From Coemansia sp. RSA 487 (taxonomy: Eukaryota > Kickxellomycota > Kickxellomycetes > Kickxellales > Kickxellaceae): DNA of 64,000 nt. The position numbers and the translations under genes were made by a program. The stretch lies in the NCBI GenBank assembly GCA_027577595.1, contig JANBRJ010000008.1, forward strand, positions 244,804-308,803, given 5' to 3'. This document shows positions 1 through 64,000 of the stretch, piece after piece (position 1 is the first letter of the stretch; each line of letters starts with the position of its first letter). The notes beneath the pieces are model-generated. The model did not search any database. It saw nothing but the letters and a program-made list of their open reading frames with translations, and had not been told where the DNA came from.

Positions 1-265
1 TGAAGGTTGTCTCTAAGAGATATATTGGCTGAATTTTGAGATGTGCAATTGCAACCAATGTATTGAGATGAATGCTAATGATGATGTTGCGGATGTTTTA
101 TTTTAAATTTTAGATATGGCAATAATATGATCCACGGATGATCCCCATAAAAAACATCCTAGGCCTTGAGACCGATGGCTTTAATGTGATTCTAAGAAAA
201 CATCGCCATGTTTATAACATCAGACTAGGGTAAAAACAAGAAATAAAAAGTACTGTGCGGTTCAA
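1..265. other. AT-rich flank downstream of the PMT gene
   Basis: I see no gene. It is the 3' flank of the minus-strand mannosyltransferase gene that ends at 266. Confidence 0.5.
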
Positions 266-2812
266 CTAAAGCTCAGCATGTTCTGCCTGCGATGACATCA
301 GCGAATCCAACGACGATGACTCGCTGCTTACGAATTCTGGCTTGACATAAACGTGTTTGGGGCCATTGCCGCCAGTGGTGGTAGCAGAGACAACAGGGGG
401 TTCACCAGGTTTCGGATCAGCAGGCTTCTTTGCCAATGCAGAATCGGAGACAGACGCATCTAACGACGAGGATACCGAGGTCTCTGGCGGCTTTATGGAC
501 CTGGCGCCGCCAATGGCATGCTCGCAGTCAAAGTCCCAAGTGGACAACCACTTTGTGCGCAGACACGCATCCTTGGTCCATATGCGCGCATAAGTGATGT
601 AGCTGAACGTCTGGAATGCGTATAACGTGACGGCGGCAGCAGCAGCGTATACGGACCAGCGGACAACAGAAGGCATGCGGGCGGTGAATAGATCTAGCGT
701 AAAGGCAAGCACAAGGATGGCCATCCACAGCGCTGGGAAGTAGTGGTGAATAAACAGCTCGCGGCCCATCAGGAAGAACGGCACGTAGTGGCAGCTCCAC
801 GCAAAAGTGAAGAAACCAGCCGCCGAGAAGTACTTGCGGCGCTGGCCGCCCAGTGTCACATTGATCTGGCGCTTATCCAGCAGGAACAGCACTGTGCGCA
901 CGGCAAGGACCAAAAGCACTGCGCCAAATGACGCCCACCAAACCGGTGGGTTGCCAAGCTGGTAGACGACGTTGCCCAGCCCGCCCCAGTACGCAGTACC
1001 GCGTCGCAGCCAAGGCCAGTGATGCGGCCGCGCGGCAAACGGATGGTCGCCCGTCAGGTGCGCGTTGCTGTTGGCCATCAGACGGTTGTACTCGGCGATC
1101 TTTCCCAACACGCTCAACGGCCGATACCGCGCCTTGCGCACGGGCAATCTCTTCTGTGCGCCGTCAGCGTCGGTGCTGTTACTCTCTGGGAGCCGCGCAA
1201 ACTCCACGTGCCATGTCGACATCCGCGGACGGCAGTTGCGCATGCAGTTGACTTCGGTCTGCTCGAACGCCCACTTGGGCAGCTTTTTGCGCGAGTTGAA
1301 CACCGCGCACCCGAGATTCTGATGAATCAGCCGGAACCGCGTATAGATCGACTGCACCGTCTTGTCGGAGCCCTCCATTGCCTTGTCGCCTGACAGAATC
1401 TCCACCTTGAAGTTGTCGTTCGAGTCGCCTGCAAACCCAGGGAACCCGTATCCGCTGAGCTCAAACTTGTGGTCCTCGCTCGATAGCGCCGGCTTCTTGT
1501 CGTGCGAGTGCAAATACTTGTCTGTGATCTTGTGCCGCAGCCGAATCGAATCGCCGTCGCCGACAGGCACGGGTCCATTGGACGAGTCGACGGTGGTGTT
1601 GTACGCAGGCTCAACGATCCAGATGTTATTCTGGTCTGCAAAGCCGTACAGAGTAATCTGCTGCTGACCGCTGCCCTTCTCGTGCTGCCAGTTGTGCGTG
1701 TGCGAATGCAGGTATCCGCTGGCTGCGTTGCTCGACCGAAGGCGGACCTCCGATCCGTAGAACACGTCGCGATCGGTTATGACGTTGAGCCCGCCGACAA
1801 ATGCCGCCTGGAACTCGGGCGACATCATTGACTTGCCGTCACCGGTTTTGTAGAGGACTGCAAAGTGCACGTGGAACCAGAACATGTACACCGCAAATGG
1901 AACCACCAAAAGCCCCATAGCACGTGCAACAAAGTGCTTAATCCACTTGGTCGGCGTAATCGACAGATCGGCGATCTTGTCCCACAGATCAGAAACCGTC
2001 GAGAGTCCAATAGCTGGGAACAGGAACAGTCCAACCCACTTGCAGCTGGCAGCGCATCCCATCATCACGCCGGTGGCTAGCAGCCAGAACCACCATGCAC
2101 CCGAGAACGGCCGGCCTTGCTTGGTCCAGAACACCGACCACGTTGTCAACGAAAGAACCGTGAAGAACACCAGCGGCGAGTCGAGCAGAATTAGCCTTGA
2201 CTGCGTGACAAGCCCGTTCTCAAAGCAAACGAGCAGCGATGCTAGCCCCGCAGTATCTGTCGCGTATCCGCATGCCCGAGCCACTATGTAGGTTGCTGGT
2301 ACGGTCACTGCGCCTAAGAGCGCCGGCATCAGCCGCATCGCCACGTATGGCACGCCTGCAGCTGCATAATCAAGCCCGATCGACTTGAAGTCAAACACTC
2401 CGTCGTAGCCTGCAAGCTTTCCTGCCAGCGCAAACATCATTTTGGCCAGCGGCGGATGCAGGTCGTAAAAATACGTCCCGTTGATGTACTTGCCTGCAAA
2501 CTTTCCGAAATGAACCTCGTCAAAGACAACGGACCCTGGTGTCGACAGCCCATAGCACCGGACCACGATGGCCACCAACGTTATCGCTATTAGAGACAGC
2601 ATATCGGTGCGCGTCATCTCCCACTGTGAAAAGAACGCCGGAACGTGCTTGTGTGATACCACGCTCACTGTCCCGTCTGCTGATGGCAATGTTCCAGCGT
2701 CCTTAGATATCTTTGGGACACGCGCTTGAACGGTTCCAGGCGGTTCTGGTCGCATGCTGTGGCCTTTGGGCTTGTGCCCGTGCTTGCCTTCCTTGTCCAT
2801 ATCAACTGTCAT
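266..2812 (-). CDS. Protein O-mannosyltransferase (PMT family)
   Basis: ER membrane glycosyltransferase that moves mannose from dolichyl-phosphate-mannose to Ser/Thr of secretory proteins. The 848-residue product has a PMT catalytic N-terminal part with the acidic loop motif FDEVHFGKF followed by DLHPPLAK. A central lumenal region carries three MIR repeats (LHSH segments), and a C-terminal block of membrane helices contains LGNPPVWW and the HHYFPALW motif. The FDEVHFGKF and ILLDSPL motifs lean towards the PMT4 subfamily rather than PMT2 (which has WDEAHFGK); this assignment is tentative. The open frame runs 46 codons further upstream but starts with GTG and reads as a pyrimidine-rich leader, so I place the start at the ATG ending at 2812 (MTVDMDKEG). 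A second ATG four codons on is possible. The tail is Ser/Pro-rich and presumably cytosolic or disordered. Confidence 0.93.
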   Translation of the reverse strand: MTVDMDKEGKHGHKPKGHSMRPEPPGTVQARVPKISKDAGTLPSADGTVSVVSHKHVPAFFSQWEMTRTDMLSLIAITLVAIVVRCYGLSTPGSVVFDEVHFGKFAGKYINGTYFYDLHPPLAKMMFALAGKLAGYDGVFDFKSIGLDYAAAGVPYVAMRLMPALLGAVTVPATYIVARACGYATDTAGLASLLVCFENGLVTQSRLILLDSPLVFFTVLSLTTWSVFWTKQGRPFSGAWWFWLLATGVMMGCAASCKWVGLFLFPAIGLSTVSDLWDKIADLSITPTKWIKHFVARAMGLLVVPFAVYMFWFHVHFAVLYKTGDGKSMMSPEFQAAFVGGLNVITDRDVFYGSEVRLRSSNAASGYLHSHTHNWQHEKGSGQQQITLYGFADQNNIWIVEPAYNTTVDSSNGPVPVGDGDSIRLRHKITDKYLHSHDKKPALSSEDHKFELSGYGFPGFAGDSNDNFKVEILSGDKAMEGSDKTVQSIYTRFRLIHQNLGCAVFNSRKKLPKWAFEQTEVNCMRNCRPRMSTWHVEFARLPESNSTDADGAQKRLPVRKARYRPLSVLGKIAEYNRLMANSNAHLTGDHPFAARPHHWPWLRRGTAYWGGLGNVVYQLGNPPVWWASFGAVLLVLAVRTVLFLLDKRQINVTLGGQRRKYFSAAGFFTFAWSCHYVPFFLMGRELFIHHYFPALWMAILVLAFTLDLFTARMPSVVRWSVYAAAAAVTLYAFQTFSYITYARIWTKDACLRTKWLSTWDFDCEHAIGGARSIKPPETSVSSSLDASVSDSALAKKPADPKPGEPPVVSATTTGGNGPKHVYVKPEFVSSESSSLDSLMSSQAEHAEL

Positions 2813-3102
2813 TGAAGTGGAATAAAGAGAAGAGGAGTAGAGGGGGAAAAAAGAGAGATGCGAATTTAGGTTTAAAGAAAAAAATACAGAAACCAAAGAA
2901 AAAAATAATCTGGCTTGATAAAGTGAATGCCATCTGAAAGAACCACCCACAACATCAGAAGCTTCAGGAAATTAACTCCACACATAAGCTCGAGAGAATG
3001 CAAAGTTTCTACTGCATCTAGCAGCATTCCGTTCATGATTTAAAAGTAAAAAGTACATTTTCTGATCCCTCATCTAAAAAAAAAGCTTGAAGCGAACTAT
3101 AG

Positions 3103-3882
3103 TCAGTCAGCTCTTTTGGAGCTGTTCCACGCAACACAATCGTTGAGCTTGATCCGTGTGCCGCCAAAGATATCCAGCGCGCTCCCAATGGTCAGATCAA
3201 CCTTGCCGCCAGACAAGCGATCAACCAGTTCCAAATCACCAAGGTCTGATGCGCCACCGGCATAAGTGACTGGAATAGTTGACCACCTGCCCAACACAGC
3301 CACTAGCTCCTCGTCAATCCCGTTACATAGTCCCTCGACATCAGCGGCATGCACCAAGAACTCTGAGCAATACTGGGCCAGCATTTCCAACGTCGCTTGC
3401 TCCACTTTCATATCTGTCAGCGTTTGCCATCTATCCATAGCAACCACCCAGCCATCACCAATTCGTCTGCAGCTCAGGTCAACAACCAGCCGGTCACGTC
3501 CCACGGCGCGTGCCAATAGCTGGAGCCGCTCCTCGGAGAACCGCGCATCGGGGAACAGCCAGCTGGTAACGATCACCTTGGATGCCCCGCGCTCAACCCA
3601 CCGTTGCGCGTTATCGGCGGTTATCCCACCTCCCAACTGCATTCCATCGCGCCACGATGCCAACGCTTCAATGGCTGCTTGCTCGTTTCCAGGACCCAGC
3701 ATGATAACATGGCCGCCAGTCAACGAATTCTCCTGGTAGAGGCGAGCATAGTAAGCAGATGGCTGGGCTGATACAAAGTTCGTCTGTAGCTGGTCGACGT
3801 TATTGTCGTGAAGCGTGCCGCCGACTATTTGCTTCACTTGGCCGTTGTGTAGATCAATGCATGGGCGGAACTTTGTAGGCAT
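3103..3882 (-). CDS. HIS6: Histidine biosynthesis isomerase HIS6 (ProFAR isomerase)
   Basis: Catalyses the fourth step of histidine synthesis, isomerising the phosphoribosylformimino-AICAR ribotide (EC 5.3.1.16), in the cytosol. The 259-residue product is a complete eukaryotic-type HisA/His6 TIM barrel. It starts [18 protein letters not shown], has the central [10 protein letters not shown] phosphate-binding loop, the VTYAGGASD segment and a C-terminal [12 protein letters not shown] phosphate loop. The start is the ATG at 3882; an upstream extension of four codons begins with TTG. The gene is transcribed divergently from the TIF3 homologue, with about 700 bases between starts. That spacer contains a near match to the Gcn4 site (TGACTCC at 4180-4186, minus strand), and GCN2, the sensor kinase of general amino acid control, lies 28 kb away. 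Confidence 0.96.
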
Positions 3883-4582
3883 TTTATGCGACAATTCAGA
3901 AAGGTGTTATACGAAGGGGATTTTGATGGATATGAAAGAGATGCAAGAGAAAACATCGCTTGTTCAAGCACAAGCTCCTGGAAATATCCTGCTTTCTCCT
4001 TAAGAGAGCAATCGCGGGTGATCTAGGTCAAGCGTGCGTTTTGGATCAACAAAGTTGTTGGGGGAGGGGATGATCACGAGTTCAGAGGAGAAAATTTTTT
4101 GGGGGAAAAAAGTTTAACACATTTGTTCAGAGATTTGGTATCCACTCAAACAAGTGGCAAGAAAAATAGCATGGATGACGGAGTCAGGAACAGAACATTG
4201 GACAAACAGGGTATATATCCAGCTCCATCGTGATCAATACAAGCCGGGTGCCAATTGAGAGCCAGGGTCGGCAGAAAAGCAAGTTGCAGAACCAGTATTA
4301 CTTATAAGCTGATGCCAAAAGACTTTGATCAAAAACAAAAAAAAAGACCTTTGGTAAAAAGCAATATAATTTTTCATTTGCTTCTTTACACAACAACAAC
4401 TAAAGCGAAAAAGAACCCACACAACGGACTCGTTTCTTTTCCTCCTTCTCTTGTTTCTCATCATATATATTTTTTTAAAAAAATTGGATTTTGAAATCAA
4501 TTACATTCTTTTTTAGCTCGTAAAACCGGGTCACTAACCAACCAGAGTTAAAAAGGGGTAAAAGGAAATAAATTCAGAGAAA
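3883..4582. promoter_or_regulatory. Divergent promoter region HIS6 / TIF3
   Basis: Shared 5' region of two divergent genes. It contains a one-mismatch Gcn4-type element (TGACTCC on the minus strand at 4180-4186, against TGACTCA), about 300 bases upstream of the HIS6 start, and T-rich tracts near the TIF3 start. No open frame here looks coding. Confidence 0.45.
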
Positions 4583-5890
4583 ATGCCAGCCAAAAAGAAG
4601 AACCCCAAGGGAGTCAAGATGAGCCTGAATGACTTTCTCAGCGACGCACCATCAACCATGTCGTGGGCCGACGAGGAGGTAGTGTTGCCATCGGCGCCGA
4701 TGGCTGCTTCCAACACCGATGGAGGGCTTTTGAGTCTGGACAATGCGCCCGACCGCAAAGAATACATGGCGATGCGGCGCGACCAAGAGCAAAGGGGAGG
4801 ACCTCGCCGCGACCCCGTGCCATTCCCGACAGAACCGCCTTTCACTGCGTTTGTGGGAAACCTGCCCCTGGACACAGACGAAATGCAAGTGCGCCAGATG
4901 TTTGGCGACTCTGGGATTAGCTCTGTGCGCCTAATCCGCAACCGTGAGACCGATAGGCTCAAGGGTTTTGGATACGTGGAGTTCGAGACTGCTGATGCGC
5001 TGAAGAGCGCGGTGGCCAAGGACGGGAGCGAGCTGGGCGGCCGCGCCTTGCGCATCGATGTCTCCGAGGCGCGCGACCACCATGACCGTCCCGAAGACCC
5101 TCTGGCTAACACCAGCAACTGGCGTCGCTCTGGAGCTGCTGGGCCGATGGAGTCGCCCAGCAGTCCGTTTGAGTCGCGCAGCAGCAGCGGATACGGACGC
5201 ACAGGTGGGTTTGATCGCAGCACCAGCGGCGGCGGATTCGACCGCAGCGCCAGTGGATTCGGTCGCAGCTCCAGCGGGTTTGGTCGTGCTCCTCGGGAAC
5301 CCGCACCACCCACCGAGGCCGACGAAGACATCGACTGGAGAGCGCACAAGAACCCGCCAGTGGTATCGCCGCCCAGAGGCGCACCCGCCTCCGGTGGAGA
5401 AGGGAACACTACTCCACGCCGCGCAATGTTTACTGGTGACCGGTTCTCGCGCTCATCCAGCGGTGCTGGCGAGTCGAGGGACGAGCCGAAGAACTGGCGC
5501 AGGGAAAATAATGTGCGCGAGCCGCGGAGGCCGCGCGACCGGTCGGGCAGCCGCGAGCCGCGCGTGTCGGCAGGCGACCAGGAGCCGTCATGGAGAACAG
5601 CAAAGCAACAGGAGCCCAATGCAGAGGATGCCAAGCCCCAGGAGAAGCAAAAGCCGGCTGCCGAGAAGGAAGATGGCTGGAACCAGGTTGAGAAACCGGT
5701 GGGTCGTCGTGCTGGTGGTTCCGGCGGAGCCGAGGGCAGAACTGGTGCTAACCGGGACCGCGAGGGCAGTGATCTGAGATCGCCACCACGCTCAACTGAG
5801 AGACGTAACGGTGGAGGATCGTTCTTCCAGCGGCAGCAGCAGCAGAACCGTGAGGGTTCAGAGGATGCTGGCAACTGGCGGCGTGCTTAG
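4583..5890 (+). CDS. TIF3: Translation initiation factor eIF4B-like RRM protein
   Basis: Probable eIF4B, which helps eIF4A unwind mRNA leaders and promotes ribosome recruitment in the cytosol. The 435-residue protein begins with a Lys-rich tip and the signature order MSLNDFL then SWADEE, as in yeast Tif3 and S. pombe Sce3. A single RRM follows at about residues 85-165 (RNP2 AFVGNLP, RNP1 LKGFGYVEF). The rest is low complexity: Ser/Gly/Arg-rich tandem units such as FDRSxSG and FGRSSSG at about 200-240, then spaced Trp-Arg boxes (NWRRS, DWRAH, NWRRE, SWRTA, NWRRA). This layout of N-terminal motif, RRM and repetitive basic tail is that of fungal eIF4B. A long open frame on the opposite strand is a by-product of codon composition. 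Confidence 0.9.
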   Translation: MPAKKKNPKGVKMSLNDFLSDAPSTMSWADEEVVLPSAPMAASNTDGGLLSLDNAPDRKEYMAMRRDQEQRGGPRRDPVPFPTEPPFTAFVGNLPLDTDEMQVRQMFGDSGISSVRLIRNRETDRLKGFGYVEFETADALKSAVAKDGSELGGRALRIDVSEARDHHDRPEDPLANTSNWRRSGAAGPMESPSSPFESRSSSGYGRTGGFDRSTSGGGFDRSASGFGRSSSGFGRAPREPAPPTEADEDIDWRAHKNPPVVSPPRGAPASGGEGNTTPRRAMFTGDRFSRSSSGAGESRDEPKNWRRENNVREPRRPRDRSGSREPRVSAGDQEPSWRTAKQQEPNAEDAKPQEKQKPAAEKEDGWNQVEKPVGRRAGGSGGAEGRTGANRDREGSDLRSPPRSTERRNGGGSFFQRQQQQNREGSEDAGNWRRA

Positions 5891-6898
5891 ATTATCTCGA
5901 CGATTTTTAAGCTCATCCTTACTTCGTTCCTCGTTTATCCAAACTTTTCGAGAAAGTTTCCCAAACTCAAAAATTCTATAGCTTTCTCTTTTCTAAAACT
6001 TTAGTTTTATTTTTCTTCTAAATCTATGCATTCTGCTTTTATCGTTAGCCAGTAAGGGTGTTTGCAAACTCGTTAACATTGTTGTGTAATTTTTTTTAAT
6101 GAAAAGAGCTTTTCGTCTACCTGTGTTCGTGTATGTGACGTAAATGCAGCCATGTGGTTTCCTTTTAATTGTTGAAGCTGTGTCGCATTACATTGGTTGT
6201 GGCTCGGTGTACAACTATTTCCTGAGGGTTTCTTTTCTTACTCAGTGCTGTAAAAAGAATAAGCAAAGTACTCCCTCTCCGGTTTCTTCCTTCATATCAT
6301 AGCTATCTAATTATTGGGCAGCTTTTAAAAAGGTACAAAGGCAGAGAGCGCTCAGACATTTTATGCATTTTGGAGCATCTTTTTTGAGGCTGCAATGGCC
6401 CTTATCTGCAGCAGGGTGTTTTTTTTAAGAAAGAATAGAAAGTCAATGTATATAGCATACAAATGATGTGCATTTGTGCCTGGAACCTCGGCCAGTTCTT
6501 GAACGCGTAGTTTTTTTTTTGTTTTGCTAGCCCAGGAGAAGGGGTGGGGTTTGGTGTTGTTGGATTGTCGCCAGTTGTATAATTGGCCCGCGCATCTTTT
6601 CTGTCCTCTTTCCATGTTTTTTTTCACTCACTTTCTTGCTCTTTCATTCCAAACTCCATCTATCTTGACACAAGCTTTTTTATTTTTTCATTCTTGTTCA
6701 TTTATTACACCTTTTAACGAATGTTTTACAAACTGATACTCTAGCACCTTTTTTCTTTTTCGTTATTACCTGTTTGTAGCTGTTCTACTGTTTTCCTGAA
6801 TCGTTATAAACAAATAACCTTTCTTTCTTATTTTTCTTGTATTCAATCGCTCCACCTAATTCGTAGCCTGAAGAACACATTCAGTAAAGTGATTCTTG
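5891..6898. other. 1 kb intergenic region with T-rich leader
   Basis: Holds the 3' end of the TIF3 transcript and the promoter and long pyrimidine-rich leader of the PPZ-type phosphatase gene. No tRNA, repeat or convincing open frame is visible. Confidence 0.5.
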
Positions 6899-9235
6899 AT
6901 GGGAAACACACCATCCAAGAGTGGCAACGGCAACGGCAACGGCAGTGGCAGCAAGTCGCGCAAGTCCACGCGGACAAGCGACGACCCAGCCTCTGCTGCT
7001 TCTGCTGCTGCTGACCCGGCAATAAGCAACGGAGCACCCGACGCAACACTCCAGGGGGACCAAGCAGAACAGCAGAACCGAACGAAGCGGCCAACACTGG
7101 AAGGAAAAATGCCCAAGCCAATTAGCGGAAAACAACTATATAACGGGCATGAGATCTCGGCAACACCGCTACCGGGTTCTTCGCTACAACAAAGCAATGG
7201 GGCTCACAGCTTGCCAGGCACGCCGTACATGTCTGGGGGATCTGCACTTGGCACGCCAGCAACAGCACCTGTTACAGGCGGAGCCATGCGGGGCAATGAC
7301 TATTTTCCGCTACAATTGACCAGCACACGCGAGTCGCGCAAATCGCTGGGTGGGCGGATGCGCGGGCGCAACAAGAAGAAGAACATGTCGGCGGTAGACA
7401 CGCCGCTGCCTCTTGATGATAGCGGCCGAGTCACCAGCGGCGGGTCGATGCCTCGGTCATACTGCGATTTGCCTGGAGTCCCCATCCTGACTGGTTCAGG
7501 GGGGCGCAATGGAGAGCGACTGCCGCCGCTGCGCGAAACGCAAAGCGTAACGCTGACAGAGTACGTGTCGATAGCTTCGGGCGCCGAGTACGCGATCATT
7601 AAGCACGCAGAGAAGCCCAAGCAGTTCAGCGTCGACGACATGATCTTCCGGCTCCTGGATGCCGGGTTCAGCGGCAAGGTCACAAAGAGCGTGTGTCTGC
7701 GCAACTCGGAAATCATTGCGGTGTGCCAGGCGGCACGTGAGGTGTTCTTGGCGCAACCGACGCTGCTCCAGCTGGCAGCGCCCGTCAAAATCACGGGGGA
7801 CATCCATGGCCAGTACACGGATCTTTTGAGGCTGTTTGATAAGTGCGGGTACCCGCCACACTGCAACTACCTGTTCCTTGGAGACTACGTGGACCGCGGC
7901 AAGCAGTCGCTCGAGACAATGCTGTTGCTGATGTGCTTTAAGATCAAGTACCCAGACAACTTTTTCCTGTTGCGCGGGAACCACGAGTGTGCCAACGTCA
8001 CGCGCGTGTACGGGTTCTACGACGAGTGCAAGCGGCGGTGCAACGTCAAGGTGTGGAAGGCGTTTGTCAACACCTTCAACGCGCTGCCGGTGGCGGCGGT
8101 GGTGGCATCGAAGATCTTTTGCGTGCACGGCGGACTGTCGCCCGACCTGGCCAGCATGGAGCAAGTGAAGCAGCTGCAGCGCCCGTGCGATGTGCCCGAC
8201 CATGGGGTGCTCAACGACCTCCTGTGGTCCGACCCGTCGGACACTGCAGCGGACTGGGAGGATAACGAGCGCGGCGTGTCGTACTGCTTTGGCAAGAGCA
8301 TCATCACCGACTTTTTGCGCCGAATGGACTTTGATCTGATCTGTCGCGCGCACATGGTGGTTGAGGACGGATACGAGTTCTTCCACGGCCGCCAGCTGGT
8401 CACGGTGTTCTCGGCCCCCAACTACTGCGGCGAGTTCGACAACTCGGGTGCCGTCATGAACGTCAACGAGGAGCTGCTGTGCTCGTTCGAGATCCTCAAG
8501 CCGCTGATGGAGAACATCCAGAGCTGCATGGCTCGCGTCGAGGCAAACTTCTGGACACGCAGGCAGCAGGTCGAGGCCATGCTGAACGAGGCTATTGCCG
8601 CCCAGGCGAAGAAGGAGATTGACCAGCAGCAGGGCAGCGAGCAGCCGGCCGGCAGCCAAGAGCGGCAGCGCCTGATGGCGGAGGCATCGCTTCCCAAGAG
8701 CCTGAGCAGCCCTGCGATGGCCGCTCGCGCCTCTTCGACCCACGCCATCCACGGCGTAGCAGCAAGAGACGACACTGCGTCGGATGGTGCTGCGTCACCC
8801 ACAGCCACGAATGCATCGGTTCCTTCCTCCGACACCAACAATGCGTTTGCGTCACCGATTATCCAACACCCGCCCTCGCTGGTCAATGGGCGCGGAAGCC
8901 CTCTCGTTAACAGCAGCAGTAGCAGCAGCAGCAACAGAAAGAAACTCCCATTGCTTGACAGCGGGCCGCTGCTGAGTGTCACATCGCCGCCGCCTATTGA
9001 CATCCCAAAGTCACCGCGTGTGCAAAGAATAGTTGATACAGACGAGATCAACAGGGCGCTGAAAGCGGCGGCCGCAGCGTCGGTGGAGGATGAGGATGAT
9101 GACGATGATGACGATGAAGATGACTCGGACGGAAGCAAGAATCTCGGCACGATGCGCCCGGAATCAGTTCTCCATGGAACGCCCCCACGTGGATCGAGAC
9201 TCAAGCAGCATGTATTCGGTGGCGAGTCCCACTAA
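6899..9235 (+). CDS. PPZ1: PPZ-type Ser/Thr protein phosphatase
   Basis: PP1-like metallophosphatase of the fungal PPZ class (salt tolerance, potassium and pH homeostasis, cell integrity in yeasts). Of 778 residues, the N-terminal ~220 are disordered and Ser/Asn-rich and start MGNTPSK, an N-myristoylation signature shared with yeast Ppz1. The start is the ATG at 6899; the longer open frame begins with the preceding TTG, which would hide the Gly2. The catalytic domain at about 225-540 has GDIHGQ, GDYVDRG, RGNHE, LWSDP and [11 protein letters not shown], so all metal-binding residues are present. Oddly, about 240 residues follow the catalytic core: a Gln/Ala-rich helix-like stretch, a Ser-rich region with a poly-Ser run, and an acidic run ([12 protein letters not shown]). 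Known PPZ proteins end shortly after the catalytic domain. Confidence 0.92.
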
Positions 9236-9428
9236 AATACAGGCTCCAGCAGTTACTCTCTTTTCTATCACTAATATCCGTTTTTCGTTCTATTTTCTGG
9301 TACTTTATCTCCTCGCGAGGAGAATATCCTTCTTATTTTCATACTGTATCTTTTCCTTTTTGAATATCCCAAAAAAAAATTAAAAAAGTACCAACACATA
9401 TCTGTCAGTGGATCTACGAAAGAACCAC

Positions 9429-9764
9429 TTATACCATCGAGTAACTCCCGCTACCTATCGAGGACCCCACTAACTTCCGTCTCCTCCACAAGTACACGAC
9501 AAACGCAGCCAACCCCAAGACAACAAATATAAACTGGTTCCGGAAAAACGCCCTACGACTGAGGTCATCCAAACTACTGCATCCTGTGTATTTGGGAAGC
9601 GTGTGTGTATCCTGGTACTCTTTGGATACCCCGTCGTTCCACTTACATACGACTGGTTGCTTGTACCCGCTCGTCTGGCAGTAAATTTGAGTTAGTTCGT
9701 CACTCGTGCATGGTTGGCAGTCGCCGGAACTTGTGCATGTGTAGTAGCTGCTTTCGTCAGGCAT
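9429..9764 (-). CDS. JTB-like small single-pass membrane protein
   Basis: The 111-residue protein has a Cys-rich N-terminal half and one membrane helix near residues 74-92 (FIFVVLGLAAFVVYLW), followed by a short basic tail. The spacing C-xPC ... C-xTSGY-...-C ... C just before the helix matches the lumenal domain of the jumping translocation breakpoint (JTB) family. No cleavable signal peptide is obvious, so topology is uncertain. It is convergent with the phosphatase gene (tail to tail, 193 bases) and divergent from the SREK1-like gene. Family assignment rests on the Cys pattern only. Confidence 0.65.
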   Translation of the reverse strand: MPDESSYYTCTSSGDCQPCTSDELTQIYCQTSGYKQPVVCKWNDGVSKEYQDTHTLPKYTGCSSLDDLSRRAFFRNQFIFVVLGLAAFVVYLWRRRKLVGSSIGSGSYSMV

Positions 9765-10241
9765 TTCTTCAAAATAACAAATTTAAATGGAAAGTATAGA
9801 AGAAAAAAAACGAAGCAACCACCCATCCATGCTCTTGGATAGGGTTTAAACGTTTCTTTTTGTCACATGATTTGACAGGGGAACCATATGTTTCATAGAG
9901 ATGCGCGATTTAGACATGCCAAAGCTTGATTTGTGTTTTTTTTTTTGGAGAATCTCTTTATATTTCAACACACCTTTTTTTCGTTGTTTATTCAAACGTA
10001 TCTGCTTATTGTTGCTCTTGTTTGCCTCTGATTATCTTATTAGAAATACGCTGGGAGTAAAGAATTGTTTATATTGAATTCCTTTGAAAAAGTGCATATA
10101 AACTGCTGCTTGTGTCTATTTTTCTTTTCAATTTTCTCTGTTACCTTGCAACCTGCTTTTTTTGCTCTTTCTCCTATTTTCTTTGCTCATTGCTCTCTTT
10201 ATTTTAAAAAACATATTTAGTGGAATTTGCGAATATAAAGG
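9765..10241. promoter_or_regulatory. Divergent promoter JTB-like / SREK1-like
   Basis: A 477-base AT-rich spacer between two divergent starts, with T-tracts and a C/T-rich leader before 10242. I recognise no specific operator. Confidence 0.4.
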
Positions 10242-11564
10242 ATGAGCGCAGCACATCGTATAAAGATATCGAATATATCGCGACACGTAGATCAATCAGT
10301 ACTTGAGAAGCTGTTTTCGTTTATCGGCGACGTAACCAAGACCGAATTGCATCAAAGCAGCATTAACCCCGAAGTACAAGAGGCACAGATCGAGTTCAGC
10401 GATTTAGCAAGCGTGCGTCCGGCGCTGTTTCTTACCGGAACATCGTTAGCCGATCGGGCATTAGTGGTTACCGAGGATGTGGTAGGAGTTTCCAGCCAAA
10501 TAGGCAGCAACCATTTGGGCGGTGGAGCGCATGCGATGCCGTTGGCCAACCCGCCCGTTGTCGCTATGCTGGCGCAGCGGCCCCGCACGCTCAATGCAAT
10601 TCCTGCAAACGTTGCAGCCATAATCCATCCGTCCGTTCTACAGTTCGATCCGCTCAAGGCTGAGGAAATCTCGCGTACCATCTATGTTGGCAACATTGCA
10701 TCGTGGGTGGGTGAGCAGCAGCTGATGGATTTCTTTGGTGCTAGTGGACCCGTGGCTTATGTCAAAATGGCTGGTGACGGAATGCAGCCCACGAGGTTTG
10801 CGTTCGTCGAGTTTGCTGACGTGCATACGGCTCAGAGTGCGTTACAGATGAATGGAATGATGCTGGCCGATAGGCCGCTCAAGGTCAACCACTCGAAGAA
10901 TGCCATCAATAAGCCTCAGCGTCCATCGGCTGGTGGTGCTGGCGGGCTGCCGCCGGTTCCAGGTATCCTGGCTTCGTCGGCCCCACAGGTCCCTCAGGTA
11001 CCCACTCTTGCCGCCATTGCGTCTCTGCCAAGCAACGTGGACCCAGTGGCTGCTAGCTTGTTGGCTGCAAACAGCACGATTCAGGCAAGGCTCCAAGCAG
11101 TCAGGCAGCAGCAGGGCGCTGGGCTAGCGTGGCCTGTGCTCGGGAACACTAACCCAGTGACACCGACGGGTACTTCCCATAGCGACGAGCAGTATATTAC
11201 GAAAAAGATTCGTGACTTGCAATCGCAAATGGAAGACAAGTACGCTAAACGCAGTGACATAAAACGAGATAGGAGTCGTAGCAGCGATGAGAGCCATAGG
11301 AACCGTAGTCACCGTAGTAGTCGCTATGAGCACCGTAGTAGTAGGCGTCGTCGGTCGCCCAGCGCTACTGAAAGGAGGAGACGCAGAGATGAGTCCCCTC
11401 CGCAAGGATACCGGAGCAGCCGCCGTGGGTCCAATCGGTCACCCTCAGAAAGATCGCCTGCGCGGCGCTCGCATCGTCGCAGCGACGACTATTACTGGCG
11501 CGATCGTGATACCGCGGACTCGGGTAGCAGAAGAGCAGCATCGCCATGGCGCGAAAGAAGATGA
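10242..11564 (+). CDS. SREK1: SREK1-like splicing regulator (two RRMs plus RS domain)
   Basis: Nuclear pre-mRNA splicing regulator. The 440-residue protein has RRM1 at about residues 5-80 (IKISNISRHV, LFSFIGDV, FSDLASV), an Ala/Pro-rich linker, and RRM2 at about 145-220 (RTIYVGNIASW, VKMAGDGMQPTRFAFVEF, DRPLKVNHSKNAI). The MAGD-QPTRFAFVEFAD and DRPLK-NHS-NAI segments and the linker position are those of animal SREK1 (SFRS12). The C-terminal ~90 residues are an Arg/Ser domain (RSRSS, SRRRRSPS, RRSHRRSDD). Budding yeasts lack an obvious equivalent, so this is a retained ancestral splicing factor in a genome with few introns. Confidence 0.87.
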   Translation: MSAAHRIKISNISRHVDQSVLEKLFSFIGDVTKTELHQSSINPEVQEAQIEFSDLASVRPALFLTGTSLADRALVVTEDVVGVSSQIGSNHLGGGAHAMPLANPPVVAMLAQRPRTLNAIPANVAAIIHPSVLQFDPLKAEEISRTIYVGNIASWVGEQQLMDFFGASGPVAYVKMAGDGMQPTRFAFVEFADVHTAQSALQMNGMMLADRPLKVNHSKNAINKPQRPSAGGAGGLPPVPGILASSAPQVPQVPTLAAIASLPSNVDPVAASLLAANSTIQARLQAVRQQQGAGLAWPVLGNTNPVTPTGTSHSDEQYITKKIRDLQSQMEDKYAKRSDIKRDRSRSSDESHRNRSHRSSRYEHRSSRRRRSPSATERRRRRDESPPQGYRSSRRGSNRSPSERSPARRSHRRSDDYYWRDRDTADSGSRRAASPWRERR

Positions 11565-11805
11565 ATTTTTTTCTTTTTTTTTTTGTATCGTCAATAAATG
11601 ATGAAAAAAAAATCAAAACATTTGTTACTCAATTTCTGTATGTGGGAAACAAGAGGCCACCATCCGTGTTTACATTCCTTTCCCCGATTTCTTTGCAGAC
11701 CTTTTTAGAGGCTTTTTTATATACTTTTCTCCTGGAATTTTGCATCTTTGTTTCTTTTTATTCATTTGCATTACTTTTTTTTATTTATTTTCTTTAACTT
11801 CAAAA

Positions 11806-12644
11806 ATGTCTATGATTTCCATTGCAGCTTCGGCTGTTACGATAGCAATGTTTATAAGTCAGCTCTCGATATTACAGCAACTCAAACACGCACAGCGGCT
11901 CAAGCAAACGGTGCCGATATTACAATTCCTCGTGTCCTTTCTAAGGTAATTTATTAGCCAAAAAGAAGTCGATTCGAAGCTATAAATGTTTCCATTTTCT
12001 GAATGTTGGATTCTAATATGGACTCTGTTTTCAAATGTAGCTCGGTTATGTGGCTTAAATACGGACTTATAAAGCACGACCATACGATAACGTTTGTCAA
12101 TGGTACAGGTACGCTGATATCGTTCTATATCCTGTTCCTGTTTTGGAAGTACAGTTTGAGTCGGACGCGTGTGGAGATCAAGGTGCTTGTGACAGCAGTA
12201 CTGGGGGTCGTGGTAGTAAGCTACGTGGACCAGTCGAAGGACCCGGTGGCCATTGAGATTTTCAGTCTTCTTTGCTGCTTGATGTCGCTCCTGTTTCTTG
12301 CATCTCCGCTGAGCCAGATAGGCAGTGTCATTAGACTTCGGGATGCATCAGTATTGCTTCCGTCTGTAGCCGTGTTGGCCTTTTTTAATAACGTACTGTG
12401 GGCTATTTACGGTCATATCCACGAAGATCCATACATGGTTCTGCCCAACGGCATTGGCGCCTTCTTTTGCTCCCTCCAGCTGGCGCTTATTGCTTTCTAT
12501 GGAAGGGCTGCGGCTACCGGTCGGTTGCCAGTGGCTACCGATATACTGCCGGATTCGCCGTTGGACGACGCTACAGGTGCAAGCAGTGGCGTATCGGTTT
12601 CAGCGGAAACCGTACATATGACAGAGATCACCCACGACAACTAG
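11806..12644 (+). CDS. SWEET-family sugar transporter (MtN3/saliva), one intron
   Basis: Bidirectional sugar facilitator with two MtN3 triple-helix repeats joined by a linker helix, seven membrane segments in all. Exon 1 is 11806-11945 and exon 2 is 12041-12644, coding 247 residues; a 95-base intron lies between. Splicing regenerates the family motif across the junction: LVSFL then SSVMWLKYGL, which neither exon has alone. Repeat 2 contains LPSVAVLAFFNNVLWAIYG and LPNGIGAFFCSLQLAL, including the conserved Asn of the sugar pore. The C-terminal ~40 residues are polar and cytosolic. Starting at 11806 gives the first helix (ISIAASAVTIAMFISQL). Alternatively the first ATG-like start inside exon 2 would lose helix 1 and part of helix 2, which is unlikely. 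Confidence 0.9.
11946..12040 (+). other. Spliceosomal intron in the SWEET gene
   Basis: A GTAATT donor at 11946, a TTCTAAT-like branch point about 30 bases before the end, and a TGTAG acceptor at 12036-12040. It is phase 2 and splits a Ser codon. It contains in-frame stops and breaks the SWEET reading frame unless removed. Confidence 0.88.
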
Positions 12645-12942
12645 AAGGGGGAAAAGCATTTCGTTGTCCATTTTAGCTGCCCCCCCCCCAAGATTTGGAT
12701 TCATGAGAACAAAATGGGGGGTTTTGTGGCAGTATGCCAATTTGGATTAGTATTCGCCACTCTGCGCGTAAAAAAAAGGCAGAAAGCCAGTTTGGTTTGG
12801 ATCAAACTTTGGTTGTTCCTATAAAAAAACATGAACAAAAGGGAAGAGTAACTGAAAACAGATATTGTGATGGGGGAGGGAGAAAGGAGGGCCTATTGTG
12901 GATACTTGAGCAAAATATGCAATTGTTTTTTATTAGCGTCTT

Positions 12943-14415
12943 CTACTGACTGGGTTCCTTGATGACGTGGAGATAAGCAGCGATTGTGCATGCGCCATCT
13001 TCGATGAACGGGGAGATGCCCGGGGCCGGGGCGGTTCTGAGATCGGCCAGCTTCATAAAGCGCGTGAAGCCCCAGTTGGGGTTGTTGCGGTGGAAGCAAT
13101 GGTACGCCGACCCATGCGTGTTGTGCGCCGGGTCGTGCGCATTGGAGATGGCCAGCACGAAGCGGCACGTGCAGCGCCAGTCCTCGTTAGAGTCCGACGT
13201 GCCCAGACATTCGAGGAACAGCGACAGAACACCCTTGTGCGAGCTGCCAAACGGCCGCAGCAGGATGCGCCAAATGTGGCCGCCGCACTTGAATACGTCG
13301 CTGGTGGCACGTCGCTCCAGCTTGTCCCAGTTGTCGATCTTCCAAAAGAACGCCTTGCTGTCAAATACAATGTCCTCCATGTGTGCGTTGGCAAAGTTCT
13401 CGGCATCGTAGATGCTGATGTTGGGCGACTGTGTGCTGGAGCTGACGTTGGTGCCGATCAATGCTGCCGCCGCTGATGCTGTGTCCACCACCTTTCCATT
13501 GCCTGTTGTCTTGCTCTTCAGGCTTGGCGTCTCGCCAGGCGCCACCGATTGCGCGGCGCTGATTGGCGTGGGAAGCTTTTGCTCCGCCTGTTCTGGAGTC
13601 TTTGTTGCTGCTGCTGCCGCTGCCGCTGCGGTGGTTGTTGGCTGTGGCTGTGGCTGGTGGATGCCGTTGACGACCATGCCTCTTGCGGCTTGCTCCTGCT
13701 GGATGTGGAGCTGCTGAAGCATCTGCTGCATCTGCGCCTGCCCAAACGTGGGGAACTTTATCTCAATGTACTGTCCGTCCTGGTCAATCCCAAACCCGCC
13801 CATAGGAACGCCAACCTCGTTGACAATGGGCGTCTTTGCGCGTACTGGGTCCGCTGTTTCGCCCGGGACAGTAGGCACCTCTGCATTTTGCTTTTGCTTG
13901 TCTAGCGATGCCTGCGACTGCGGGCTTGATATTGTTGACGATGACACGGTGCTCATGCGTGGCTGCAATCCCATCCCACTTGCCGCTGCTGTCATTGCTG
14001 GCATCGCATACGCTGACGGATAGTACATGGACTGCTGTGCTGGCGCGTAGTAGGCTGGCTGTCCGAACGCGCTGACGCCAGAGAGCGCCTGTGCCGGCGG
14101 CGGCGGCGACAGCGACATGTATGGCGTGGCGAATGGGAACATACCCATCGGCGACTGGAACATGGCCGATGGGTGGTGCTGTTGCGGCTGGCCTTGCTGT
14201 TGCTGCTGTTGCTGCTGCTGCTGTTGGCCCTGTGGTTGCTGCAAATATGGCTGTAGACTGGGCTGCATCGGCGCAGTTGGTGGGGGACTAAGATAGAACC
14301 TGTACACAGGCTCTGGACTTGTGATGCCCGAGCTTTGCGCCGTAGCTGCCGTGCCCTTGATATTGTCACCAGACACGTGCGGCGGCTCCATGGGTGTTTC
14401 TGTTCCCGATGACAT
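12943..14415 (-). CDS. MATH/TRAF-domain protein with Gln/Pro-rich N-terminus
   Basis: A 490-residue protein with a long low-complexity N-terminal part (Pro/Gln/Ala/Ser, including a run of about eleven Gln near residue 65) and a C-terminal MATH domain from about residue 345 (FFWKIDNWDKL, CGGHIWRILLRPFG, FHRNNPNWGFTRFMKL). MATH domains bind short peptide motifs, as in the N-terminus of the ubiquitin protease USP7/Ubp15, but no protease, BTB or RING domain is attached here. It may therefore be a stand-alone adaptor. The longest frame extends 79 codons upstream from a TTG and reads as leader; the ATG at 14415 (MSSGTETP) is preferred. The gene is tail to tail with the SWEET gene, with about 300 bases between them including a run of nine C. 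Confidence 0.8.
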   Translation of the reverse strand: MSSGTETPMEPPHVSGDNIKGTAATAQSSGITSPEPVYRFYLSPPPTAPMQPSLQPYLQQPQGQQQQQQQQQQQGQPQQHHPSAMFQSPMGMFPFATPYMSLSPPPPAQALSGVSAFGQPAYYAPAQQSMYYPSAYAMPAMTAAASGMGLQPRMSTVSSSTISSPQSQASLDKQKQNAEVPTVPGETADPVRAKTPIVNEVGVPMGGFGIDQDGQYIEIKFPTFGQAQMQQMLQQLHIQQEQAARGMVVNGIHQPQPQPTTTAAAAAAAATKTPEQAEQKLPTPISAAQSVAPGETPSLKSKTTGNGKVVDTASAAAALIGTNVSSSTQSPNISIYDAENFANAHMEDIVFDSKAFFWKIDNWDKLERRATSDVFKCGGHIWRILLRPFGSSHKGVLSLFLECLGTSDSNEDWRCTCRFVLAISNAHDPAHNTHGSAYHCFHRNNPNWGFTRFMKLADLRTAPAPGISPFIEDGACTIAAYLHVIKEPSQ

Positions 14416-15605
14416 TAGCAATAGATAACAAGAAAAATTTTGCAAACAGGAATAAAGAGTGATAAATTTTATTTTTCTGGCGGAAGTTAAAAAAGAAAAC
14501 AGAACCAGCTGGAGAATACAAAAAATTGATGCTTTTTTATCATCGACAGTAAAAAGAAGTAAAATCACCAAAACAGGACGAAAAATTGCAAACAAAGGCA
14601 TCAAAAAAGAAAAGCTCACGTCCCATCCAAATCGGGCGCCAAAAAAAAACAATCATAAAGTTGCATCGAAAAGCTCTCCCTTTTGTGCTGCTTCTTTAAT
14701 CCCACGCGTTTCTTTTAGGCTATATGCCTTTACTTTTCTCTCCTCGTTCCTTTTTGACTTTTCTTGGCTGGCTTTTTAGCTTTGAGTTTAAAAAAGAACA
14801 ATAGCCTTGTTGTCATCATACTTCATTTTCTGCGGAATTATACCTCGGAATAGAAACAAAGCTTTGGGCGGCTTGTGTATAGTGCATCTAATGGACAAGA
14901 AAAAAGCCGATGGTGCCTTTATATCTTTTTTTGCATTGTCACTATTAGGAGAAATATAAAAGAATGAGCTTGCGCGTGCCCATGTCCTTTTGCTCTTTTT
15001 GTCCAAAGGCTCTGTTCTTCAAAGGCAAAGATGCAAAACAGAAGCTGTTGCATTGAATTGCATCATATCCACGTGATGAGTCAGACATTCCAACATCTGG
15101 TTTCTATAACGGCTCGAATGACGTCTGAGTCGACTCGGCTTGTGTTTCCAGAATACTGGTAAACAATAAGGCTCTTGTATTCCTGGTTGTTTTGCCGCCT
15201 CGGTTGCGGGAAAAACACCCCGCCAACCCAAGCTATTGTAACCGTAAACACAACCACAAAGCCCGAATATCCATATAATTTAGCTTGTCTGAGAACAAGT
15301 GAAAAATTATATTGCTCTAATTATATGCCATATGGGCAATTGTAATGGCATAATCCAAATTCTCGAATAATATCACGGAACACACGACTGTCAGTGGCGT
15401 TACAAATCATAAAACGGCCAAAATAGTGCCTGTAATTTTCTCCCCCATCACAGCTCCAAACATCCAACGGAAAACGCTCCAGCATTTGTACCTAACCAGG
15501 TCCAGTTTACACACGGCTTGTTGAATAGCTTGCAGATTTGGCCATCTACACCACAGCACATCGCATTTATTAATAAACATTGTCGAATCGGCCCGCTCGA
15601 AATGG
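14416..15605. other. 1.2 kb spacer: MATH gene promoter and F-box-like gene 3' flank
   Basis: Both flanking genes are on the minus strand. An A/T-rich leader lies just right of 14415. I found no convincing gene; short open frames here start at non-ATG codons. Confidence 0.45.
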
Positions 15606-17360
15606 CTATACAAGCTTAACATTGTCCATGCGCCCTTTGTACTTGCAAAGAGGTTTCTCATCGAGTACAGAGTCGATATGTTTCCAAATAGAGACCTTGC
15701 GGGGATCTCTGGTCTGAACAAATGCAAGGCTGGGACAATCTGCTGCAAGCATTATTACAAGCAATGCGACGCGTTCAACAGAAACAGCTACTTTTTCGTG
15801 TGTATGAAAGTATCTTAGCCGCTTGTTTAGAACTTGATCATATGAATCCTGTCTGTTAACAAATCCATCGAGCAACGTCATTTCTTCGCTATCTAATTCC
15901 TTTACATTCCCACAAGCAAACTCTTCAAGAGTTGGCAAAAGCTTGATGGCTTTGACAATGTCCAATATGCGAAATTGCGTCCAAGAAATATCCATGGCGC
16001 GGATGCTGAGGGTAGCCGAATGTTTGCCAATGGCGGCAACCAGCTTATGAGAGTCCAATGTCTGCATATAAAAATTTAGCGTGCTCAAAGATGGTGATGC
16101 AATACGAAACAGCGAATCGACTAATTCTTTTTCGTCATATTCCAAGTCTGGTTTACGACAGAGAGGATCGGCACACCAGATGTAGCATAGGTTTTCAAAT
16201 AAACCTTGCTCAAATGCCCGATAAGCTTTGAATCCACGAGACACAGATGCACAGGTAACCATCAACTTCTTTATCGTCTTGCACGACCCTCTAAACAAGA
16301 TGTCGCTGTTGAAATAGCACTTGGATTCCCATGCTAACTGTGTGAGCACAGGAAATGGATCAGCCAAATCGCTCACATTTGTTTCGGCAATGCAATAATC
16401 TGTGTACTTGGATGTAACACATAGCGTTTTCAGCCGCGGGTATATGACCGTGTTACCATTTTCGTCCTGCACTAGAGCACGTAGCTCGTCCTTGTTTTTG
16501 TGCTTCAAATTAATTGAGGCTAGCAGCGGGGCGTGGACATAAGCTAGCTGTAGTATTCCTGGTCCAAATTTGCAGAGATCACAATAAAGAGTTGTTAGTT
16601 TTAATTCCGGGCATCCAAGCAGGTGCTTTAAGTAATACTGCTCGGGGAAAAATGCATCAAAGTCGTTAAGAATAACCGAAAGAAGATGGAAGATACCTGA
16701 CCCTAGATCATCAAATATTGGGTTGTTTGACAGCTCCATATCGCTCCAAACCAACTGTAGTGTATTGATTTTTGGCATCGACTGTTCAATACGTTTAGCA
16801 ATTGTCTGTATGCCTGCAATGCCTAGTCTGTAATCTGTAGGTTCATCACCCAAGCGGCTGTGCCCTATGAGTTTGGCGATTTTTACAATGTTTGCGTCAT
16901 TTAGCTTGTATGTCGAAGGTTTACGTATCCCATCTCTCCGGTTTGGCCCAATACGCAAGACATGGGCATTGGGAAACACAACTGTGCTTCCCCACACCCT
17001 ATCAAGGTCATCGAGAATACTGTTGGAGAATATACCCCCTTTGGTTGGCAATATAAGATCTACACCTTTGACCTGGTTGTACACAACCGGGCCATGCCGG
17101 GGATTAAATTCTCTTGGGAGACATGGAAACGAGAGACATATTTTTTTGTCAAGACTAAAGTTCAGACAAGCCCTGGTGTAGCAATGTTCTAGCACAATGA
17201 AATACCATAGTCGACAGGTTCGGTACAGAGCCCAGTTCGGTGTCCTTTCCGGGTCAACCTTGCCCTTTGGCGTGCCAGGTAGCGAAAAGATCCTCGCAAA
17301 ATTGTAGATTGCTACTGCAACACCACTGGGAAGTGTTTGAAAAGGCGATAGAGTGGTCAT
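15606..17360 (-). CDS. F-box-like / leucine-rich hypothetical protein (large fungal family)
   Basis: A 584-residue protein with a short N-terminal F-box-like segment (LPSGVAVAIYNFARIF ... YRTCRLWYFIVLEHCY), then irregular Leu-rich repeats without recognised catalytic residues. The architecture and low GC resemble the protein at 61748-63274, which starts with a clearer F-box (LPSEILVAIL ... CRKWRYITLPLVY). Such proteins usually act as substrate receptors of SCF ubiquitin ligases; here that is an inference, since the F-box is weak. It starts at the ATG at 17360 and is transcribed divergently from the first aldo/keto reductase gene. I assign no function. Confidence 0.7.
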   Translation of the reverse strand: MTTLSPFQTLPSGVAVAIYNFARIFSLPGTPKGKVDPERTPNWALYRTCRLWYFIVLEHCYTRACLNFSLDKKICLSFPCLPREFNPRHGPVVYNQVKGVDLILPTKGGIFSNSILDDLDRVWGSTVVFPNAHVLRIGPNRRDGIRKPSTYKLNDANIVKIAKLIGHSRLGDEPTDYRLGIAGIQTIAKRIEQSMPKINTLQLVWSDMELSNNPIFDDLGSGIFHLLSVILNDFDAFFPEQYYLKHLLGCPELKLTTLYCDLCKFGPGILQLAYVHAPLLASINLKHKNKDELRALVQDENGNTVIYPRLKTLCVTSKYTDYCIAETNVSDLADPFPVLTQLAWESKCYFNSDILFRGSCKTIKKLMVTCASVSRGFKAYRAFEQGLFENLCYIWCADPLCRKPDLEYDEKELVDSLFRIASPSLSTLNFYMQTLDSHKLVAAIGKHSATLSIRAMDISWTQFRILDIVKAIKLLPTLEEFACGNVKELDSEEMTLLDGFVNRQDSYDQVLNKRLRYFHTHEKVAVSVERVALLVIMLAADCPSLAFVQTRDPRKVSIWKHIDSVLDEKPLCKYKGRMDNVKLV

Positions 17361-18013
17361 TTCAAAAAGAAAAAGAGGAAAAAGTAGAAGCTAAACTTGT
17401 GACTATGGAAAGTACTTCAAGACAAAGAAGCAAAAAATATGTTTTGTAAAGTTGTCAATTTCTTTTAGACAACATGTGCTTTTAGACACCAGCGCTTTAA
17501 CCGAGCCTCATCAGTGCATAATTCGTTGATCAGTTTTTAGATTTGGTCGCACCATGCAATATACATGTTGCCAAGGCAAGTGAAAAAAAAACCAATGTCA
17601 GTGGCGCGCAATCGACTACTGTAAACGATGGCCATGAGTTTCTACATTTCCATTTCATTTAAATCACTCCCCAACGGAAGCAAGTCGGTACCCGCAAAAT
17701 AAACGCCAATATGCTTTGCAAAATATGATCGTGTGGTGCGGCGATTCTTCGGATATTGCGGCGACCGAAAGAAAAATGGCCATAAATACACGCATTTCTC
17801 GGTTCAAACACCTACGTATCCATCTACAAATACCATAGGATCTACGAATGCTTACTAATGCACTTTGTATTCTGTCAAAGCTCTTTATTGGTATAAAAGT
17901 AGATGGAAGGTAGGCGGCTCCAACAAAAGCTTGAGATTTTTACATTAGTCTGCTATCAGCAAGCACATGCTTACTTATCCCACGAACAACAAACAATCTG
18001 CAATTTAAGGGAA
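17361..18013 (+). promoter_or_regulatory. Promoter of AKR paralog 1 with two CGG-N3-CCG sites and TATA box
   Basis: The palindrome CGG-TAC-CCG lies at 17686-17694 and CGG-CGA-CCG at 17759-17767; CGG-N3-CCG spacing is a type bound by Zn2Cys6 dimers. The first site sits in a longer block (ACGGAAGCAAGTCGGT) repeated in the AKR2 promoter. A TATAAAA box is at 17892-17898. The region is shared with the divergent F-box-like gene. Confidence 0.55.
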
Positions 18014-19030
18014 ATGGCATCCATTCCTACTGTTGAAATCGGCGTTCCTGGAGATAAGGTGCGTGTGCCGCGTATCGGCCTTGGAACTATGGGCATGTCT
18101 GCCGTTTTTGGTCCGACCAACGACGACGAATCCATTAAGGTTCTGGAGCGTGCAATCGACATTGGATGCACTTTTTGGAACACTGCCTGCGCATATGGTA
18201 TAGGCCACAACGAAAGGCTTCTTTCGCGTGTCCTGAAAGACCGGAGAGACAAAGTATTTGTGTCCACAAAGTTTGGAATCATGCTACGCGAGCCCGAAGA
18301 CGATCCACCAAAGTTTTTTGCCCATTATATGATTGGGCACAACGGAAAGCGCGACTACGTGCGCGAGTGCATAAACAAGACACTTGAGCGCTTGGGCACC
18401 GACTATGTTGATCTGTACATCATCGCTCGTATCGATCGTAGTACCCCGCTTGAAGAAACTATTGGTGCACTGGGTGAGCTTGTCAAGGAAGGCAAGATTC
18501 GCTATATCGGAATATCTGAGTGCACTGCCGATGATCTGCGTCGCGCCTACAAGGTTCATCCGATTGCTGCAGCTGAAGTCGAGTACAGCGTTTGGTCGCG
18601 TGATATCGAAGCCGATGGTTTGCTTGACGCTTGCCGCGATCTCGGGGTAACCATTATTGCCTATTCGCCACTCGGTCATGGGTTCCTTACTGGTCGGGTT
18701 CGCAACACGGATGAACTCGATAAAGATGACGTGCGTAGCAACCTCGATCGTCTTCAGCCTGAGCACTTTGATGCCAACCTTAGGTTTGTTGATTCGTTTG
18801 GTCGCTTGGCCAAGAAACACAACGCAACCGCTGGACAGCTTGCCCTTGCATGGCTGTTAAGACAGGAGGAGAATCTTATTGCAATTCCTGGCACCAAAAA
18901 GATAAAGTACTTGGAAGAAAATTTCGGCGCTGGACAAATCGAGTTGAGCGATGCTGAGCTCAAGGAGCTTAGGAATGTTGTCAACAACGCAGATATCCAG
19001 GGACACCGTCTCTGGAAAGAGCATAGTTAA
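18014..19030 (+). CDS. Aldo/keto reductase paralog 1, degenerate catalytic tetrad
   Basis: A 338-residue (beta/alpha)8 NAD(P)H oxidoreductase fold of the AKR8/AKR13 type (fungal YakC, plant ATB2-like). Recognisable are GLGTMGMS, VDLYIIARID, ECTADDLRRAYKVHP, YSPLGHGFLTGR and the cofactor loop AIPGTKKIKYLEENFGA. Two of four catalytic residues are changed: Asp to Asn in the FWNTACAYG segment (normally DTADxYG), and the His of the usual YYxHR to Ala in YIIARID. Tyr and Lys (VSTKFG) remain. The TATA box at 17892 makes the ATG at 18014 a better start than the in-frame one at 17903, which lies 11 bases past the TATA box. It is the first of three tandem same-strand copies. It may be catalytically weak, altered in chemistry, or a cofactor sensor like Kv-beta. 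Confidence 0.9.
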   Translation: MASIPTVEIGVPGDKVRVPRIGLGTMGMSAVFGPTNDDESIKVLERAIDIGCTFWNTACAYGIGHNERLLSRVLKDRRDKVFVSTKFGIMLREPEDDPPKFFAHYMIGHNGKRDYVRECINKTLERLGTDYVDLYIIARIDRSTPLEETIGALGELVKEGKIRYIGISECTADDLRRAYKVHPIAAAEVEYSVWSRDIEADGLLDACRDLGVTIIAYSPLGHGFLTGRVRNTDELDKDDVRSNLDRLQPEHFDANLRFVDSFGRLAKKHNATAGQLALAWLLRQEENLIAIPGTKKIKYLEENFGAGQIELSDAELKELRNVVNNADIQGHRLWKEHS

Positions 19031-20006
19031 GCTGTGCTTTCGTTATTTCTTGGTTTTTTAGCGATTGGTTTGCTTTGTTTGTTTTGACAGAACGATTTTA
19101 AAGCTTTACCCGAGGGGTTTTTTTAGTTCTCAATTGTGATGTGAGCTGATCTTTATGCTTGTTGATTTGTGTAATTATGCATATCAGCTCATGTATGAAT
19201 TTTTTAATAGCGCTTTCCCGCTGAGCGTTCTTTAATATTTCCCAAAAGTTTATCAAGAAAACGAGATGTGAGAAGCTAGGGGGAAAACATGCAAATGATT
19301 TGGCAAAGAGGCTTTACAAGTGTATCTATTTAGCATGTCTGTAAATCCGTTTAGTTCCGGAGCGGTCTTCTTTCGTTGCCAAAGCGGAATCGAGCCTGTA
19401 CCCGAAAAGGCTAACGTCAGCAGTGCATTTTTACAAAATATAATAGTGTAATGTGGCACGTATTCGGCCTGCAAACGGGTTTTCGCCGCAAGATTGGGAT
19501 ATTCTATTGCTTGATAACGCAGTGTTGGTGAAAGACAAGGGTGGATTTCGCAGAGAATACTTGTTTATAATATCCGATTTACACTATTGCTTTTGATTCA
19601 AGTTAGGTTTTTCTTTTACCGACGGGAAGCGAGTCGGTTTCCGAGATTAAATACCAAACGCTTATTTTTGCAAGATTATTGGTGCAACATGGCAAATCCT
19701 TGGTACGCACGCGACTGCGGCCACGTATAATAAGCTATAAAGGATTGTTGTAGATGTAGATAAATGGGTGTATTTATCAACATTTATGGAATTGTAGGTG
19801 CTTACAAATTCACTAAACTCAGTGCAGCATCGAGCACTTTCAAATTCTACCTTGGAGGCTTTGCCAAGCTATCTGTTAGCATAAAAGTGCTTGAGAATAA
19901 GCAGCTCACGGCATTGGAGCCTCTTCATTCGACACCTTACAACACAACGAACAGCAAATTTTACTATCTATCCAGCGAATATCAAACACTCTGCAAAAGC
20001 AACATA
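19031..20006 (+). promoter_or_regulatory. Intergenic region with promoter of AKR paralog 2
   Basis: Contains the block CGGGAAGCGAGTCGGT followed by CCG, giving a CGG-TTT-CCG palindrome at 19635-19643, matching the AKR1 promoter block in sequence and distance from the start. A TATAAAG box is at 19736-19742. The ~265 bases between TATA box and ATG are long, so a leader intron or an upstream start at 19764 are possible. No other gene is seen. Confidence 0.5.
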
Positions 20007-21011
20007 ATGGAAGCCATTCCTACAATTGAAATCGGTGTCCCTGGCGACAAGGTGCGTGTGCCACGTATTGGCCTTGGAACCATGGGTATGTCCACTTCGT
20101 TTGGCCCGACAAACGATGAAGAATCCGTCAAAGTGCTGGAGCGCTCGATAGAGCTTGGGTGTACCTTCTGGGACACTGCTGGTTTCTACGGCTTGGGCCA
20201 CAACGAACAGCTTCTTTCGCGTGTTCTGAAAAACAACAGGAGCAAAGTATTCGTGGCTACCAAATTCGGGCTGAATTTGCGTGAGCCCGAGGATGACCCG
20301 CCCAAAGTGTTTGCCCACTACATCACAGGGTTCAGCGGAAAACGTGAATTCGTGCGCGAGTGCTTGCACAAATCGCTTGAGCGTCTGGATACCGACTATG
20401 TCGACATGTATATGATTGGCCGTATCGACCGTGACACTCCTCTTGAAGAGACTGTTGGCGCGATGGCTGAGCTTGTGAAGGAAGGAAAGGTCCGCTACCT
20501 TGCGCTGTCCGAATGCACTGCTGATGATCTGCGCCGCGCCTACAAGGTCCATCCGATAGCTGCGGTGGAGGTCGAGTACAGCGCGTGGTCGCTGGAGATC
20601 GAAACTGACGGCTTGCTTGATGCTTGCCGCGAGCTAGGAGTAACTGTTATTGCATACTCGCCGCTTGGTCGCGGATTCCTTACTGGTCGTGTTCGCAGCC
20701 TCGATGTCCTTCACGGGGAGGATATACGCACCATTCTCGACCGCTTCCAGCCAGAAAACATGGGTGCAAACCTCAAACTCGTCGATAAGTTTGAGCTCTT
20801 GGCGGCGAGACACAATGCAACCGCTGGACAGCTTGCCCTCGCATGGCTGCTGAGGCAAGAGGAGAACCTTATTGCAATCCCTGGCACCAAAAAGATAAAG
20901 TACTTGGAAGAGAACCTCGGTGCTGCACAAGTAAAGCTGAGCGATGCTGAGCTCAAGGAACTTAGGGATGTTGTTGACAACGCCGATATCCAGGGGAGGC
21001 GTATCAGATAG
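20007..21011 (+). CDS. Aldo/keto reductase paralog 2
   Basis: A 334-residue copy of the AKR8/AKR13-type fold, with GLGTMGMSTSFG, FWDTAGFYG, VATKFG, YSPLGRGFLTGR and AIPGTKKIKYLEENLGA. Catalytic Asp, Tyr and Lys are kept, but the catalytic His is Gly (YMIGRID). The start is set at the ATG where homology with the paralogs begins (MEAIPTIEIG). The open frame extends 81 codons further upstream to an ATG at 19764; that stretch has no counterpart in the other copies. Usual substrates of the family are aldehydes such as pyridoxal, but with the His missing I do not predict one. Confidence 0.9.
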   Translation: MEAIPTIEIGVPGDKVRVPRIGLGTMGMSTSFGPTNDEESVKVLERSIELGCTFWDTAGFYGLGHNEQLLSRVLKNNRSKVFVATKFGLNLREPEDDPPKVFAHYITGFSGKREFVRECLHKSLERLDTDYVDMYMIGRIDRDTPLEETVGAMAELVKEGKVRYLALSECTADDLRRAYKVHPIAAVEVEYSAWSLEIETDGLLDACRELGVTVIAYSPLGRGFLTGRVRSLDVLHGEDIRTILDRFQPENMGANLKLVDKFELLAARHNATAGQLALAWLLRQEENLIAIPGTKKIKYLEENLGAAQVKLSDAELKELRDVVDNADIQGRRIR

Positions 21012-21402
21012 TTATAGCTGATATGTTGGGCTTTTGGCCTTTTGGCCTTTCCATCAATTCTCGTTTTTCTAGATAGAAACTCCAGAGCAAATGTTGCATT
21101 TTTGTGCGTAATCTGTGCTCTTTCCATTGAGCACTTTACCTTTTTTTTCAAACAAATTCGCTATTGTTTTCTATAGCCACTTTATTCTCTGGACGCAGCA
21201 CATTCAGCATGTTGACACATTACATTAGCCGGAAAATCTTTTGGCGATCAGCATTTTGCCTGCCAAGACCCTCGCTTTTATAACTTGAGAAATGACATGA
21301 GTATTGAAAATTGGCCTTTCTTTTCCAGCACCCTCCCTTTTTGCATCGCCAGCATCACCATCATCTTGTTAAACTTCTCTATATCTAAACGCTAACAAAT
21401 AA
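21012..21402. other. Spacer between AKR paralogs 2 and 3
   Basis: The promoter of the third copy. A TATAACTT-like box lies near 21277. The CGG-N3-CCG block found before copies 1 and 2 is not present, suggesting different control. Confidence 0.45.
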
Positions 21403-22425
21403 ATGATGGCTACTGGCCCTACTGTTGAAATCGGCGTTCCTGGCGACAAGGTGCGCGTGCCGCGAATTGGCCTTGGAACCATGGGCATGTCTGCTGCGTT
21501 TGGCCCCACCAACGACGAGCAATCTCTCAAGGTCTTGGAGCGTGCCATCGACATTGGATGCACATTCTGGGATACCGCCGACGTATATGGCATAGGCCAT
21601 AACGAGGAGCTCCTTTCGCGCATTCTAAAAGACCAGAGAGAAAAAGTATTTGTGTCCACAAAGTTCGGAGTCGTGCTGCGTGCGCCTGAAGAATCCCCTC
21701 CCAAGGTTTTCTCCCATTACATTGTTGGCTATAACGGAAAACGCGAGTATGTCTGCGAGAGCTTGCACAAATCGCTTGAGCGTCTAGGTGTCGACTATGT
21801 TGATCTGTACATCATTGGTCGTATTGACCACAGTACCCCGCTAGAAGAGACAGTTGGTGCCATGGCCGAGCTCGTCAAGGAAGGCAAGATTCGCTATATT
21901 GGCATATCTGAATGTACACCCGAGGAACTGCGCCGTGCTTACAAGGTCCATCCGATAGCTGCGGTGGAGGTCGAGTACAGCGCGTGGACGCTGGATATCG
22001 AAACAAACGGCTTGCTTGACGCTTGTCGTGAGCTTGGAGTGACTGTTATCGCATACTCCCCGCTTGGCCGTGGATTCCTTACTGGTCGGGTTCGAAGCAT
22101 GGGTGAATTGGACAAGGAGGACATACGCAACAATCTCGATCGCTTCCAGCCGCAAAACATCGACACCAACCTCAGGTTTGTTGACGCTCTGGAAAGCATG
22201 GCCAGAAAACACAACGCAACCGCTGGACAGCTTGCTCTTGCTTGGCTATTGGAACAAGAGAAGAATCTTATTGTCATTCCTGGCACCAAGAAGATAAAAT
22301 ACCTTGAAGAGAACGTTGGCGCTGGGCAAATCAAGCTGAGCGATGCCGAGCTCAACGAGCTTAGAGGCCTCATTGACCAGGCAAACATTCAGGGTAGCCG
22401 CTTCAGGAAGCAAAAGTCATCATAG
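21403..22425 (+). CDS. Aldo/keto reductase paralog 3
   Basis: A 340-residue third tandem copy. It has the most typical AKR N-terminal half (FWDTADVYGIGHNEELL, VSTKFG), so Asp, Tyr and Lys are present. The histidine position is again Gly (YIIGRID), with a His four residues further (RIDHS) that is not at the tetrad position. The cofactor end VIPGTKKIKYLEENVGA is intact. It starts with two ATGs in a row (MMATGP). The sequence is strongly similar to copies 1 and 2, consistent with tandem duplication followed by divergence. Confidence 0.92.
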   Translation: MMATGPTVEIGVPGDKVRVPRIGLGTMGMSAAFGPTNDEQSLKVLERAIDIGCTFWDTADVYGIGHNEELLSRILKDQREKVFVSTKFGVVLRAPEESPPKVFSHYIVGYNGKREYVCESLHKSLERLGVDYVDLYIIGRIDHSTPLEETVGAMAELVKEGKIRYIGISECTPEELRRAYKVHPIAAVEVEYSAWTLDIETNGLLDACRELGVTVIAYSPLGRGFLTGRVRSMGELDKEDIRNNLDRFQPQNIDTNLRFVDALESMARKHNATAGQLALAWLLEQEKNLIVIPGTKKIKYLEENVGAGQIKLSDAELNELRGLIDQANIQGSRFRKQKSS

Positions 22426-23311
22426 CGTCAGTAGCTAGCTGCCTTTTCAAACTGAGCACCACTAAAATGCAGAGATATATTATTGGATCATTTTTATTTT
22501 AGATCCGTATTTCTGCTCTAGCTCATCCGACGTCTCAATGGCAAACAGCCAAGGACTATTTATGATTGGCAGCCAAATCGATATGTAAGAGAACTGATTG
22601 GACTGGCCATTCGACACTCTGGAAGACTAATGGACTGCTGTTTTGCGTGGAACTAGAAAACAGAACTGGAAAGCAGTCAAGTGCCTGGGTGCTGGAGGGG
22701 AGTTCATATTTTGCCAAGAAAAAATAGACATGCTGCCAAGATATTTTTCATGCATGGTCGATTTTTGTTGTTGACATGAGGATTTTCGATTTTGTATCAA
22801 ACCCAACTTTGGGCTTCTCCTCTTTCCCTAACAGAAATACACAAGGAATACAAAGAAAACCTGTTTGGATATAAAGCAAATCGTGGAAGGGGGAGGAGGG
22901 ATCATTGGAACTCTAAAAAAACTGATTCTTTCTGTTTGCAGAAACAGGAAAATAAACAGAACCAGTAAGGGATAAATCACTGCAAATCAAGAACCATCGT
23001 TGATGCAATTGCAAAGACTATTGACGTAAACAAACAAAGAGTATATGCTTCCTTTTGGTGGACTTGGCAGATAGCAGGGCTTTTGTAAAATGCCTTGTTT
23101 CTTGGTGGTCCAGTTTTTTTATTACCTTGGAAACAGCCCCCCTCTCCAGTAAAACAGTACTTGGCGTTCTCTTTTCCTTTGCCAATTTTTTTGTAGCATT
23201 GTGAATTATTTCCACACTTCTCTTGCACAGTCCCAAGCTCTCTACTTTACATGTCCTAGTCCTACTTTACTACTTTTTTCATTTTCATTTTCACTCCACC
23301 GACCAGCAGAG
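22426..23311. other. 0.9 kb spacer after the AKR array
   Basis: AT-rich 3' flank of AKR3 and leader of the next gene, ending in a T/C-rich stretch. A small minus-strand open frame at 22977-23228 has no protein-like features. No repeat is recognised. Confidence 0.45.
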
Positions 23312-25003
23312 ATGGTTGGAAACGCAGACCACAGCCTTATGTGTAGACCCGGACGGTTAAGTGTTCGGCGGTGCAACAGAGTGGCATTCATAGTTCTTAT
23401 CGCTCTGATTGTTCTTCTGATGACAACGCTCTCGCCGCCGCAAAATAAAGAGCCGCCACACCCGCCACACCCGTATGCTGGCGACAGCGGCAAGCCTGCC
23501 AGCCCATTTCCAAACAGCTGGATAGACGAGAACAAGAGCCGATTGCAGCTGTGGTTCTCGCGACCAGACTACTACCGGTGCGCAGATCTTCCGGTTCTGC
23601 CTGAATTCTGGACACTCGAGGAAGCAACGTCACCTGCGTTTGTCGATATCCCACGCACAAGGGCCATTGAGGTGGGAGAAACCGTGTGCGTGCGTGTAGT
23701 GGTTCCAGCACGGGCGCCTCGCGCATCGATGCTGTATACGCCGTTCCCGGGCATGCCGTGGGACAGCGTGATGTTGGATCTTGTGGGAAACAAAACCGGG
23801 ATTAGCGTGCCTGTGCAGCTGCGCCCCACGCCCGACCACCGCAACGCGATGCGCGACAGCGTGCATGTGTACGAGGCCGATGTGCTGCTGCGCGACGTCG
23901 ATGTGTATCGCCCGCAGGGGATGGTTGAATACCGTGATGCGGAATGGAACCCGGAGGACGGGCTGCCTACGGTGAGCTACGATCCGGAGCCGCTGCTGAT
24001 CTCAGATCTGATGGAAGTCGAGGTAGCCGACCAGTTTGGCCGCAGCCCCTACAGCATGGAACGGTACATGGAGCTCCCCCTGTGCACCGACACGAGCCCC
24101 GAGGGCCGGTGGGTGCAAGCATCGGACCTTCCCTTCAACACTACGGCGCTTCCGGCGCCCGACCACAACGGTCGGATATGGATGCCGTACAAATGTCGGC
24201 TCCAACAGTACAGCTACCCGGATTTTGCAAAATGCTTGTTGCGAAAGTACCCTCTGATGCATTTCTACGGCGACTCGAACATGCGACGCATGCTGAAGAA
24301 GCTGACAACCCTGGGCGAGTGGTGCGGGCAGCCAGAGAGCCACACGACGCACAGCTGCATGTGCGAGGACCATGGGGAGCCGTTCGACCGCTTCAATGTG
24401 GACCACCACGAGATTCTGATCGACATCGATCCTGTCAGGGGCGGTCGCAGACCCTCTGCCACCAACTTTACTGCATCCATCCCGCCTCCCAACAAATCGC
24501 GCATCTACTTCCGACGCTGGGGCGGGCTAACCGCACGCAACCCGATGCCGTGGCCACGGTCGTTCGAAGCAGGCGTGCAGCACTACTTTGGCACTCCGCA
24601 GCTTGTGCTCCTATCGCTGACAAATTGGGACTCCGCCTTCTCGACTCGCACGTACTTTGCTTCCCAGCTCGACCAGCTCGTGACGCATATGCAAAGCAGC
24701 TACGGCCCTGAAATAGAGATCATCGTGCGCACAGGCCAGTACTACTGTTGCCGCACCGATCTGACCGGAGCAAAGCGCCAGTACTCGAGGCTGCGAAACA
24801 AGGGCTTCGACAAGTATATAACCGATGTATTGACAGAACGGTTGGGCGTCACGCGTAAAATATCCATCTGGGACGTCTCTGCGTTGATGGAGAGCCAGTC
24901 CTTGGATGTGCGCGGCACTCCTCCATTCTGCGACTCGAACCATGCGCGCTCCGAAATCCTGGAGGTCGAAAACCAGCTGCTGTTCAACCACATGTGTAAC
25001 TAA
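23312..25003 (+). CDS. Type II membrane protein, NXPE/PC-esterase-like
   Basis: A 563-residue protein with a short cytosolic N-terminus, one membrane anchor at about residues 25-45 (VAFIVLIALIVLLMTTL), then a lumenal part. This has a beta-rich region (about 100-220) and a GDSL-like esterase/acyltransferase domain with FYGDSNMRR at about 320 and CDSNHARSE near 540, positioned as the GDS and DxxH blocks of PC-esterase (PMR5/TBL, Cas1, NXPE) proteins. Such enzymes O-acetylate glycans in the Golgi; the acceptor here is unknown. The open frame begins at a GTG at 23201; the first ATG at 23312 directly precedes the anchor and is preferred. Confidence 0.72.
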   Translation: MVGNADHSLMCRPGRLSVRRCNRVAFIVLIALIVLLMTTLSPPQNKEPPHPPHPYAGDSGKPASPFPNSWIDENKSRLQLWFSRPDYYRCADLPVLPEFWTLEEATSPAFVDIPRTRAIEVGETVCVRVVVPARAPRASMLYTPFPGMPWDSVMLDLVGNKTGISVPVQLRPTPDHRNAMRDSVHVYEADVLLRDVDVYRPQGMVEYRDAEWNPEDGLPTVSYDPEPLLISDLMEVEVADQFGRSPYSMERYMELPLCTDTSPEGRWVQASDLPFNTTALPAPDHNGRIWMPYKCRLQQYSYPDFAKCLLRKYPLMHFYGDSNMRRMLKKLTTLGEWCGQPESHTTHSCMCEDHGEPFDRFNVDHHEILIDIDPVRGGRRPSATNFTASIPPPNKSRIYFRRWGGLTARNPMPWPRSFEAGVQHYFGTPQLVLLSLTNWDSAFSTRTYFASQLDQLVTHMQSSYGPEIEIIVRTGQYYCCRTDLTGAKRQYSRLRNKGFDKYITDVLTERLGVTRKISIWDVSALMESQSLDVRGTPPFCDSNHARSEILEVENQLLFNHMCN

Positions 25004-25134
25004 CTGACTCTTTCTATAAATGTGATTTCCAAAAGGGTACCCTTTATATTTATTCGCAAATAAACTTTGATACAGACCTAATGAGAGCACGTGGTTAGCT
25101 GGCCTTCGATTACCCTGGAGCTGGTGGAAAGCTG

Positions 25135-25338
25135 CTATTTTGATCCAATACCAAGGGCTCCGAGCAGAGCTCCAAACACCGGAACTGGACTAACGAGCTT
25201 GTCTGTGGCGCTCAGCACCGTGTCTCCCGATCCTGGAAGTGCTAGTCCGCCGGTATCAGGTGTCGGTGCAGCTAGCGAAACGGCTAGAACCGCCATAGCA
25301 GAAATAAACCTCAAGGATGAAATGGTGACGAGTTTCAT
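25135..25338 (-). CDS. Small secreted hypothetical protein
   Basis: A 67-residue peptide with a good signal peptide (MKLVTISSLRFISAMAVLAVSLA, cleavage near AAP) and a Gly/Pro/Leu-rich mature part of about 45 residues ending GALLGALGIGSK. It has no Cys. The start ATG at 25338 is chosen because the upstream frame begins with TTG. It lies tail to tail with the NXPE-like gene. I recognise no family; it could be a small cell-surface peptide or a chance frame, but the signal peptide favours a real gene. Confidence 0.5.
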   Translation of the reverse strand: MKLVTISSLRFISAMAVLAVSLAAPTPDTGGLALPGSGDTVLSATDKLVSPVPVFGALLGALGIGSK

Positions 25339-25468
25339 AGTATGTGTATCTTGTATCAAAAGCTAATAAAAATATGAAAGAAAGTTGTGAAAAAAAAATC
25401 AACTCAAGCCAAGAACCAATATTTTCTAAAAAAAAAAGCCACAGCATTGAAAGGAAAACATATAAAGC

Positions 25469-26998
25469 TTACACAACAGAGACAGACGATGAAACTTTTG
25501 TTGTTCCAGAGCAACAATCGTCTTTGCGACCAACTCGCAAAACGCTGTGAATGCCGATTGAATGGATCTTGACAAGGTCAGCAACCGCTATTCCTTTGGT
25601 TTCGGGCAAAAAGAACAACAAAAACACAACCGCCAGCGCATTGCCACTGGCAAAGATCAGGAAAGTGTATCCGCCAACCAGCGACAGCAGTGGAGCAAAT
25701 GCCAGCCCAACAACAAAGATACCAATATAGCACACGCTGTTATTGATGGCCATCAAGGCAGAAGTCGCGTATGTCGGTGTCAGCTCGTTGGGAACTACCC
25801 ACGGAAGCGGGCCTGGGCCAATAAAGAACACAATGAAGTACAGAAACACACCCGATATGGCCATCCGCGAAAGCCCCGCAACTACGCTCCCAACAGAAAT
25901 AAACACGCAAAAGACGCACATTGCCCCATGCGCAAAAAGCATTAATGTGCGCCGGCCCCAATAGTTGGCGAGAAACATTCCGCCCAGCGTAGCCAAAGCT
26001 CCGACCACCATTAGAACCACCGACAGAATTTGCGGGAACGTCGGCTTGCTTACATCCACGGGAGAATCGGTGGTGGGTTGAGTCGATATGCTGCTGAACA
26101 GTGTGGTTGAGAAAAATCCAATCGAGCTGATACCGCTGGCTTGCTGGAAAAACATCAACGCAACCGCTACCAGCAGCTGATGGCGCAGGTTATCTGGCGT
26201 CCTGCCGAGCACCAAATCCACCACCGACGCAGCATTGGATTCTGGCGCGGTACTCCCATACATGAGTTCTAATTCATCGGTGATATCCACGCAGCTGCCC
26301 TTCCGCAACCGCAACAATGCCCCACGGGCCTCCACATCTTTACCATTCATTGCCAACCATCGGGGCGATTCGACGCACAGAAGCATCAATGCCCCGCTCA
26401 CAAGACACAAGAGCCCGGTGACTGCAAACAGAACTCTCCAGAGCGGCGGCTCTAGCGCAGCCAGCGATAGCGCAAACGCAAGCACCATCCCCGTGCTCAC
26501 CGCCATTTGCGTCATGCTCGCCAGCGAGTTGCGCGCCCTTGGTGTGGTGATTTCCACCACATACGTCGTAAACGTTCCGTTGGCTGCTCCCTGCGCTATT
26601 CCGGCGAGCACGCGGCCTGCCGTTACCATTGCTACGTTGATTGACAGCGCAAACACCAGCGTGGCTGCAAGTCCGATAACGTTGGAGTACAGGAGCACCG
26701 AGCGGCGCCCATACTTGTTGGAAAACCGGGTGCACGATAAGGCTCCGCATAGCGCACCCAGCGCATAGGCACCCACAGCGATGCCCCACACAAAATCGGT
26801 GGTCGGGATACAGGAAGGCAGCCCAGAAATGGTGCGTTGCGGGCCGGCTAAGCACTTGGTGATGATATTTCCTGGAATGTTGGTCACCGCCAAGTTCCAC
26901 CCGAAATTCAGTGAGCTGACAGACGCAGCCAAAACGCAGAACAACTGGTATCTGGTGATTCCCAGATCCTGCGACTTTACTTGAGCTTTGACAGACAT
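25469..26998 (-). CDS. MFS sugar porter (hexose transporter-like)
   Basis: A 509-residue, twelve-helix major facilitator of the sugar porter family. Visible signatures are NFGWNLAVTNIPGN in helix 1, SNKYGRRSVLL (loop 2-3 G-R-[KR] motif), GRVLAGIAQGA and YVVEITTPRARNSL, ESPRWLAMNGK at the end of helix 6, FFQQASGISSIGFFST in helix 7, NYWGRRTLML, and FLPETKGI at the end. These are the diagnostic motifs of glucose/hexose carriers. It starts at the ATG at 26998; a nine-codon extension begins with TTG. The loop GLPSCIPT carries a Cys as in animal GLUT-like porters. The substrate is not predictable beyond a monosaccharide. Confidence 0.9.
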   Translation of the reverse strand: MSVKAQVKSQDLGITRYQLFCVLAASVSSLNFGWNLAVTNIPGNIITKCLAGPQRTISGLPSCIPTTDFVWGIAVGAYALGALCGALSCTRFSNKYGRRSVLLYSNVIGLAATLVFALSINVAMVTAGRVLAGIAQGAANGTFTTYVVEITTPRARNSLASMTQMAVSTGMVLAFALSLAALEPPLWRVLFAVTGLLCLVSGALMLLCVESPRWLAMNGKDVEARGALLRLRKGSCVDITDELELMYGSTAPESNAASVVDLVLGRTPDNLRHQLLVAVALMFFQQASGISSIGFFSTTLFSSISTQPTTDSPVDVSKPTFPQILSVVLMVVGALATLGGMFLANYWGRRTLMLFAHGAMCVFCVFISVGSVVAGLSRMAISGVFLYFIVFFIGPGPLPWVVPNELTPTYATSALMAINNSVCYIGIFVVGLAFAPLLSLVGGYTFLIFASGNALAVVFLLFFLPETKGIAVADLVKIHSIGIHSVLRVGRKDDCCSGTTKVSSSVSVV

Positions 26999-27876
26999 CT
27001 TATTTATTGTGTGGAATGTAAACAAGTATTAGCGGCTGTAGGTGTATATTTCGATGAAAATGTTGGAGGTGGGAAGATGTGACCAAGTTGGTTCGAGTTT
27101 TTAACTGTTTGTATTTAGCTAATATCCAAAGTTATAAATGGTAGGGTCCTTCTTATTCTTCTTCCCTGAGCAACAAATGCACAATTGATTTAATGATGTT
27201 TGTAAAACACGGAATATATCTTTCACCATTATTTGAATAGTATATTGACTGCACTTGGATAATAGCCACGCATATTCCATTGTTTTCGATATGCTGTGTG
27301 TCAAGTGCCAAAAATTGGACCCTTCTTTTTTTTATTTACCAACATGTCCAAAAAGCCATTAATTAAGCGAAACGATCAAATGTGGAAAATATTAACAATA
27401 AGCTTCAAAAATAAACATGTCTATTTTAGATACAATTTGGATTTTCATTCCAAGGAAATAAACAGCCCCTGTCTTTTTCTATGTTACTGACTTTGTTGAT
27501 GAATTAAACGAGTACTTACTATCGATTACTTGGGATATTTGTTGTAGCACCAAATGATATTCTATTTGTACTTGCGTGTGATCACTCTCGGATAGCCCAC
27601 TGGCTCCGCAGCTGTGTTTATCATATTCTTCTGACTAGTGCTGGCAGTGTACCACTATCTTGTATGTAATACAAAGAACAGTTCCAACTTATTCCTACAT
27701 CATTTCTCTGCTCCAGGAATAATTACAGCATATAGTTTAATTGGCTCAGTTACTGGAACGCAAGAAACAATATGACCGGCAGGACTCTCTTTGATTATAT
27801 CTACTCTATTTGCGATGATTCTACTGATTCTATTGATTCTATTGATTCTGTGGCAAAATAAAAAGCTACAAATGGG
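26999..27876. other. AT-rich region with possible decayed pol leader
   Basis: No intact gene. On the minus strand the sequence just below 27877 keeps protein-like stretches (for example SCVPVTEPIKLYAVIIPGAE) before stops, plausibly continuing the retroelement relic at 27877-28676. A short ATTGATTCT tandem repeat sits near 27817-27850. Confidence 0.4.
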
Positions 27877-28676
27877 CTATCCTAACTGATTACTAGTTTT
27901 AGCATCTGTGAAACCTCCACGCATTTGATAATAAGCAGCTTGCATGTTGACCAATGATGTTACATGCCACACCCCAGACACAACCCTTTCGCTAATCTGT
28001 CGTCGTATTCTTCCTTTGTGCAGTGCTTCTGCAGATAATGGTATTCCGGGAGTTCTCTGCTTTGGAAGAAAGTTCACATAGCATCCACCTCAATTGGCTC
28101 TGATCTGAACGAATCTTCTGTAGCAAAGAAGGTGCAAGCCATTGAAATCACTGCATCAAATTTGTATTCCTTGTTCGTGGATGCCTCCATAATGAGGCGA
28201 TTGCATAGCTTTGTTGGCATCTTGGTTGCAAAGAACGCTGCAGGCATTCCTATCTTGATGTCGTAATTTGCGCGCTTGCAAAGGATCTTGCACTGTTCTA
28301 GAAATATATCGAATTCCTTGGCAGTCTTTGGTGTGGAAAGTCGGCTAATCCTTGCGCATGCATCCAAACAATTGATAGCATCGCAGTGCGTCAGAACAAG
28401 GAACTCCTTGAATGCGTCCCAGTCTTCATATGTGCGTTTCTTCGTTTTGCACCAGGTGTTGTACTCACTAGACTTTTCCATCGGAACTTTGCTCATGGCA
28501 AGACCTATCCACAAGGAGCTGTGGATATTGGATTCCCTGAAGTTGCACTCAATACCGTAAATCCAAGGCTCAACAAGAATGGTTGTGTTTGGCTCGTTTG
28601 TTAGTTGTAGTGGGTTGAGAATCTTCAGAATCTCAACTCTTTCTGCAATTGACAGGGGTATGACTTTCTCTGTCAT
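27877..28676 (-). pseudogene. Decayed LTR-retrotransposon gag (Ty3/gypsy-like)
   Basis: The first part (28074-28676, about 200 codons) is open and resembles a retroelement capsid: a Trp/Phe-rich core (YEDWDAFKEFLVLTHCDAI) and a helical C-terminal half ending EPIEVDAM. After a stop and frame change the second part (27877-28077) reads LPKQRTPGIPLSAEALHKG. Changing frame once more gives a zinc-knuckle-like CLGCGM-stop-HHWSTC. So the nucleic-acid-binding knuckle is present but broken by a frameshift and a nonsense codon. No intact protease, reverse transcriptase or integrase follows. A primer-binding-site-like sequence lies 70 bases upstream of the gag start. Non-functional remnant. Confidence 0.7.
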
Positions 28677-28745
28677 CTTTGCTTAGCTTACTTAATATAA
28701 CCTTTAATGAGGAAGCGCTTAAAAGGCTATATAAGTTTTAAGAGG

Positions 28746-28757
28746 GTGGTGCTACCA
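28746..28757 (-). other. Primer-binding-site-like sequence (initiator tRNA-Met type)
   Basis: On the minus strand it reads TGGTAGCACCAC, two differences from TGGTAGCGCCGC, the complement of the initiator tRNA-Met 3' end used by many fungal LTR elements. Both differences are G to A at CpG. It follows a TGTAACA-AT junction that would be the end of the 5' LTR (28760 rightwards). Confidence 0.5.
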
Positions 28758-28760
28758 ATT

Positions 28761-30704
28761 GTTACAAATAAAAGTCTTGACGGAACTCAATTTCCTTGTC
28801 TTTATTTTTCATGAACAAACTGGCTTTTGTAGTCATACAATCACTACAGCAATTAAACTTGTGACTGTGACTCAGTATGCAAGTGCACTCTGTGCTATGG
28901 CTTATAATATGTTTATTTCAAAAATATCATCAAAAAAATCAAGATCTGGCTTACAGTGCTCAAAAGTTGGCGTCTTATAGAATATAGTAGGTATCAAATG
29001 TTCCTATGTTAGGCTAGGTATGAAAACAGTAGTCAGATATCAGTAGATCCAAGGAACTCTAATCACAGATTAAGTAAATTTACCGTATTATGTTTCCCAC
29101 AATCTTCCTTACTTGTATACTTGCAGAACTTTGGATTAAATGGTAATGAGTAATTGTAACATTTGGTATAAACATGATGTCTGGTTTTTAAACAGAAAAA
29201 TCCACATATTTCCTGGCTGGTCTTTAGATTCTTTAATCGATTGATCCTTTAATTAGGCTATCTAGGATGTTGGTATTCTGATGCTTGTTAATTGTGCTGT
29301 GGTTGTCTATCTGTTGGAAGATGGCGGGGAATTCCATCTCTTTTATATGTGCGAATTACACTACTATTGAGCATATTATTAGTTTTTAGTTCAGCATGGA
29401 ATGCATCGGCTCGCTTGATGCCACTTTTCAAAAAATAGTGATGTTGCTTCTTGAGTAATTAGAAATGGATGACAGTCACCAGATACTGCACATCTAAAAA
29501 ATTGCCTTATTTCATCATACAGAAATCATACACAACTTATCTGTCAGTGTACTGATAATATTTTTCTAATTAAATGTTTAGCCATTACCAATTGCCATTC
29601 TCTAGTACAAAGTGCGCATTTTTATTCCGAGAATTGTTGGGTTAATTGTTGGGTTGAGCGTTTCCAAGTGTGCTTACAAGCTCAATAGAACATGAATGCC
29701 TATAGCCAGAGTTTCCTAGCATTGGATACTGTGTTGAGCTTGGCATTTTCATGGAAGCAGGTAGGATGATTTCAACCTGGTACCCACGTGTTTGTAATTC
29801 CTTTTGTCCTTTTCGTAACAATTCTGATGCAACATCAGATGGGAGTAACATGTAATTAATGGCATGTTGGAAATAGAATTCAGAGCTCAATTTGAGGCTA
29901 ATTGTGTGATATCGTGTGATAATGACAACACTTGTCAAGCTGCAATAAGCTTACACACTCATCATAAACCTGGACTTGCATGATTCAGTTTCTACAGTTT
30001 TACAAGTATAAAACCCGCCTTTGATTTGAAAATACATGGAGGAACCTGGATTCTGTCAAGCAAAGTTTCTAAGTTTATTATAACACAATATATTTGCTGA
30101 AAAGACATTACCAAATTCAAGCACCCTATTTTCTTTGTGTGTTTGTGAACCTACCACATGTAATTAGATAATATGTGCATCCCCGATATCTCATGAGGTT
30201 TCTTGCTAGCGTAATCCAATTTTGCTAGATTGCAGTTTTCTAATGCTTTTATGAAGAATACTAGGTAAACTTTATTGAAGAACTTGGCTGTCTAAGTTGT
30301 TGCTACCACTCTTTGAGGATATTGGAGATTGGCTTTAGCCCTATACTGAATCATATTTTTTTTTTAAAAAATATTGCGCATTGTAATATCTCATGAAGTT
30401 TTGCTGTTATAACTGGATGCTGATATTCGGTATCAACCTAAGCATATTATAAGAATGACTATTTAGTGAATGGTTCTTTGTCTTCATTGGGCACGTTCTT
30501 AATGCGTTTGTGCTTATTGATTTGGAAAGTTGTCTGAAAGTCAAATTCAACCAGCGCTTGATTATCGACTCGATCAACATGATCAAGATCAATGAGCGTG
30601 GAAATAAAGAATGCCAGATGCAACCATGTTTCGTAAACATGCTCTTTTTTATTGTCTTTCGAACTCTTCGCATTTCAATTTAAACATCTATAATACATCT
30701 GCAG
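28761..30704. other. AT-rich gene-poor spacer with protein relics
   Basis: Presumed remains of the gag element's 5' LTR at its left end, then about 1.9 kb without an intact gene. Two minus-strand open stretches keep protein-like composition but no proper start: 29642-29938 (LLPSDVASELLRKGQKEL, then GYQVEIILPAS) and 30459-30674 (ETWLHLAFFISTLIDLDHVD). I do not recognise their families. The right end is the promoter of the epsilon-COP gene. Confidence 0.4.
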
Positions 30705-31595
30705 ATGAGCGAACTGGTTGACACGTTTTACACAGCGCGCAATCTGCTGTACTTGGGGGCGTTCCCGCAGGCGCTTAATAACCTGACAACGCTGACGCAC
30801 CTGGACAGCGACCAAGAGCTCGAAAAGCAAGGGCTCCAGTACCGCGCATACATTGGGCAAAAAAAGTACGCTCAGGTGCTAAATGAAATACCGGAAACAA
30901 CCACAACACCCCTGTTGCAAGCAATCCGGCAGCTAGCACTATCGAGCCAAGGGAAGAACCAAGAAAATGGAGTGGTTGAAAAGCTAGTCGCAAATCCCAG
31001 CAATCTAAGCAATCCGACGTTTGTTGTAGTGGCTGCACAAGTGCTTTCGGCTGAAGGGAAGCATGAGGACGCTTTGCGGATCCTGGCAACACACTCGCGG
31101 AACCTCGAGTGCGTTGCATTGACAGCTGCGATATTTGTGGACATTGGACGCGCGGATTTGGCGGCAAAGCTGATGGCGCGCGTACGCGCATGGTCCGAGG
31201 ACGCACCGCTGGCGCAGTTGGCCGAAGCATGGACCGCACTGCATGTAGGTGGGGCCAAGTATACGGATGCGTATTATATCTTTGACGAGCTTGCGCAAGC
31301 GTCGTCGGTGTCGACGGCCCGCTTAATCAACGCCCGTGCCGTGGCCAAGTTGCATTTGGCGCAATACGAGGAGGCCCAGGAGCTGCTGCAAGAGGCACTG
31401 CTGAAAGACCCGAATGATCCGGATACGCTGGCTAACTCGGTCGTTTGCGCAAGCTTCATGGGTGCTCCTGTGGAGACTAGGGAGAGGTACGTTACCCAGC
31501 TCAGAGAGGTCGACCCTGCGCACCCGTTTATTCGCGACCTGGATGCAAAGGGTGCCGAGTTTGACACGCTGGCTGCAAAGTACAACACGCTTTGA
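30705..31595 (+). CDS. SEC28: Coatomer subunit epsilon (COPI)
   Basis: Epsilon-COP stabilises alpha-COP in the COPI coat for Golgi-to-ER vesicles. The 296-residue all-helical TPR-like protein matches the family's full length. It opens with the typical LVDTFYTARNLLYLGAFPQALNN and contains YRAYIGQKKY, AEGKHEDALRIL and the conserved C-terminal TPR with LLQEALLKDPNDPDTLANSVV. The end HPFIRDLDAKGAEFD is also typical. It begins at an ATG about 30 bases after a TATAATA-like sequence. It is tail to tail with GCN2, about 140 bases apart. Confidence 0.95.
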   Translation: MSELVDTFYTARNLLYLGAFPQALNNLTTLTHLDSDQELEKQGLQYRAYIGQKKYAQVLNEIPETTTTPLLQAIRQLALSSQGKNQENGVVEKLVANPSNLSNPTFVVVAAQVLSAEGKHEDALRILATHSRNLECVALTAAIFVDIGRADLAAKLMARVRAWSEDAPLAQLAEAWTALHVGGAKYTDAYYIFDELAQASSVSTARLINARAVAKLHLAQYEEAQELLQEALLKDPNDPDTLANSVVCASFMGAPVETRERYVTQLREVDPAHPFIRDLDAKGAEFDTLAAKYNTL

Positions 31596-31737
31596 AGTAA
31601 ACGTTGGTTCCTCTCCCCCTTTTTTCTGTCTTCCTATAAACAATGGTTCTTTAGCAACAAAATCTAACGAGCTCTAGGTATTTTTTTTACAAATGTTCCT
31701 ATAGTGCCAAACAACTTCCAATAGCAATCATCTGTTC

Positions 31738-34700
31738 TCAAAGCTTGTAAGTAATCGCGTAATCGCCCTTGACAGAGTACAGCCACACGTACAAACAGCC
31801 CTCACGCTTGTGCCGCTCCATGGACGTCCGCAGCTCCACGACATAGGCACGCTGGTGGGCAGAGCACAGTTCCATGATGCGCTTGTACCCGGCGTCGGTC
31901 AGAATACTTGGCTCGCCACCGAGCCGCCGCAGCAGCTCAGGACCCAAATCAAGGACCAAGACAGGCGCACCTTTCACGTCGTTGATCACTCGACTAACGC
32001 TGCTCATTGCGCGGTCGGTGAGCATCATCTTTTGTTTATGCTTGGTGCGGCTCAGGTTCTTGGACGAGGAATGCGGGTTGACGATGGATAGCTCAAGACG
32101 GCCACTGGTATCATGGCTGCCAGTGTCGCCTAAAGTGTTACCGCTCGCTCCTCCCCCTCCTCCCCCCAAACCAATGCCAGCACTACCGCCGAGCCCGCTG
32201 CTGCTGTTTCCACCAACGCCGCCAGCGATGGAGCCTCCGCTGGTGTTTAGACCGGTGCTGCCGCCAGCAGGGTTTCCTCCCACGGCACGAGCCAAGCCAG
32301 AGGCAGCCGCAGCGCCGGCTTCCCGCAGCGCCTTTGAGACCAATGGAGCGCCAGCTGCACGCAGCCTACCGCCCGTAGCAGTTGCTTTGCTTTCATGCGC
32401 CAACAAATCCATCTTGACCTGTTCGCTAATGTCGGTGTGCAGCCAGTCGATCAGCCTGTCACGGGGAACCTCGCACTCGACACGGCGCAAAATGTTCTTG
32501 ACCTTGTAGATGTATCCCGATGGCTTGCGCTTCAGTGTGACGATCCAGTTCATCCCTTGGTCGGAGCAGATCTCCACGAGCCGTTCCATGGTCATCTCGG
32601 GATCGTCGTTGAACAGGAAATCGGTGCGCAGCCCGTTTGCCCACAGCTCGCGTGCCAGCGCTATCCGCTCCTTAAGCATGGGCCGTGTACCGAACGAAGC
32701 GACAACGACGTCGCATCTTTTGCGCGTCCAGAGTCCGAATGTTGGCGTGATGGAGTTCTCGGCGGCTTGGAGTACCTTTTGCTGGTACCGTGCCATCTCC
32801 TGGATCACTAGATCGAGGTGGATTTGCACGCCCACGCACACAACGTCCCGTGCGGTACCCAATGCCGCGCTACCGCTCGACAGGTTGGTGCCAATGCTGA
32901 CGGGTCCTTCCTCTGTGAGCGAAGGAAGCAAGCCAGCGGCGTGGCGGATGCTGGCTCTAGAATCGCCTTGGTCTCGTCCTCCTTTCCCTCCTTTTTCTCC
33001 CCCATCTTCTCCTTCTCCTCTTCTTCCTCCACCACCACCACCACCACCTCCTCCTTTTCCTCGATGGCCGGGCTTGGAGTACATCTGCTGCCATACATCG
33101 GTCGAATGAAGTGACCCTGTGCGTCGCGCAAACGAGATCGATGCCAGTCTATCGCTGTTGGCGCCCGCACCCACTTTGGACACAGCCACAGGCGAGGATT
33201 CGGCTGTCGCGCCACTATCACCACCAGCAGCTGAAGAGGTCGCCGGTCCCTGTACCGCAGCCGCCGTATGGCTTGTAGAGCCACCATTGACAGCAGCCTT
33301 GCCACGGGACTTGCGGTCGGCATTGCCTTCAGAGCCTTCGCCAGACGGCAAGTAGCTTCCAGCCAGATGGCGGAAGCGTCTGAGTAAGCCGTCATACCGT
33401 CCGCCGATAGCCAGCACCTGTGGAGGCTTCGCCTTCGACGACTCCGTCATGAACTGGAACGCATAGGCGCCCTCGTAGTACGCATAGTGGTGGTTGAACA
33501 GCGGCGCATACGTAATAGGCACGGCGACGCCGAAGTGGCGAGCCGTGGCCTCGACGTACCGCAGCTCGTTAAAGGCGCGGACCGCGTTGCTAACAAGCTC
33601 AGCACCGCGCGCAGCATTTGCGGTCCCTGCCATCCCGCACTCGCTGCCAATGCGCATCAGCACCTCACGCTGCACAGTGTTCAAGTCGCCGCGAATATCC
33701 ATGAACGGTTGCAGCCGATCCAGAGAGTGCGGATGCAGCTTGGCACCCGTCGTTAGACTCATGACCTGGATGCGCTGCCGAATGATCTGAGCCTTCTCGC
33801 GATACAGTCCGCTGAGACAGAAGCACACGTTGCGTACGAATTGCGCATCGCCCGCGGTGTTGTCAGACGGGCCTGCCGCTGGCTGCAGGATCCCGCAGTA
33901 TGCGAGCACAGCATCCACGATGCTCATGTGGTTTATCATCAGCACTATGGGCATGCGACGGAAGGCAGGCAGCTCGTCAAAGACCTCGCAGACGACAGAG
34001 ATGACTTCGGCAGCGGCAACAGTATGGGCGCTTTGGTTGGTAACGGCATCAAAGGAGGCGGCAATGTGGCTGACTGGCTGGCCGCCGGCGGCGTTGGCCA
34101 CAAAGTAGCGGTCGAAGCAGTAGCGCTTGATTTCGGTCATCCGGGTCCTTGCCACGTACCGCGCAAACGGCACGGTTTGGTCATAGGGCAGCTGCACGAC
34201 GTTGCCCTTGGGATCCAGGTAGTACGCGGGCTTCTGGTACGTGTCCAGCAGGTCCATGCGGGGCGTCAGTGCCGGCGTCGACAGCTCGACGGCCGCATGC
34301 GTGCGGAACACGCGTGTCATTGTTTCGCGGATGCGGTCCAGGAACACGGCATTGAGCTGCTCGGTGTATATGTCGTTGGACCGGTAGTCGAACGTCGCGT
34401 CGATGTGCTTGTCCGTCGAGTGCGCAAACAGCGAGTCCATCAGCTTGGTAAAGTACGGCTGCGATGGGTTGGCGATGGTCTTGATGGTCTCGCGAATATA
34501 CTCGTCCTCTTCCATTTTGGGCGGCAGCAGTCCGCTCTCAAGAAGCTCGGCGCTAGAGGGCCGCAGCCGCGGGTTGTGGCTCAGCAGCCGTTTGATGATC
34601 TGGTACTGCAGCTGCATCCGGTCCACGGCAAAGTCCTCGGGAAACACGATCTCCGGCTTGCGCAGGTTGTGCAGCACCGTGGCGCGCTCCATGCCGGTCT

Positions 34701-36359
34701 TGAGCGGGTAGCACATCTCGAAGAAGATGATGCCCAGCGAGTACATGTCGACCTTCTGGTTGTACCGAGTGGCTGCGCCGCTGCTGCTCTTGGCGGTGAC
34801 CTCGGGTGCAACGTACATGGACGTGCCGATGTCTGCGGTGAGCGCATCCTCGGCGCTGCTGCGGTCGATGCTGGCGATTCTGGAGGCGTTCGAGTCGATC
34901 GGCGCAAAGTTTGACGTGGCCAGCCCAAAGTCGCCGATCTTGACATCGCCGGCGCCGTCCAGGAAGGCGTTGACTGGCTTGAGGTCGCGGTGGATGACGC
35001 TGCGCTCGTGGATGTGGTGCAGGCCCTCGAGGATCTGGCCAAACAGCCGCCAGCAGCCCTTGTCGTCAAGCCCCTCCTTGATCATGTCGCTAAGCGTCTT
35101 GTTCTCGCAGTACTCCATCTGGATATACAGGATCTGGCTTCTCCGCGTAGGGCGTGCTGTATTTGGCTGTTTTCGTTTGGCGGCGGTGTGGGGCTTCTTG
35201 CGGTCCCGCCGGCGTTGCTGGTGCTGGTGCTGGTGCTGGTGCTGGTGCTGATGAGCTCCTTTTGCTGGCGGTGCTCGAAGCATATTGCGCTGCTGCAGTT
35301 GGTGCTCGCGCAAAAGTACATCGCCAGGCCCAGCGGAGCTGCTCTTGTTGTCCTCCTCATCCTCATCCTCCTCCTCCTCCTCTTCGGTGGCGCTTGCGGT
35401 GGTGAACTCGCGCACCGGGCCATAGGTCTTCAACATGACGGCCCGTGGCGGCCGGTCGCGCTTCCCGGACGCGTCATCCTCGCCGGCGCGCATGGTTCCA
35501 AAGCGAATGGCCGAAAACACGTTGGTTGTGCGGCCGCCCTTTCCGGGCGCGAGCATGTCGTTGTCGACAACACGCGGGTTCAGGGAGTCCAAGGCGCCGC
35601 TGTTGTTGTTTGTCTCATCGCTGAACAGCCGCTCTGATCCTGTAAGCCCCGCCGCACTGCTGCTGCCGCCGCCGCCGCCGCCGCCGCCGACGTTGCTGCT
35701 AGACTCGCTCCTGGATGGCGAGGCAAAGCATATTTGCAAGTCATCGCTGTCGTCGTATAGAATTTCAGATGCGCGCTCGGTAGCCGGGCCCACGCCTCCA
35801 TTGCTATCGTCTGCTGGCTCTTCGTTAGAGCCAGCGCTGCTGGTGCTGGTGCTGGTGCTGCTGGTGCTGCTGGTGCTGCTGGTGCTTCTGCTGCCTGTGC
35901 TTTGTTCTGTGGACCACGACGAGTGCGACAGCTCCATATCCAACGATAGCCCATCGGAGGAAGAAAACTCCTCACCATCATCGTCATCGCTCGTGGTTTC
36001 CTCCTCCTCCTCCTCCTCTTCGGGAATACCGACCATCCCTACAGCCGACCTGGTATCGTAGTCTTCGACCCACGTCGTGTAGTAGCGGACAATGTTCTGG
36101 TGGTGCAGGCGCGATAGCGTGGTTACCTCGCGGAAGATCTTCTTGCTGCCTTCGTCGTCCCGTGGATTCAGCTTGATCTTTTTGATTGCATAGAACCGCC
36201 CGTCGATGCGGTTGCGCGCCTTGACGACCGAGCCAAACCCGCCCTTCCCCAGGAACTCGACCTCCTCAAAGTCTGCACGGTACCGGGATGCCATTGGCCT
36301 CAGCACGCCATCGGCTGCGTCGTTGGCATCGTCAATGGCCGACGCCGCTCTGGTGGCCA

Positions 36360-36391
<32 letters not shown>

Positions 36392-38133
36392 GGACGCCGC
36401 TTAGTGTGGTTGCGAGTTTCCGCCGCCACCTGGGGATCCGGCACCGGCGGGACCTTACTGGTCTCCGTTATGCGAGCCACCGACCGCTGCAGCTCAAATG
36501 TAAGCCCGCGGGACGCGCTGTCCAGCGCTTGGCGGTGGACCGAGGGCTCGCCATCGAGCACGCGGTTGAAAAAGGCATCGTTGAGGATCTCCATCGCCGT
36601 GGGGCGCTTCTGGTGGTCCGGCTCCAGCATCCGTGCAAGCACAGCAAACAGCGCAGGGCTCATCGCGTCGCGGCTGCTCTCCAGGATCTTTGGCTCGTCG
36701 CCAATCGCCACTCCGTGCATTGCGTCCAGCCCAAGCACCATCTGCAGCCCCGTGACGCCCACGCACCATATGTCGTTCTTGCGGCCCATCATGTCGGGCC
36801 TGTCGATGACCTCGGGCGCCACGCGGATGTCGTTGCCTACGCTGTCGCCGATGGTCTCGGACAGCGGCGTGATCCGGTGCAGCTCGATCATTTCCTCGCG
36901 GTAGCTTGTGTTGAACAGCTTTGCCACGAACCGGCGCTTCCCTTCCTTGGTCAGCAGCACGTTGCTGGGCATGATGCTGCGGTGGATAAACCCAGCAGCA
37001 TGCAGGCTGACCAGCGCTAAAAGAATGTGCCGCAGGTACGTGCGCGTCTGCGGCACCGCTATGGCACCGCACGACTCCAGCACATCCTCGAGCGTCGACC
37101 CGTCGTGCGCAGACAGCGTGTCGCTCAGAACCCATATCCGTATACCCGGGTTCTGGCTGCGCTCCTCGACAACCTCCATACGGCACCCATACACCGTAAC
37201 CATGTTCTGGTGCCGAATCTGCGCCAAATCAGCAACGCGCGCGCTGACTCGCTCGAGAGACCGGCGGCCCTGCTCCGTCAAGTAGTGCAGGTTGGTGACC
37301 ACAAAGCATTGCACCGTGAACTTGTCCGACAGGTGGATGCTGGCGCCCACAAGGTCCGTTGGATAGGCGTCGTACACGGAGCACAGGGGGTCGACTACCG
37401 TGGATTCCTCGAGCGCTACCGTGGTAAACAGACCGTTGCGCGTCATCACGTGCGGATCCAGGTATATGGTTGTGTCGAATTTGAGCAGCTGGATTCCTTC
37501 GGCCCACCTGCCAGCCACACTGTTGACGGCGTCGGCTATATCGCTCATATGCTGCTGCCTTTGCTGGTCGACCAGCACCTGCTGCTGCTTTCTTTCGAGC
37601 TCTTCAAAGATCCTGCGCTGTAGATCGGCCTGCTCCTCTGCATACTCTTCTTGCTGCTGGCGGTGGTAAGCAGCCTCGCGCTCCATCTGCGCCTCCCGCC
37701 CAGCCTTCTCGCGGTCGACCATCTGCTGGTAAAACGAGGGCCGTGCCGCTTGCGCCGCCGAATTGTTCTCTGTTATAAATTCGCTCACACATATGGCCAG
37801 CTCATATATCATTTCGTTACCCAAGAGCTCAGCGATCTTTTGCTTGATCACCTTCATTGCACCTTGCACTTGCGTGTCGCTTAGCCCCGTAGGATTTTCT
37901 AATGATATCTGCGGTGCTGTGCGCGGATACGTTTTTGGAAGCTTTACATGTAATCCGACTGAAACGCTGTTTTTGAGCTCGTCATCGGACGCACGGATCC
38001 GCACTGCAAACTCTGCTGTATTGGGCTTGACATTCCACACCGTTTTGGTCTCTATGTCCCTGTAGTCGTCCATGAATATCGCTTTGAGCGCGGACACCTC
38101 GTTTTGTTGGATTTCTTTGGTCTCTTCGTCCAT
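31738..38133 (-). CDS. GCN2: eIF2-alpha kinase GCN2, enlarged
   Basis: Sensor kinase of general amino acid control: uncharged tRNA and stalled ribosomes activate it to phosphorylate eIF2-alpha. Domain order is complete in 2131 residues: RWD (about 10-125, binds Gcn1), a charged coiled segment (130-190), a pseudokinase (about 250-540, HRS instead of HRD), and the kinase (about 625-1170, FLGKGGFGSV, HRDLKP near 1048, DFG near 1069, YVAPEV). Then come a HisRS-like domain (from about 1300) and the C-terminal dimerisation/ribosome-binding segment. It is some 470 residues longer than yeast Gcn2 because of low-complexity inserts: about 300 residues between kinase strands 4 and 5 (acidic, Ser/Thr repeats, His-Gln repeats) and two Gly-rich inserts in and after the HisRS-like part. 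Single exon, starting at the ATG at 38133. Confidence 0.96.
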
Positions 38134-38459
38134 GATATGTGCATTTAAATAAAGTAGCTGAAAAAGAAGTGCTTGGACTTGAAGCTGTCACATTAAACAA
38201 TGCCCTCAAAAAGAAGATAGTGAGAGTGAGAGTGAGAGTGAGGGAGAGAAAGGGGAGAGCTTGGTTTTCCTTTTGCTTAATACGTAAAAGTATGACACAT
38301 TTATGAAAACAATTGGAAAAAAAAAAAAATTACAAAAGCAAAAGTGCTGGCTAAAAAAAAAAGCATGAAAAGAAAATAAAGCTGCTTGATGAATGGAGGG
38401 GAGGGGAGATGGAAAAGATGACTGACTCACAACATCATGTGGACTATCGATAAGGCACA
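38134..38459 (-). promoter_or_regulatory. GCN2 5' region with GAGAGT repeat
   Basis: Spacer between GCN2 and the upstream secreted-protein gene (both minus strand). It holds a short GAGAGT tandem repeat at 38220-38243 and A-tracts near 38320-38360. No coding frame is visible. Confidence 0.45.
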
Positions 38460-39167
38460 TCAAAACTTTATGCCTTCTTTGACAGTATCCCAGACAGCTA
38501 CGCGCTCGTCCATATCAGCGTCCCCCACATACAGGATTTCTTTATTAAATTCAATAAAGGTACTATTGTCGCCATCCTTCAATGTTTCGTCGATGTAATA
38601 CGATCCAGATTGGTTCACCAGGAACCAGAACCCAGCAGCAAACGCATCGTCATTGTTGGTGACCAAGTCAAGAACATTGGTTTTCTGGGCATCTGTTGCC
38701 ACAGAAGCATTGGCTGCATTGTCTCCTATGGCTATACCGTATTTGCACGGATACAGGGACTTTGCGTATTTGCTGACGAAGTCCCAGCTCATCATGGTAC
38801 GTGTTCCTTGCCCAGGCTTGCCGGGTTCTGGGAAATGGTTTCGGTAGTATTTCCAGCTCGCTGTTTCGAATACCATCCACGAAAGAATAGCAATAATATC
38901 TGCGCGGCGGGTTATGTTGTATTTCGCTAGCGCTTTGTTTATAGACACAAGGGCCACAGTGTTGTCCACGCATTCCTCGGGCCACTTGTCTTCCGCTGGA
39001 AGCTTTTTGCAAGAGTCCGTAGAATTGGCACCTGGGACAGCTGCGTTTAGCATATCGAGCGTAATAAGACCATCAGTGGCCGCGGGTGCGGCCAATGCAA
39101 CATGGCATGTTAGCGACTGCACCAGAAATGCGGTACATAGAAATAGCTTGGCATTTGTAAACACCAT
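38460..39167 (-). CDS. Secreted hypothetical protein (possible lysozyme-like fold)
   Basis: A 235-residue protein with a signal peptide (about residues 1-26, ending ALAAPAA) and a predicted mature domain of about 205 residues. Landmarks are two Cys early (CKKLPAEDKWPEEC), a helix with ILSWMVFETASWKYY, the segment GKPGQGTRTMMSWDFV, one more Cys (YPCKYG) and GFWFLVNQSGSYY. The Glu in the FETASW helix followed by a PGQGTR loop recalls lysozyme/chitosanase-like folds, but I cannot confirm this. Several N-glycosylation sequons are present. It starts at the ATG at 39167. The function is unknown; secretion is the only firm prediction. Confidence 0.7.
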   Translation of the reverse strand: MVFTNAKLFLCTAFLVQSLTCHVALAAPAATDGLITLDMLNAAVPGANSTDSCKKLPAEDKWPEECVDNTVALVSINKALAKYNITRRADIIAILSWMVFETASWKYYRNHFPEPGKPGQGTRTMMSWDFVSKYAKSLYPCKYGIAIGDNAANASVATDAQKTNVLDLVTNNDDAFAAGFWFLVNQSGSYYIDETLKDGDNSTFIEFNKEILYVGDADMDERVAVWDTVKEGIKF

Positions 39168-39465
39168 TATTAGAAAGCTTGAGCCTGCAAGTATACTAAT
39201 GAAGAGGAATAAACAGAAAATTACATGAAATGTAGGAGAAGGATGTGTTAACGGAGCACTTGCTCTTTAATAGGAATCTATCTTTTCCCAAGCATTTCTA
39301 CGATGGGGGCGGGAAGGAAATAGGAAAAACAGAAAAAAAATCAGAAATATCCCTAAAAGGTAAAATGTAGAAAGTGACAAAACATTATAAAATAATTCCT
39401 ACTATCATTCTACGAAACTTTTCTGAATTGAAAAAAATGCCCACATGGTTATAACTAGACAAAAG

Positions 39466-40317
39466 TCATTCGGATTTGTGCTGTTTCTTTATGCTCTTGG
39501 GCTTGGATTTAAACAGTGTATAATACGTAGCCGTTAAGATCTGACGCAGCCAAATAAGATTCAGCGTTGTCAATGTCAAGCCCATCATAGAGATAAACAC
39601 AGCAAACGGATAGTACGCTTCGCCTGTGTTTCCATTATACGTCCTCCTAACCAACAACAGCGAATGGTATGCTTCGAAGCCGAACCGAACACCAATAAAA
39701 GAAAGGACAAAAATCAGAAAGTTTGCTCTGTACAGGGTCGTGTCGCTTTGCCCTGCCAATTTCAGCAAATGACGAATGTTCAGGAAAACAGAGCTAACTT
39801 CCGGAAGTATGTACACCAAAGCATAGAACTGCAAATGGCCCGATGTTAATATCAGTAGCGCGTACACGCCAAGCGCTGCATGCACCAAGTACATGGGTCC
39901 ATAGCTCTTGTAGTTTCGGATGCACAGAAGCATATCCCAAATATAATATCCTTGCGTAATCGATAGGTAAATCTCAAAGTCGCTGTCGCGACCTCGCATC
40001 TTGTCGCTGTTCATTGCCTGGTTGCTCAGATACGCGGCAATAAACCAAGTATCAAACGCACAATGTACTAGGCAAAGAACGCATACGGTCCAGCTGCGCT
40101 TGTCCTCGTCACTCAATCTTCCGTAGACACGTGGGAACGTCAGCTTCGACAGCACGGGAAGCGCTCTGTAGAAAAGGTGATGGATACCGAGCGACACGAG
40201 CATTATGTGCCAGTACGTTCCAACGCCAGTCATGTGCAAAGGGTCAAAAATCCGGTGCACCAGCGGGCTCAGCGCGTGCACCAGTTCGTTATATCCTGTC
40301 AGCAGAGCATCAATCAT
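39466..40317 (-). CDS. TLC-domain multi-span membrane protein
   Basis: A 283-residue protein with about six to seven hydrophobic segments. The core from YGRLSDEDKRSWTVCVLCLVH through SITQGYYIWDMLLCIRNY and LVHAALGVYALLI to LPEVSSVFLNIRHLL matches the TRAM/LAG1/CLN8 (TLC) domain of the TMEM56/TLCD type, with the conserved GYY-WD, H and E-S-F positions. The LAG1 ceramide-synthase His pair is absent, so a lipid-homeostasis rather than ceramide-synthase role is likely. The Lys-rich C-terminus (KSKPKSIKKQHKSE) could be an ER retention signal. It starts at the ATG at 40317. Confidence 0.82.
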   Translation of the reverse strand: MIDALLTGYNELVHALSPLVHRIFDPLHMTGVGTYWHIMLVSLGIHHLFYRALPVLSKLTFPRVYGRLSDEDKRSWTVCVLCLVHCAFDTWFIAAYLSNQAMNSDKMRGRDSDFEIYLSITQGYYIWDMLLCIRNYKSYGPMYLVHAALGVYALLILTSGHLQFYALVYILPEVSSVFLNIRHLLKLAGQSDTTLYRANFLIFVLSFIGVRFGFEAYHSLLLVRRTYNGNTGEAYYPFAVFISMMGLTLTTLNLIWLRQILTATYYTLFKSKPKSIKKQHKSE

Positions 40318-40944
40318 TCTCGTTAGTCTATAAATCCTAATTTTTTAAAAAAAAAAGGATGCTTAATGAAAAAGGTCGTTGATACTATAAAGAAAACACA
40401 TGAATATATATTTTTTTGCTGAACAAAAAATAAGAGCTGAAAAAGAGGTTTTCTCTAGCAGATTCGACTAAATTTGCAAAAAGACCAAAATAAACCAAAA
40501 AGAGGAGACAATTTAGCTGTTAGGGCATTGTTTGATTGTTCTTTTAAAAACACACCCCTCCCCGCCACACTTTCTTTTATTAGCATTCAGTGCGGCTCGT
40601 TCCGCTTTAGACAAGAATAATCTGCAGAAGAAAAATATAAAAAGAGGATCCATGCCATTTTTCATTTGAAAAGGAGCATTTCATGTACGCCATACATGCT
40701 TTGATCTTTTACATTTTTTATACAATATCTTCCATCCAGGATATAAATACCTGATATATTCCGACTACACGGTATATGATATTAACAAGATGCTATTCGA
40801 GATAACAAGCGTTGACTAGATGAGCCGTAAATAGCTGTTTTCAATTAAATAACATATATCAAAACCAAAATCAGTATCACTATTACTATCAATATCAATA
40901 TCAATATCAGAAAAAAACGCTTACTGAATGAGGTGCTTTGCAAA
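40318..40944. other. Spacer with TATCAA microsatellite
   Basis: 5' region of the TLC gene and 3' flank of the GDSL gene. A short (TATCAA) repeat lies at about 40877-40908, and A-tracts are frequent. No gene found. Confidence 0.45.
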
Positions 40945-42039
40945 TCAAACCGCTACAGGCTTTGGCGCAGGAGTGCCCAGGTTATATTTGGTGATTATCG
41001 AAAGAATGTTTGCCTCATTCAATTCAAACGTCTTGCCAGAAAGAATAGCAGCAACCATTTCCTTTCCAAAGTATCCGAACAAGCGCTGGATGCGCTCTGC
41101 AGGGTGGACAAAGTCAAAGAAGTAGTTGGTGCTTGGGTTGGAGCACATGAGGTCCTCCTTGGCATCGAGAATCAGCTGGAGCAGCGCAATAAGTTTGTTA
41201 TCAGACTGGACAAGGTTCAGGGTGTTGCCACCGACGCAAGAAGTCTTGGTGTTGGTCAGCCCAAGCGCAGTAGAAATAGCTGGGGAATTAGCCGTGACCT
41301 CGACAAAGCCGCCAATGTCAGCAATGGTAAAGATCTGGACGCCGCTTGCGCTCTTGGCCCATGAATTGGCCTTTTCTGCAAGACGGCTGTTGTACAAGTT
41401 GACTGTTGTGTTGGCCAGCGCCTGTATGTCAAGGATGTCGGCAAGTGGCGTGTATTGGATAGCTGCAAGGTTGGCAACGACGATGTTTTTGAACCCGATC
41501 TGGCGCAGCTGCTCAAGCTGGCTGACAACAGTGTCCGAAAGAGTCTCGACAAAGCTTTCGACAGTCAAAGTGTTGGTGGCCAGTTTGAACATCTCGGCGA
41601 AAAAATCGTTGGCGCCAGCCTCAAGAACTGCAATGTCAAGGGAGCGGGTTACTGAGGCCGAGTAAGTGGGGCGAGTCAGCTTGAAGTAGCTGATCTGATC
41701 CTGCGTGCTTGGGATGTTGATTGGCAGTTTGATTGGCGAGAAGTCCAAAATCGCCGAATTCTTGTTGTCGGATGTGCTTCCGCCGATTGCCTTGTTGTAT
41801 AGATTGAATCCGAGGAGCTTGGCTAGATACTCGTTCCACACGGGGCCTGAAGAGAAGCGGCCATTCCAGTATGGCGGCGGCGGAATCAGGCCCAGCGTCA
41901 GCTGTCTGAGCGTGCCAACGTCAGATAGGGAGTCGCCAAAGATATGCAGCGTTGGCGTGGTAGCGGCAGATGCCACGGAAGCATGGAGTGCAGTGGTTGC
42001 GATGGTCGCAATGACGGAGACCGAGGAGAACAGCTTCAT
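40945..42039 (-). CDS. Secreted GDSL (SGNH) esterase/lipase
   Basis: A 364-residue secreted hydrolase with a signal peptide (about 1-26, ending ASAA). SGNH blocks are all present: block I IFGDSLSDVG (nucleophile Ser), block II NKAIGGST (oxyanion Gly), block III LEAGANDFF (oxyanion Asn) and block V DFVHPAERIQ (Asp and His). Spacing matches plant/fungal GDSL lipases (Pfam Lipase_GDSL), including a Cys pair (SCVGGN and LMCSNPS) near the end. It is likely an extracellular esterase acting on plant or insect lipids or acylated polysaccharide; the substrate is not predictable. The start at 42039 is followed immediately by the signal peptide, with a TATATA-like box about 110 bases upstream. Confidence 0.9.
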   Translation of the reverse strand: MKLFSSVSVIATIATTALHASVASAATTPTLHIFGDSLSDVGTLRQLTLGLIPPPPYWNGRFSSGPVWNEYLAKLLGFNLYNKAIGGSTSDNKNSAILDFSPIKLPINIPSTQDQISYFKLTRPTYSASVTRSLDIAVLEAGANDFFAEMFKLATNTLTVESFVETLSDTVVSQLEQLRQIGFKNIVVANLAAIQYTPLADILDIQALANTTVNLYNSRLAEKANSWAKSASGVQIFTIADIGGFVEVTANSPAISTALGLTNTKTSCVGGNTLNLVQSDNKLIALLQLILDAKEDLMCSNPSTNYFFDFVHPAERIQRLFGYFGKEMVAAILSGKTFELNEANILSIITKYNLGTPAPKPVAV

Positions 42040-43384
42040 TATGCTAGGGAGTCGAGAGCTGAAAAGTAGGAGGATTTAGATGTTTTTGTTTCTGTAGCAA
42101 TAATGTTGCGAGACGATGGGTTTGTTGGGATCAAGCAATTTTGGCTTCTTTATATATCAATATTTTTATCGAGTATCTTCCATATAATTTGTGCTGGTAT
42201 GCGACGAGTAGCTTATTCCTGAAGCAGAGCACACTTTAGATATGCTTCATCTCGTGAAAAAAGGCAACCAATTTCCAGGCATGCAAATCCTTGCCTTTTT
42301 CGATAACAGCGAGCAAAGTATATTTCATCAAATAAATAAATAAATAAAGGGAAATTTTCTATGCTTCATCTGGATCAAGGAAAGGAAAGCAAATACCTGC
42401 AAAAGGAAAGGCCGCCTATTTCTTGGTGCATCACTTGCTTCAGTGTCCGCGTGATGCCTGAAAAGGTTCGTGGGCAGTCCGTGCATTTTCTATCTCTATT
42501 TATGTGATTGTGCTGTAAATAATAAGCGGTTAGAAAAAAGAGAAATTGATCGACGCTTTCCGCTGTCCGTCTTTTTCCGAACAAAACCAAGTTGGCACTT
42601 TTTGCAAAGGGGTAATTATTTGAATGTTGCTAGCATGTGAGCTTGCTTTTCGTTGCACAAATAAATAGCATTTTTAAGGCAGCGAGAGATGCAAACGACA
42701 TATGTTTTTGCATCAGAATTTTTTACTTGCCTCTGAACTTTGTGCTACAACAGGCTGTTGAAAATTAGATTCAACCGTTTTTGCGTCTTTTATTTATCGA
42801 AGCAAATAACAGAGCAGCCAGGGCTGTAAAAAGAAAACCAAAAAAACTGCAAACGATATGTTGTCATGTTCGTTTGTATAGTCTAGGGGCCTCACCATCT
42901 GTTGGTTAAGATTCCATAGACCTGATTGTTTTGAAAATGTCGGATCGCAGACCATACTGTGCGTGAAAGCATGTTTAAACGGGATGTTTGTTTAATGAGG
43001 ATGAGTTTCTTGTTTCTATTATTTATAATTTGGCATTTAATAGGTGCTTGATACTCCCATACACTATATAGCTTATAGGATTCTAGACAAACAGGAAGGA
43101 AGGTGATATTGAAAAGTTATTTATGAGGATTCCTTAAAATAAATACAAATAGTGGTTATATGAGGATGAAATTAGCTTTACTGCAATCCGTCAGATATTG
43201 CTTCCAAAAATCAAGAAATTATCTGGTTTATTGTTTGAATATAGGAGTTAAATTTTTAAAAAAAAATGACAATACCATTTAAAGTATTCATTCGAAATGA
43301 TAAATTTCCTTACTCTTCTTTCCCTTCATCGTTTCTGCTACCACTGTTACTTCTATTTCTGCCATGCCTACGCCTGCGTCTATC
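42040..43384. other. 1.3 kb AT-rich spacer
   Basis: Start of the accessory AT-rich segment. Promoter of the GDSL gene at the left end; the remainder has only short frames from non-ATG codons. No tRNA or recognisable repeat was seen. Confidence 0.45.
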
Positions 43385-44053
43385 TCACCTGCTATCACTA
43401 TCGTCGTCATCATCACTGCTATCTTCCTTTTTATCCTCCGCACTCCCTGCTGGCTCCTCTTCCTTATATTTGTAGCTCATTGTCAGAACAAAATGGTAAG
43501 CAGCAAATATGCCACAGAGAACAAAACTCGCAATCATTGTAATTCTTGACGTAGTACTTTTGGCATCCTTACTGAATCCCTCAACTGCTGCCCATGCCAT
43601 TGCATCTGATGTCATTATCGAAAGTCCGACAAAAAGATTCATAATACCATATAAACATGCAAACATTGATATATTTGCATATCCCTTGCGCTTAGGACGC
43701 ACGCCATCGTAGGTTATAAATCCCAAACCAGTCACAAGTCCAGCAATGCCTATAACTCTGGAAATATTTGAAACCATATCCATCGTGCTATTTCCTTTTA
43801 CTCCACAGCTCAGATAATTGTCGTATATGTCCGTTCTTGATATATCGCTTTGCATCATTATAAACAGCGCAATTGTTGTGCTGATAAAGGCAGCTGCAAA
43901 TAGGTATACCATGAGTCCTATAAGATAGTAAAAAATTGGCCCTCGGCTAGATTTCTTTTCCTCAGGCTCTTCCTTTTCCTCCTCCTCTTCTTTCTCTTCC
44001 TCCTTTTCTTCGCGTTCTTGCACTTGGCCGTTGACAATGACAATTGTTGACAT
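43385..44053 (-). CDS. Four-TM hypothetical membrane protein
   Basis: A 222-residue protein with an N-terminal acidic/Lys coiled stretch (about residues 13-35, Glu/Lys repeats) and four membrane helices (about 42-65, 98-118, 125-148, 165-185). A C-terminal acidic/Ser tail ends DSSDDDDDSDSR. The loop between helices 1 and 2 has a single Cys and an N-glycosylation sequon. The spacing recalls tetraspan proteins, but no CCG motif is present. Start is the ATG at 44053; four upstream codons begin with TTG. No recognised family. It is isolated in an AT-rich region, which suggests a fast-evolving or lineage-specific gene. Confidence 0.6.
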   Translation of the reverse strand: MSTIVIVNGQVQEREEKEEEKEEEEEKEEPEEKKSSRGPIFYYLIGLMVYLFAAAFISTTIALFIMMQSDISRTDIYDNYLSCGVKGNSTMDMVSNISRVIGIAGLVTGLGFITYDGVRPKRKGYANISMFACLYGIMNLFVGLSIMTSDAMAWAAVEGFSKDAKSTTSRITMIASFVLCGIFAAYHFVLTMSYKYKEEEPAGSAEDKKEDSSDDDDDSDSR

Positions 44054-45577
44054 TCTTTCGCGCAATTAAAAATATGAATAAATTAAGAGTTGTAAATACC
44101 TTAGATAGTGAACAACTAGCAAAAAAAGTAACGATAGCGATAGGAAAGGAATGTCCAACAACTACTGCATAGAGTCGTTGGTTGTTTAAATACACCTGGC
44201 AACATATGACCCAGTTAATGTTTGTCTCGAGAATGCTTTGCTTAATAGGTTTTATATCTTTTTATAATGAATTTCCTTTGAAACTATACACAAAGGGATA
44301 TAGCGCGCTTTGCAAGGCTCATACCACAAAGAGTTTGGTACATGACGTAAAAAGACACATGACACGTTTAAGTAAACGTGTAAAAAAATACGGGCATGGT
44401 TTATGCGCTACTATTACTAAAAGCACAAATTTTGGTATTTATCGATACTCATGAACAAAGAGAAGAAGGCGACAAAAGTTTGTGATTGATTAGTAATTTC
44501 TATTTTAAAAAATTGGGAGCTACAAAAATTCGCTTTTTTCACTCAGCATGTTCGTTATATATACTATATAGAGCGCATGTACCATCCCAACGTGATACTG
44601 ATCTCTGCATTTGACTAGTAGCAACGTGAATGTAAAATTGGTACACAATGCAATACCAAAAAGTTGGACTATTTATCTTCTATTACACACCTAAAAATTT
44701 GAAATGGTGGCTCCGCGAGTGGTGTTGCTGATAAAGGCGGTATGTTAGCTCTATTTGTTCGTTTTCACAAACTCTTTGACCTATTTCACTAAGGCTGCTT
44801 GTTAGCTCCGTCGTATATGGCTAGAATTTTACAAGTCTAAAAATATCTAATATCTAGCAACGCAATTTTGGTCACTGGCAAGTGAAGAGCTCGTATGCCT
44901 TTTGAATGAGCAGAGGAAATGAAACGAATGTTTGGACTTGAACTCTCTTGGTCTCTAATGGAAAATGCCGGTGCCATTGGTTAGATACACACCACTGCGA
45001 AGCTTATGAGTTTTGCTTAAAAGTTGTAGATAATCTCTTTAACCTTCTTAGTGATCGATATCATTGAGCGGCAATCTAATCAAAGCAACGTGTCTATTGC
45101 AGACTGACAACTCGGCAGTCATGTGCATACCAAGGCATGTCACTAAGAGATGCCAATATATGCCATGCAAAATTTGACAATTTCTCACACTTTATGCAGA
45201 AAGCCAGCATACCTCGCAGAACAGCATTGATTGCAATATCTGTTTGATGGCAAAACTATCTCTGCTCATGGCTTCCTTAATGATGACATTGTCCGCTTTC
45301 TCTAAATTTAAGCATCTCAATTTTGCCCGTTATAAATCGCAACTTTTGATATTTCCCCTCGCTTTTGTTTTTCCTTCCTTACCTTTTAATCATTAAACAT
45401 CCAACATATTTTTGTTGCCTTTTACTTGCCACAATTACTTTCCTGTCGATTCATCTTGCTTTAGTGAATTCTCCATCATTATTTACCAGCATTTTCTCTA
45501 GTTTTCCTATTGAGAAAGCTATAACTACGAACTTTCTTTCAGTTCAAACAACCAATCACGTATTCTATACACTAACG
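44054..45577. other. 1.5 kb AT-rich spacer
   Basis: No supported gene. A possible mini exon (ATG at 44704 followed by a GTATGT donor) is too short to defend. The right end is T/C-rich with a TTATAAAT box near 45330, looking like a promoter and leader for the small frame at 45578. Confidence 0.4.
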
Positions 45578-45709
45578 ATGGCAGCTATAAACGAGGCACA
45601 GGTCACCCCTATGAAACTGGAGAATGCGCATGAGAACGAAGTATACTGTAAGCATTGCATGGCAACTTACTCCCCAGAAGCGTATCAGAGCCATCTTCCT
45701 TGTGATTGA
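45578..45709 (+). CDS. Possible 43-residue Cys/His peptide
   Basis: A short frame MAAINEAQVTPMKLENAHEN followed by YCKHCMATYSPEAYQSHLPC. The C-x2-C-x10-H-x3-C spacing could bind zinc. Support for a real gene: an A-rich Kozak-like context (AACGATGG), a T/C-rich leader of typical length and a TATA-like box near 45330. Against: very short, and no recognised homologue. It could also be the first exon or a relic of a longer zinc-finger gene. Confidence 0.35.
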   Translation: MAAINEAQVTPMKLENAHENEVYCKHCMATYSPEAYQSHLPCD

Positions 45710-46249
45710 TTAACATTCTGCAATCAGCTTGCTTTACACAACCTGCTTATTTAGTTTTTCTCAACTTATTGTTTGGTTTAATAGCTTTTTCTGACCATAG
45801 AGAAAGCTGAATAAATATAACGAATAAAGGAAAATAAGAAGGTAAAATGATAAAATGAAACTAGATGGGGACTTTTCGAAAAGCTGCTTACTTCAAGAAG
45901 ATTAAAATAGATAGGCACTTTTGTACAAACTGCATATTGTAAGTAGATAATAATAATATGGATCTAGACATTTATATCAAATCCATGCTGCCCATTTTAA
46001 TGTTGATTAGCTAGCATGGCCACTATTAATAGCTGTATACAGCGACCATATTTTTGGAGAATTACTGACATTGTTCAGTGAGATTCAATACAGTTAGAGA
46101 TACGAAAGGGGCAAAAATAATTGTATGACTACTGCAACCTATTAGCTTAAAATTATGGCGTGTTGGTAATCATGAACCTGGTTGCCAAATCGTAAAAATT
46201 CCTTAATAAATATTAAATGAGTTGCTTGATTGTTTTATCTTGCATGTCA

Positions 46250-46478
46250 TGCCAACTTTGCATACAGCAACAAGACATACAATATATGATATGTGATATA
46301 TTATATATTATGTCATATTCTCGACATGTGATTTAAGGAAATATTATCGCAACTCTTGGCTCTACGGCTATATAAATAGTCTGACATCCATACCATACTT
46401 GTCATGATATCCTTAGTTCTGTTTTTAATAATATACTGAATACTTTTACGTAACAGCCCTAGCGTCCATAGTGTAACA
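46250..46478 (+). repeat. Solo-LTR-like repeat, copy A1
   Basis: Begins TGCCAACTTTGCATACAGCA and ends CCATAGTGTAACA (TG...CA). It matches 53577-53807 in the same orientation along its whole length with scattered substitutions. It has an internal TATATAAATAG promoter-like box. No primer-binding site follows it and no clear target-site duplication is seen, so a solo LTR is likely. Confidence 0.75.
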
Positions 46479-47095
46479 GTCTTGAAGAAAATTTACAAGA
46501 TATAATATTTGATTGAGTAGTGGTAAAGCAAATATGCGTACTTTCCTTTTATTTGTTGCAAGAATTCAAATGTTTGCTTCTAGCACTCATTAATATGTGA
46601 ACAAACAGTGCTATGATGCTATTATAAGATTAATTATTGTGCATAATTGTCCACCTTACATCCTTAAATTTCCATTTGTGCTAATTATATTTCGAAAACT
46701 GCTAATTAGAACTTTAAACGCTTTATCCTTACATTGAATGTTGCTAAATATATGGTTCACTTACCATATCAAACTGCAAACACATCTTGTAAACGAATTT
46801 CAATTTACGAAATTGTTCACTGCTATTTGTATCTTGTGTAATCTGAATATCTCTAGTTGAGGGAAAATCATCAGGTTGCTGATATATAGAAACCAATTCT
46901 TGCTCCGGCAACAGAATTATTCTTGCACCCTGCCATTAGCTTTTCCAAACAGTTATCTGGATACAACCTTTTACATTATTTTCATCCTTTTGCAGTTAAT
47001 CTTTTACCTTATCCAAACATATACTTTATTTTATATTCAACCACCAACGCTCAGCGTATCATCAAGCTTATAAAAGGAAAAAACAGGAAATATAC

Positions 47096-47170
47096 TGTGA
47101 CGAATCGAGCATGGACCTGGGATGGATAACAAGGAGTATTCAGATGATGTTTTATCTTTATTTTCCTTCC
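47096..47170 (+). repeat. Dispersed repeat, copy B1
   Basis: Starts TGTGACGAATCGAGCATGG. The first ~64 bases are identical to the sequence starting at 63925 near the window end. The TG start suggests the left end of an LTR. The right limit is unknown; TGTAACA at 47248-47254 is one candidate end. Confidence 0.7.
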
Positions 47171-47759
47171 ATAAAAATCAAATGAAATAAAAATAAATCC
47201 ATGCCATTTCCTCAAAGGCAATGTCCAAGGAATGTTGCCATTTTATATGTAACAGAGAGAGCCGTTACATATAGTGCACTATTACAATGTCCACAACTAG
47301 TGGTTGCCCCAACCCATCTGTATGGAAATCAGCCCTGAATACGACAACACACTAACGTGACATACACCATGAACTATCTGCATTGCACATTTCATATTCC
47401 CCATGTATAGTGTGTTAGTAAAGTAGGAATATAATTGATTAAAGGAAACAAGAGACTTAAAGAAAAGAAATAACATGTAGCTTTTATAGAAAAGAAAACA
47501 TAATGGATCAACACACGGACCTACCAACTCCACGCATTGACAGTGCCACAAGATGTGTTTAAGCAATGTTTTACTAAAATATTACTATTACATGGAGCAT
47601 TTTTAACGATCTATAAATGAACACATTCATTTGGACTTTCAAATAACAACATTTGTCACATCAGATCAAAAAGTAAATATAATTTAGCAATGGCAATTGT
47701 TATCCTATTGCTTATTAAAAAGATAAATAAATAGAAAAAACATTATCCTTCACTTTTTC

Positions 47760-48370
47760 CTATCTATTGGCAGTGGATGCTAGATACTCGTACTCGCCAA
47801 TCTTTTCGCACATGCTTCTAAAGACACCACCATTCTTTTGAAGCAGATTATTTGGTGTATCAAACTCGACTACTTTACCTTTGTCGAGAACAAGTACTTG
47901 GTCGTAGTCAATGATAGTACGTAAACGGTGAGCAATACAGAAAAGTGTAGAGCTGACAAACTCATAGCCACGAATTGTGCGCTGCAGCCTCTTGTCAGTG
48001 TCAAAGCCAACAGCTGCAGTAGCTTCGTCCATGACAATCAGCTTGAATCTTCTGACAAGGGCACGCGCTATTGGAACCACTGACATTATAATCACAACTG
48101 TCATAGCCAGCGACACAAAGCTACTCAGCCAGCCAATAAGCATGCTGATTAATCCTTGGTCTATCGAATCCATGTCACCAGAAAACCGGCTGACTATCCG
48201 ACCAACTGGAGTCGAGTCAAAGAAGCGGGGTGTTGCGTGCATTACTGTTTGAAGGACCTTTTTATGGATGTCTGTTTCAGCACAGATGTCACCGTAGCAC
48301 ACACAATACGTTTGAACTATATCCCAAAAGGCGCCAAGAACCGATACAAGCATGTAAATGCTGAGCTAGT
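47760..48370 (-). pseudogene. ABCC (MRP-type) transporter pseudogene with internal deletion
   Basis: About 200 codons open on the minus strand. The N-terminal half is the start of the second membrane domain of a full-size ABCC exporter (LGAFWDIVQTYC, HATPRFFDSTPVGRIVSRFS, then DMDSIDQGL). It is fused in frame, after VVIIMSVVP, to the tail of nucleotide-binding domain 2 (IARALVRR, Walker B KLIVMDEATA, H-loop IAHRL, VLDKGKVVEFDTP). The rest of the membrane domain, Walker A, Q-loop and ABC signature are missing. The 5' half of the gene is absent too: just upstream of LSIY the frame stops and a LINE relic begins. It cannot make a transporter. Confidence 0.85.
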
Positions 48371-48388
48371 ACACTGGACTGTCTTTAA

Positions 48389-49277
48389 TTGGAATTACAG
48401 GCTATTGTGGATGTCAACGCAGCCCAGCAAGCACTGAGAACGAGACAACAGGGAACGCACATTGTGCCGTTCACCCTGTACGAGATCAAATGGCACCACC
48501 ACACAGCCCTTTCGCTGCTACTGCAGGATGCGGTTGAGCTAGATGTATACACGAACAGATCATTGGTAGATACAGAACTGGGTCGCTCGATGGGTTTCGG
48601 AGTGTTATTCCAGTACCAGCTGCAGGGCGCCAGAGGATAGGACGGAGAGCGGTTCAGCGGCTGCTGCAGGGAAGTACCATTTTCGTTGACTATAGCGGAG
48701 GAAGTGGCTGCCTTCATGGTACTGGCAGGGATCGGACCACAGAGGATGCTGGAGATCACGACAGGCTCGAGAGCCTGAGATACAAGGGTGCCCAAGTGAG
48801 CATACCGAAAAGGCGGCGGAGGAAACAAGAGAGTACTTCCTAGCGTGTACACCAGGAGACCCGGAGCTGCCAGCACCGCAAATAAAAAGCGCAGTAGCTG
48901 CGTGGACAGACAAGTACGTCCGTAAGCGTAGCCCTATGGTGGGCATAACGCAAAATGATAGGAGTAATTCCACCGAGGCACTGCGACATGACATGTATCG
49001 GTATCAGCGGACGGCGCGAAACTCAACAGCCGCCATGGTACACTCTGTACTGCAGCTGGAATATAGGAAGCAACTAGAGTATGTATGAGATCGATGGTTA
49101 GCAAGGAACGAGAGGCAGACAGACAGAGAAGCAAGCTCGAGAATCCATCCAGGACGACGACGACAGCTCATGAGGAAAGAGCAGATAAGGATACGCGGCG
49201 TAGCAGATGGGGTGCCCTGGTGGCCGCGTACCAAGATTGATGAGGCTGAGTTGAGAGAAATAGCTATAGAGGTGTAG
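48389..49277 (+). pseudogene. LINE retrotransposon 3' relic (RNase H domain)
   Basis: A GC-richer block in AT-rich surroundings. One frame reads VDVNAAQQALRTRQQGTH ... VELDVYTNRSLVDTELG ... RSMGFGVLFQ, a TAG stop, then TIAEEVAAFM and RMLEITTGS. This is the RNase H domain of a non-LTR element with two of the three catalytic Asp lost (YTDGS became YTNRS; TTDS became TTGS). A second frame continues from about 48800 (AVAAWTDKYVRKRSP) to a stop at about 49089, and a last 35-codon frame (MRKEQIRIRGVADGVPWWP) ends at 49277. Reverse transcriptase and ORF1 are absent, consistent with 5'-truncated LINE insertion. Confidence 0.75.
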
Positions 49278-50295
49278 CGAAAAACAGCAGGCTTACGGGC
49301 TTCGTGAAATATCTATCATGATTTAATTCATTTAGCCGTGGGGTTGGCGCAAGCCACCCTTTAACCGGACATACCAGATGATCTATTAGAGATCTCGAGT
49401 ATCGTGTGATGTATTGATTTGATAAAAAGAGCAAAACTAAGAGAAAACGATTTGGTTGTTTGGTAGGCACGGTTTTTATGTCTTCGTGTATCGGGTTCCT
49501 TTAGATCAGGAATCACAGAAGTATCGCTCCAGATCACCACAATCGTCTTGGAGTTGTCCCAAAACCTTTACTGTATTCACGTGGATATTTAATAAACTTA
49601 GTATATCATCATCAAAGTTATTATCTTTCCACATGTCATATCCAATCCCCAACGTGTTTCCGATTACAACAATAAGAGTGAGTCGATGTAAACAGTAAAG
49701 GGTGCCATGTTTTTAAGTAATAAAGTGTCACCAATTTCAACATTTCCCCTATTTGTCTTTTAATTTATCGTCATTCTGAACATTATCGTTAAATTCCCTC
49801 CCTTTATCCACGAAGTTTTTACTTTTGACATTGTACGTGCACATAACAATTCACTCGGTATACGCTTCTAAACGGGGAAAAAGAATGTGTTTTATTTGAC
49901 TGGCTATCCCTGGGGTTCAATGTTCCATTGTCCTTTGCGCATGGTGAATTCAGCTTTTTTGTTTTGTTTTATTTTTGATCTGATGGCCAGTTCAAAGCAT
50001 GTGCATTATTCAATTTGATCTGATGCGATTGTCAGATTTACCAGAGCTGCCAAAGTTAATATGAACTCGCTGATTTACGCTAATAAATCAGATCACCTGC
50101 TCTTGTTTACAATAAATGCTTGTTGACTGTTACTTGCCTGACAATGTTTTTCTTGTTTCTAAAGAACTTTGTGTTGGTAATTTTTTATTATAAACTATTA
50201 TTCACTCTTTACCTTTCTCATTCGATTTTTAGTTTATCACGATACTTTGGCCATTCGGGTGCTGTCAGTTGCGTTCAACTAGCTTTCAACTTCAA
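49278..50295. promoter_or_regulatory. 1 kb spacer with promoter of FunK1 gene
   Basis: AT-rich; the right 150 bases are T/C-rich, leading into the ATG at 50296. No coding frame or repeat recognised. Confidence 0.45.
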
Positions 50296-50301
50296 ATGAT
50301 C

Positions 50302-50343
<42 letters not shown>

Positions 50344-52971
50344 GGAGCTGAAGAGCAACCTGTATCGACGCCAAGGCCCAAGCGTAAGATTGAGGTATCT
50401 TCTTTGATAACTCCTGACTCAAAGCGCCCAAAAAAAGGCGGCAAAAGAGGTAGGTCATGCCATGTAATGCGAGCTAAAATATATTGTCAATACTTGGACA
50501 AGTCTGTTCCTCTGTTGAACGCAACAAGGGAAAGGGTCAATTCCAAAATATACAGATACTAATAGGCGTTTGTGCGTTCCAACTTTCCAAAACAATGTCT
50601 AGGAGATGGAGACGCCAGTCAGACGCCTCGGCGACCCGATGGGAGTCTACGGTGTGTTTGTGGCCAACAGCAGAGCCCTAAATCTCAAACCATACGTACA
50701 CCTGTTAAAGCAAGCACAGGCGTATGTCGTTCAACAGGAACACACGGTTTGAGTAAAAAACAGGTCGAAAAATCTCTCATAAGAGAAGCAAAAGACCAGA
50801 TGCGCGAATATCTTAAACCGGATATTAAAGGCATTGTCGATGTTGCGTCGCCAGGCGATATCACGGGCAAGGATGCTGTGACACGGACGACAAACAGCAT
50901 TGCCAAGCTTGTCGATGATCTATTTAGATCCCGGGATTCGTCAGCTAATGATCGTGAAGAAAGGTCAAAGCAGAGTATTAGAGACTGGCTATCTCGAAAT
51001 TCAAAATCGAGAATGACCAAAAAGCTGGTAGACCACCTCTTTAGCTTGTTCTCACAGTTTCAGCCTCTAGTCCCGATGAAGGGCAAAGCAAACGGCAGGC
51101 GCAGCAACAAGGGCAAAGCAGCTGAAAATACAGTGGTGAAAACAGAACGCGATATGTACAATCCAGTCAAATCGTTTGTCAGTTTCATTTCCCAGTGTAT
51201 CAGACTCCAGTCCAAACTGAAAACGCCGCCAAAGAGGCTGATCAAGCCGTTTGAAAAGACCGATGCCCGCCCGAAAGATTCAGAACATGACTGGCGCGTT
51301 GATATTGCATTGAAGTGCGCTTCTCTGAAAGACACATCGCTGTCACGTTCTGTCCCTAGAAACGCCGCCGTTAAGGAACCGGTCGAGCTAGAGGACAGAC
51401 CAGAGCTAGCTGACACGTTTGCCTATATGGAGCTAAAGTATCACGAGGCGGACATGGATAACGCATATGCGCAGCTGTTCCGCTACACGAAGGAGCTATA
51501 TATGGCGCAGCACGATAGACGCTTTATCTGGGGCATGGTTATGTGCAATACCACCGTCCATGCGTGTATATTTGGTCCCAACTACGCAGCAGCATCTAAG
51601 AGTATGAAGTTGACCACGGGTACGGGACGGAAGGACTTCATACGGTTGTTTGTCAATTGGTCGTTCTGCGATAGCCGTAAGCTAGGATACGATCCGGCCA
51701 TTAGCTACGACTACGCATCTCAGTGCCTTGTGATTCAGGCGGATTCAAGCGACAACAAAACAACAAAGACGTTTTACTCTCGCGAAGTGATTGTTTGCGC
51801 TGAGCGGATGTTTGGACGACACACGCGGTGCTTCAAAGCAACAGCCACGAAACCAGATCAACCCGGCGAAAACGACACGCGGAAACCCCACGAGCAGATG
51901 GACTGCAACATCTTTATTAAAACCGCCTGGACCGAGGCTCCCGAGAACGCAGCTGCTGATGGTCGCGACGAGGTAAGGCATCTTTCAAAGATCACAGATC
52001 GCCTTAAAAGCGTAACAAGTGTCAAGGGCATGTACCCCGAGCTATGTGACGACTGCAACAGCGGGCGTGTTTGTTTTACAGACCCAGTGTCAGGGAAATC
52101 GTACGAGGACACTTCCAAAACAGTGCTGGGTGATGATGTCTGGAGCCAATTGGTTGACAGAAATACCGCACTACGCGTGCACAAACATATATATGCCCGG
52201 GGAATAGGCAAGCCGATAAAGTATATAAGGTCTGTACCCGAGTTTATAGTTGTCGCTGCCGATGTAATGCGGTGCCATTGGGAAATCATTGGGAACTGTG
52301 ATATCCTTCATCGCGATATATCCGTAAACAACATGCTCGTGCGCAGAAACAGCAACGGCGAGGCTCGAGGAATGCTCATCGACTTTGACCATTCAATTGC
52401 CATTAGTAACACAGACGAGCCTACACACGCCGAACGCACTGGCACGCTTCAATTCATGAGCATCAGCAACCTCGAAAAGTCCGAATTGAAGCCCACAGCG
52501 TTAGACGACTGGGAGTCGATGCTGTATATCCTATGCTGGGTTGGGACATTCGGGTGGAACAGCAAAACACGCCCGGACAAGACTGGTTCTGGAAAAGCAC
52601 CCAAGAAGCTTCACAGATGGCACCAGGGGACTCTCGAGGAAATAGCCGACGCGAAAAGAACTGATCTCGATAGCAGCAATAACTTCCAGCAAATTATCTC
52701 AGAGTTTAACCTTGGGTTGGGGAACATCGGCCTACTGGTTAATTTGGTTAAAAAGCTGCGCTATGTGCTAATCGATAAATGCTCCAGCAATCTCCGTGGC
52801 GCACTCAAACAAGAGGACCTTATACCCAACACTGAAACTGGAATGCTTGAAGTTGTAGTTTTCAGTGACCCATTCGAGGAACGCGCTGCAAAATGGAAAG
52901 AATTGTCAGAATCGCTTCTTACGGTACTAGAAGATTCTGCACAACAGGCAAGAGAGCAGCTTAGAAAATAG
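50296..52971 (+). CDS. Fungal-type protein kinase (FunK1 family), one intron
   Basis: An 840-residue protein from exons 50296-50449 and 50603-52971. The N-terminus has a 13-Ser run encoded by an AGC microsatellite and a basic Lys/Arg nuclear-localisation-like segment (KRPKKGGKRG). The FunK1 domain occupies about 260-770: an N-lobe-like part with a PD-(D/E)xK-like look (YMELKYHEADMDNAY), then HRDISVNNML near 620, LIDFDHS near 643 (DFD instead of DFG) and GTLQFMSI, ending DDWESMLYILCWV. FunK1 kinases are common in basidiomycetes and some early fungi, often multicopy; targets are unknown. The first ~50 codons of exon 2 look more protein-like in another frame (see findings). The gene lies between two direct LTR-like repeats. 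Confidence 0.83.
50450..50602 (+). other. Intron in FunK1 gene
   Basis: GTAGGT donor at 50450, near-perfect TACTAAT branch point at about 50557, CTAG acceptor ending at 50602; 153 bases, phase 1. Splicing joins the poly-Ser/NLS exon to the frame of the kinase exon. Confidence 0.75.
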
Positions 52972-53576
52972 CTTTGATGGTTTTAAATGTTTTCTACATT
53001 TCACAACCTAACAGAGTTTGATATTATTATGAACATGTATTCAGTGCCATTAGAAACCACGGTATTATAAACAACTCGTGTTGAAGTTGAACTCTACACA
53101 AGCCGTAACATTGTGTAAATCAAAGATACCTTCGTGTTATAACCAGTCAATTGCACGGAAACGAGTCGACTCAAATGACTTTAAAATAGCACAATTTGAT
53201 GTAGATTATATTTATATAAACGATAATGCTGCAATACGCTCCTTACCGTCGGCTATCGCGAAAAACAAAATATAATACAATGAAAAACTCTTTAATTATC
53301 GAAAAGTACCACCGTGCACTTTATTAGAGAACAGCCACTTGTCGAATGGATGTTGGCTCACAATCAACACATTACATGCTAAATCAATGGCGCCCTCATA
53401 TTGATGCTGTTGTACTAGGTTTAAAAGGGTTATTGCGAGCTTTATCATTCTTGCAACTGTAACACTCAAGGCTTAAACCACAGCAATCAGCGTTTTTGTC
53501 CGCATACTTCTTGTAGTGTTTAGTGCTAAGAGCAGAATGTTTGCACGAAAGGTTGCACATATTTGCGCCTTTGGCA

Positions 53577-53807
53577 TGCCAACTTTGCATACAGCAACAA
53601 GGCATACGACATACGTCATATGATATATGATATATTATATGTTATATTCTTGACATGTGGTTTAAGGAAATATTATCACAACTCTTGGCTCTATGCCCAT
53701 ATAAATAGTCTGCCATGCATACCATATTTGTCATTTCATTCTTAGTTCTGTTTTTAATAATATATTGAATACTCCTACGTAATAGCCTTAGCGTCCATAG
53801 CGTAACA
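53577..53807 (+). repeat. Solo-LTR-like repeat, copy A2
   Basis: Second copy of the 46250-46478 repeat, same orientation. Starts TGCCAACTTTGCATACAGCA, ends CCATAGCGTAACA. Flanks TGGCA (left) and TCGCA (right) differ at one of five positions, so could be a decayed target-site duplication. TATAAATAG box inside. Confidence 0.75.
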
Positions 53808-54483
53808 TCGCATCTTCTTGGAAAAACACACTATGTATTTTACAATAATTGGCAGCTTGAACCACTCACTACTGTGAAAATGGAGGGCTTATAAACTATT
53901 TAATAGACAACTCATGCTTAAAAACTCTGGGAATACTTTTTGAAGACGTGTAAATATGGAAATATAGCAATGTTTTGATTATTTACTTGCCAAATTATTC
54001 TTGACTATCACCATTACAATACCATGAATTTTTCGAAAAGTAACAGCAACCACCCAATTTGTCATAATTTGCATACCTACACATGCAGTAGCCGTGAGAA
54101 ATCGTTTGAAAATATTTATGAATTCCGTAGCCACATGTTTGTTTTGCATGATATAGTGGTATAATATCCCAAGTTGGTAAAATATAACATAATTGTGGAA
54201 CTTTTATTGTAAATCAACGGATCATTATATAATAGAATGTTCATTGGGTTTACGTTCAAGTAAAATCTGATTAATTGCCGAATAAATTGTCTTATACCAC
54301 ACCAATCCTTGGCACTGGCTAGTTTAATGATATTATTTTGTACTATTAGTGTTCATGAATAAAAAATAGTCGGGCAAAAAAGAAAAAAAAAAGAAAAGAA
54401 AAGCCACAAAAAATACTCATTTTTTATTTTATAATTTGCCAGCACAGTTTCTTTTCCGCAGCACCGGCTTTTTTTTGTTTCGG

Positions 54484-54639
54484 CTAGCCGGAGCAGCTCA
54501 AGGCGCCATCCGGAGCTGCACCACTAATTGCGCTACCAGCAGTGTATTTACAGGGAATAATGATCTCCCCCTCGGGGGAATTTACAAACTGTAGTACCGA
54601 ACACCTTGTTCCACCGTGAGCCGATATTGGTTGTTGCAT
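54484..54639 (-). pseudogene. C-terminal fragment of an unknown Cys-containing protein
   Basis: A 51-codon minus-strand frame, MQQPISAHGGTRCSVLQF then EGEIIIPCKYTAGS and SGAAPDGALSCSG-stop. Its residues and GC content look coding and contrast with the AT-rich flanks. Three Cys and a Gly/Ala-rich end suggest part of a secreted protein, perhaps related to a chitin-binding module, but this is a guess. An in-frame stop lies two codons upstream; it may be the last exon or a relic. Confidence 0.35.
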
Positions 54640-55552
54640 ATATTAAGGATGGCCACTGTTTGTCGTTTTTCATGGACATCAGTATATTTTATAGTACTGG
54701 TCGCTACCACGGCCCCTATGTTATTGACAGGATTCATCGAAAAAAGTTTAAAAGAAAGAGCTGTCCTTTGTATTCAAAATTGTGATCCGTCATCTCCAAA
54801 AATAACTACAAACCAGTTCGCTTAGAGCCTTGATTTTGATACACATTTCCCTTTCTTTTTTGATGCCAATATTGAACGATAATCGATTATTGATGCAGCC
54901 GTACTTTTCCTCCATCTCGATATAGATATTATGAGTCAGAGTAACATGGAACCTCTAGGGAACTACAACAGCCACATTGCTGGCAGCGAGAGTGAAAAGC
55001 TTCATTTCCCACTGTGCAGTATACTATGTAATGGCTATTATGGATTGGATGTACATTTGCGTAGAATGTACGGCTACCACGTTTGCTGATTTTGATAAAG
55101 ATGGAGTAATGTGGCTAGTTTAACAAAAGTCTTTATATTAATATTTGCAATAAATAGAAAGTAACCATGACACATGTTCGTCGTAATGAAACCATGGGCT
55201 TTATGGAAATATTTTGCATGTTGAATACTGCTGCTCAGATATGTAGGAAATGGACGGGTAATGGTTAACCGGTACCAAATAGCTACCGACAATTGTACGC
55301 CCACTGTTGTAAAAAATGTATGGATCTAAAGAAACGTTACTGCAGTACGAGAACAGAAGAGGGGAAGGGATGAAAAGTACGTTATCAGAATCGTTTTTAA
55401 AAAAGATTCAGTAGCTAGAATAAAAAACAGTTTAAGCTTACTGCGTTATATCGTATCGAATTCAAAAAGAGAGATAAAAAGAATGAACTATAAAGGAATC
55501 TTTTTCTGTTTTACTATATTTTACATTTATAAGTAGCTAAATCTTCTATACT

Positions 55553-57652
55553 ATGCGCTTAAATAGGTTAATACAAACAGTGATACTGGTTGCAAGTATC
55601 CGTCAATACGTGCAAGGACTCAACTACACTGGTGAAACTGCTCTTCTCGATGCAGCACCTGCGGACCCTAGCAGACGGCACGCAACGGCGGTAACGTTTG
55701 GAGAACTGGGGGTATTTGATTTCCGCGGGGACGGACGGGCCCGTGTAGCGTTAGAACTCGGTGCGTTTTCATCGGAAAAGAAAGAAACCACACACGCACA
55801 ATCCCCATCTACTAACACTAAAAGTCGTCGTAGTGCCGATACAACAGGTAAAGGGGGAGGCGAGTTATCGCGAGTCCTGGCTCTAGGGACCAACGAGATA
55901 AACCGACCCGTGCGGGATACAGAGCCCATCGAACTGGACTACGTGTACCTAATATTTGCTCGTTCCCGAGCCGTCAACAACTTTGTGGCCCGATTGCATA
56001 GCGGAGGAATGAAGGTACAAGAAGATAACGATGACATGGCGGCTACAATGTTATGCTCAAACGTTGGCGGATGGCTTGAAAGCGAATTCATTGCACCTAT
56101 CACTGCATTGCGGCGACCCAAAGCACTTGTGAAAGAAGAAGGAGCGGTAAAAGAAAGTAGCCAGCCAGGAACTACCAGTGCTAAGGATACGCAGCCAAAG
56201 ATCTCGTTTATCTCGGCATCCAGTCCGTCGGCACAGGTGGATTTGCTGCCACGCCCAACACGCGTAACGGCCGCTGGAACCATGGGTAAGCGCGATCTTC
56301 TGTCAGCTACCACAGCATCTTCGGCAACAGCAGTAGCAGGCAACAGCACATCCGATGGACCGCTTCTGGGCGCGGACACCAAACCAAACGATGTGTTCCT
56401 GGTTGAGTACGAGTGGGAATGGCTGGTCCCGCATGGCGGCGAGTACGCGGTGGTCATTGCAAACTGCGCGGCAACAACGATCCAGTTCAAATACAACCTG
56501 ATCATGGCGAACCGGTGGGGCGACGGCCAGTGGACCAATGTGCCGGCCGGCTGGATGCCTGTGCAGCTGGCGTATCCGGCCACGTGCTACTCAATGTGGG
56601 CGGTGGCGATGGCGCTGTGGGTGTGGGCACAAGTGAGGCACCGCATGGCAAGCAGCCACGGGTGGCGGCGCCAGCCGCTGGCAACGCTTGTGGTGGGGTT
56701 TGTGCCAGTTCTGCGGTTCATGAGCTGTGTGGCCGATCTGAGCCGACACAACCTGTGGGGCAGCCCCGGCGGCGCTGCATACGAAGTTACTATGGTTGTT
56801 GTGTCGACAAGCCTTGTCGATGCGCTGGCCGATGCCGCCCAGATGCTTGTGCTGCTGGCGCTGGCCAAGGGCTGGGGCGTCGTGCGTGCGCGGCTGGCGG
56901 GTGCTGAGAAGCGCCTGGTGCCGGGGCTCATTGTGTTTGTTGGCGTCGGGTCGCTGTATGACGGCGCAACGCGGGGCGGCGGGGTTCTGGCGGTGGGCGT
57001 CCTGGAATGCGTGGCGCTGGCGTATGCGTGGGCTTCGCTGGCGCACACGCGCCAGGTCCACGCCGTCCAGACGCTGCGGCTCGTGAGCCGCCACGAGCAG
57101 GCGCTGACTGCATGGTGGGCGGCTGTGAACGCCAGCGCGGATCAGCAGCTGCCCACCAACTCGGCGGCTCTTATGCTGCGCAGCCTTGCAAGCCGCCGGT
57201 GGAGCCAGGTGCACGCAGATATAACTTCTGCGCCGTGTGGCCCGTCGTCGCGACAGTCCCTGGTGGCGGCGCTGGCGCTGATGTGGAGCGCTACGCAAAA
57301 GGACCGGCTCCTGGCGCGTGTGCAGCGCATTGCCGTGCCGCTGCAGGCGCTGGATGTGGCGGTTCTGCTGGTAGCTAGCTTTGCGGTGCCACCACACTAT
57401 GCGTTTGTCGGGCTTTTGCTGGTGCAGGCCGCCCACTGGGTTGCCTTCATGGCGGTGCTAGCAACCATCGTTGCCGGCGGTCTGGAGAGCCCCGATGTTG
57501 CGCTGCCCGCGCTGCCCGCCATCGTCTCCCGCCGGTCTATCCCGCTCCCACCGCCTAACGCTGCCACCACCACGCCTCGTCCGCTGCCGCCGCTTGGTCG
57601 TTTGCATCTGCTGCGCAGCTCTGCACCCTTTGCTGCCACCTCGTCATCTTAG
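55553..57652 (+). CDS. GOST-like seven-TM membrane protein
   Basis: A 699-residue protein with a signal peptide (about 1-22), then a ~310-residue lumenal domain with low-complexity loops (Ser/Thr/Lys-rich), ending in beta strands (YEWEWLVPHGGEYAVVIANC, QFKYNLIMANRWGDGQW). Seven membrane helices follow from about 335 to 660. The order of signal peptide, GOLD-like beta domain ending in an N-C-x motif, then 7TM is that of the GOST superfamily (Ptm1, GPR107/108, GPR180/TMEM145), which works in Golgi/endosome trafficking. The TM1 start (WMPVQLAYPATCYSMWAVAM) resembles the family's PxPLxFYGxxS block. The C-terminal tail is Pro-rich. Subfamily is uncertain. The TM half is much more GC-rich than the N-terminal half. 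Confidence 0.62.
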   Translation: MRLNRLIQTVILVASIRQYVQGLNYTGETALLDAAPADPSRRHATAVTFGELGVFDFRGDGRARVALELGAFSSEKKETTHAQSPSTNTKSRRSADTTGKGGGELSRVLALGTNEINRPVRDTEPIELDYVYLIFARSRAVNNFVARLHSGGMKVQEDNDDMAATMLCSNVGGWLESEFIAPITALRRPKALVKEEGAVKESSQPGTTSAKDTQPKISFISASSPSAQVDLLPRPTRVTAAGTMGKRDLLSATTASSATAVAGNSTSDGPLLGADTKPNDVFLVEYEWEWLVPHGGEYAVVIANCAATTIQFKYNLIMANRWGDGQWTNVPAGWMPVQLAYPATCYSMWAVAMALWVWAQVRHRMASSHGWRRQPLATLVVGFVPVLRFMSCVADLSRHNLWGSPGGAAYEVTMVVVSTSLVDALADAAQMLVLLALAKGWGVVRARLAGAEKRLVPGLIVFVGVGSLYDGATRGGGVLAVGVLECVALAYAWASLAHTRQVHAVQTLRLVSRHEQALTAWWAAVNASADQQLPTNSAALMLRSLASRRWSQVHADITSAPCGPSSRQSLVAALALMWSATQKDRLLARVQRIAVPLQALDVAVLLVASFAVPPHYAFVGLLLVQAAHWVAFMAVLATIVAGGLESPDVALPALPAIVSRRSIPLPPPNAATTTPRPLPPLGRLHLLRSSAPFAATSSS

Positions 57653-57925
57653 GCGCGTGGGCCAATCACATTAATTCCCGCACTTGAGATGGTTAAAGTG
57701 TATAGAGGCCGAGTTTTTTTTATCTCTTTTGAAGCAAACAAAAAAAAAGGGCGCGATTTGAGAGTCTGTGGTACAAAACCTATCTATCTCACTAGCACAC
57801 CATCCTCTTTTTGTTTCTTCAGATCCTTTTTTATATATACATATCTTTCAACTACTTTACCCTTATATACATCTAGTCAGCCTTTTTTTTTTTTCCCCAT
57901 ACGCTACTCAAAAGTTATTGGAAGA

Positions 57926-60900
57926 ATGGATCTAGGTTTCTACGTCCCCGACCTCACTGGCAACACCAACGATGGCGAGCGACCGGGTGAAAGAGATAAT
58001 GGCACAACAACTGCTGGTGCACCGAATTCACAGCAGCCCAGTTTAGAAGAGATCGCATCGGCCGCCAGAGCAGCTGCAGCTGGGCTGGTATCGTCGAGCA
58101 TACCGCTACAGCAGCAGAATCCAATTATTCCTCCCACAGCCTTCCCCACCAGTATCCCGGGCTTTTCGTCCGATCCGCAGCAATCGACACTGTTCGGTGC
58201 TGCCGCTGCACAGCAGGAGCCAGTAGCTTCGTCTAGTAACCAGGCACAGCCTGGATCAAAGGACGCAAACGGTGGGCCTGCGAAGCCCATCGGCATGGCT
58301 TGCAGGGCTTGCAGGTTGCGCAAAATCAGATGCGGCGGTGAGCGCCCACGCTGTACGTACTGCGTCAAAAAGGGGTACGAATGCGTGTTGACACCGCACA
58401 AGAAACGAGGCAGGCCGCGCAAGAACTCGCAACGGGGCAAACAACAGCATGAAGGAACCACCAGCGATAAGACAAGCGATCAGCCAGACATGGACGACAT
58501 ACCGCTGGCCACAGCAACTGGTCTTAATAAACCCAAGCGTAACACAACAAAAACAACGACAACAACGAACACAACGTACGAAGAAATAGACGAGGAAGAA
58601 GATGATTCTTCGGGCATGCGTGCAATGAAGATACCAGAGAACAATGCACAATCGGGAGGAGATATGATGCTTGATGGGCTGGATATTGATGTGCGCCAAC
58701 TATGGGCCGAGCTGACAGGGCTGCAGGGCCTGGACCTGCCACCCGAGCTGTCGGCGCTGGCCGCGAACTCAGCTATCCAGCCAATAGACACGTACCCAAG
58801 CAGCATTCCCAGCATCGGGCCCTCGTTCAACTTGGGAATCACTCAGCCGTCCGCATTGCATATTCTCGCCCAGCAGCCAAACGGTAACGGTTCGTCGATG
58901 GGCGGGAATACCCAGATACCGCTGCAGCCGATGTCGTCAGGCAGTGCTACCCGTCCGATCCCGCCTCCACTGCCTCTGTATTCAACCGCTGCGACTGATT
59001 CGGCCTTGTACCAGGCGCTTCCGTTGGCAGGCGATGGCAATATGGCCATTCTTTCGGCCGCCAACCTAAGCGATGCGAATCTGTTTGCGTCAAACTATGC
59101 GTTTCCCCGGCAAGCAGGTGGCCCAGGCAGCGCATCGCCACTAACAACGCCTAGGCCACACCAAGAGCCGCATGAAAGGCAGCATCAGCCTATCAGATCA
59201 CCCGTGTCGTCAGCCGTGGATAGCAATGCACACCTATCACCTAACGCGGCTGAGGAAAAGCAGGCACGGTTGGACACCAGCAGCTCTGCCGACGGCCACA
59301 CCACCACAGCAACAGGAACTACGGGAACCACAGGACGGAAGAACCCCACGGCACGTGCGCGGTCCACGTCATCCAGCGCGGCGGCGGAAGTCAGCTTGCC
59401 AACGATTCGACAGACCATCGACGAGGGTGTGCGTATGTACTTTGTGTATGTGCACCCGTGGCTGCCCATCCTCCACCGCCCGACGTTTGAGCGCCAGATC
59501 ACCGAAGGCCACGTTGATCCGATTCTCTACTACGCCGTGCAGGCAGTGGCCGCCCGCTTCAAGGACCGCGACAACAGCTCCGCTTTTGCAGCTGCGGGCA
59601 GCAGGTCTGCCCAGCAGCAGACGAAATCAAATCAGCAGGGATCGTTTGCTTCGTCGGTCCGCAAGCCGTACAAACGTGGCCAGCGGTATGCTCGCGCCGC
59701 ACGGTCTCTGCTTCCCGAGTCTCTGCGCAACGCACGGCTGTCGACGCTGCAAGCCATAACCATCATGGCCCTGTACATGTCGGTCTCGGGTCACTGGCAA
59801 GAGGGCGCAGCGTACGAGCGGCTGGCGGTGCAGCTGGCGTTCATTGGACAGTACCATCTTCTGGACGAGGAGTTTCTGCTTCCCCCGGTTACCAACAACA
59901 TGGGGCTATACGAGTCCGGATGGTCCGAGCATTCGCATCCGGCGCGGCTCGAGGTGCTGAGCCGACCGGGGGGCGTTCTGGAGCATGAGCAGCGCAGACG
60001 CGCGTGGTGGTCAATCTTCCAGCTGGAGCGGTTCAACGGACTGGCGATGGGACGGCCACCTATTATCAAGCCGGGTTGGCACTGGGTGTGGCTCCCGTGC
60101 AGCGAGGACCTGTGGGCCCGTGATAACCCATCAGGCGCCCTGGCATGGGAAATGGGACTGGCTGACTTTTCGCAGCGCCCATCGACGTCAGTCTCTAACT
60201 GCCGCGTCGACCTAATCCTGGCGCTGGTGATGGGCCAGCTCATCGACCAGCGCACTGAGCTGTTCCGCCTCTTCTTTCCGCGCGTCGACCGTGGCACCCT
60301 GTTCTACGACAACCTGCCTACTCATTCGCTGACGTGGCCGGTCCGCCTGCGCAAACTCTGCGATGCCGTTACCGTGCTTGAGCGCCGCATCCGCCAATGG
60401 CACGCCGAGCTGGACAGATATGCGGACACCTTTTCGGCCCGTCGCCATGCGAACTTTGAGATCATGGGCGCCTCGTGCCAGATCCACCTATTTGCTTGCG
60501 TCCTGCAGATTCGCGAACACTTGTTTGAAGATCTTTTGGTGAGCGAAGAGGCACGAGCCGCTATAGCCAAAGCCACCGCTACGGCTAGTGCTGCAACCGA
60601 GCCTGTTGAGAGTAACGATACCGACGATGATGCGAATATGAGCGATCGCGCGTCATCGCGCAACTCGTCATCGGTTGATATGGCTACCGTGTTTGAGCGC
60701 CATACAGGTGTGCCCTTTGACAGGTCGACCTATCAGCGTGGCTACGTGGCCAAAGCCAAGCGGCCCGAAATGTCGCTCCAGTTTGTCCATGATCTGGATA
60801 CATTGGCGCAAAGGTGCTGGGACCGCTCAGTATCCATGGCTGACGAGATTGCTAGGCTTTTGCGCGTTCATTGGTTGCGCCCCTTTGAACAACAATCTGT

Positions 60901-61543
60901 CTCTGTTCCTAATGAGGATGACGATACTGATCTGGTGTCGTTTATTTCATCGAATATCGATGGCGAATCGTCAAAAACCAAAGACCAGCAGCAGCAGCAG
61001 CAGAAACAAAGGAGCTCTACATCTTCTTCTGCTACCCATCGTCGACCATCCGTTGGTAGCGGGGGATCAGCATCATCGGCTGCTGCAATGGGACTAATGG
61101 ATCCGCAGATCGCTGACCGCTTCAAACTGATGAACCCGCAGACTCCGTACCATCTGTTTGTGGCCGGAAAAGTGCAAGCTGCGCGGCTCAAGCAGGCCGT
61201 CACTGCACAACAGTCTGCGCGAAGAAAGAAAAACAACAAAGGTTCAAAGGAGAGTCCAACGATGATGGATGTCGACAATGCTGATAATACCAACAGCTGC
61301 AATGCATCATCTGAGGATTATTCGCCCGAGGTCGTGGCCGATGCTATCAAGCGTATCAACGATATCTGGGATTCCCATGGCTTGGCCGCTGATGCCAAAC
61401 TTGTAGCTGCGCGACTCGATGACATCATCGCTGCGCTGGAATACTGTCAGTTGTTTTGGAACTCGCTGAATTTTGCCTCTCATCTGCGTTACCTCAAACG
61501 CGAGGCTGCCAAGCCTTTACTCAGCGCGGTTTTCCGGGAATAA
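57926..61543 (+). CDS. Zn2Cys6 fungal transcription factor
   Basis: A 1205-residue nuclear regulator. The Zn2Cys6 binuclear cluster is at about residues 123-153 (ACRACRLRKIRCGGERPRC then CxxC...C), followed by the basic KKRGRPRK stretch, which resembles an AT-hook. The Fungal_trans domain runs from about 500 to 830 (YVHPWLPILHRPTFERQI, LQAITIMALYMSVSGHWQEGA, the RRRAWWSIFQLERFNGLAMGRPP motif). Long disordered Ser/Thr/Gln-rich linkers occur between and after. The upstream extension to 57689 is a T/C-rich leader; the ATG at 57926 (MDLGFYVPDL) is preferred. Such factors bind CGG half-sites; whether it acts on the CGG-N3-CCG sites in this window is unknown. Confidence 0.92.
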   Translation: MDLGFYVPDLTGNTNDGERPGERDNGTTTAGAPNSQQPSLEEIASAARAAAAGLVSSSIPLQQQNPIIPPTAFPTSIPGFSSDPQQSTLFGAAAAQQEPVASSSNQAQPGSKDANGGPAKPIGMACRACRLRKIRCGGERPRCTYCVKKGYECVLTPHKKRGRPRKNSQRGKQQHEGTTSDKTSDQPDMDDIPLATATGLNKPKRNTTKTTTTTNTTYEEIDEEEDDSSGMRAMKIPENNAQSGGDMMLDGLDIDVRQLWAELTGLQGLDLPPELSALAANSAIQPIDTYPSSIPSIGPSFNLGITQPSALHILAQQPNGNGSSMGGNTQIPLQPMSSGSATRPIPPPLPLYSTAATDSALYQALPLAGDGNMAILSAANLSDANLFASNYAFPRQAGGPGSASPLTTPRPHQEPHERQHQPIRSPVSSAVDSNAHLSPNAAEEKQARLDTSSSADGHTTTATGTTGTTGRKNPTARARSTSSSAAAEVSLPTIRQTIDEGVRMYFVYVHPWLPILHRPTFERQITEGHVDPILYYAVQAVAARFKDRDNSSAFAAAGSRSAQQQTKSNQQGSFASSVRKPYKRGQRYARAARSLLPESLRNARLSTLQAITIMALYMSVSGHWQEGAAYERLAVQLAFIGQYHLLDEEFLLPPVTNNMGLYESGWSEHSHPARLEVLSRPGGVLEHEQRRRAWWSIFQLERFNGLAMGRPPIIKPGWHWVWLPCSEDLWARDNPSGALAWEMGLADFSQRPSTSVSNCRVDLILALVMGQLIDQRTELFRLFFPRVDRGTLFYDNLPTHSLTWPVRLRKLCDAVTVLERRIRQWHAELDRYADTFSARRHANFEIMGASCQIHLFACVLQIREHLFEDLLVSEEARAAIAKATATASAATEPVESNDTDDDANMSDRASSRNSSSVDMATVFERHTGVPFDRSTYQRGYVAKAKRPEMSLQFVHDLDTLAQRCWDRSVSMADEIARLLRVHWLRPFEQQSVSVPNEDDDTDLVSFISSNIDGESSKTKDQQQQQQKQRSSTSSSATHRRPSVGSGGSASSAAAMGLMDPQIADRFKLMNPQTPYHLFVAGKVQAARLKQAVTAQQSARRKKNNKGSKESPTMMDVDNADNTNSCNASSEDYSPEVVADAIKRINDIWDSHGLAADAKLVAARLDDIIAALEYCQLFWNSLNFASHLRYLKREAAKPLLSAVFRE

Positions 61544-61610
61544 ACTCCTTGTTTTGTTTCATACTTTTTATACACAAGAATTTGACTATCATAATTCAAC
61601 CCTTATTTGT

Positions 61611-61636
61611 ATATATATATATATATATATATATAT
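61611..61636. repeat. (AT)n microsatellite
   Basis: Thirteen uninterrupted AT units in the 3' flank of the transcription factor gene. Confidence 0.95.
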
Positions 61637-61747
61637 TTGACATAATTTGTTTACCCTTTCTTATTCGCTGGCTATTTTATTTGTGAGGACCTTAACAGGA
61701 AAAAAAAGCTTATATGGATGACTAACCAAAAATCTATGTAAAAAATA

Positions 61748-63274
61748 CTATTTTATGTTGACTAAGTTAATGGTAGTGATGTCCTCTAAGGACCCAATAA
61801 TGCCAAACATAAGCTCTTTGAATGCCTCATCTAAACTTTGTGGAACATCACATCTTACCGGAAAGCCATAGCCATAGGTTAGCGACTTGAGCTTGCATTT
61901 TATTGGGCTAATTGCAGATGTACCTTGGGATTTTGGAATAACAAGTGTACCATCCTCCCGTGTATCTAGTGTAATATGTTTTACTTTCAGTGATATAAGG
62001 TCAGGCAGCTTTGGTATCACAAGGGTTAATATGGTGGTCAGTGATATTGGAGAACCAATACAAAGTCTAGTTACATTTGGCCAATATATTTTCTGAATCT
62101 CAGCGCCAGAAAGGCCATAATCAATTTTTACATGCGTTCCATATTCCACCAATCCATCAATATTTTGCAAATCGTTGAGAAGGTCAATATCATCAAGTAA
62201 GTCATTTTCTTTGCTGCTATTGTAATACGTTTCAAGTACGTGCTTTGCTGTTATAGACAGGTTAATGCCATAGAATGCAAAGTATGGTTTACCAACAGTA
62301 CCTATATATAGCTTTTCCAGCCTCTTATCTATAGATATAGATGCAAGAAGGGAACAGGTAAATGCACATATAAAAGGTATATGCAAAATTTTGAGCCTTG
62401 GAGTCTCTAGTATATAGCTAAACTTGTTTTTTGGACCAACCAGCTTTACAACACTGTCATATATGCCTCCATATGTAAGTATTGTGTTGACTGACATGTA
62501 CTCAAGGGCAGGAAGGTAAATAATACCAGGACCATGTGTGTCTTTCTGTGATAGGATACTCCAATCAAAAGATTCGTTTACATAATTCAGTTCCAGTTTT
62601 GTCAGAAAGTCAGTATTAATCCTGGGTAGCATAAGAGACTTTTGATACCAACATAGTCTGAATTTAGTCAATGAATCTGTGAAACGTATCTCTGAAGTTA
62701 AAGCCAAGGAGCTCAAATTTGCACTTGTTAGCTGTGGTGCGTACTGCTTTAAAAGCGCATTTTCAAACCCAATAACTGTAGAAATGGGTGTATTGACCAC
62801 ACTATTCAGTATTGAAATTCTTGGGAGCAATTTCTTTAATCTCTCAGCTATTTCATAATGTGTTTCTTTTATTCCCTCTTGTGGTTCATCACCGTCTGGC
62901 AACCTCCCTCCTGTGTAAACATTTACATCTAGTGAATTTATATTACTAAGCTTGTGTTTGTTTATTTCGAGCTTGTTCATGATACCCTGTAAGCAATATT
63001 TCAAGTCATTGCCACAAATGTTTACCCAGATGCTGACTGTACGTGGATAATGCTTCATATCACTTGTGATCAAGTCCAAATTGGTCGTCATACTGTGAAC
63101 ATAGCTAATGTATATCTTGTTGTATACCAATGGCAAGGTAATGTATCGCCATTTTCGACAAATAACCAGTAGGTTAATTGACCCTTTCCAGCATCCAGCA
63201 TGATAATGCTCTTCCTCGCTGAGTGGTTTGAGGATAGCAACGAGAATTTCAGATGGCAGACTGTTGATGTGCAT
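61748..63274 (-). CDS. F-box-like / leucine-rich hypothetical protein
   Basis: A 508-residue protein starting with an F-box-like motif (MHINSLPSEILVAILKPL ... CRKWRYITLPLVYNKIY). The rest has irregular Leu-rich repeats such as LTSANLSSLALTSEIRF, LPDLISLKVKHITL and LKSLTYGYGFPV. It is AT-rich compared with neighbouring genes and resembles the protein at 15606-17360 in size, strand-independent layout and the C-R-x-W motif. Probable SCF substrate adaptor family, expanded and fast-evolving; no target can be inferred. Starts at the ATG at 63274, tail to tail with the Zn2Cys6 gene. Confidence 0.72.
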   Translation of the reverse strand: MHINSLPSEILVAILKPLSEEEHYHAGCWKGSINLLVICRKWRYITLPLVYNKIYISYVHSMTTNLDLITSDMKHYPRTVSIWVNICGNDLKYCLQGIMNKLEINKHKLSNINSLDVNVYTGGRLPDGDEPQEGIKETHYEIAERLKKLLPRISILNSVVNTPISTVIGFENALLKQYAPQLTSANLSSLALTSEIRFTDSLTKFRLCWYQKSLMLPRINTDFLTKLELNYVNESFDWSILSQKDTHGPGIIYLPALEYMSVNTILTYGGIYDSVVKLVGPKNKFSYILETPRLKILHIPFICAFTCSLLASISIDKRLEKLYIGTVGKPYFAFYGINLSITAKHVLETYYNSSKENDLLDDIDLLNDLQNIDGLVEYGTHVKIDYGLSGAEIQKIYWPNVTRLCIGSPISLTTILTLVIPKLPDLISLKVKHITLDTREDGTLVIPKSQGTSAISPIKCKLKSLTYGYGFPVRCDVPQSLDEAFKELMFGIIGSLEDITTINLVNIK

Positions 63275-64000
63275 ATTTTGTAAGTTTAAGGAATTTGGAC
63301 AAAGTGGTTTCTAGCAAATGGAATGAACAAAAGCTAGTAGAAAGAGGGAATTCAAAAAAGAATAAACTTTTACACTCTGTGTTTTAAATAGATAACTGCC
63401 AGCTGAAGGACTATAAAAAGAAATACTAAATTTAGGATAGCTACAGCTTTTGAGTAGGCAATAAACTATATATACTTTTCAATGGTAAGCCTATTTTAAC
63501 TCATTGCTAGATCCACTCCCCCATATACAAGCAATGCAGAATACCCAGAAAGACATTCCCTGTACTAGTTTATCCATGAACATGAAATTTGAACATGTAA
63601 GCTGTGATAACGGTCCGGCATATGGTTGTGACTCAGATTTTGAGCCATTGAGCCAAGCCTGTAATATGATGGGCTCATCGGAAAGTTTATTGTAACATAA
63701 ACAGAAAAATGAAAATGAACTAAATAATATACTGTCCTGGCTTATCAATCAAAGCTAATATATGTCAATGAATTGATCATGTGGAGTAGGAGTTTGTTAA
63801 GCTCTTCGCATAGCCTTTGAAATGAACTCTTCTTTATGTCAAAATCGTAAAAAAAGGGATCTGAGTTTACATTTAATTGGACTGAATTCAGAGCTATGCT
63901 GAATCTCTGGAATGAAATATGTACTGTGACGAATCGAGCATGGACCTGGGATGGATAACAAGGAGTATTCAGATGATGTTTTATCTTTTATTTCCTTTCC
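63275..64000. other. AT-rich right flank
   Basis: Promoter of the F-box-like gene, then no gene; the last 76 bases are repeat copy B2. Confidence 0.45.
63925..64000 (+). repeat. Dispersed repeat, copy B2 (runs off the window)
   Basis: Starts TGTGACGAATCGAGCATGG and is identical to copy B1 (47096) for about 64 bases, then differs by small T-run indels up to the window end. Both are preceded by TAC. Probably the left edge of an LTR or other transposon. Confidence 0.7.

Follow-up and report, generated by a model that had tools for sequence, protein, structure and literature searches.

Aldo-keto reductases (AKRs) operate with a tetrad of Asp, Tyr, Lys and His, in which the tyrosine is described to act via the histidine in reduction and via the lysine and aspartate in oxidation (PMC8524200). 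In codeinone reductase, the exchanges D51N, K86M and H119F are reported to abolish oxidation and to leave only traces of reduction (PMC8524200). Working AKRs without the histidine are already known, pyridoxal reductases among them, and the DRR domain of reticuline epimerase with Pro and AKR1D1 with Glu at the histidine site are reported as natural examples engaged in double-bond chemistry (PMC8524200).

The Escherichia coli pyridoxal reductase PdxI (PDB 8te8, 8tez and 8tf1, the last entry being titled as the complex with NADPH and pyridoxal) possesses Arg in the histidine column, in contrast to its relative AKR13B2 with His, and keeps the tetrad Asp as well as a conserved Gln. Perakine reductase (AKR13D1) of Rauvolfia (PDB 3uyi, 3v0s, 3v0u) has the histidine. 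In the case of the fungal AKR8 pyridoxal reductases (S. pombe plr1, S. cerevisiae YPR127W and R. solani PLR), the segments AR, SE, E and YSPLG are described as conserved in the text of a source whose figure 4 legend mentions that the tetrad is conserved in the enzyme of R. solani (PMC4700284). Here, we describe an array of three AKR genes of Coemansia sp. RSA 487 in which the tetrad histidine is absent from every copy.

Results

The window, which is the whole analysed stretch of 64,000 nucleotides, harbours three AKR reading frames in tandem (18014-22425) that are all open, stop-free and apparently intronless, copies 1 and 2 each being 76% identical to copy 3 (Table 1). The Pfam domain Aldo_ket_red is matched by all three copies with 254-271 bits at a cut-off of 24, which places them in the AKR superfamily, while the Pfam scan added no other domain to the three copies and the NCBIfam scan gave no match above cut-off for any of them. 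The structure model of copy 1 displays a confident AKR fold, the (beta/alpha)8 barrel of the superfamily, with a mean pLDDT of 92.6. The complete Asp-Tyr-Lys-His tetrad, on the other hand, is absent from the array, as His is missing in three of three copies and Asp in addition in copy 1.

Table 1. Features of the AKR array and of its upstream region, with positions counted from the first letter of the window
Feature	Position	Strand	Residues or basis
Copy 1, AKR, 338 aa	18014..19030	+	tetrad Asn56-Tyr61-Lys86-Ala138
Copy 2, AKR, 334 aa	20007..21011	+	tetrad Asp-Tyr-Lys-Gly138
Copy 3, AKR, 339 aa	21406..22425	+	tetrad Asp-Tyr-Lys-Gly138; further ATG at 21403
Codon 138 of copy 1, Ala for tetrad His	18425..18427	+	sequence alignment
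Codon 138 of copy 2, Gly for tetrad His	20418..20420	+	sequence alignment
Codon 138 of copy 3, Gly for tetrad His	21817..21819	+	alignment including perakine reductase
Codon 56 of copy 1, Asn for tetrad Asp	18179..18181	+	sequence alignment
Codon 188, Glu for conserved Gln	18575..18577 (copy 1), 20568-20570 (copy 2), 21967-21969 (copy 3)	+	
Codon 104, new His in the beta3-alpha3 loop	18323..18325 (copy 1), 20316-20318 (copy 2), 21715-21717 (copy 3)	+	
Upstream module of copy 1	17675..17752	+	related segments ahead of copy 2 at 19385-19467 and from 19624 to ~19715

The closest described structure is perakine reductase, the best PDB sequence match of copy 3 (E 2e-72; 132/312 identical, 42% over 312 aligned residues). 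It also heads the Foldseek matches of the copy 1 model, and a separate comparison of this model gives an identity of 43% with 3v0s (276 residues) and of 40% with 3uyi (294 residues). With the stated family cut-off for AKRs at 40% identity (PMC8524200), copies 1 and 3 fall into AKR13, an assignment which is borderline as the Foldseek identity amounts to 37-38%. PdxI is more remote, being 27% identical to copy 3, and the profile of its subfamily, PRK10376 with a cut-off of 280 bits, scores the copies with 122-128 bits compared with 558.5 bits for PdxI itself.

At the site of the tetrad histidine the copies read IIARID, MIGRID and IIGRID, in agreement with the segments YIIARID, YMIGRID and YIIGRID from which the first-pass annotation had deduced that all three paralogs lack it. 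In the 87 other rows of the alignment, column 138 is occupied by His without exception (87/87), which puts the deviation of the copies well beyond chance. These rows comprise 80 bacterial loci and seven paralogs of the own genome. The bacterial loci are the best 80 out of 182 confirmed relatives, which had been retrieved with two patterns lying outside the tetrad. Of the paralogs, five are intact (L001, L002, L003, L005, L009) and two broken, the column being readable in all seven. Seventeen second tblastn pieces within the 80 loci, all with His, were excluded from the count. The entire tetrad is present in 80/80 of these best bacterial loci.

Upon alignment of copy 3 with perakine reductase, a check of the kind proposed at first pass, Asp56, Tyr61 and Lys86 face Asp, Tyr and Lys while Gly138 faces His. 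As this alignment is gap-free over residues 107-200, another histidine brought to the same spot by misalignment was rejected. Copy 2 equals copy 3 at the tetrad columns, so that both resemble perakine reductase in having kept Asp, Tyr and Lys. In copy 1 the tetrad is further reduced, as column 56, which is Asp in the same 87 other rows, is Asn in this copy only.

The change extends beyond the tetrad. Among 96 columns conserved to at least 90% in the 87 other rows, there are 12 at which every copy departs from the consensus (32, 36, 113, 132, 136, 138, 146, 188, 215, 245, 285 and 290), with columns 36, 136, 215, 285 and 290 being variable among the own-genome paralogs as well. Tyr32 and Pro113 are, like His138, found in 87/87 other rows, and the copies have in common the replacement of Tyr32 by Phe, of Pro113 by Arg, of Gln188 by Glu and of His138 by a small residue. 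Column 188 is Gln in 79/80 bacterial relatives (again the best 80 of 182), and perakine reductase retains the His, Gln and Pro that are exchanged in the copies for Ala or Gly, Glu and Arg, respectively. Kept in all three copies are Tyr61, Lys86 and the Arg-Ile-Asp following the histidine site. We infer from their location along the sequence that columns 32, 113 and 136 line the pocket and read the pattern as a probably remade pocket in three copies rather than as one lost residue.

A histidine has been gained at position 104 in three of three copies and in none of the 87 others, 27 of which have a residue at this column. In the copy 1 model the position is located between beta3 and alpha3, in a loop that corresponds to Loop A, reported to cap the substrate-binding cleft in related enzymes (PMC9427786). 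While a histidine is found in any of the copies at 12 positions, it is common to all three only at 65, 104, 182 and 269, and the relatives have His in 14/87 rows at column 65, in 85/87 at column 182 and in 9/87 at column 269. The loss of Asp in copy 1, the shared Gln to Glu exchange and the shared His104 were all missed at first pass.

The genome of 17.8 Mb on 184 contigs gave 16 listed matches to PF00248, and a scan with copy 3 returned 12 rows, namely nine long matches (55-100% identity), two rows that each cover one half of a split relative, and a remote AKR (28%). The His-bearing paralogs are 54-65% identical to copy 3. A maximum-likelihood tree was built from 37 rows, 27 of the 80 bacterial loci thinned by similarity and ten of the own genome (the three copies, the five intact paralogs and the two pieces). 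The three copies form one clade (100/100), in which copies 1 and 2 are sisters (99/88), and this clade is nested in the own-genome family (100/99), the other seven rows of which carry His. The fork that sets the His-bearing L003 outside the remaining own-genome rows reaches 91/88 and is not starred, and the remaining own-genome branches have a tentative order. As the bacterial and the other own-genome rows have His, its loss is derived and occurred most simply once before the copies split, followed by the change between Ala and Gly.

Among the copies, dN/dS is 0.182, 0.154 and 0.120 at a dS of 0.90-1.22 (YN00, with values for 6/28 pairs) and 0.117-0.124 by NG86, a method from which a number of distant pairs obtained nothing usable. 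The copies are thus under purifying selection and have long been kept as proteins without the histidine.

Segments of the kind described for AKR8 occur in the array. Copy 1 contains AR, SE, E and YSPLG, its Ala-Arg being the reported AR of the pyridoxal reductases (PMC4700284), which makes it probable that AKR8 had been wrongly named at first pass as a His-bearing family. Copies 2 and 3 have GR. As SE is present in 80/80 His-bearing bacterial relatives (best 80 of 182), among which YSPLG is also frequent, AR and the Glu are the only pointers to AKR8. In a provisional sequence of S. cerevisiae YPR127W, the residues N, Y, K, A, R, S, E and E agree with the columns of copy 1, with Asn at the Asp site and Glu at the Gln site, whereas Gly occurs in copies 2 and 3, both of which retain Asp. 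Nevertheless, the copies are about 30% identical to this provisional sequence, the same as other rows, and in a genome search with it the best match was a His-bearing paralog on contig C25, not an array copy, with nothing exceeding 36% identity, so that no separate AKR8 gene was seen. AKR8 orthology as the cause of the missing histidine was consequently rejected, as the copies group with their own His-bearing family and show no greater similarity to the provisional AKR8 sequence. As they form one clade within an otherwise His-bearing own-genome family, the absence of the histidine looks like a parallel change and not like AKR8 ancestry.

With respect to vitamin B6, the genome encodes two canonical PDX1 genes and two matches to Phos_pyr_kin, the domain of pyridoxal and HMP kinases. 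A PNP oxidase was not found with the PNP_phzG_C profile and an E. coli PdxH query, although introns or assembly gaps could hide the gene, and PNPOx_N gave one match just above cut-off (32.9 versus 28.1 bits). None of the seven other window proteins scanned by domain is a B6 enzyme.

Discussion

As several columns near the active site have changed together, a changed chemistry, as envisaged in the first-pass annotation, is plausible. The array would best be explained if an AKR13-type reductase had expanded in tandem in this lineage, with an active site rebuilt before the copies split. That the copies are active, substrate-specialised oxidoreductases, with the substrate left unnamed, we consider probable. 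The fuller reading, that they are working NADP(H) oxidoreductases with an AKR8-like rebuilt active site, is the best explanation overall and one to which we would give about even credence. A sensor, a pseudogene or an unchanged chemistry is less likely than an active oxidoreductase.

In such working oxidoreductases the hydride would be transferred between NADP(H) and the substrate as usual, with Tyr61 serving as the acid/base under the tuning influence of Lys86 and, where it is present (copies 2 and 3), of Asp56, while the small residue at 138 would open the pocket. The work of the lost histidine, the holding of the carbonyl and the passing of the proton, might fall to the substrate or to His104. 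The oxidation relay of Lys and Asp is kept and the reduction relay via His is lost in copies 2 and 3, with only Tyr and Lys left in copy 1, and these NADP(H)-dependent enzymes may perhaps be biased to oxidation.

The leading guess for the substrate is pyridoxal or pyridoxine, in view of the AKR8-like residues and of the failure of the provisional YPR127W query to retrieve any AKR8-like gene with more than 36% identity from this genome. The 3-hydroxyl of the compound could assist its own aldehyde, as in AKR8 enzymes, in which the same replacements seem to occur. The assignment is nevertheless the weakest step of the reading and rather doubtful. Since the searches yielded no PNP oxidase, the step that normally follows pyridoxal reduction might be missing, and pyridoxine oxidation would fit better. 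More speculative still, and in our estimation a long shot, an AKR13-type lineage could have independently rebuilt the AKR8 site and gained with His104 a relocated proton donor, which might compensate in B6 salvage for the absence of an AKR8 or PNP oxidase step.

Alternatively, the copies could be reductases of C=C or C=N double bonds, in which the substrate sits deeper without the histidine and the hydride is delivered to the neighbouring carbon or iminium, as in AKR1D1 and DRR. The small residue at the histidine site in all three copies would suit this chemistry, and the exchanges H117E or H117A in AKR1C9 are said to interconvert steroid reductase specificities, with steric relief as the proposed cause (PMC8524200). 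AKR1D1 and DRR belong to other AKR families and have other replacements. However, DRR is reported to be devoid also of the Lys (PMC8524200), which the copies keep. Moreover, no sign of a biosynthetic cluster was noted in the seven other window proteins scanned, which are a minority of the window genes, and we regard double-bond reduction as unlikely. PdxI, which works on pyridoxal, likewise differs from the copies in its replacement, Arg instead of a small residue, and in its retained Gln and Asp.

The first-pass annotation had also offered a nucleotide sensor, that is, NADPH-binding pseudoenzymes with slow or no turnover. Loss of tetrad residues can simply kill the enzyme, as the nearly dead codeinone reductase mutants demonstrate (PMC8524200), and copy 1 is without two of the four residues, copies 2 and 3 without one. 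Besides these missing residues nothing favours a sensor, and PdxI, DRR and AKR1D1 work without the histidine. The Pfam scan showed no extra domain, and the resemblance to the AKR6 Kv-beta subunits (26% identity) seems to be only superfamily-wide, as the copies score 78-90 bits, far below the cut-off of 365.4 bits for TIGR01293 (Kv_beta), and the His-bearing L001 scores much the same with 87.6 bits. We therefore judge a sensor to be quite improbable.

Still less credible is the view that the copies are ordinary carbonyl reductases of unchanged chemistry in which His104 of the capping loop has taken over from His138. The occurrence of His104 exclusively in the copies speaks for it, as does the more constrained loop, with 13/24 invariant columns in the three copies versus 2/24 in the five intact His-bearing paralogs. 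On the other hand, the copies are more alike overall too (223/328 versus 126/328 invariant columns), and the copy 1 model is less certain in this loop (pLDDT 79-83). Decay into function-less copies is very improbable, as, despite the lost tetrad residues and the presence of broken relatives in the genome (such as the match at C25:177857-178852 with its in-frame stop), the three copies are free of stops, have a dN/dS of 0.12-0.18 at a dS of about 1 and, in the case of copy 1, a confidently modelled fold, which upholds the first-pass view that they are not decaying pseudogenes.

The occurrence of the three copies beside His-bearing paralogs in one genome constitutes a natural experiment on the role of the tetrad histidine. 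If copy 1 is active with Tyr and Lys alone, the textbook tetrad would shrink to a pair of residues together with a fitting substrate. If the match to AKR8 is a parallel change, the combination of N/D-Y-K-A/G with Glu for Gln could predict the substrate in unannotated AKRs. Among the listed titles and abstracts of open-licence papers, none is about an array of this sort or about AKR13 enzymes without the histidine.

The module upstream of copy 1 has an exact core, which occurs without mismatch at only the three tabulated places in the genome. With two mismatches seven further matches are found versus two control matches, and the module was rejected as a marker of a B6 regulon. Among the window proteins, one matches the fungal Zn2-Cys6 and Fungal_trans domains, in line with a fungal genome. 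On viral contigs none of the 38 pattern matches is a relative, while 1926 plasmid records contain relatives, all of them below 60% identity.

Upstream module of the AKR array and related gene families

The AKR array without the tetrad histidine carries an upstream module, which occurs once ahead of copy 1 and twice ahead of copy 2, and none was seen ahead of copy 3. Genome-wide, matches without mismatch to its CGG...CCG core are confined to the three sites of the array, and the module may be a regulatory element specific to it. At 12003-12644, the window encodes a sugar transporter of the SWEET type (MtN3_slv), here in a fungal genome.

Upstream modules (window) and AKR and PDX1 loci (genome G000; C, contig)
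Feature	Position	Remarks
Module, 5' of copy 1	17675-17752	related to two modules 5' of copy 2
Module, first 5' of copy 2	19385-19467
Module, second 5' of copy 2	19624 to about 19715
L008, His-bearing AKR relative	C25:177857-178852	stop codon in frame
L013, His-bearing AKR relative	C25:74265-75194	a stretch missing; match split into two halves
Divergent PDX1 paralog	C53:26008-26637	SOR_SNZ (handles L102-L105 for set of five)
Divergent PDX1 paralog	C16:12903-13523	SOR_SNZ
Divergent PDX1 paralog	C25:14261-14887	SOR_SNZ
Divergent PDX1 paralog	C25:15760-16485	SOR_SNZ
Divergent PDX1 paralog	C37:65900-66511	SOR_SNZ

Among the His-bearing relatives, both L008 and L013 look broken.

Besides two canonical copies (L017, L018) of the B6-related PDX1 family, the genome holds five divergent paralogs with 33-45% identity to L017. 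In all five, the canonical Asp of IMDV is replaced by Cys (FCV or FCA) and the Lys of AKVRIGH by Arg or Gln, the replaced residues being those which we take to be catalytic in PDX1; these paralogs possibly constitute a family of PDX1.2-like pseudoenzymes. Two of their loci lie on contig C25, as do all but one of the seven AKR relatives that bear the His.
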